In this document: positions 1 to 24,026 of the stretch, one piece after another
Layout: every line of letters begins with the position of its first letter
How positions within the stretch are numbered: position 1 is the first letter of the stretch
Origin: a virus
Virus record (IMG/VR): IMGVR_UViG_3300036979_000364
Coordinates: 1 to 24,026 of that record
DNA length: 24,026 nucleotides
Direction: 5' to 3' (one strand)
Notes under the pieces: generated by a model
Seen by the model: only the letters and a program-made list of their open reading frames with translations
What the model was told of the DNA's origin: nothing
Database searches by the model: none
Translations under genes and position numbers: made by a program

Positions 1-161
1 AATACGCGCACACCTACCGGCTGACCGGCGGGGACGCTCCAACCACGCTCGCCGAGGCCGTGGTCATGGAAGAGACTTCATTGCCGATCTCCGCCGCTGC
101 AGCGATCGACGTTTACGTCTACGCCTTCGGTGCGGCGGGTAGCGTGAGGGTAGACGTGTAA
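1..161 (+). CDS. C-terminal end of an unknown protein, cut by the window edge
   Basis: The frame is open from the first bases of the window and ends in TAA at 159-161, overlapping the next ATG as TAATG. The visible 52 or so residues end in AAAAIDVYVYAFGAAGSVRVDV and contain alternating hydrophobic residues typical of beta strands. Codon use (GCC, GTC, GAG, CTC) matches the genes downstream, and the tight coupling places it in the same late operon. In phages of this layout, portal or connector genes usually lie upstream of the protease gene, but nothing here identifies this fragment as one of them. No family is recognised. The fragment is real coding sequence on the basis of frame, codon use and coupling; its function is unknown. 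Confidence 0.7.
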   Translation, partial: YAHTYRLTGGDAPTTLAEAVVMEETSLPISAAAAIDVYVYAFGAAGSVRVDV

Positions 162-763
162 TGACCGACCAGGCGCGCACATACCGCTCCGCGGCGCCTT
201 CGAACATCGGGCCCGGCTTTCGGCCTGGCTTTTATCCCGATCCGTTCTGGGACGATCAGAACTTTGACGTGCTCTCGATCACGGTCCCCGGTGGCAATGA
301 CGCGCCGACCGCCTATGTCATACCCGGAACGGGGCTCGTGTTGCCGAACTTCCGAAACTCCGCCGGCATCACCGAGATCCCCGCGAGCAAAGAGCTCGAG
401 CACGCTTGGCAAGTCGGGACCCCGATCTATCCGCATGCGCATATCGTGAAGCTGACCGCTACCACCGGTAGCGTGTTCCTCGGGTTCGAGTATAGGATCG
501 CTCACGGGACCACGGTTGTTACCGGAGCGAAAACACTCGTCTTGTCGCTCACCGCGGCCGCCGTTTTAGACGAGGTCGTGTTTGCTGACCTTGGCGAGAT
601 CGCGTTGACGGCGTTCACTACGGTTGGCCCGCAAGTGACGTTCCGGTTCTACCGCGACCCCGGAAATATCGCGGACAATTTCGCCGGCGATATCGGGGTC
701 ACAACGGTCGGGTGGCATTTTAAGCGCGACTCCGCCGGGTCGAGACAGGTCACGACAAAATGA
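161..763 (+). CDS. Probable virion-associated protein of unknown role, beta-rich
   Basis: This encodes 200 residues starting at an ATG that overlaps the previous stop as TAATG. The middle contains a PHAH motif (residues 91-94) followed by beta-like segments, and the end reads GWHFKRDSAGSRQ near residues 184-196. As I recall them, small phage proteins with an H-P-H-H segment and a GWH-x3-D-x2-GSRQ ending occur beside head genes and are predicted to be beta-sandwich proteins; I cannot verify this by search. The gene ends in an ATGA overlap with the protease gene, which supports a head or virion role. It has no signal peptide, membrane segment or catalytic motif. It could be a minor capsid or decoration protein; the function is inferred from position only. 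Confidence 0.6.
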   Translation: MTDQARTYRSAAPSNIGPGFRPGFYPDPFWDDQNFDVLSITVPGGNDAPTAYVIPGTGLVLPNFRNSAGITEIPASKELEHAWQVGTPIYPHAHIVKLTATTGSVFLGFEYRIAHGTTVVTGAKTLVLSLTAAAVLDEVVFADLGEIALTAFTTVGPQVTFRFYRDPGNIADNFAGDIGVTTVGWHFKRDSAGSRQVTTK

Positions 764-2079
764 GCGGAAGCATCCAACAAATTTGGGCATGCGAAGAAGC
801 CGCGCTTGTGGACTATCTATCCCGTCGCGAGCGCTTCGAGCTCACGGGGATTGACCCGAAACACGAAGCTTTCCTTTTCGGCGCTGGTCGAGACAGGGCC
901 TCGATCCTCTCGATCTCGAACGGCGTAGCGACGATCGCGATCGAGGGCGTCCTTTCTAAGGCCGGGCCCGATCTCATTGACCAGCTGCTAGGCCTTGGCG
1001 GGACCGGATACGGGGAGATCGAGGCCGCGCTAACCGAAGCCCTCGAGAGCCCTGCAGTCCAGTCTATCAGGCTCGCGATCGATTCACCCGGCGGCGAGGT
1101 CTTTGGGGTCGACGAGGCGCGCGGCGCCATTGTTCGAGCCGCGAGCGCCAAGCCAGTCACCGCGTTCAACACCGGTCGCGTTGCGAGTGCGGCCTATTGG
1201 CTCGCGAGCTCCGCGCAAAAGATCGTGGCGACGAGCCCGGCGAACCTCACCGGCTCGATCGGCGTGGTCGCCGTTGCTATCGACCGATCAGATCGCGATC
1301 GACGGTTCGGCGTGGTAACCGTGGTCTCACGCAACGCTCCGGACAAGCGCCCGGATCTCAGCACCGAGGCCGGGCGATCGGTTGTGCAGGATCAAGTCGA
1401 CGCGCTCGAGCGGGCCTTTATCGAGCGGGTCGCCGAAGGTCGAGGTATCGAAGCGGACACCGTCCGCGCGACGTTTGGCCGTGGTCGCATGCTCGTCGCG
1501 ATCGACCCCGACGGGTCGAAGCCGAGCGCAATGTCGGTTGGCATGATCGACGAAGTCATCGACGGGTTCGGGACGAGCTCGAGCATCGCCCAAGCGAGCC
1601 CCTTAGCCGTCGACGACCAAGCCATATACGAAGCCGGGCATGCTGCCACGGCTGACCCAGATGCGCCGCATTGCGCGGCCGAAATGGAGAACGACATGAG
1701 CAAAGAGCTAGAGGCCAGAATTGCCGAGCTCGAAACGATGCTCGGGCAAACAGCGGCCGCGCAAACCGACCTAAAGGCGCGCATGGAAGCCGTTGCCCCG
1801 ATCCTCGCTTCGAACGTCTACCCCGCCGTGATTAAAGAGATCGCGGCAAGAGTGCTGTCCGGGAAAGAGCACGCCAAGGCACTCGAGGGTGCCGTCGCGG
1901 TGTTCGATGCCCAGCACGCAACCGCCACGATCGAAGCTGCCAAGCTGGCCTCGTCCGAGGCCAAGGGCCCCGAGCCCCGCGCGCTCGAGTCCGCAACCCC
2001 GGCCGACGGGTCGATCGTTTCCGCCGCGTCGCTCGAGTCCGCTGTGGGCGTGCTCCGCGCACAGCTCGGGAGGGAATAA
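760..2079 (+). CDS. S49-family prohead protease with C-terminal scaffold domain
   Basis: This 439-residue protein is of the lambda gpC type. Such SppA-like (S49) serine proteases cleave the internal scaffold during prohead maturation. Residues about 55-270 form the protease: LAIDSPGGEVFG (105-116) is the conserved S49 signature, Ser143 in VASAAYWLAS is the expected nucleophile, and Lys196 in NAPDKRPDL is the expected general base. Their 53-residue spacing fits the Ser-Lys dyad spacing of short SppA enzymes. Residues from about 310 onward are helical, charged and Ala/Glu-rich, as in scaffold proteins, and an internal in-frame start lies at 1696. The ATG overlaps the previous stop (ATGA). It is followed by the decoration and major capsid genes, the lambda C-D-E order. 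Confidence 0.93.
   Translation: MSGSIQQIWACEEAALVDYLSRRERFELTGIDPKHEAFLFGAGRDRASILSISNGVATIAIEGVLSKAGPDLIDQLLGLGGTGYGEIEAALTEALESPAVQSIRLAIDSPGGEVFGVDEARGAIVRAASAKPVTAFNTGRVASAAYWLASSAQKIVATSPANLTGSIGVVAVAIDRSDRDRRFGVVTVVSRNAPDKRPDLSTEAGRSVVQDQVDALERAFIERVAEGRGIEADTVRATFGRGRMLVAIDPDGSKPSAMSVGMIDEVIDGFGTSSSIAQASPLAVDDQAIYEAGHAATADPDAPHCAAEMENDMSKELEARIAELETMLGQTAAAQTDLKARMEAVAPILASNVYPAVIKEIAARVLSGKEHAKALEGAVAVFDAQHATATIEAAKLASSEAKGPEPRALESATPADGSIVSAASLESAVGVLRAQLGRE
1686..1690 (+). promoter_or_regulatory. Internal ribosome binding site for the nested scaffold
   Basis: GGAGA lies five bases before the ATG at 1696 and in the middle of the protease gene. It sits exactly at the boundary between the protease domain and the scaffold-like tail. 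Confidence 0.55.
1696..2079 (+). CDS. Nested scaffold protein from an internal start in the protease gene
   Basis: An in-frame ATG at residue 313 of the protease is preceded by GGAGA (1686-1690) with a 5-base spacer, a better ribosome site than that of the full-length gene. The product would be 127 residues starting MSKELEARIAELETM, with an N-terminal heptad-like helix and a Ser/Ala/Glu-rich tail. In lambda, the scaffold Nu3 is made the same way, from an internal start in the C gene, in the same frame as the C-terminal part of the protease. What is seen is the start, the site and the change from a protease domain to a charged helical domain at this point. That it is translated separately is inferred. 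Confidence 0.65.
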   Translation: MSKELEARIAELETMLGQTAAAQTDLKARMEAVAPILASNVYPAVIKEIAARVLSGKEHAKALEGAVAVFDAQHATATIEAAKLASSEAKGPEPRALESATPADGSIVSAASLESAVGVLRAQLGRE

Positions 2080-2082
2080 CCC

Positions 2083-2916
2083 ATGACAGTCATGACCATT
2101 ACCGACAATAGCAACAAGCCATTCTTCCTTGGCGGCGGCGATCGCATTGTTCGCAGTCAAGAGACCTTCCTGCAGGAAGCCGGACGCTCTGCAGTGCTCG
2201 CACCCTATACCGTCGTCGCGAAGAACTCGGCGGGTAAGTGGGTCCCGTTGTCTGACGTGGACGTCTACCAGGATTCCGGGTTCATGACCTGCGGAACCCT
2301 CGCCGGCGCCTACACCGTATGGGACGACGTCACCGACGGGTCTTTCTCGGTCACGATCGACGGTGAAGTGATCAACGTCACCGGCCTCAATTTCTCGACG
2401 GTGACAGCCAACACAATGATCCCGTTCGTGATCAACTCCCACGCATCCGTGGTCGGCAAGTTCCGAGTCGTGGACGTCAACGGCCTCGGGACGATCATGC
2501 GCATCGAGTCCTTGAAAAAGGGCCTCGGGGTCTCGTCCGTTTCCGTCCTGTCGGCGGTTGGATCCGGTACCGACATCTCATCGGGAACGACCGTGGGCCT
2601 TAACGGGCGCTCGGGAACTGGCACCGTCACCGCGGCCGTGGGCGACGTGTACACGACGATCCCCGCCGGCATCTACATTGGCACTGAGATCTCCGCCGCG
2701 GCGCTCGTCGCCGGCGACGTGACCAAAAAGCAAGTGCTGGTCGGCGGATTCCCTGTCTACGTCGACAAGAATCAACTTGTCTTCGAGAACTCTCAAACGC
2801 TGGCATCCGTGATCACGGCGAACGGGGTTTTCCAAACCGTCGAAGACTATCTCGTCAATAATCTCGGAATCATTGCCGTCGACTCTGTCGCGATCGACGC
2901 ACAAGAGAACGACTAA
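2083..2916 (+). CDS. Head decoration (gpD-like) protein with an inserted beta domain
   Basis: This encodes 277 residues. The two ends resemble gpD-type decoration proteins that bind the expanded capsid at three-fold sites. The first part has RSAVLAPYTVVAKNSAGKWVPL (35-56), and the last part has GIYIGTEISAAALVAGDVTKK (about 196-216) and VLVGGFPVYVD. Between them, residues about 85-170 (DGSFSVTIDGEVINVTGLNF through AVGSGTDIS) look like a separate module. A similar strand pattern ending GSGTDIS is known to me from DUF3383-type phage sheath proteins. The family is normally 110-150 residues, so the excess length fits an insertion. A strong GGGAGGG site (2068-2074) precedes the ATG; a second ATG at 2092 is less well placed. 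Its position between protease and major capsid supports the call. Confidence 0.8.
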   Translation: MTVMTITDNSNKPFFLGGGDRIVRSQETFLQEAGRSAVLAPYTVVAKNSAGKWVPLSDVDVYQDSGFMTCGTLAGAYTVWDDVTDGSFSVTIDGEVINVTGLNFSTVTANTMIPFVINSHASVVGKFRVVDVNGLGTIMRIESLKKGLGVSSVSVLSAVGSGTDISSGTTVGLNGRSGTGTVTAAVGDVYTTIPAGIYIGTEISAAALVAGDVTKKQVLVGGFPVYVDKNQLVFENSQTLASVITANGVFQTVEDYLVNNLGIIAVDSVAIDAQEND

Positions 2917-2925
2917 GGAGACGCT

Positions 2926-4131
2926 ATGACAATACTGAGCCCAACTGCCCCGAGCATCTACAAACGCACGATGGACGGCGTGTTCGACGAGCGCGATATC
3001 ATCGCAACGCCGACCGGCTTTCAATCACTGTTCGGCCGCCTTGGCGGCGGAACGAGGGTCTTCGAGGCCCAGGACGTCGAGGTCGACGTGGACATCGTCC
3101 GCGGCAACGAGCGGATCGCGCAAATGTTCCCGCGTGGCATGTACGCCCACGACATCGACCCCAAGAAGTACGCGATCCAGGAGCTTTTCTCGACGCGCAC
3201 TTTCCGGTTCCCCTTTGCGGAAGAAGAGACCCACATCTCCGCCGCGGAGCTCCGCTCGCGAACCGCTGGCGAGAGCGCTTACGAGCGTATGGACGGCCGA
3301 ACGCGCTTACGGATGAAAGCGTTCAAAGCTCACCGGGAGCATATCCGCAAGCACATTCGGTTGTTCGAGTACCTCGCCGCCGAAGTGATCCTCACCGGCA
3401 AGCAGCCGGCGATCATCGGTGCGACCGAGACCGAGTGGCTCTATGATTTCAAGCGCCTCTCGACGCACACAGTTGCGGCTTCCGGCGCCTGGCTCACGGC
3501 CGCGACCGATATCCTCGGAGATCTCAACACGGCTTGCCTCGCGCTGCGCAAAAACGGCAAGGTCCGAGCCGACGGCTTGATCCTCGGATCGAGCGCCTAC
3601 GCTGGCGTTCGCGCGAACACCAAGATCTCCGCTGACGCTGACGTCATGCGCTTCGAGATGGTCGAGCTCGGCGGGCTCCGACAAGTGCCAAGCAAATGGG
3701 CATTCATGGTCGAAGCCGGCTTCGACTATCGCGGCCGGCTCGAGGTCGCGAGCGGCAAGCAACTGGACGTGTTCACGTATGACGAGTGGTATGACGACTC
3801 GAGCGGAACCAAAACGCCCTACATGCCCGCGGAGCGCGCGATCGTGTTCTCGTCAGAGACCCGCTGCGACGCTTATTTCGGGCCAAACGAGCGGCTCGAC
3901 TACTCGCCACAAGAGATCGCGGAGATGCAGTATTACCTCGGGATCGGGCCCATGGCCGGCCCGCTTCCACCGAACGTCAAGGCCCCCATGGGTCAGATCG
4001 ATTTGCGGATGTTCCACTTCGACGCGTACCTCGACAGCCGTCGAACAGGTCTCACGATCCGGACACAGTCGGCGCCGATCTTCGCGCCGACGCTGACGGA
4101 TGGTTTTTACGTGATCGACACGACGCCATGA
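2926..4131 (+). CDS. Major capsid protein, lambda gpE family
   Basis: This 401-residue protein matches the phage capsid E family (HK97 fold), the main shell subunit. Recognisable stretches are the early TPTGFQSLFGRLGG, the EVDVDIVRGNERIAQMFPRG strand-loop, the charged helix around RLRMKAFKAHREHIRKHIR, and the late FGPNERLDYSPQEIAEM and RTGLTIRTQSAPIFAP segments, which carry the YLDSR-type ending usual for this family. An AAGGAG site directly after the decoration gene stop leads to the ATG at 2926. Length is slightly above lambda gpE (341). There is no N-terminal prohead extension of the HK97 delta type, consistent with a separate scaffold. The stop overlaps the next start (ATGA, 4128-4131). 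Confidence 0.93.
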   Translation: MTILSPTAPSIYKRTMDGVFDERDIIATPTGFQSLFGRLGGGTRVFEAQDVEVDVDIVRGNERIAQMFPRGMYAHDIDPKKYAIQELFSTRTFRFPFAEEETHISAAELRSRTAGESAYERMDGRTRLRMKAFKAHREHIRKHIRLFEYLAAEVILTGKQPAIIGATETEWLYDFKRLSTHTVAASGAWLTAATDILGDLNTACLALRKNGKVRADGLILGSSAYAGVRANTKISADADVMRFEMVELGGLRQVPSKWAFMVEAGFDYRGRLEVASGKQLDVFTYDEWYDDSSGTKTPYMPAERAIVFSSETRCDAYFGPNERLDYSPQEIAEMQYYLGIGPMAGPLPPNVKAPMGQIDLRMFHFDAYLDSRRTGLTIRTQSAPIFAPTLTDGFYVIDTTP

Positions 4132-4499
4132 CGGTGAAGTGGGCAGCGGGTATGCCGCGCATGCGGAAAAACGGCGGGCTTTTCTGTCTCGGTGACGTGG
4201 TCCCTGACGGCTACTTCACCGAGGCGGAGATCGCCGACCTCGTTTCACGCGGCAAGGTAACCGTTACCGAATCGAAGCAAGTCGAGATCGGAGCTCCCGA
4301 GCTCGTCGAACCCAAAGCTCCCGAGCTCGTCGAACCCAAAGCTCCCGAGCTCGTCGAACCCAAAGCTCCCGAGCTCGTCGAACCCAAAGCTCCCGAGCTC
4401 GAGGAGCACGAGGATCTCGACGAGCCCGACGAGCCGATCGACCTCGGAGCGGTAAGGGACAGGCCGAAGGGGAAACCCAAACGCGGGAGGAAACCATGA
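4128..4499 (+). CDS. Small unknown protein with APELVEPK tandem repeats
   Basis: This encodes 123 residues, with an ATGA overlap with the capsid gene. The N-terminal 45 residues (including GDVVPDGYFTEAEIADLVSRG) look like a small folded domain; similar short proteins often follow capsid genes in Mu-like and lambda-like clusters. Residues about 56-91 are a perfect tandem array of the eight-residue unit APELVEPK, four copies plus a partial fifth, followed by an acidic stretch and a basic end (KGKPKRGRKP). The Pro-Glu repeat is likely an extended, disordered linker. It could be a head-tail connector accessory or capsid-surface protein; no family is recognised with confidence. It is coupled to the next gene by a TGA/ATG overlap. 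Confidence 0.75.
   Translation: MTVKWAAGMPRMRKNGGLFCLGDVVPDGYFTEAEIADLVSRGKVTVTESKQVEIGAPELVEPKAPELVEPKAPELVEPKAPELVEPKAPELEEHEDLDEPDEPIDLGAVRDRPKGKPKRGRKP
4293..4400 (+). repeat. 24-bp in-frame tandem repeat, four and a half copies
   Basis: Identical 24-base units begin at 4293, 4317, 4341 and 4365, followed by a 12-base partial copy at 4389-4400. Each unit starts GCTCCCGAGCTCGTCG and encodes APELVEPK. The copies show no substitutions, so the array expanded recently or is kept uniform by slippage or recombination. Copy number changes would keep the frame. Confidence 0.97.
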
Positions 4500-4648
4500 G
4501 AGAAGACGGAAAAATCGCGAAGACCGTGTACGTGGGAAACGGTGTGGAATCCATTGAGTGGATCGACCCACCCGCGAAGAAGAAAGACGCAAAGGTCGAG
4601 CACAAGGCCGAGCACAACGCCAAGGCCGAAAAGCCAGCGAAGGACTAG
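4496..4648 (+). CDS. 50-residue lysine-rich protein of unknown function
   Basis: A short frame begins at ATG 4496, overlapping the previous TGA, with a GGGAGGA site (4485-4491) five bases before it. It ends in TAG at 4646-4648. The protein starts MREDGKIAKTVYVGNGVESI and has a strand-like first half. The second half (residues 27-50) is almost entirely Lys, Ala, Glu and His in short repeats such as KVEHKAEHNAKAEK. The ribosome site, the tight coupling on both sides and the neighbouring codon use argue that it is real. The basic tail could bind DNA or the acidic repeat protein encoded just upstream; that is speculation. Confidence 0.7.
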   Translation: MREDGKIAKTVYVGNGVESIEWIDPPAKKKDAKVEHKAEHNAKAEKPAKD

Positions 4649-4651
4649 CCC

Positions 4652-5023
4652 TTGGTCGACTTGCGGAAATTGAGCGAAGAGTTTTTGGCCACTTCACTGG
4701 AAGGGGATTTTTCCCTTCCAGTGGAGATCCAAACTCCGAACGGCGCGATCCAAACGGTGCGGGCTCAAGTGATCTACGATCGCACTGGTGAGGATCCGCA
4801 AACTGGCGAGACGGTCTATGTCACCGATCCTGTTGTCGTGGTTCGTCGGACTTCGCTCGATCCGCTCCCTGCTCCCGGGGAGCGCCTCATTATCCGGATC
4901 CCCGAGAACCCTCGCGAGGACGCAGCGAAAGAGACCTACTTTTGTTTTGACCAGTCGTTCCAAGGTGGTCGATCGCTCGGGATGATTCGCTTCTACCTGA
5001 CCCGAACCGAGCAATCACCATGA
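4652..5023 (+). CDS. Head-tail connector (head completion) protein
   Basis: This encodes 123 residues from a TTG start at 4652, chosen because AAGGA at 4639-4643 is eight bases upstream and no ATG or GTG fits. The protein has a first helix (RKLSEEFLATSL) followed by a beta-rich body: VEIQTPNG, VVVVRRTSLDPLPAPGERLIIRIPENP and TYFCFDQSFQGGRSLGMIRFYLTR. The pattern RR-S-L-P-x-P-G-E is typical of small beta-barrel stoppers of the lambda FII kind that close the head after packaging and receive the tail. Its location between capsid and tail terminator genes fits. The exact family cannot be settled without a profile search. It ends in an ATGA overlap with the next gene. Confidence 0.65.
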   Translation: MVDLRKLSEEFLATSLEGDFSLPVEIQTPNGAIQTVRAQVIYDRTGEDPQTGETVYVTDPVVVVRRTSLDPLPAPGERLIIRIPENPREDAAKETYFCFDQSFQGGRSLGMIRFYLTRTEQSP

Positions 5024-5721
5024 CCATGATGTTTCGCACGGCCAAGGCCGCCCTGGTGACGATCCTCGGGAACTATGCGACCACGGGCGGCTATCGGGTC
5101 ACGGGCTACCAGGGCCAGAGTACAGAGGCCGATACGGTAGCAGGGACGAGCCGCAAGGTCTCGGTCAGCTACCGCGCCGGCTCTTTCCCGCGTAGCGGCT
5201 CGAGCCCTCGTGGACCAGTGCGTCATGAGATGGAATTCGCGATCGATCTCTTGTGCTCGTCGCGAGCGAGCGGGGATCTCTCCGCTCTCAATGATCCCGA
5301 TTCAACGAACGAGCAAAAGGCTTCCGCTATCGCGGCTTTCATTCCAGCGTCGCAAGCTGTCGATGCTCACATGGATAGTTTCATCGACGTTGTTTATCAA
5401 GTCTTGATGGACAATGAAGCGATCCGCCTCGACGATGGAACGCTTGGCGATCTCAAAGTCAGTAACCGGTGGATCTCCCGAGTCCAGAAAGACGAGCCGC
5501 TACCGAGCGGAGCTCTTGCCGTATTGAGCGCGACGATCATTTACAACGTGGTGGCCTCGGAAGAGATCACAGGCGCCTTGGCTATAGCGCCCGATCCGCC
5601 CGAGGGCGATCCCGCTTACGTGGGATCCGTCATTATAGACTTGCTCGTCGAGGGCGACGTCAGCAACCCCGTTGCAGGCGACACCCACGAGGGCCGAGCC
5701 GGGATCAAGGAAGTTTATTAA
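5020..5721 (+). CDS. Tail terminator / tail completion protein
   Basis: This encodes 233 residues. The N-terminal helix (FRTAKAALVTILGNY), the YRAGSFPRSGSSPRG loop, the strand HEMEFAIDLLC and the late segment VSNRWISRVQKDEPLPSGALAVLSATIIY follow the alpha-beta layout of tail terminators, hexameric rings that cap the growing tail and join it to the head. The C-terminal 45 residues add an acidic, Pro-Gly-rich extension. The gene lies directly after the connector and before the sheath, the usual place. The start overlaps the preceding stop (ATGA), and the end overlaps the next start (TAATG). The family assignment rests on pattern and position rather than a catalytic motif. Confidence 0.65.
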   Translation: MTMMFRTAKAALVTILGNYATTGGYRVTGYQGQSTEADTVAGTSRKVSVSYRAGSFPRSGSSPRGPVRHEMEFAIDLLCSSRASGDLSALNDPDSTNEQKASAIAAFIPASQAVDAHMDSFIDVVYQVLMDNEAIRLDDGTLGDLKVSNRWISRVQKDEPLPSGALAVLSATIIYNVVASEEITGALAIAPDPPEGDPAYVGSVIIDLLVEGDVSNPVAGDTHEGRAGIKEVY

Positions 5722-6251
5722 TGACGTTAAATGACTATCTCAATTCTCTAAATGACGCGGAGCGAGTCGCTTTCGTGAAGCGCGTCGAGGCCGTCGGCAA
5801 TCAAACCGTTGACGTGTTTTCCGAGGCCCTGCCGAAGTGGTATGATCCAGAGGCCAGTTCACTAGACGTCAATTCCGTGTATGCGGTGCACAAGCACGAG
5901 GGGCCGGGTGGCTCGAGCCACTTTCATCTGTTATTGCTCGACTATCAATACGCCTATTGGGAGGACGCGGAACGCAAACCCGCGAAGCCGACGAAACCCG
6001 AGGACCCGGATCCAAAGGACGAGAAACCAGAAAACGACGTTAAGATCGTCGCGAGCAAAGCAGATAAGAAGTTTTTCAAGGCCACGGCCAAAGCTGACGG
6101 CTCTACCGAGGACGGGCCCTTGCACGTTTTCGGCTCGAGTTTGTATGACCCAGACAAACGCGTTTTCATTTTCCCCGGAACACAGAAAAAACAGCCGATC
6201 GAGGTCGGCGCAAAGCCGATCGAGGTCGGCACAGAGGAGACTAAGGCATGA
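5721..6251 (+). CDS. Unknown protein between tail terminator and sheath
   Basis: This encodes 176 residues. The frame is open further upstream, to an ATG at 5469, but that part lies wholly inside the terminator gene. The ATG at 5721 has AAGGA upstream and a TAATG coupling, so it is the chosen start. The first 85 residues look folded (helical start NDYLNSLNDAERVAFVKRVE, then HFHLLLLDYQYAYWED). Residues about 88-115 are a Pro/Lys/Glu/Asp-rich linker, and the end carries two copies of PIEVG encoded by a 17-bp direct repeat. No family is recognised. Position suggests a tail assembly or minor tail role. Confidence 0.7.
   Translation: MTLNDYLNSLNDAERVAFVKRVEAVGNQTVDVFSEALPKWYDPEASSLDVNSVYAVHKHEGPGGSSHFHLLLLDYQYAYWEDAERKPAKPTKPEDPDPKDEKPENDVKIVASKADKKFFKATAKADGSTEDGPLHVFGSSLYDPDKRVFIFPGTQKKQPIEVGAKPIEVGTEETKA
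6193..6230 (+). repeat. 17-bp direct repeat at 21-bp period
   Basis: AGCCGATCGAGGTCGGC occurs at 6193-6209 and again at 6214-6230, encoding the duplicated PIEVG near the C-terminus of the upstream unknown protein. It is a recent in-frame duplication just before the sheath gene. Confidence 0.9.
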
Positions 6252-7822
6252 CTATCAGCGCAAGTAGCCTTGCCGCGGCAAACGCGGTGAGCGTCAGAAA
6301 CGTCCAGTTTGCGCCGGCCTCGGAAGTGCTCGCGCGAAAGATCGTCGTGGTTGGGACCTACGATCCGGCGAAAACAACCGTGGTAGCGGCGACACCGATC
6401 CAGGTCCTTAGCCCCGAGGACGCGGGAAGCCGCTTCGGTTTCGGCTTCATGCTTCACCGGCTCGTCAAGGGCGTGTTCGCCGGGTCGAAGGGCGTGGAGT
6501 GTTGGTGCGTTCCGCAAGCGGAAGTCGCGGGAGCCAAGGCCGCAGGGACGATCACCATTGCAGGCACAGCGACGGCAGCCGGAACGCTTCATTTGTACAT
6601 TGCCGGCGACTATGTCCCGGTCAGCATTGCCTCGGGTAACACGGCCGCGCAAGCTACCACCGCAATGATCGCGGCAATCAACGCGGTTACGGATCTCCCG
6701 GTGACCGCCCTCGTCGATGGATCCACGCCAGCAGAGACCGACGTCACCGCAAAGACCACGGGAACCTACGGCAACGAGATCAAGATCCGGCTCAACATCT
6801 TCGACGGGCAAGAGCTCCCCGCCGGGATCACCGCGGTGACGGTCGTCGACCTCACGGGCGGGACCGGAACCCCGGTCATGGCCAACGCACTGAACGGCCT
6901 CGGGACCGGCGACCTCGCGAACGCCAACCATTTCACAGATGGCGTTCACGGCTACCTGCAGGACGCGACCTCGCTCACCGCGATCTCGACTTACAACGGC
7001 GTGGGCAATGACGCGACCGGGCTCTATGACAAGCTCGTCGCTCGTCCTCTCCGGTTCTTGACGGGTGACATCGACGCAGGTTCCGACGGCCTCGCGGCTC
7101 TCGTTGTCATCGGTACCGCCGGCAGGGCAACCGATCGGACTAACGGGATCATCGCCGTTCCCGACTCGCCGAACCATCCGAGCGAGATCGCCGCGATCGC
7201 GATCGGTGTCATGGCGAGAACGAACAATGACCGCGCGGAAGAGTCCTATGTCGGCAAGCTCTTGCCGGGCGTCATCGCTGGTCGACAAGTGGCGATCGGC
7301 GCTGCAGCCGGAAGGTGGACAGACACATACGACAACCGCGACTCTGCGGTCAAAGCCGGGATTAGCCCGACGATCGCGGATACGGGTTTCACCGTCAGGT
7401 TGCAGAACGTCTTGACGTTCTATCATCCGACTTCGGTCCCCGTGGGCTCGAACGGCTACCGCTCGATGCGGAACATCTCGATCGTCCAGAACATTCTGAA
7501 CTCGGTCAAGACGAACTTCGCACAAGAGAAGTGGCAAGGGATCTCGATCGTCGCTGACGTAAACAAGGTCAGCAACTCACTGAGCAAAGACAAGGCGAGG
7601 TCCTCGAGCTCGGTCATTACCGATCTCGTCGCGCTCGCCGACGCGTTCGCCTCGCGTGCCTGGCTCTATGATGCGTCGTTCACGAAAGAGAACTTGACCG
7701 TTTCGATCCGCACCGGCGGTATCGGGTTCGATTCGGTCATGCCCGTTGTGCTCTCGGGCGAGGGCGGGATCCTCGACACGAGAGTGGATTTCGACACAGC
7801 GCTAACCGTGTTCCTCGCGTAA
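6248..7822 (+). CDS. Tail sheath protein, Mu gpL-like
   Basis: This 524-residue protein forms the contractile sheath around the tail tube. It has the Mu gpL layout. The N-terminal segment includes ASEVLARKIVVVGTYDP. A surface domain follows at about residues 95-180 (AGTLHLYIAGDYVPVSIASGNTA, then TYGNEIKIRLNIFDGQELPAG). The core contains FTDGVHGYLQDATSL and VIGTAGRATDRTNGIIAVPD. The conserved C-terminal half has LPGVIAGRQVAIGAAAGRWTD, VLTFYHPTSVPVGSNGYRSMRNISIVQNIL and VSIRTGGIGFDSVMPVVLSGEGGILDTRVDFD, which includes the strands exchanged between neighbouring subunits in sheaths. The presence of a sheath makes this a contractile-tailed (myovirus-type) particle. The start overlaps the previous stop by four bases (ATGACT, 6248-6251). 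Confidence 0.93.
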   Translation: MTISASSLAAANAVSVRNVQFAPASEVLARKIVVVGTYDPAKTTVVAATPIQVLSPEDAGSRFGFGFMLHRLVKGVFAGSKGVECWCVPQAEVAGAKAAGTITIAGTATAAGTLHLYIAGDYVPVSIASGNTAAQATTAMIAAINAVTDLPVTALVDGSTPAETDVTAKTTGTYGNEIKIRLNIFDGQELPAGITAVTVVDLTGGTGTPVMANALNGLGTGDLANANHFTDGVHGYLQDATSLTAISTYNGVGNDATGLYDKLVARPLRFLTGDIDAGSDGLAALVVIGTAGRATDRTNGIIAVPDSPNHPSEIAAIAIGVMARTNNDRAEESYVGKLLPGVIAGRQVAIGAAAGRWTDTYDNRDSAVKAGISPTIADTGFTVRLQNVLTFYHPTSVPVGSNGYRSMRNISIVQNILNSVKTNFAQEKWQGISIVADVNKVSNSLSKDKARSSSSVITDLVALADAFASRAWLYDASFTKENLTVSIRTGGIGFDSVMPVVLSGEGGILDTRVDFDTALTVFLA

Positions 7823-7846
7823 AGCGAAGAAGGGAAAAAGTGACCC

Positions 7847-8230
7847 ATGGCTTATGACGTAGCGGGAAGCAACGGCGCGCTCGAGATCGACGGAATCTCT
7901 TTCGACGTCGCCGCGGATTCGAATTTTTCCGTGACCCCGACCGAGTACGAAAATGATCTCGTCGCGACGAGCGGCAAGCCGATGATCAAGAAAATGCGCC
8001 GCACGCCCAACGTGGAAAGCGTGATCTTGATCTGCAATGCGGAAGACCGCTTGAAGCTCGAGTCGTTCAACGACTCCAAGACACCCTATGGCTTGTCATG
8101 GACGAACGCCGCCGGCGACACCTATCGCACGACGGGGATCATCCATTACGAGACATACGAGACCGAAGAGAATCGGTGCACGCTGACGCTGTTACCGCGT
8201 GAGCCGTGGGCACCATTCGTTGCTTCATAG
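7847..8230 (+). CDS. Tail tube protein, Mu gpM-like
   Basis: This 127-residue protein is the size and pattern of the Mu gpM tube family. It contains GALEIDGISFDVAADSNFSVTPTEYENDLVATSGKP, then MRRTPNVESVILICNAEDRLKLESF, and ends TLTLLPREPWAPFVAS. Tube subunits stack as hexameric rings inside the sheath. It lies directly downstream of the sheath, the standard order. A 24-base gap precedes the ATG. The AAGGGA element (7830-7835) is 11 bases upstream, rather far, so initiation may depend partly on coupling with the sheath gene. Confidence 0.88.
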   Translation: MAYDVAGSNGALEIDGISFDVAADSNFSVTPTEYENDLVATSGKPMIKKMRRTPNVESVILICNAEDRLKLESFNDSKTPYGLSWTNAAGDTYRTTGIIHYETYETEENRCTLTLLPREPWAPFVAS

Positions 8231-8264
8231 CAACTAGTCGAGAACAGAAGACCGGGAGTTGAAC

Positions 8265-8690
8265 ATGCACACCGTCAGCAGAGAAGTAGCTGAAAGCCAG
8301 CTGGCCAAGCTTTTCGATCACTATGAAATCGAGCTCGAGAAGCGCCTGAAATCAGACAACGCGCAAGCTGTGGCCGATGACGTCAAGGACATCTTGACCC
8401 GCAATATCATGAAAGGCCGACTCGAGATCGACGAGGACGAGACCGGGAGCGGGATCAAGATCACCCAGCGCTTGCGCACGCCCGTGGGGACCGTGAGCGA
8501 GATCCATTATCATGAGGTCACGGGTCGAGCTCGAACGGCGATCAAGGACGTCGACAAGGGATCGCCGCATCAAAAGATCTACGCGCTTCTCGCGGCGATC
8601 TCGAAAGAACCACAGCAGGTTTTCCTTGGCATGAGTGGCGTTGACCTCACGTGCGCGGAGACCTTGTCGACGGTTTTTTCGTTAGTGTGA
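8265..8690 (+). CDS. Tail assembly chaperone, upstream frame (gpG-type)
   Basis: This encodes 141 residues starting at ATG 8265; GGGAG at 8254-8258 is six bases upstream, which favours it over a TTG at 8259. The gene sits between tube and tape measure, where nearly all long-tailed phages encode two chaperones in overlapping frames; in Mu these are gp41 and gp42. The protein is helical at the start (REVAESQLAKLFDHYEIELEKRLK), has a strand region (GRLEIDEDETGSGIKITQRLRTPVG) and ends at a TGA shortly after a run of six Ts. The zero frame past 8678 adds only three residues (SLV) before the stop. It probably coats the tape measure during tail assembly. Confidence 0.8.
   Translation: MHTVSREVAESQLAKLFDHYEIELEKRLKSDNAQAVADDVKDILTRNIMKGRLEIDEDETGSGIKITQRLRTPVGTVSEIHYHEVTGRARTAIKDVDKGSPHQKIYALLAAISKEPQQVFLGMSGVDLTCAETLSTVFSLV
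8674..8679 (+). other. Probable -1 ribosomal frameshift site
   Basis: In the zero frame the codons are ACG GTT TTT TCG (8670-8681), with six Ts at 8674-8679. A tRNA on TTT (8676-8678) can slip back one base onto an identical TTT, moving translation into the frame of the next open reading segment. The zero-frame TGA follows only nine bases after the slip codon. The site is a T-run rather than the classic XXXYYYZ heptamer, since the codon before is GTT and would re-pair with GGT. Confidence 0.6.
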
Positions 8691-8857
8691 CGGGCGACGT
8701 CCACCGCTTTTTAGGGAATCTGTTCTTCCGCGGTGCGAGTCCGTCAGAGCTCATGGACATGCCATTTCACGAGCTCAAGTACTGGAACGAATGGCACGAG
8801 GTAATGGCGGAAGAAGAACGAAGACCGGTCAGCAACGCGAAAGCGAAAGCGAAGTGA
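8678..8857 (+). CDS. Tail assembly chaperone, frameshift extension (gpGT-type T part)
   Basis: The -1 frame is open from before the T-run to TGA 8855-8857, and has no convincing independent start with a ribosome site. Reading on after a slip at 8676-8678 adds 59 residues, FVSVTGDVHRFLGNLFFRGA then SPSELMDMPFHELKYWNEWHEVMAEEERR and a Lys/Ala tail. This gives a fusion of about 197 residues. The MPFHELKYWNEWHE segment is typical of T-domains, which bind the tape measure protein; Mu gp42 and lambda T occupy the same place. That it is made by frameshifting is inferred from the family and the frame arrangement. Confidence 0.7.
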   Translation, partial: FVSVTGDVHRFLGNLFFRGASPSELMDMPFHELKYWNEWHEVMAEEERRPVSNAKAKAK

Positions 8858-8860
8858 ACC

Positions 8861-10957
8861 TTGCCTGATTTTGCGGTCAGCGTAGCGATCCGAGGCGATG
8901 ACCAGATCAGCGACAACCTGAGACGGTTGACGAAAAGCGTCGATCGTTTCGGGAAGAAAGCTGATCAATCTTTCGGGCTCGCTTCTCGAGCGGCCGGTGT
9001 TTTCAAGGGCGTGGTCGGCGGGGTACTGGTCTCGGGTGCGATATCTGCCGGATTCAACGCCATGCGCATGGGTGCCGCTTCCGTAGCAAAAGAGTTCCTC
9101 GATATGGATCAAGCGCTCGTTTCTGCCGGCGCAAAGTTCCAGCTCTCGAAGCTCGGCGCCGAACAAGCAGCGAGCACAATGCAAAAGCTCAAGGACGCGG
9201 CTCGAGAAGTCGGAGCGGCAACCGAATACACCGCGGCCGAAGGAGCTCAAGGCCTCGAGTTCCTCGCCGCGGCCGGCTTCACGGCCGAGCAAGCGATCGC
9301 TTCCCTGCCGGCGATGGTCGACCTCGCAACGGCGAGCAATACTGACTTCGCATCATCCGCGAGCGTCGCGGCCGACGCGATCGGCGCGTTCGGCCTGGCC
9401 TCGGATGATGCGCAAGTCCAGGCCAAAAACCTGCAGCGTATCACGGACGTTTTCGCGCAAACCGCGGCGCGGTCGAACGTGGGCATGGAGGACCTTTTCG
9501 AGACTTTCAAAATGGGCGCTCCGATCATGACCACGGCTGGTCAGAGCCTCGAGAGCTTCGCGGCGATGACCGCTATCATGGGCAACGCGGGCATCAAGGG
9601 ATCGCTCGCGGGAACCACGCTCAAAAACACGATCGATCGGCTGATAGCGCCAGTCGGCAAAGGCGCCGAAGTTCTCAAGCAGCTCAAGATCCAAGTAAAG
9701 GACAGCGGCGGGAATATGCGCGACGTCGCCACGATCCTCGAGGACTTCGGCAAGGCAACCGAGGGCATGGGAAACGCGCAACGCACCGCGGCGATCTCCT
9801 CCGTGTTCGGTATGCACGCGGTCTCGGGCATTGCGACGATCCTCGACACCGGGATCCCCACTTTGAAGTCGTTCCGCTCGGGTCTCGAGGACGCCGGCGG
9901 AGCCTCAAAGAAGATGGCCGACGAGATGCGCAAGTCGCTCACGAACCGGATCAAGGTTCTAAAGTCCGGACTGACCGAGCTCGGCTTGAAAGTCATCGAG
10001 GCATTTTCAAACAAGTTCCCGAACGCCTTGGAATCCGCAATCAAAGCGATCCAGGGCTTCGACGTCAACCCGATCGTCAACGGCATTAAGGCCATGGTCG
10101 AGACGGTCAAGAGCGTTTGGAATTGGTTCGACAAATGGAAGTACGTCATCTTCGCGGTTATCGGAGCGATGGCGGCTTTGCGGATCGCGCTCGCGCTCAC
10201 CGCGGCCGTTGAGATGTTCATTGCAGTTGTCACCGGAGCAACCACGGTGACGAAACTTTGGGCGGCTTCACAATGGGCGGCCAACCTCGCCCTCATGGCG
10301 AACCCGGTAACCTTGATCATCGCGGGGATCATCGCGCTTATTGCGATCATCATTCTGGCGATAGTCTATTGGGACGAGATCGTTGCAGCGTGGCAAGCTG
10401 GTCTCAATAGCATGTATGCAGGGACAAACGAGACGACGAACGCGATCGCTGATTTCTTTGGCATGATGAGCTCGTCATTGACCAACATAGCGATCGACAT
10501 TGGCAACGCGTTCGGCGAGGTCTGGTATGGGATCAAGGCGCAAGTTGCCGACACCGTCAGCTTTGTCATTGGCGCGTGGGGTAGGATGAAAGCAGCGCTC
10601 GGGATGGACACTTCTGGGCTTCCGTCCCGAGAAGACATTACCAAGTGGTTCGGGATCGACGAGACCTACAAGCCGACCGAACACATTGACTACAATGACG
10701 CGGCGCAAGGTTACCGGGATGCGTTTTCGGCAACTGCACAGATGCTCGGGGCGAACACTGACACGCAAAGACCCGAGCCCCCGAACCGAGCTCAGCGCGA
10801 CGCGTCGCAAAATAATGTGAACTTGAGCGGGGTCATCGACGTGGTCAGCAAAAGCGGCTTCATGACCGAGACGAACGGCACGAGCACAGTAAACGGACAC
10901 AAGGCCCCGGGCGTCGACTGGCGCTCAAAGGGCGGGCAGAATAGCGGGGCCCAGTAA
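8861..10957 (+). CDS. Tail tape measure protein
   Basis: This 698-residue protein sets tail length and is expelled into the host envelope during infection. The start is a TTG at 8861, three bases after the chaperone stop, with only a weak upstream site (GAAGTGA); coupling is likely. Residues about 95-370 match the TP901-type core, with TEYTAAEGAQGLEFLAAAGF, MEDLFETFKMGAPIMTTAGQ and GIKGSLAGTTLKNTIDRLIAP. Two hydrophobic segments lie at about 427-457 and 482-504 (NPVTLIIAGIIALIAIIILA), usual for these proteins. At about 1.5 angstroms per residue, the general rule for tape measures, the tail would be near 100 nm. The C-terminal part is polar and Gly/Asn-rich. It is coupled to the next gene by TAATG. 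Confidence 0.92.
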   Translation: MPDFAVSVAIRGDDQISDNLRRLTKSVDRFGKKADQSFGLASRAAGVFKGVVGGVLVSGAISAGFNAMRMGAASVAKEFLDMDQALVSAGAKFQLSKLGAEQAASTMQKLKDAAREVGAATEYTAAEGAQGLEFLAAAGFTAEQAIASLPAMVDLATASNTDFASSASVAADAIGAFGLASDDAQVQAKNLQRITDVFAQTAARSNVGMEDLFETFKMGAPIMTTAGQSLESFAAMTAIMGNAGIKGSLAGTTLKNTIDRLIAPVGKGAEVLKQLKIQVKDSGGNMRDVATILEDFGKATEGMGNAQRTAAISSVFGMHAVSGIATILDTGIPTLKSFRSGLEDAGGASKKMADEMRKSLTNRIKVLKSGLTELGLKVIEAFSNKFPNALESAIKAIQGFDVNPIVNGIKAMVETVKSVWNWFDKWKYVIFAVIGAMAALRIALALTAAVEMFIAVVTGATTVTKLWAASQWAANLALMANPVTLIIAGIIALIAIIILAIVYWDEIVAAWQAGLNSMYAGTNETTNAIADFFGMMSSSLTNIAIDIGNAFGEVWYGIKAQVADTVSFVIGAWGRMKAALGMDTSGLPSREDITKWFGIDETYKPTEHIDYNDAAQGYRDAFSATAQMLGANTDTQRPEPPNRAQRDASQNNVNLSGVIDVVSKSGFMTETNGTSTVNGHKAPGVDWRSKGGQNSGAQ

Positions 10958-12303
10958 TGGGACTAGGCGACGCGATCGACAAACTAAAGGACCTGTTAGG
11001 CCTAGGCCCTGACGATTGGGCAGCTCGGCTTGCCGCGTCGATCGAGCTGACGAGCCCGAGCGGCAAACAGTTCTCACCGAAGTGGATTGGCAACGCCCGG
11101 AGCTTCGACAAAAAGCTCGGGATCTTTTCCTATCCGAAGCTCATTGGCAATGTCGTCCAAGACCTCGAGGCCAACTCCGCCCGCTATCCGTTGACGCTCT
11201 ACTTCGACGGGAAAGACAACGACCTCGATGCAGCGGCTTTTTTCGAGGCCGCTCGAGAGACGGGCCCGTGGGACGTAGTTCACCCGGTCCATGGGTACGT
11301 CCAGCTTCAGCTGATCTCGATCTCGGAGCAAGTTCAGCCCGTGACGAGCGGCGGGGTCACGGTGTTCGATACCGAGTGGATCGAGCCGATCGACCCGGAC
11401 GAGCTCGTCACCGCGCGTGAGCTGCAATCAAAAACCGACGAGGCGATCAAGGATCTGAACATCAACGCGGCGCAACAATTCGCGGACAACATAACCCAGG
11501 CTGCAGCGTCAGCGGTGAACGCGATCGCGAGCGCGGCGAGCCTGGTCTCAGCGATCATGGACGCTGCGACGAGCCCCCTTTTCGACTCGCTCGACGCGCT
11601 GAACAGCGTGGTCAATGCGACGCAAATCGCGCTCCAAAGCACGATCACTCAAGCTGAAATCATAGCTGACTCGCTGGCCGGGCAATTACAACAGCTGGCT
11701 CAACTCCCGGCGCTAGGATCTGGTAGCGGCTCATCGAAGCTCGACGCCTTTTCTAATGTGATTGACTCGGTCAGCGAGCAGCTCCCTTTAACGGGTCTTC
11801 CGTCATCCGAGGACATCGAGATCGTCAAGAATAGGGTCGCGGTGCACGAGCTCGCGCTAAACGCGACCGTGGGGGCGATCGCAAAGGTCGCGATTGTTTC
11901 CACGCTCGTCACGAGGTCTGACGCGCTCGTCCTCGCCGAGCGGCTTGGCGACCTGTCGACCACGATCATGGGCAACCTCGACACGACTCAACAAGCGTTC
12001 GACGACCAACCCGCCGATCTGCAATACGCCTCGAACGGCCAGACCTTCGCGAGCATCAACAATGTGATCACGCTCGCCACGCGCTACTTGTTAGCCGTTG
12101 CGCCGGATCTCAAGATCGAGCGACGGCAGATCCTCGACGAGCCTAAGACCCCGGTTCAAATCGTGCTCGAGGCCTATGGCGAGCTCGGTACGGATAGCGC
12201 GCTTCTCGATCTTTTCATCGAGGCGAACAAGCTCGGCGACACTCTCGACGGCAACGGGATCCTCGTGCTCGATCGCGGGTCGGAGGTCGTGACGTATGGT
12301 TAA
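10957..12303 (+). CDS. Mu gpN-like tail/DNA-circularisation family protein
   Basis: This encodes 448 residues. The N-terminal part (residues 25-150) matches the DNA circularisation N-terminal domain family: IELTSPSGKQFSPKWIGNAR, GIFSYPKLIGNVVQDLEANS, then RYPLTLYFDGKDNDLDAAAFFEAARETGPWDVVHPVHG. In Mu this protein, gpN, is a baseplate/tail component; the older circularisation name reflects early genetics. The middle and end are long Ala-rich helices (ITQAAASAVNAIASAASLVSAIMDAATS) and a C-terminal segment with RYLLAVAPDLKIERRQILDEPKTPVQIV and VLDRGSEVVTYG, as in the family. It sits between tape measure and hub genes, the Mu order. Its stop overlaps the next start by eight bases. Confidence 0.88.
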   Translation: MGLGDAIDKLKDLLGLGPDDWAARLAASIELTSPSGKQFSPKWIGNARSFDKKLGIFSYPKLIGNVVQDLEANSARYPLTLYFDGKDNDLDAAAFFEAARETGPWDVVHPVHGYVQLQLISISEQVQPVTSGGVTVFDTEWIEPIDPDELVTARELQSKTDEAIKDLNINAAQQFADNITQAAASAVNAIASAASLVSAIMDAATSPLFDSLDALNSVVNATQIALQSTITQAEIIADSLAGQLQQLAQLPALGSGSGSSKLDAFSNVIDSVSEQLPLTGLPSSEDIEIVKNRVAVHELALNATVGAIAKVAIVSTLVTRSDALVLAERLGDLSTTIMGNLDTTQQAFDDQPADLQYASNGQTFASINNVITLATRYLLAVAPDLKIERRQILDEPKTPVQIVLEAYGELGTDSALLDLFIEANKLGDTLDGNGILVLDRGSEVVTYG

Positions 12304-13585
12304 GCCAACCGCCGGCAGGCCTTATACGATCGTCCCGGGAGATAACCTCTCCAAGATCGCGGCCGCGGCGTATGGCAACCCTCGCGAGTGGCGAACGATC
12401 TGGAAAGCGAACAAGGCCAAGCTCCGGAGCGGTAACCCGAATCTGATCTTTCCAGGCGAGATCTTGTGGTTGCCGGAGCAAAACGTTCCCGTCGAAGAAG
12501 ACGAGGACACCGCACCCGATCGGCTCGAGGGGAAAGAGCCGGACGACTTCACGATCATCATCGAGGGGCTCGAGGTCCCCGTGGTCGACGGCAAGGCCTT
12601 TCGGTCCATCGACACCGTGGCCGACGGGTTCTCCGCGACGATACCTTGGGACCCCACACGTCAGACGGACAAGACAAAAGAGCTTATCTCGAAAGTGAAG
12701 CCCTACGGATACAAGGCTTGTGAGTGCTACCTTGGCGGCGAGCTCATGATGACCGGCCGGCTCTATGCCGTCGGCGCCTCGATCGATCAGAACGGCGTGA
12801 CGCTTGACCTCGAGGGCTGGAGTCATACGGCCGATCTGGTCGACTCGACAGTCCGGCCGCCGTACGAAGCAAAAAAGGTCACGCTCGAGCAGCGCGCAAC
12901 GTCCATGCTCGAGGGCTTCGCGATTGACCTCGACTTTCGACTCGAGGAGGACGAGCCTTTTGACAAGATCACGATCCAGCCAACGGACACGATCTTTAAC
13001 CACTTGCTCGAGCTCGCGCGTCAGCGAAAGGCCCTGGTCACGAGCGATGCCAAGGGGCGCCTCGTGATCACTCAAGCGAACACGGACGGCGGATCCGTCT
13101 ACACCTTGGAGGAAGGGCGTCGCCCGTTGTCGCAAGCGAAAATCCACTTCGATGGTCGAGCGCGTTTCAACTCTTACACCGCGATCTCGCAGTCGCCGCG
13201 GAAGAAAGGCAAAAACGCGTCCGCGCCGACGGCGACGGCGAAGGATGACATAGTCCCCGCGGCTCGAATGTACCGTTTCCAGGCAGACGACACGAAGGGC
13301 GAAAAGCTCCAAGAGGCTGCAGATTGGGAGCGGTCCAGGCGCCTCGCCGACGGGCTCAAGGTGTCGCTCCCCGTCGACGGCTGGCAAGTCCCGGGAACCA
13401 AGGACCTGTGGAAAGAGAACACGATCGTGACCTTGAAAAGTCCATCGCTGTTCATTCCTGACGGGTACGATTTTCTAATCCGTTCCGTCGAATACTCGTT
13501 TTCTGAGAGCGGCGCCGTCGCTAACCTCGAGCTCGTCCCGCCGGAAACGTTCACCGGCGAGCCCTTAAAGGAGCCATGGTTGTGA
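12296..13585 (+). CDS. Baseplate hub protein, Mu gpP-like, with N-terminal LysM
   Basis: This encodes 429 residues. Residues about 8-60 are a LysM domain (PYTIVPGDNLSKIAAAAYGN through NPNLIFPGEILWLPEQN), a peptidoglycan-binding fold also used in virions as a scaffold module. An acidic linker (about 63-78) leads to the hub: DFTIIIEGLEVPVVDGKAFRSIDTVADGFSATIPWDP, then the GQLYLGGELMMTGRL-like segment (ECYLGGELMMTGRLY), LEGWSHTADLVDSTV, and the C-terminal SVEYSFSESGAVANLELVPPE. The hub family (gp27/gpD-like) forms a trimer that links the tube to the spike. In Mu, gpP lacks LysM and in P2 a separate protein (gpX) carries it, so the fusion is notable. The start at 12296 overlaps the preceding gene. 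Confidence 0.87.
   Translation: MVKPTAGRPYTIVPGDNLSKIAAAAYGNPREWRTIWKANKAKLRSGNPNLIFPGEILWLPEQNVPVEEDEDTAPDRLEGKEPDDFTIIIEGLEVPVVDGKAFRSIDTVADGFSATIPWDPTRQTDKTKELISKVKPYGYKACECYLGGELMMTGRLYAVGASIDQNGVTLDLEGWSHTADLVDSTVRPPYEAKKVTLEQRATSMLEGFAIDLDFRLEEDEPFDKITIQPTDTIFNHLLELARQRKALVTSDAKGRLVITQANTDGGSVYTLEEGRRPLSQAKIHFDGRARFNSYTAISQSPRKKGKNASAPTATAKDDIVPAARMYRFQADDTKGEKLQEAADWERSRRLADGLKVSLPVDGWQVPGTKDLWKENTIVTLKSPSLFIPDGYDFLIRSVEYSFSESGAVANLELVPPETFTGEPLKEPWL
13567..13573 (+). promoter_or_regulatory. Ribosome binding site deciding the spike start
   Basis: AAAGGAG is two bases from ATG 13576 but eight bases from GTG 13582. The normal spacing favours the GTG start. Confidence 0.6.
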
Positions 13586-14124
13586 CAGTAACCGGTAAAG
13601 TTCTCGATAGCGAAGTGGGCCCGAACAAGGACGGTGACACGGACGTTAGGTTGCTAACGGTCGAGCTCGCCGACGGTGACGATATCCAAACCGTCGAGTA
13701 TTACGACTGCGGCGGTCGGGACTATCTCCCGCCGGACGGCGCCGAAGTCGTGATCGTGGACATCTCGCCTTCGTATCGCGTAGCGGTTGCCGTCGACGAT
13801 CGCCAAGACTCGGCGGTCGCCAAGGGTGAACAAGAGCTCTACTCGCTCGACGAAGCTGGAACGGCCAAAGCCGCGACGATCAAGCTCACGAATGACGCGG
13901 TCATCGAAATGAACGGCGACACGGATTTCGCCGTGAGGTATTCGGAGCTCGAGTCGGCTTTCAATCAACTCAAGCAAGACTTGAACGCGTTCATTCTGGT
14001 TTACAACACTCACACGCATGTCGCACCAGTTGGCGGGGGCGCCACCGGCGTTCCCAGCGCTACCGGGACCGACTCGGCCGCTGATATTAGCGGAGCCAAG
14101 ATCGAGGAAATAAAGGTGCCGTAG
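13576..14124 (+). CDS. Baseplate spike protein, Mu gp45 / gpV-like
   Basis: This 182-residue protein is the membrane-piercing tip of the Mu type. An N-terminal OB-like barrel (VTVTGKVLDSEVGPNKDGDTDVRLLTVELADGDDIQTVEYYDCGG, then LPPDGAEVVIVDISPSYRVAVAV) is followed by a short strand region (ATIKLTNDAVIEMNGD) and a C-terminal NTHTHVAPVGGGATGVPS segment. The HxH (His146, His148) is of the kind that binds iron at spike tips in P2 and phi92. The ATG at 13576 is only two bases after AAAGGAG (13567-13573). A GTG at 13582, eight bases after the same site and overlapping the upstream TGA as GTGA, is the likelier true start and would give 180 residues. Confidence 0.85.
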   Translation: MVVTVTGKVLDSEVGPNKDGDTDVRLLTVELADGDDIQTVEYYDCGGRDYLPPDGAEVVIVDISPSYRVAVAVDDRQDSAVAKGEQELYSLDEAGTAKAATIKLTNDAVIEMNGDTDFAVRYSELESAFNQLKQDLNAFILVYNTHTHVAPVGGGATGVPSATGTDSAADISGAKIEEIKVP

Positions 14125-14574
14125 ATGGCCTACGATCGAACACAGGGTGACCCCAAGATCAAGATCGACAGCGACGGCGCCGATCTCGTGTTCAAGGGTG
14201 GCCAGCCGGTCATGGATTCCGGGCTCGAGAACGCGGTCTTGATCTCGCTCTTCTCGAGCGCGGAGTGGTTCGGTAACGCGTTCGCCTCGCCGAGCTCGAG
14301 GATCGAGAGCCGCTTCTACCCGCTCACGCTCAAGTCGATCACCGCTTCGAGGCTCGCCGAGCTCGAGCGCGCGGTGAAAGCAGACCTCAAGGGCCTGGTA
14401 TCGCAAGGGGCCATTGCCGATCCCGTGGTCCGCGCGAGCAACCCGACGGGCGACCGGCTACTCATCGAGATCACGATCTCGCCGCCGGGCAAAACAACCG
14501 AAGTGATCTTGCTCTCGCGCTATGGCGCAAACTGGTCTGTCCAGACCTCCAACCCGGCGAGCTCGAGGGTGTAA
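14125..14574 (+). CDS. Baseplate wedge protein, Mu gp46-like
   Basis: This 149-residue protein belongs to the gp46 family (gp25/gpW-like role) that helps anchor the sheath to the baseplate. Family features are the start MAYDRTQGDPKIKIDSDG, the core VMDSGLENAVLISLFSS followed by WFGNAF, and SRFYPLTLKSITASRLAELERAVKADLKGLV. The end is a strand pair (DRLLIEITISPPGKTTEVILLSRYGANW). The ATG follows the preceding TAG directly, and AAAGGTG about seven bases upstream serves as ribosome site. Neighbours on both sides (gp45-like, gp47-like) match the Mu order. Confidence 0.88.
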   Translation: MAYDRTQGDPKIKIDSDGADLVFKGGQPVMDSGLENAVLISLFSSAEWFGNAFASPSSRIESRFYPLTLKSITASRLAELERAVKADLKGLVSQGAIADPVVRASNPTGDRLLIEITISPPGKTTEVILLSRYGANWSVQTSNPASSRV

Positions 14575-14576
14575 CA

Positions 14577-15782
14577 ATGGCGATCTCAATACCGACGACT
14601 CAACAACTTATCGACACCTTTGTGTCCGCCTTCGAGGCCAAGCTAGGTCAAACGGTCCCCGCGCTCGAGCGGAGTTTTATCTCGGTGCTCGCGCGGGTCC
14701 TGGCACTCTCCGACACTGGCCTCTACAAGTATGCTGCAAACCGGATACTGCAATCGCTGGCCATTACCGCGACCGGCGATAACCTCGATCTCATTGGGGA
14801 TAACTACGGTGTCTATCGGATCGCGGGGACCGCGGCGGAGATCAATGTCGTTCTCCTCGGGACCACGGGATCGACGCTCCCGCAAACGGCGGATCTTATC
14901 GCGGATAATTCCGGGGTGCGGTACTACCCCGAGACAGACGTTGCTTTCGACAACGCCCCCACGCCTGGACAAGAAACGTTCACGATCATCTCCGAATCGA
15001 TCGGGACCACGGGCAACGCCGTCAGCGGCGACACGTTCACGCTCACGTCACCGGTGACCGGCCTGGCTTCCGTTGCCACGTACGCGTCGACCGAGACGGC
15101 CGGCCAAGATCGCGAGGCGGATTCGGCCTACCGTAGACGGATCCTCGACGAGATCCGGACAGTCGGCGGAGCGGGCAACGGCGTGGATTATCGCCGGTGG
15201 GGCGAGCAGAGCTCGAACGTCGCGAGGGTCTACCCGTATTCGGGAAAGCCCGTGGACGGATCCGAGGGGCTCGTCGACGAGCCCGGGGATCGCACCGTCT
15301 ATGTCGAGGCGATCGAGGCCTATATCACCGGGGACCGGACGGCTGACGCGACGTTGCTCGCCGAAGTCCGAGCGTTGATCACAACCGACCCGGACACGAG
15401 CTTTGAACGCGTGCCCTTGGGTTGCCCGGATAACACCTTGTACGTCAAGTCGATCGCGAATCAAGACATATGGGTGACGATCTCGAACCTGACGGCGAAC
15501 GGTTCGACGTCGCTCGCGGACATAAAGACCGACGTCCAGGCCGCACTCGAGGGATACCTGCTCGAGCTCGCGCCGTACGTCGAGGGCGTGGACGTCGAGG
15601 TCGATCGCAACGACCGGCTGACTGACTTGTCCATCGCGCGGATCGTTCAGCAGATTCTAATCGACCTAAACGGGACAGCGACAGCGATCACGTTCTCACT
15701 CACCGAAAGCGGCTCGAGCGAGGGATCCTATGTGGTCCCGCAAGGGTATTTGACCCAGCTCGGCGGGGTCGATTATGTCTGA
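14577..15782 (+). CDS. Baseplate J-like protein, Mu gp47-like
   Basis: This 401-residue protein is of the baseplate J family, a main wedge component (comparable to T4 gp6) that forms the ring around the hub. It shows the family layout: N-terminal helix (TTQQLIDTFVSAFEAKLGQTVPALERSFISVLARVLAL), the LALTATGDNLDLIG-type segment (LAITATGDNLDLIGDNYGVYR), then AGQDREADSAYRRRILDEIRTVGGAGNGVDYRRWG near the middle. The later part has the VYVEAIEAYITGDRTADATLLAEVRALI strand-helix unit. A GAGGG site precedes the ATG. The end overlaps the next gene by eight bases (15775-15782). Confidence 0.9.
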   Translation: MAISIPTTQQLIDTFVSAFEAKLGQTVPALERSFISVLARVLALSDTGLYKYAANRILQSLAITATGDNLDLIGDNYGVYRIAGTAAEINVVLLGTTGSTLPQTADLIADNSGVRYYPETDVAFDNAPTPGQETFTIISESIGTTGNAVSGDTFTLTSPVTGLASVATYASTETAGQDREADSAYRRRILDEIRTVGGAGNGVDYRRWGEQSSNVARVYPYSGKPVDGSEGLVDEPGDRTVYVEAIEAYITGDRTADATLLAEVRALITTDPDTSFERVPLGCPDNTLYVKSIANQDIWVTISNLTANGSTSLADIKTDVQAALEGYLLELAPYVEGVDVEVDRNDRLTDLSIARIVQQILIDLNGTATAITFSLTESGSSEGSYVVPQGYLTQLGGVDYV

Positions 15783-16494
15783 TTTCAAGTATTCGGACGT
15801 CTTGCGAACGCTCTTTCCCAAGGGGCCTATATGGGCGTTCAAGGCGTTCGGCCACGCCGATAAGCTTATCGAGACGATCGGCGATGCCAAAGAGATCATC
15901 CGCGATTACTTGAAATCGTTGACCCATATCCGAACGCCGGACGCAACGCCGATCCTCGCCGACCTCGAACGCGAGTACGGGATCACCCCGGCGAGCTCAC
16001 TCACCGAGGCCGAGCGACGCGAGATCCTCGCGGGCTATGTTTACGCCAAGGCAGGCAGCGGCAAGGACGATTTGCAGGCCCGCTTGCACGCCGCCGGCTT
16101 CACCGATCTTTTTGTCCACCACAACGACCCCCTCGTGAATCCGTCCTACTACGCCGGCGGGCTCTGGTCAGCCGTTTGCGCGCACGAAGACACCGTTTGC
16201 GGAAACCAAGAGTGCTACTGCGGCCAACTTGGCGTAGGCGGTTACGTGCTCGCCAATGGGCCCGTGTATGACGACAACGGGAACTTGCACGAGTACACGA
16301 TCCCCGCGGGGTCCTCGACGTGGCCTATGGTGTTCTTTATCGGGAGCGCAAAGGGTGCGACCGTGGTTGGGTTCGTCGTATTCCAGGACGGGGATATGGA
16401 GTATGGCACTGACCCAGACAGTATCCTCGAGGACGGCGACGCGGAGCTTTCCACGACCTCGCTCTGGACAGCGGGAGAAGGGATCCCGTCATGA
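15775..16494 (+). CDS. Baseplate protein, Mu gp48-like (DUF2313), N-terminal part
   Basis: This encodes 239 residues. Residues 1-115 match the gp48/YmfQ family: MSDFKYSDVLRTLFPKGPIW, LRTPDATPILADLEREYGI-like segment, LTEAERREILAGYVYAKAG, and LQARLHAAGFTDLFVHHNDP. A Cys-rich stretch follows (C135, C142, C147, C149), then YTIPAGSSTWPMVFFIGSAKGA, which in family members leads shortly to a C-terminal end with L-K-x-KP-x-H-x-W. Here that end is missing; instead the frame runs into DGDAELSTTSLWTAGEGIPS and stops. A matching end is found at the terminus of the 1355-residue protein downstream. So this looks like the first piece of a gp48-like protein opened by an insertion. The ATGA at 16491-16494 couples it to the next frame. 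Confidence 0.82.
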   Translation: MSDFKYSDVLRTLFPKGPIWAFKAFGHADKLIETIGDAKEIIRDYLKSLTHIRTPDATPILADLEREYGITPASSLTEAERREILAGYVYAKAGSGKDDLQARLHAAGFTDLFVHHNDPLVNPSYYAGGLWSAVCAHEDTVCGNQECYCGQLGVGGYVLANGPVYDDNGNLHEYTIPAGSSTWPMVFFIGSAKGATVVGFVVFQDGDMEYGTDPDSILEDGDAELSTTSLWTAGEGIPS

Positions 16495-17123
16495 CGACCG
16501 TTTTAAGCAAGCCATCGGGCTATCGAACCGGCGGAAGTGGGGCGAGGGTTCTACGGATCACGGTGTCGTCACCATTCCCGCCGTCAGCCTACGCGCAACA
16601 CGAGCTCATATTGCTGGCCGGCAAAGAGTACCGGCTGCAGGGCTGGCTAAGGTCGGATTCCGTGAACGAGTTTGACCTTGCGATCTGGTCCTCGCGCGTG
16701 GACGAGGGCGGAGCGGATACCGAGATCTTCACGCTAAGCGGAACGGCCGCGTGGGCTCAATTCGACGAGACCTTTACCCCTGCGCATGACAGTTATTTGA
16801 GGTTTGGCGGGATCTATATCGAGGCTCCGACGGGCAATTTCTGGTTCGAGTTCGACGATATAACGCTATGGGCAACGGAAGACGTTCCCACGAACCCGAT
16901 ACTCTACTGGACAGCCGGCGGTGACGCGGTACTAGCGAAGGATCTCTCCGAAGTTTACGAGGGGCTGCAGAGCCTTTCCATCACCGCTGACACGAACGAC
17001 TTTTCGCAGCAAGACGTCAATCTTGACGAGCGTTACGCGACCGTGAGTGACGCGTTCGTCATGTTCGACGGCGGGAGCGGAGTGCTAAGAAGCCGCGTCC
17101 TAGATCCGGAGCCCCCAGCATGA
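16491..17123 (+). CDS. Carbohydrate-binding-like tail protein, starts inside a module
   Basis: This encodes 210 residues. Residues 1-125 align by eye with residues 325-448 of the next protein: VLSKPSGYRTGGSGARVLRI here against TLSKQSGTRTGGSGSLVIRV there, and FWFEFDDITLW against GHVEFDDVTIE. The pattern is that of CBM4/9-like beta-sandwich modules. However, the first strand of the module (LSTTSLWTAGEG) is encoded at the end of the preceding gene, in another frame. The second half (VLAKDLSEVYEGLQSLSITADTN) begins a further module. It begins and ends with ATGA overlaps. It may be a separately translated piece of one long adhesin or a frameshifted segment. Binding to host surface glycans is an inference. 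Confidence 0.7.
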   Translation: MTTVLSKPSGYRTGGSGARVLRITVSSPFPPSAYAQHELILLAGKEYRLQGWLRSDSVNEFDLAIWSSRVDEGGADTEIFTLSGTAAWAQFDETFTPAHDSYLRFGGIYIEAPTGNFWFEFDDITLWATEDVPTNPILYWTAGGDAVLAKDLSEVYEGLQSLSITADTNDFSQQDVNLDERYATVSDAFVMFDGGSGVLRSRVLDPEPPA

Positions 17124-20100
17124 ACAACACGCTTTCCAATGGCTTCGATGACCTCGAGGTCCCCGAGCTCGACGGCGGGACGAATGATTCGACCACGCTT
17201 TCGCTGACGTTCAACGGCGAGGACCAGGGCGCCAAGGGCACCATAACCCCGAGCGGGACCGCTGGCGCGATCACCGCGTGGGTCAAGGTCAATGACGCGT
17301 CGCGTGACGAGTCGTTCCGGCTTCGACCCCGGATCACCGGCTACAAAGCGCTTCCCGCCGCGCTGACGATCGACGGGGTTACTGTGCAACCCTCGATCCG
17401 GCTCGAGGGCGGGGACGCGGACGCGACGTCATGGGACGATGTAGTGAACAGCAAAGTGTATTCTATTGCCGGAAGTGGCAGTCTTCCAACGTTCGACGAG
17501 GAGTCACCGGGGATCGATTGCAAGCGAGTGAAATTCGGCGGTGCAAAATACTTCACGGGCGGAACCGCCATAGGCGTGGGCTCTAATGATATAGTCGTTG
17601 AGACGATTATCAGGGCAACGGACCTTTCGGGCGGCTTCTACGTAATAGCCGGGGACAGTTCGTCAGCCCCGGGTTTTTTATTATATCATAACGCGGCATC
17701 GAGTACTCTCACTCTCGGTTTACGCGACTCCGTACCAGTAACCGCGGGAATCAGCACACCAGGCTTGATTGAGGGCGCCTGGTACCATTTGATCTGGTTC
17801 ATCGACGAGAGCGGCAACGGTAGGTGCTATGCTAACGCCGCAGCAGGAACAGCAGTCGCGGTGTCGACCGTGGGCAGCATCAGCACAACAAACCTTTTTG
17901 CGATCGGTGCGGACGGCGCGGGGGGATACGCAGGTAGCTCTATTATATCTTATTTCGCCCTCTGGCACCGCGCGAGCTGGCTCGCTACCGCGGACTATGC
18001 CGGCATAGCCGCAAAGCGCTTTGCTCAATGCTGCGGAACCTACGCCGAGACGGCGCAATTAGTAAACCCCGGGTTCCTCGATCTCGATATGGAAGCCGCG
18101 GACGCCGCGTCATGGACTGCGCTAAACACCGCGACTCTGTCGAAGCAATCGGGAACGAGGACCGGCGGATCGGGATCGCTCGTGATCCGCGTCGCCGGCG
18201 ACGGTAGCACGTCTTCTCCCAAAGCCGCGCAAACCCGAGCCGGCGGGATAACCCGTGTCACCGGGTGGGCCCGATCGAACGGCGCTGCAGTCCCCACCGT
18301 GGCGCTCACGAGCACCACGATTTGGACGGGATCGAACTCGACGAGCTGGCAAGCTTTCGATATTGCCGTCTCGTCCTATCTCTACGCGTCCACGCGGCTC
18401 GAGCTCGGGACCGCGCTCGCAACTGGGCACGTCGAGTTTGACGATGTGACGATCGAGGTCGACGGCGCCATACCGACAACGCAGTCCAGATCGACCGTGG
18501 CTTACCTCGAGAAATGGAACATCGCCGAAACCGAGGCGTATTTAATCCCCGTCGGCCCAAACTGGACTAGAACGGATAAAATCAAGTGCACTGACGGGAC
18601 TTTTGAAATAGGGGCGAGGCTAGAGCAAGCGCAAGCGAACCTGTTTTTGTATTCCGAGGACTTTAGCAACGCCGCGTGGACAAAAACGCGTGTGACGCTC
18701 GGGACCTCGATAACGGGGCTCGGGAGCCTGACGTTCAACGCGATCGTGGCCAGCGTGGACAACGCAACGCATCTTGTCAGCCAAGGCGTAACAACCGCGG
18801 CGAGCGAGGACCACGCTGTTTCCATTTATGCAAAGGCCGGAGCAGGGACCGTAAACAGCATAAGGATCGAGCTGAACGAGGACGCAACACAGTACGCCTA
18901 TTATAACCTCGCAACGGGCGAGATCGGCGACGTCGGAGCTGGCTTCACCCTAACAGCGCCGGCGCACATATACCCAAAGGGGAATGGGTATTACCGTTGT
19001 GATTTCCGGCCCACTACCCCGGGAACTGCAGCGACGGTAAACATCTATCTGTCAAGCGGATCGACCGCGGGAAGCGAAACCTTCACCGGCGACGGAACCA
19101 CAGTGGGGGTGTACCTAGCCGGAGCGCAATTCGAGCGCCAGCTAGGCTCAAGCCAACACACGGGATCCCCTTCGAGCTACATAAAGACGACTTCCGCCAC
19201 GGTCACGCGAGTTAAAGATCTCGCGCTATATCACGGGTATGAGAATTGCGGCGGGCTAAATACCAAAAACGTCCACATGAAAGTGGATCACGTGTGCCTC
19301 GCTTTCGCAAACAACTATGTAGGGCTTCGCACCGCCGGATCACTCACGTCGAAAAGCGCAAACGACAGATCAGAAATCTACTCTGATATGTCCTCAAAAA
19401 AGTGGAATGCGATCGCAGTAACGGGCGGGACCACGCAAGCCAGTCTAGCGGCCACGACATCGACACCCTTTGATGACAACCTGCAAACAATCGAGGCGTG
19501 TTTCGCAAAAAACAACGTCGCGCTAGTGGTGAGCAAAACCGCCGAGGCTCGAGACACGTCAGCAACCATAAACCCAATGACCGAGATCGTCGTGGGTGCT
19601 AGCACCGGTTATTTGTACCACATTGACGGCATCATAACTGATTTCATTCTCTCGCCTTACGGGACCGAATACCCACGGGCGATCTTTGCGCTCGATAAAG
19701 ACGCCTACACCCAACAAGCGTTCGTGGGCTACGACATGCTCGACGATGACGCCTTGACGTACGAGCTCCGCGCCGGCGGCGGGACCACGCGACTAGTCAC
19801 AATGAACGGCGGGACCTTGAACGCCGGCACGTGGTATTTGATCAGCCTCGAATGGACGGGCGGGACCTCGGTTAGGATCCTAGTCAACGGTACCAGCGTG
19901 GACGGCGCGACGGCCGACGCGACGGTCGCCGAGCTGACCGATCTGTTCATTGCCTGGGCAGGGCTCAAGGGCTACACGTACGAGCCCGCAAGCGGCGATC
20001 CCGACTATCCGATCACCTACGGGGCGATCTCGATCGCGGACGTGCAACACCACGTCGCGGTCCCGCCGGCGGCCTGGTACACTGAAATGGTGGCCCGTGG

Positions 20101-21187
20101 CGTACCGGCGAAAAACGAGCATCTCATTCACCAGATCTCGCAAGTCGCGCAAGAGGCCGCGACTCACTATGACCTACTGACCGGAACGGAAGGGGCGATC
20201 ACCGATAGCGGGAGCATACTTGATTTCGTTCCGCCTACCGAGGTCGGGCTAGCGCTCGGCGCGAGCTCGACGAACAAGACGATCATCGACTTCGGGACGA
20301 ACTTCGCGTTCATGCAAGAGGCCTCGCACAGTTACGACGCTTGGATCCGCGTCGACGGTAGCGGGGATCAATGCATATGGGCGAACGGCGACGCAAACAC
20401 AACTGACTTTCAAGCGCTGCTTTACGACAACGCGACCGACTCGCTTGTATACAAGTGCGTCATCGGTGCGACCCTAAGATCGGTGAGCGCGGAGATCGAG
20501 CTCGATAGGCTCTACCACGTCACCGTCACGCGAGACTATGATAGCGGCGCGGGGACCACGGCGATCGCGATCTACCTCGACGCGGTCGCGGCCGATATCC
20601 AGATCTATTCCGGAGCCCCCGTGGTGACGAATGACGATTTCGTCATGCTTTCCTCCTCGACAAATATTGAAGAAGTAACATTCACGCTACCTTTCATCGG
20701 GGCGACCGTGGGCAATCGTTTTTATGATGACGCGTTGACCCAGGCGGAGATCGACGCGATCTATCTCGCGGACAGCGCGGTCATCTTGAACGGGCCATAC
20801 GCGACGCAAACGATCACGCCGGCGACCTTGCCCGCGACGATCTCGGGAGCTGTGAAGCCGGACGGGATCAACGGATATCCGATCGTTCTCGTTCAAGAGG
20901 ACAGCGGCGGAGCGTGGCGAGCGATAGCAACGGCGGAGAGCGAGACGGGTTACTCCGAGTTCTCGAAGCAAACCAAGGTCAATGACTTTAGGTTGTACGC
21001 AAAAGGGTTCAACACCTATGAGCCCGTCACGGCATACTTCGATGACCTCGACGGCGGAGAAGATCCCGGCGAGTTCACGATCGGGATCGTCGAGGTCGCG
21101 AAGAACAAGCGCAAAGCGTTAGAGAATCTCGTGCTCGTCCACAAGCCTTTGCACTCGTGGGCAGTAATGGTGGTCAAGTACATCTGA
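17120..21187 (+). CDS. Giant multi-domain tail adhesin with gp48-like C-terminal end
   Basis: This encodes 1355 residues, nearly all predicted beta. Modules by eye: a lectin-like (LamG/ConA) unit about 150-300 (IVVETIIRATDLSGGFYVIAGD, GAWYHLIWFIDESGNG); a CBM-like unit about 315-448; a phage-typical module about 505-700 opening NLFLYSEDFSNAAWTK; further lectin-like units about 715-850 and 855-985 (GTWYLISLEWTGGTSVRILVNG); and a LamG-like unit about 1045-1215 (SHSYDAWIRVDGSGDQCIWAN, YHVTVTRDYDSG). A small sandwich lies at about 1235-1310 (ISGAVKPDGINGYPIVLVQE). The last 30 residues, KRKALENLVLVHKPLHSWAV and after, match the end of gp48-type baseplate proteins. It is probably displayed at the baseplate edge to bind the host. 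A GGAG ten bases upstream serves the ATG, which overlaps the previous TGA. Confidence 0.8.
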   Translation: MNNTLSNGFDDLEVPELDGGTNDSTTLSLTFNGEDQGAKGTITPSGTAGAITAWVKVNDASRDESFRLRPRITGYKALPAALTIDGVTVQPSIRLEGGDADATSWDDVVNSKVYSIAGSGSLPTFDEESPGIDCKRVKFGGAKYFTGGTAIGVGSNDIVVETIIRATDLSGGFYVIAGDSSSAPGFLLYHNAASSTLTLGLRDSVPVTAGISTPGLIEGAWYHLIWFIDESGNGRCYANAAAGTAVAVSTVGSISTTNLFAIGADGAGGYAGSSIISYFALWHRASWLATADYAGIAAKRFAQCCGTYAETAQLVNPGFLDLDMEAADAASWTALNTATLSKQSGTRTGGSGSLVIRVAGDGSTSSPKAAQTRAGGITRVTGWARSNGAAVPTVALTSTTIWTGSNSTSWQAFDIAVSSYLYASTRLELGTALATGHVEFDDVTIEVDGAIPTTQSRSTVAYLEKWNIAETEAYLIPVGPNWTRTDKIKCTDGTFEIGARLEQAQANLFLYSEDFSNAAWTKTRVTLGTSITGLGSLTFNAIVASVDNATHLVSQGVTTAASEDHAVSIYAKAGAGTVNSIRIELNEDATQYAYYNLATGEIGDVGAGFTLTAPAHIYPKGNGYYRCDFRPTTPGTAATVNIYLSSGSTAGSETFTGDGTTVGVYLAGAQFERQLGSSQHTGSPSSYIKTTSATVTRVKDLALYHGYENCGGLNTKNVHMKVDHVCLAFANNYVGLRTAGSLTSKSANDRSEIYSDMSSKKWNAIAVTGGTTQASLAATTSTPFDDNLQTIEACFAKNNVALVVSKTAEARDTSATINPMTEIVVGASTGYLYHIDGIITDFILSPYGTEYPRAIFALDKDAYTQQAFVGYDMLDDDALTYELRAGGGTTRLVTMNGGTLNAGTWYLISLEWTGGTSVRILVNGTSVDGATADATVAELTDLFIAWAGLKGYTYEPASGDPDYPITYGAISIADVQHHVAVPPAAWYTEMVARGVPAKNEHLIHQISQVAQEAATHYDLLTGTEGAITDSGSILDFVPPTEVGLALGASSTNKTIIDFGTNFAFMQEASHSYDAWIRVDGSGDQCIWANGDANTTDFQALLYDNATDSLVYKCVIGATLRSVSAEIELDRLYHVTVTRDYDSGAGTTAIAIYLDAVAADIQIYSGAPVVTNDDFVMLSSSTNIEEVTFTLPFIGATVGNRFYDDALTQAEIDAIYLADSAVILNGPYATQTITPATLPATISGAVKPDGINGYPIVLVQEDSGGAWRAIATAESETGYSEFSKQTKVNDFRLYAKGFNTYEPVTAYFDDLDGGEDPGEFTIGIVEVAKNKRKALENLVLVHKPLHSWAVMVVKYI

Positions 21188-21189
21188 CG

Positions 21190-21196
21190 GTGAGGA
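21190..21196 (+). promoter_or_regulatory. Ribosome binding site of the collar fibre gene
   Basis: TGAGGAG lies in the 18-base gap after the adhesin stop, about nine bases before ATG 21206. It indicates initiation independent of coupling. Confidence 0.6.
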
Positions 21197-21205
21197 GCAA
21201 AAACG

Positions 21206-22069
21206 ATGTTAGATTTCTCGGGCTTCGATAACACAAGCGGATCTTTCCCGAACGTCGAGGCGACCGACTCGAGCGGGCCCACGCTACGCGACGGAACGCC
21301 GATCAACGCGAATCTGATAAATGATATTTGGGGCGGGTTTCAAGCGATCTTGAACGCTGCAGGGACCACGCCGAGCGATGGCGTCGAGACCTCGAGCGCG
21401 AGCGATCTGCTCGACTCGATCCGCAAGCTCGGCGGGGCTCCCGGTGAGGTCGTGCTATACGCCTCGCCGAGCGAAACCATCGACGCGAATATTCTCCCAC
21501 TCAAAGGGCAGATGATCACGATCTCCGCCTATCCCGCTCTCGTCGCCGCGACCTACATTGGTGACACGAATAACCCGGTGGCGAACTTCCCCGCGTTCTA
21601 TAAAGCAAGTGACGTCACCGGTTTTGTGCGCAACACCGCGGGACCCTATTTCAGGCTCCCCGATTGCCGCGGCTATTGTCTTCGCGCACTAGCCGGCGCC
21701 CGTACGGGCGTGGACGCCTATCGTGATTACTACACTACGTTACTTGGAGTCGACCATCGCAACATGTCGGGCCTGACCACAGAATACAGCCCGGGATGGC
21801 ATATCCACGACATTGAGACGGACGACGGGGATCAAGTGCTAGAAGAGCTCAACTATGTCATGAGAGCGAACCCGGGCAACGTAACGGGCTCGGGGGGTAC
21901 AGTGGCCACATACGCAAACTACGTTTGGAAAAAAACAACCGCCGCATCTTACGACCTCGTCACAAAGATCAGCAGGCTGGCCTCGCCGGTCACTGATTTC
22001 GGAGTGAACGCCAGTTACAACGAGGTCTATCCGCGGAACGTCGGCTTTCAACTCGGAATCCGGTACTAG
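21206..22069 (+). CDS. Tail fibre protein with tail-collar domain
   Basis: This encodes 287 residues. The N-terminal part (RDGTPINANLINDIWGGFQAILNAAGTTPSDG) is typical of proteins that attach short fibres to the baseplate. Residues about 78-165 form a phage tail-collar domain: GEVVLYASPSETIDANILPLKGQ, then ISAYPALVAAT and YFRLPDCRGYCLRALAG. The end, RNVGFQLGIRY, resembles the conserved terminus of such fibres (N-x2-x-x-IRY). HIH at 199-201 in the distal part could bind metal, as HxH sites do in several fibre tips, but a single HIH is weak evidence. A GAGGAG site after the adhesin stop gives a clear independent start, one of few in the cluster. Confidence 0.85.
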   Translation: MLDFSGFDNTSGSFPNVEATDSSGPTLRDGTPINANLINDIWGGFQAILNAAGTTPSDGVETSSASDLLDSIRKLGGAPGEVVLYASPSETIDANILPLKGQMITISAYPALVAATYIGDTNNPVANFPAFYKASDVTGFVRNTAGPYFRLPDCRGYCLRALAGARTGVDAYRDYYTTLLGVDHRNMSGLTTEYSPGWHIHDIETDDGDQVLEELNYVMRANPGNVTGSGGTVATYANYVWKKTTAASYDLVTKISRLASPVTDFGVNASYNEVYPRNVGFQLGIRY

Positions 22070-22070
22070 C

Positions 22071-22892
22071 ATGAAGGCGATCGCATACGAGATCATTGAC
22101 GGCCACAGCATTGTAAGGTCGATCGGCGAGCCGACAATCGACCCCGAGCTTACGAAGCGCGAGGCGAGAAAATGCCTCGAACGATCCGAGGAATACAAGA
22201 CGTTCGATCGCGCTTATCGCGTTTGCTCCGGGCTCGAGGACGCAACCGAGGCCGAGACCGCGGCCGCTAAAGTCCAGTTGCTAAAGGTCCTCGAGGACGT
22301 CATAGAGCTGCGCAGATCCATAGTGAAAAATAACCCGGTCTTTTTCCCCGTGGCCGGCGAGACGAACGTCCTCGACAACCACGCCGAGCTCCTACGCAAG
22401 GCCCTCTCGGAGCTCAAGGACCACGAGCTCCTCACGCTCGACGGCAAGATCGTCAGCGACGAGCGCGGCCGGCGAGCGTGGACACTGCAGGACAGCGGCC
22501 GGTGGGACTATATGACGATCTCGAAGCTCGGCGAAAAGCTCCCCGAGGCCTATCGCTGGAACGAGGACCTATCACCCGTCGAGCTCCACGCGATCCGCGA
22601 ACAGATGGACCGCGATCGGATCGAGGCCATGAGCGGGGACGAGCGCCGAGCTCGAGCGGAGGGTGAGGTCGACGCGGCACTCGACGCGATCGTCCGTCGC
22701 CACTTGCGATCCCAGATCAAGGGCGAGGCGACGACGAGTGACAATCTTCGCATAATGTATGAGCAAGCGACCCTGCAAATATACGAGCGCTACCAGCTGA
22801 TAAGCGACACCACAAGCGAGGTCACCGGCGATGAGCGAGAAGAAAACGTTGAACGATCGGGAAACCCTGGAGATGGACAGCGAGACCCATAG
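22071..22892 (+). CDS. Unknown helical protein downstream of the tail fibre
   Basis: This encodes 273 residues; the ATG lies one base after the fibre stop. It is rich in Glu, Arg, Leu and Ala. Helical regions are EAETAAAKVQLLKVLEDVIELRRSI, NHAELLRKALSELKDHELL and PVELHAIREQMDRDRIEAMSGDERRARAEGEVDAAL. A central segment (LTLDGKIVSDERGRRAWTLQDSGRWDY) looks like strands. There are no membrane segments or catalytic motifs. Genes directly after tail fibres often encode fibre chaperones, but no chaperone family is recognised here. The last 62 bases overlap the next gene in another frame; the end (ERSGNPGDGQRDP) is low-complexity and may have been extended over it. Confidence 0.7.
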   Translation: MKAIAYEIIDGHSIVRSIGEPTIDPELTKREARKCLERSEEYKTFDRAYRVCSGLEDATEAETAAAKVQLLKVLEDVIELRRSIVKNNPVFFPVAGETNVLDNHAELLRKALSELKDHELLTLDGKIVSDERGRRAWTLQDSGRWDYMTISKLGEKLPEAYRWNEDLSPVELHAIREQMDRDRIEAMSGDERRARAEGEVDAALDAIVRRHLRSQIKGEATTSDNLRIMYEQATLQIYERYQLISDTTSEVTGDEREENVERSGNPGDGQRDP

Positions 22893-23508
22893 ACGCGTCA
22901 TCTCCGAGATCGAAGCGAAGTATAGCGAGCCCCTGGCCACGCTCCCGATCCTACGGGAGATCCGCGAAAATCAGATCAGCGCTGCGCAGGAACACAAGAG
23001 CCAATACGGCCGGATCGCAGACGTGCTCGGTGAACAAAACACCGCTATTAACAGGTTATCCACAGACGTGGCAGGGCTGTCCATCCGGACCGCAACGATC
23101 GAGATTGAGCAACAAAAACACGCTACGCTACTCGGGCAGGTGAAGGAACGGCAGGACGGTTGCGCAGCGCGGATTTCCCACGGCGACGACACAACCGAGA
23201 TCCGCGAGATCAGATCGCAACTGCACAAGGCCGTCCAGCGCCGGTCGACCCCGCCGCGTGGGATCAAGATCGCCGCCATTGTCGACGGTTCGGACCAAGC
23301 GGCGAGCGGTTGGTGGTCGAGCCCAGCGGGCAAGGCCGTCCTGACCGCGCTGGCTGGCTTGCTAGTGGCGATCGCGAGCGCCTTGACTACTTGGGCCACG
23401 CTATCCCCGAGCCAGGCGCCAACGCCAAGGCAGGCCCCGCCAATGACGAGCCCGGCCGACTCGAAAACCCCGTATTCTGGCATGGACGTTTCGACCCCGA
23501 GCGAGTGA
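22831..23508 (+). CDS. Coiled-coil protein with one C-terminal membrane segment, holin-like
   Basis: This encodes up to 225 residues. Residues about 18-110 are helical with coiled-coil spacing (RRVISEIEAKYSEPLATLPILREIRENQIS, then GEQNTAINRLSTDVAGLSIRTATIEIEQQKHATLL). A hydrophobic segment at about 166-191 (GKAVLTALAGLLVAIASALTTWAT) is a likely transmembrane helix, followed by a Pro/Ser-rich tail. A soluble coiled coil before one membrane segment recalls XhlA-type holins or haemolysins, though those are shorter. The ATG at 22831 lacks a clear ribosome site; ATG 22873 is an alternative that would reduce the overlap with the upstream gene to 20 bases. Its place after the tail fibre fits a lysis role, which remains a guess. 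Confidence 0.65.
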   Translation: MSEKKTLNDRETLEMDSETHRRVISEIEAKYSEPLATLPILREIRENQISAAQEHKSQYGRIADVLGEQNTAINRLSTDVAGLSIRTATIEIEQQKHATLLGQVKERQDGCAARISHGDDTTEIREIRSQLHKAVQRRSTPPRGIKIAAIVDGSDQAASGWWSSPAGKAVLTALAGLLVAIASALTTWATLSPSQAPTPRQAPPMTSPADSKTPYSGMDVSTPSE

Positions 23509-23514
23509 GCTCAC
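23505..23514. other. 10-bp palindrome holding two convergent stop codons
   Basis: GTGAGCTCAC is a perfect palindrome. It contains the plus-strand TGA (23506-23508) of the membrane protein gene and the minus-strand TGA (complement of TCA, 23511-23513) of the opposing gene. There is no loop or T-tract, so it is not a recognisable terminator. Confidence 0.8.
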
Positions 23515-23834
23515 CACGCCTTGCGGACGAGCGGAGCTCCGCCGGTCGAGCTCGCGAAGTGGTCACAAGCGACGATCATCGCTTCAGATAAGTGGTAGCG
23601 CAGGACGCTCACGACCACGGCGAAACGACTGTGATTGCTCCGCCAACCGCCGATGGACAGCCCGACTGGCAGGCCTCGGAGCTCGTCGAGGCGTTGCCGG
23701 GCCTCGCCGGGAGCTATGTCGACCTCGATGATCATTGTCCACGGCCGAACGGTCCCGCGGCCGTGGCAAACGGGACACGAGCTCGAGCAGGGGCCAACCC
23801 CGGCGACCGGGCAAGGACGCTTCTCTTTTACCAT
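23511..23834 (-). CDS. Unknown protein with CPVCHGRG motif, convergent to the tail operon
   Basis: This encodes 107 residues on the minus strand. The frame stays open further upstream, but ATG at 23834 has AAAGGGGG eight bases before it and is chosen. Codon use (GTC, CTC, GAG, ATC) on this strand matches the phage genes; the overlapping plus-strand frames do not have a ribosome site. Cys8, Cys16, Cys20 and Cys23 precede HGRG: the CPVCHGRG unit resembles one DnaJ-type CxxCxGxG zinc motif. The second part (MIIEVDIAPGEARQRLDELRGLPVGLSIGGWRSNHSRFAVVVSVLRYHL) has an alternating strand-helix pattern. Function is unknown; a small zinc-binding phage protein is plausible. Confidence 0.65.
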   Translation of the reverse strand: MVKEKRPCPVAGVGPCSSSCPVCHGRGTVRPWTMIIEVDIAPGEARQRLDELRGLPVGLSIGGWRSNHSRFAVVVSVLRYHLSEAMIVACDHFASSTGGAPLVRKAW

Positions 23835-24026
23835 GACCAGACCCCCTTTACCTGACCGGGCCCGCGTAGTACGAGCTCGAGCTTGTTGGCGCGACCGGCC
23901 GCGCTCGTCACCGGCTCGAGCGTCGCGGACCATCCGAGGGGCCCGATCGCCGCGTTGAGCGTCACTTTTTTCGCGCGAGCTCGAGCAGTCCGGCGATCGA
24001 CCTCGCGAGCGGGATCCGGAATCGAA
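23828..24026 (-). CDS. C-terminal end of an unknown minus-strand protein, cut by window edge
   Basis: On the minus strand a frame is open from the right edge to TAA at 23830-23828, and its end overlaps the next minus-strand ATG (ATGGTAA). The visible end includes KKVTLNAAIGPLGWSATLEP and NKLELVLRGPGQVKGVWSW, strand-like and with codon use (CTC GAG, GCG, GTC) like the other genes. The other minus-strand frame here gives an Arg/Ser-rich product (RSRGRSPDCSSSREK type) typical of non-coding frames. The coupling suggests a leftward two-gene unit with the CPVCHGRG protein. No family is recognised from the 65 residues seen. Confidence 0.55.
   Translation of the reverse strand, partial: SIPDPAREVDRRTARARAKKVTLNAAIGPLGWSATLEPVTSAAGRANKLELVLRGPGQVKGVWSW

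Follow-up and report, generated by a model that had tools for sequence, protein, structure and literature searches.

Gene context and domain layout

The 24,026 bases analysed here (the window) form an IMG/VR virus record that encodes a 277-residue decoration protein between an S49-type protease on the 5′ side and an E-type major capsid protein on the 3′ side (Table 1). This order of protease, decoration protein and capsid protein is the one expected of gpD-like decoration proteins, and is also found in the isolated-phage homologue L031. The insert that interrupts the window protein is present in all nine close relatives first retrieved (77-97% identity). Direct searches with the window protein gave no match in PHROGs or NCBIfam, none to the HDPD family at E ≤ 1, and none in the PDB when the whole protein was compared using phmmer. 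Neither did a Foldseek search with its model return any match at E ≤ 0.001, the weak list consisting mostly of antibodies.

Table 1. Features of the decoration locus and of the tail sheath gene in the window, with the carriers of a second inserted domain among relatives (given as locus:positions).
Feature	Position	Strand	Evidence
S49-type head maturation protease	760..2079	+	Peptidase_S49 E 2.4e-14; PHROG 53 head maturation protease 1.6e-49
Decoration protein, 277 residues	2083-2916	+
gpD-like (β-tulip) core, N-terminal part, residues 1-57	2083..2253	+	alignable with homologues lacking the insert as far as KWVPF(T)D
Entry linker, residues 58-66	2254..2280	+	missing from insert-less homologues; placed like the A-to-A linkers in nested relatives
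A-half of InD/DUF3383 domain, residues 67-107	2281..2403	+	71 bits to the half-domain HMM, whose seeds include the window piece
B-half of InD/DUF3383 domain, residues 109-175	2407..2607	+	72 bits to the half-domain HMM, whose seeds include the window piece
Exit linker, residues 176-189	2608..2649	+	counterpart of the B-to-B linkers in nested relatives; low pLDDT
gpD-like core, C-terminal part, residues 190-277 and stop	2650..2916	+	aligns with insert-less homologues from IPxGIY on
Major capsid protein, lambda gpE type	2926..4131	+	Phage_cap_E E 3.6e-16; PHROG 29 major head protein 9.9e-27
Distant same-fold domain in own tail sheath, residues 94-194	6527..6829 (gene 6248-7822)	+	Phage_sheath_domII E 2.3e-5, below cut-off
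Second-domain carriers	L080:1336-2367; L068:2-1135; L051:3231-3974; L054:3225-3974

Elsewhere in the window, the gene after the capsid gene contains a perfect 24-bp tandem repeat of 4.6 copies (4292-4401) that encodes repeated APELVEPK, and whose copy number may be variable. A 1355-residue protein (17120-21187) contains three Laminin_G_3 / concanavalin A-like stretches (E 2.4e-14), which suggest perhaps a tail-associated carbohydrate-binding protein, and 21206-22069 shows a weak match to a phage tail collar domain (E 3.6e-4, below cut-off).

A gpD-like core split at one loop

The sequence-only reading took both ends of the protein to be gpD-like, and its homologues and predicted structure bear this out. 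The insert-less homologue L045 matches HDPD at E 1.8e-6 (28.5 bits, just under the curated cut-off of 29.1) and the PHROG ‘head decoration’ at E 3.5e-7, while the isolated-phage homologues L031, L033 and L034, at the same gene position, score above the HDPD cut-off. The annotated head decoration proteins of AeroV_348 and SNW-1 occupy this gene position. An alignment of 42 homologues also provides a natural empty site, with the insert-less proteins running from the KWVPF(T)D strand straight into the IPxGIY strand. Because these proteins close directly across the site, the insert is bounded at residues ~58-189 (nucleotides ~2254-2649); the foreign stretch previously placed at 2330-2650 is real, if wider than was proposed. 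Within it the domain proper covers residues 67-175, and the AVGSGTDIS motif residues 158-166.

The AlphaFold2 model of the window protein (mean pLDDT 71.7) is confident for the core on both sides and less so for the insert. In blocks of 10 residues, pLDDT is 81-94 over residues 11-60 (47 in the first block) and 77-95 in the C-terminal core up to residue 270 (48 in the last block), and falls below 50 over residues 60-66 and 146-187, the C-terminal part of the insert thus being poorly modelled. With long low-confidence stretches omitted, the model core (1..269) matches the YSD1 capsid chain 6xgq_a with a Z of 10.3 and an rmsd of 4.0 over 116 aligned residues (target 124), which points to a β-tulip fold; YSD1_16 is named as a trimeric β-tulip decoration protein in the available text of a review (PMC7602432). 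Rather than one continuous, indivisible fold, the prediction gives core and insert as separate blocks, joined by low-confidence linkers and matching different solved proteins, as expected if the decoration core can be divided from the insert. The missing HDPD match of the window protein itself would leave room for another head protein in place of a decoration protein, e.g. a scaffold or head-closure factor, but the HDPD and head decoration matches of its aligned insert-less homologues, the gene position shared with the annotated proteins of AeroV_348 and SNW-1 and the fold match to 6xgq_a make this hardly tenable. Sequence and model together support a gpD-like (β-tulip) decoration protein whose core is interrupted, in one loop, by an additional domain.

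The insert is related to a tail sheath domain

The likeness of the insert to DUF3383 tail sheath proteins, proposed in the initial reading, is recovered by a profile search with the segment alone, which matches Pfam DUF3383 at E 2.1e-4, below the curated cut-off (20.7 bits against 34.9) and over the first 33 residues only; in the window protein the match is restricted to profile positions 91-134 of 493. Homologous inserts exceed the cut-off in L114 (3.6e-9), L053 (5.8e-11), L029 (2.2e-13) and L064 (3e-20), and lie below it in L026 (9e-8, just under) and L046 (1.4e-4). With the inner copy of L029 as query, the XM1 tail sheath structure 7kh1 is also matched, over its residues 115-213, at E 2.5e-8. 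On this match and those to DUF3383, from window and homologues alike, we reject chance or a composition artefact as the source of the insert.

Structural alignment of the window insert model (64..189) with residues 100-215 of the XM1 sheath gives a Z of 6.9, on its own an ordinary value, and an rmsd of 3.4 over 103 residues, the next matches being other phage sheaths, flagellins and FliD. The modelled inner domain of L064 (160-285) aligns far more closely (XM1 sheath 97..216, Z 15.2, rmsd 2.0, 115 residues), and both models are consistent with the fold of the XM1 sheath insertion domain (InD). The available text of PMC10457771 places this domain within the sheath N-terminal domain, likens it to FliD D3 and calls it unique to XM1; from the residue numbers, we read it as the same stretch that the insert matches. 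The window protein lacks the sheath N- and C-terminal domains around InD and is not a tail sheath, the sheath being encoded by a separate gene (6248-7822). Sequence matches and models support the insert as a portable InD domain of ~110 residues, fold-related to the outer domains of flagellar FliD and flagellin.

The window’s own sheath contains a distant domain of the same fold, from which the insert might have been copied recently. However, that sheath is Mu/Milano-like (Mu sheath 9khy, E 8.5e-24), whereas the insert is closest to the DUF3383/XM1 and Magia sheaths. In addition, HMMs of the A and B halves of the domain, each built from 10 pieces taken from L029, L064, L050, L026, L114 and the window, matched 26 of 2226 ORFs in 135 loci at E ≤ 0.01, all of them decoration ORFs (including L004 and L005), the window sheath not being among them. 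A recent copy from the phage’s own sheath is therefore unsupported, and we consider it very unlikely. At the level of fold, residues 100-214 of the Mu sheath 9khy match the L064 inner domain with a Z of 5.8.

Probable self-nesting of the domain in relatives

The halves of the domain are ordered AB in the window and the other single-copy relatives, AABB in L053 and L046 (neither among the HMM seeds) and AAABBB in L029/L030 and L064. A and B halves are equal in number, with every A before every B, in L029 and L064 (3+3), L053 and L046 (2+2) and the window (1+1). In L041, which lies outside the survey described below, the contig runs out after two A halves and a single B half (AAB), and the protein is probably a truncated AABB.

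The similarities between copies are mirrored. In L029 the A-A identities for pairs 1-2, 2-3 and 1-3 are 82, 75 and 70%, and the mirrored B-B identities 74, 61 and 52%; the corresponding values in L064 are 62, 54 and 50%, and 59, 48 and 38%. A-A identities thus follow the same order as mirrored B-B identities in both three-copy proteins, an order that sequential pairing breaks in both, and the innermost copy is in each case the most divergent. When pairings are ranked by the correlation of A and B distances in 10 proteins, the fully nested pairing comes first of 144 (r 0.797), a small lead over the runners-up (second, 0.794; sequential, 0.644) in a ranking that is not a significance test. The linkers of nested copies, 9-11 residues entering and 14-18 residues leaving, resemble those between domain and core: in L064, the B1-to-B2 linker is ATGTGTATAGTGGLGEGV and the B3-to-core linker starts LTGTGTVTASTGFDGANIP.

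The model of L064 has a pLDDT of 78.4 and a pTM of 0.42, hence the relative arrangement of its domains is unsure. Two further alignments span 63..434 (89 residues, Z 5.3) and 111..358 (87 residues, Z 2.9); their targets are unrelated proteins, Z is low, and they yield end points only. The spans sit where the outer and middle domains would be expected, so the model lends support to nesting.

The AAABBB order could instead reflect one elongated solenoid, grown by separate duplications of an A-hairpin and a B helix-hairpin. Linear order alone is compatible with both readings, and for L029 the correlation differs little between nested and alternative pairings. Separate duplications sit poorly, however, with A and B counts that are equal in L029, L064, L053 and L046, with the mirrored identity order in both three-copy proteins, and with inter-copy linkers that are like domain-to-core linkers. 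Nor would a solenoid be expected to yield an innermost A+B that makes up one whole, uninterrupted domain of XM1 type (Z 15.2), or alignments that span 63..434 and 111..358. In a second, unrelated domain (see below), the outer C1 and D2 halves of L080 are likewise both nearer to single-copy relatives than the inner halves are. We therefore regard the solenoid as unlikely, and favour nesting over tandem repeats because of the mirrored A/B similarities, the equivalent linkers and the L064 model. Sequence and model support one or two rounds of insertion of InD within its own sequence, at the loop that connects the A-half, made of strands, to the B-half, which opens with a helix, the linkers being equivalent.

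Nested forms were seen in uncultivated virus contigs only. A tblastn search of phages with L064 gave no match at E ≤ 1e-3, and among 395 genomes of one phylum L029 matched only its genome of origin (G001), and there with its core part only. An assembly artefact is unlikely, as the L029 copies compared are only 67-75% identical in DNA, and a misassembled repeat is unlikely also because L029 and L030 agree across two metagenomes.

A second, probably nested insert and the distribution of both domains

A second inserted domain, unrelated to InD, occupies an earlier loop of the same decoration core. It is present as a single copy in L051, L054, L084, L089, L090, L091, L098 and L108/L109, and nested in L080 (CCDD) and in L068 (CC then DDD), where the contig starts inside the gene. 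Compared with single-copy relatives, the outer halves of L080 stand at 50 and 60%, and the inner halves at 44 and 35%.

To survey both inserts, capsid-protein alignments were scanned across viral contigs (in one scan, the best 80 of 94 relatives) and genome contigs, for which a first search with the major capsid protein gave no loci and a second gave four. The gene upstream of the capsid gene was sought in 85 loci and found in 79, the other 6 either lying at a contig edge or having an open frame that misplaces the capsid start. Excluding one locus with a short capsid gene left 78, which represent 71 distinct capsid proteins when the last 300 residues are compared. No insert is present at 47 of these 71. 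InD is found at 10 (six single-copy, two two-copy and two three-copy), four of the six single-copy rows being the window’s own clade, and the second insert at another 10: eight single-copy, plus L068, which has three C-terminal halves, and L080, which has two and whose row is marked ‘part’ as it is represented by the truncated L078. The remaining rows comprise L071, scored as other, and three that are unreadable.

L071 encodes a 349-residue decoration homologue (2941-3990) with an insert that resembles a further InD-like nested domain. Shuffled sequences score as high in 15 of 2000 cases for its B-half, which stands out, and in 459 of 2000 for its A-half, which does not; statistical support is partial, and L071 is not counted as InD. 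In L052, no decoration ORF of at least 60 residues lies between protease and capsid gene (3734-3982).

Mapping the InD label onto a tree of the capsid proteins takes a minimum of 4 changes, of which well-supported branches force only one, so repeated gain of InD is not proven.

Putative role of the nested insert

By analogy with known gpD-type proteins, the protein would form trimers at three-fold or quasi-three-fold sites of the capsid and would display the insert at every three-fold site. We infer that the insert projects outwards from the capsid to a distance set by nesting. Each nested copy would lengthen the projection, and the innermost copy would lie at the tip. We judge it likely overall that these proteins combine a decoration core with a loop-inserted InD, self-nested in relatives, which would act as a mast of adjustable reach. 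Such a mast could serve contact with cells or surfaces, although an adhesive role, first raised in the sequence-only reading, would be the least certain step; surface adhesion by the insert is plausible, if a speculative guess. A broader proposition, to which we would give even chances, is that masts of this kind arise by repeated self-nesting with both ends anchored in the core, that at least two unrelated domains have taken this course independently in different loops, and that the copy at the tip diverges fastest, as is expected if the tip makes contact.

Alternatively, the insert may mainly strengthen the shell or form trimer contacts, lying flat over neighbouring capsomers and thickening it. 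In crAss001, according to the available text of PMC10172136, the outer capsid layer consists of an auxiliary protein that bears a FliD-like domain, and an insertion domain of the major capsid protein increases wall thickness and stability; gpD-type proteins are themselves described as cementing proteins (PMC7602432). Proteins that share this gene position carry anything between 0 and 3 copies, which is less readily reconciled with this role, as is the absence of the insert from 47 of 71 distinct capsid loci, by which the capsid type is independent of it, and stepwise nesting would not obviously be tolerated by a flat contact domain. We consider a mainly strengthening role possible but rather doubtful, while between adhesion and added shell strength as such the results here fit either.

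Comparison with known systems

Both parts of the protein, the decoration core and the sheath domain, are known; for their combination and for the self-nesting series we found no report in the literature searched, which covered few subscription papers and in which no decoration protein was described as having self-nested domains. With 0, 1, 2 or 3 copies of the same domain occupying a single loop of a capsid protein, these phages offer a natural series in which the evolution of nested domains can be tested directly, and which suggests a way for phages to tune the reach of their capsid surface. The two insertion-tolerant loops of the gpD core should be useful for display on phage heads.

The window protein shares its core fold and its position before an E-type capsid gene with lambda gpD, YSD1_16, TW1 gp56 and XM1 gp53 (PF02924), and has short homologues that score above the HDPD cut-off; the sources available in part mention no insert in these proteins, in contrast to the sheath-type domain found here. 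The inserted domain corresponds to the InD of XM1 gp6 (DUF3383, PF11863) in sequence for the L029 inner copy and in fold for the L064 inner copy; the InD is likewise an insertion in a host protein, which there is a contractile sheath carrying one copy. The findings here put a sheath InD of the XM1 type, a domain considered unique to XM1 in 2023, on capsids.

Precedent for the insert comes from the FliD-like capsid domain of crAss001 and the nesting of D3 in D2 in FliD. The auxiliary capsid protein gp36 of crAss001 resembles the window protein in having a FliD-like domain (75-237) within an outer capsid protein, but this is set in a PH-like domain rather than a β-tulip, and the available text describes no self-nesting (PMC10172136). 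The outer domains of flagellin and D2/D3 of FliD are related to the insert in fold; in FliD, D3 is inserted in a loop of D2, the head domains are discussed as possible adhesins (PMC8533109), and insertions of domains are said not to be unusual among FliD, flagellin and hook proteins (PMC7316729). These systems differ in being flagellar, and the parts of the sources available gave no series of 0, 1, 2 and 3 copies within one close family. T4 Hoc, as far as its partly available description goes, is similar as a head protein bearing a string of variable surface domains, but its string consists of three Ig-like domains attached to a capsid-binding domain at the C-terminus, whereas the domains described here are nested within a loop of the core.

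Follow-up and report, generated by a model that had tools for sequence, protein, structure and literature searches.

At this locus a gene for what appears to be a gp48-type baseplate wedge protein stops short of the end that its family possesses, and a sequence resembling that end lies on a much larger protein encoded downstream. Is this one wedge protein divided by an insertion and, if so, what was inserted, and how might the separated parts be brought together? The locus lies in a 24,026-base IMG/VR record from an uncultured virus of bacteria, a metagenomic contig referred to here as the window, which carries the gene set of a contractile-tailed phage (head genes, tail sheath, tape measure, hub and baseplate genes).

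Gene order at the locus

The genes concerned are as follows.

14577-15782, plus strand: baseplate J (gp47-like), upstream neighbour of ORF1 (Baseplate_J, 1.2e-27)
15775-16494, plus strand: ORF1, 239 aa, 720 bp
16491-17123, plus strand: ORF2, 210 aa, remainder of a first carbohydrate-binding-like module and a second region (module alignment; weak CBM_4_9 match, below cut-off)
17120-21187, plus strand: ORF3, 1355 aa, lectin-like and carbohydrate-binding-like modules (Laminin_G_3 in three stretches)
21206-22069, plus strand: short collar/tail fibre protein, downstream neighbour of ORF3 (phrog_26525, tail fiber protein)

The order gp46-like, gp47/J, gp48, fibre is that expected of a Mu gp48 / BW3 locus, and homologues of the collar/fibre gene come after gp48 in compact relatives. 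A first-pass annotation, which placed ORF1 correctly, had proposed that the gp48-like gene was opened by an insertion; the proposal is supported, with the amendment that ORF2 (16491-17123) had been overlooked and that the region consists of three ORFs with ATGA overlaps. Elsewhere in the window, a perfect 24-base tandem repeat of 4.6 copies is present at 4292-4401, within a 123-aa ORF that follows the gene for the major head protein; the related contig L003 starts at about window position 5754, so this repeat falls outside the comparison with L003.

Two ends of one gp48-type protein on separate ORFs

Two segments, at opposite ends of the three-ORF region, were assigned to gp48.

15775-16350, plus strand: gp48/BW3 core, ORF1 residues 1-192 (gp48-family profile, phrog_203, phrog_4920 and Mu gp48 matches)
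21071-21184, plus strand: gp48/BW3 C-terminal piece, ORF3 residues 1318-1355, the last 38 (profile positions 225-262, decoy test, phrog_4920, dN/dS)

Sixty-three compact relatives, all from outside the window's clade, supplied a gp48-family profile of 262 positions. ORF1 matched positions 6-225 of this profile (128 bits) and, in a PHROG search, the gp48-like families phrog_203 (baseplate wedge subunit) and phrog_4920 (33 bits), the latter match ending at position 216 of 253. The tail of ORF3 matched positions 225-262 (20.2 bits). These matches are complementary, adjoining at profile position 225, and thus represent both ends of one gp48 family, as the first-pass annotation had proposed. The match of the ORF3 tail is not due to chance: it scored 27.5 bits in a decoy test in which neither 20,000 shuffles nor 1,415 other C-termini scored above 9.5. 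Searched in isolation against PHROG, the tail found phrog_4920 as its sole family (positions 221-253 of 253, E 0.02, a weak match when taken alone).

When the flanks of the insert were joined, a search that the first-pass annotation had suggested, the phrog_4920 match rose to 48.7 bits over positions 33-253, against 33 for ORF1 alone. PF10076 (Phage_Mu_Gp48) scored 13.4 bits with the joined flanks and 12.9 with ORF1, short of the gathering cut-off of 37.4. Compact relatives likewise fell under this cut-off, and on these scores the window gp48 is filed as a distant homologue of the PF10076 family, not as a Pfam member. When the subfamily profile was searched against PDB it matched the Mu gp48 chain 9ki1_a (E 2.7e-9), indicating homology of the N-terminal core, the alignment being trustworthy in the N-terminal half only. 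An alignment that forced the end of ORF1 onto the gp48-family C-terminus was misaligned and was discarded. Cysteines at regular spacing in ORF1 (16175-16235, CAHEDTVCGNQECYCGQ) belong to a family-wide CG-x-x-x-A-x-CG pattern, a structural repeat.

Both segments have evolved under purifying selection relative to L003 (ORF1, dN 0.016, dS 0.34; last 80 codons of ORF3, dN 0.011, dS 0.22). This bears on the suggestion that ORF2 and ORF3 are separate adhesins, that the gp48 piece on ORF3 is only a relic or a tag for docking, and that the wedge depends on ORF1 alone or on a gp48 elsewhere in a genome that is incomplete. Such an arrangement is distinctly unlikely, given the selection acting on the ORF3 tail, the retention of the C-terminal piece by every full-length compact relative used, and the lack of a second gp48 copy in six frames of the window or L003, both of them incomplete genomes.

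The insertion site in relatives

The 63 compact relatives encode both gp48 ends within one gene. Phages Scuro, VP16C, VP16T and SFCi1 have a compact gene of 240-269 codons, with both ends visible in alignment. In five viral loci (L065, L071, L074, L093 and L097) the compact gp48 lies between a homologue of the window's J gene and homologues of its collar gene and of the 273-aa gene downstream, and the distance from neighbour to neighbour is about 4.7 kb greater in the window than in these five. The uninserted relatives with which the first-pass annotation had advised comparison are thus available with the same genes on either side, and no relative came to light whose 720-bp gene ends complete at that stop and bears no relation to the large protein. 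The insert of about 4.7 kb also stood, its junctions lying nearer 16351 and 21071 than the 16390 and 21075 originally given.

An apparently simpler arrangement is seen in L081, syntenic with the window, where a single ORF of 490 aa carries approximately 225 extra residues at the same site. In AlphaFold2 models, strands 218-220 (ATR) and 227-230 (LTAI) of the compact L065 protein border a loop at 221-226, and strands 226-228 (ATY) and 453-456 (LTGI) of the L081 protein border its insert; the order of strands and helices is identical on either side, the flanks being confident and the L081 insert poorly modelled. The models thus place the insertion site in one beta-hairpin loop, which separates the core of gp48 from a conserved C-terminal strand-helix-strand. 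Foldseek searches with both models gave weak scores, with contractile baseplate wedge proteins among the top matches, without reliable superposition. An insert starting at the same place in L094 runs off the contig, and a search for its far end returned only the L094 contig itself. GTDB genomes yielded one distant match (L085).

Other departures from the compact form were also encountered. The protein common to L101 and L102 has an internal insert at an earlier site, before the C-terminal half (L101:8833-10134), and in L104 and L105 a BNR-repeat (propeller-like) extension follows an otherwise complete gp48 (L104:8995-10623). The gp48-type protein seems to have accommodated adhesin-like domains more than once. 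A compact gp48 without insert occupies two overlapping frames in L082 (7438-8198, frames ending at 7872 and 8198), through frameshift or error.

An array of adhesin-like modules

16351-21070, plus strand: adhesin array of about 4.7 kb, comprising the end of ORF1, the whole of ORF2, and ORF3 up to its gp48 tail; absent from the 63 compact relatives, with a smaller same-site insert in L081

Description of the insert as a chain of lectin-like and carbohydrate-binding-like modules was borne out by Laminin_G_3 matches in three stretches of ORF3 and, weakly, by CBM_4_9 in ORF2. In a small pairwise search, the last part of ORF1 and the first part of ORF2, taken together, matched a module of ORF3 (E 3e-11). 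This combined stretch, a carbohydrate-binding-like module cut at the ORF1/ORF2 junction in the window, also aligns with L094, where it runs uninterrupted. ORF3 residues from approximately 500 to 700 resemble tail proteins of many phages. The types of module present predict that the array would bind receptors. No close relatives of ORF2 or ORF3 were found in IMG/VR beyond the contigs already described, and a search for target-site duplication at the ends of the insert gave only a 9-base match, a length expected by chance. In the first lectin-like region of ORF3 (17427-17877), nucleotide identity to L003 drops to ~40-65%, compared with ~88-96% in the flanks, as if modules had been exchanged.

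Conserved breaks between the three ORFs

16491-16494, plus strand: ATGA, ORF1 stop/ORF2 start, within a carbohydrate-binding-like module; identical in L003 and L004
17120-17123, plus strand: ATGA, ORF2 stop/ORF3 start; retained in L003 and L004 despite diverged surroundings

The source being a metagenomic contig, a chimera or false frame breaks arising in assembly or sequencing had to be considered. Such an artefact is extremely improbable and is contradicted by L003 and L004, which have the same layout: three-way identity with the window is 86% over 12296-17300, with no indels at the junctions, and since the ORF junctions are common to all three (the L004 contig stopping early in ORF3) they are not sequencing errors. 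L003 has a complete ORF3 with the same gp48 tail. The core of gp48 and the C-terminal piece lie on different polypeptides, one carbohydrate-binding-like module also being divided, and the break between ORF2 and ORF3 is not clearly within a known domain. Judged by its reading frames, gp48 is split over polypeptides and not merely enlarged.

Shine-Dalgarno-like sequences precede the starts of ORF2 and ORF3 in the window, L003 and L004, the GGAG for ORF3 lying 8 nt 5′ of its ATG in all three. No RNA structure beyond that of shuffles was detected at the junctions, and Rfam gave no match within the window. A run of 175 bases across the ORF1/ORF2 junction (16396-16570) is invariant in the window, L003 and L004 (longest run in 1000 shuffles, 87), and may reflect either recombination or constraint on the gene break.

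The main rival to three co-translated chains is that −1 frameshifting at both ATGA sites yields one polypeptide of approximately 1,800 residues, in which gp48 is interrupted yet covalently whole. This would fit the need for an identical −1 shift at both breaks, the position of the first break inside a module, the existence of a single-chain form in L081 and the invariant 175 nt around the first break in three contigs. However, no slippery heptamer is seen at the junctions, RNA structure there does not exceed that of shuffles, both internal ATGs have Shine-Dalgarno-like sequences, and the stretches upstream in the ORF2 and ORF3 frames do not read as protein. Frameshifting is therefore less supported than three co-translated chains, and we consider it unlikely.

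A proposed split wedge protein

The sequences themselves contain both gp48 ends, the loop position, compact relatives, a same-site insertion in L081 and a conserved three-ORF layout. We propose, with reasonable confidence, that the locus encodes a wedge-3 (gp48/BW3) protein of predicted function that bears a modular array of adhesins, its three chains being co-translated and then assembling. Carbohydrate-binding-like and lectin-like modules would have entered gp48 in series at one surface beta-hairpin loop. A single message would serve for ORF1-3, with termination and reinitiation of translation at each ATGA overlap; overlaps of this kind couple translation by that route and are enriched among complex subunits (PMC10666635). 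ORF1 would take its place in the wedge, ORF2 would complete the module begun by ORF1, and the ORF3 chain would dock via the missing gp48 C-terminal piece, so that the wedge protein would be restored without a covalent link.

The Mu baseplate has six wedges with a single gp48 in each, and this protein sits at the wedge periphery and carries a loop on which the fibre docks (PMC11915804). A Mu gp48 / BW3 protein builds the wedge along with two J subunits. The insertion loop lies directly before the conserved C-terminal helix, near the location of the Mu docking loop, and this position suggests that the two may be equivalent. By analogy with Mu, copies of the array would ring the baseplate close to the point at which Mu docks its tail fibres, and may bind host surface glycans alongside the short collar fibre.

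In its most specific form we favour the proposal only slightly: a naturally split wedge protein, in which two non-adjacent chains, through coupled translation, complement one wedge fold, the array being locked in by the wedge's own strand and helix, and in which adhesin modules have settled more than once in one loop of gp48-type proteins. The split, if true, would constitute a natural protein-complementation system inside a virus particle. More broadly, the locus would be an unusually large case of host-recognition parts incorporated in viral core machinery: a core contractile-tail wedge protein could turn into a receptor-binding platform with both ends kept, the compact and single-ORF relatives being apparent simpler states. 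It also identifies a candidate tolerant loop in gp48-type proteins, and warns annotators that pieces of baseplate proteins can hide in large ‘tail fibre’ genes.

Comparison with known systems

Mu gp48 (baseplate wedge protein 3, PF10076, PDB 9ki1) occupies the same place in the gene order as the window gp48, after gp46-like and gp47/J, and shares with the window subfamily a homologous N-terminal core and a C-terminal helix with a K(Y/H)KP motif; unlike the window gp48, it is one chain of 180 residues without insert. The first-pass annotation had regarded the locus as an unusual route to host range. The split is indeed unusual, but sugar-binding modules on BW3 have been described: gp119 of Vp4 (Herelleviridae BW3) has carbohydrate-binding modules missing from relatives, with cell binding demonstrated (PMC11406892). 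It too is a myophage wedge protein 3 carrying carbohydrate-binding modules (binding by the window array being predicted), although of the A511 gp105 type, with two modules in one 831-aa chain and no multi-ORF split reported.

In evolved Dit/Tal proteins of siphophages, carbohydrate-binding modules occur in loops of a structural baseplate protein (PMC7291167). Adhesin-like modules within a structural-protein loop are thus common to these and to the window, in which one hairpin loop is concerned, whereas in Dit the host is a galectin domain of a non-contractile tail and one to two modules are carried on one chain. Division of a coding region by an insertion into chains that reassemble is known from Aeh1 nrdA and phage 25 gene 43 (PMC2988022). 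There, as in the window, parts of one protein are on separate ORFs, the chains of the window being expected to associate; in Aeh1 nrdA, by contrast, the inserted gene encodes a homing endonuclease and the divided products are enzymes, while the window insert consists of adhesin-like modules continuous with both halves. A limited search of the open-access literature found no gp48-type wedge protein with a multi-kilobase adhesin array over three ORFs. Module-bearing baseplate proteins and split phage enzyme genes are already known, and the unusual part here is the split of the wedge protein.
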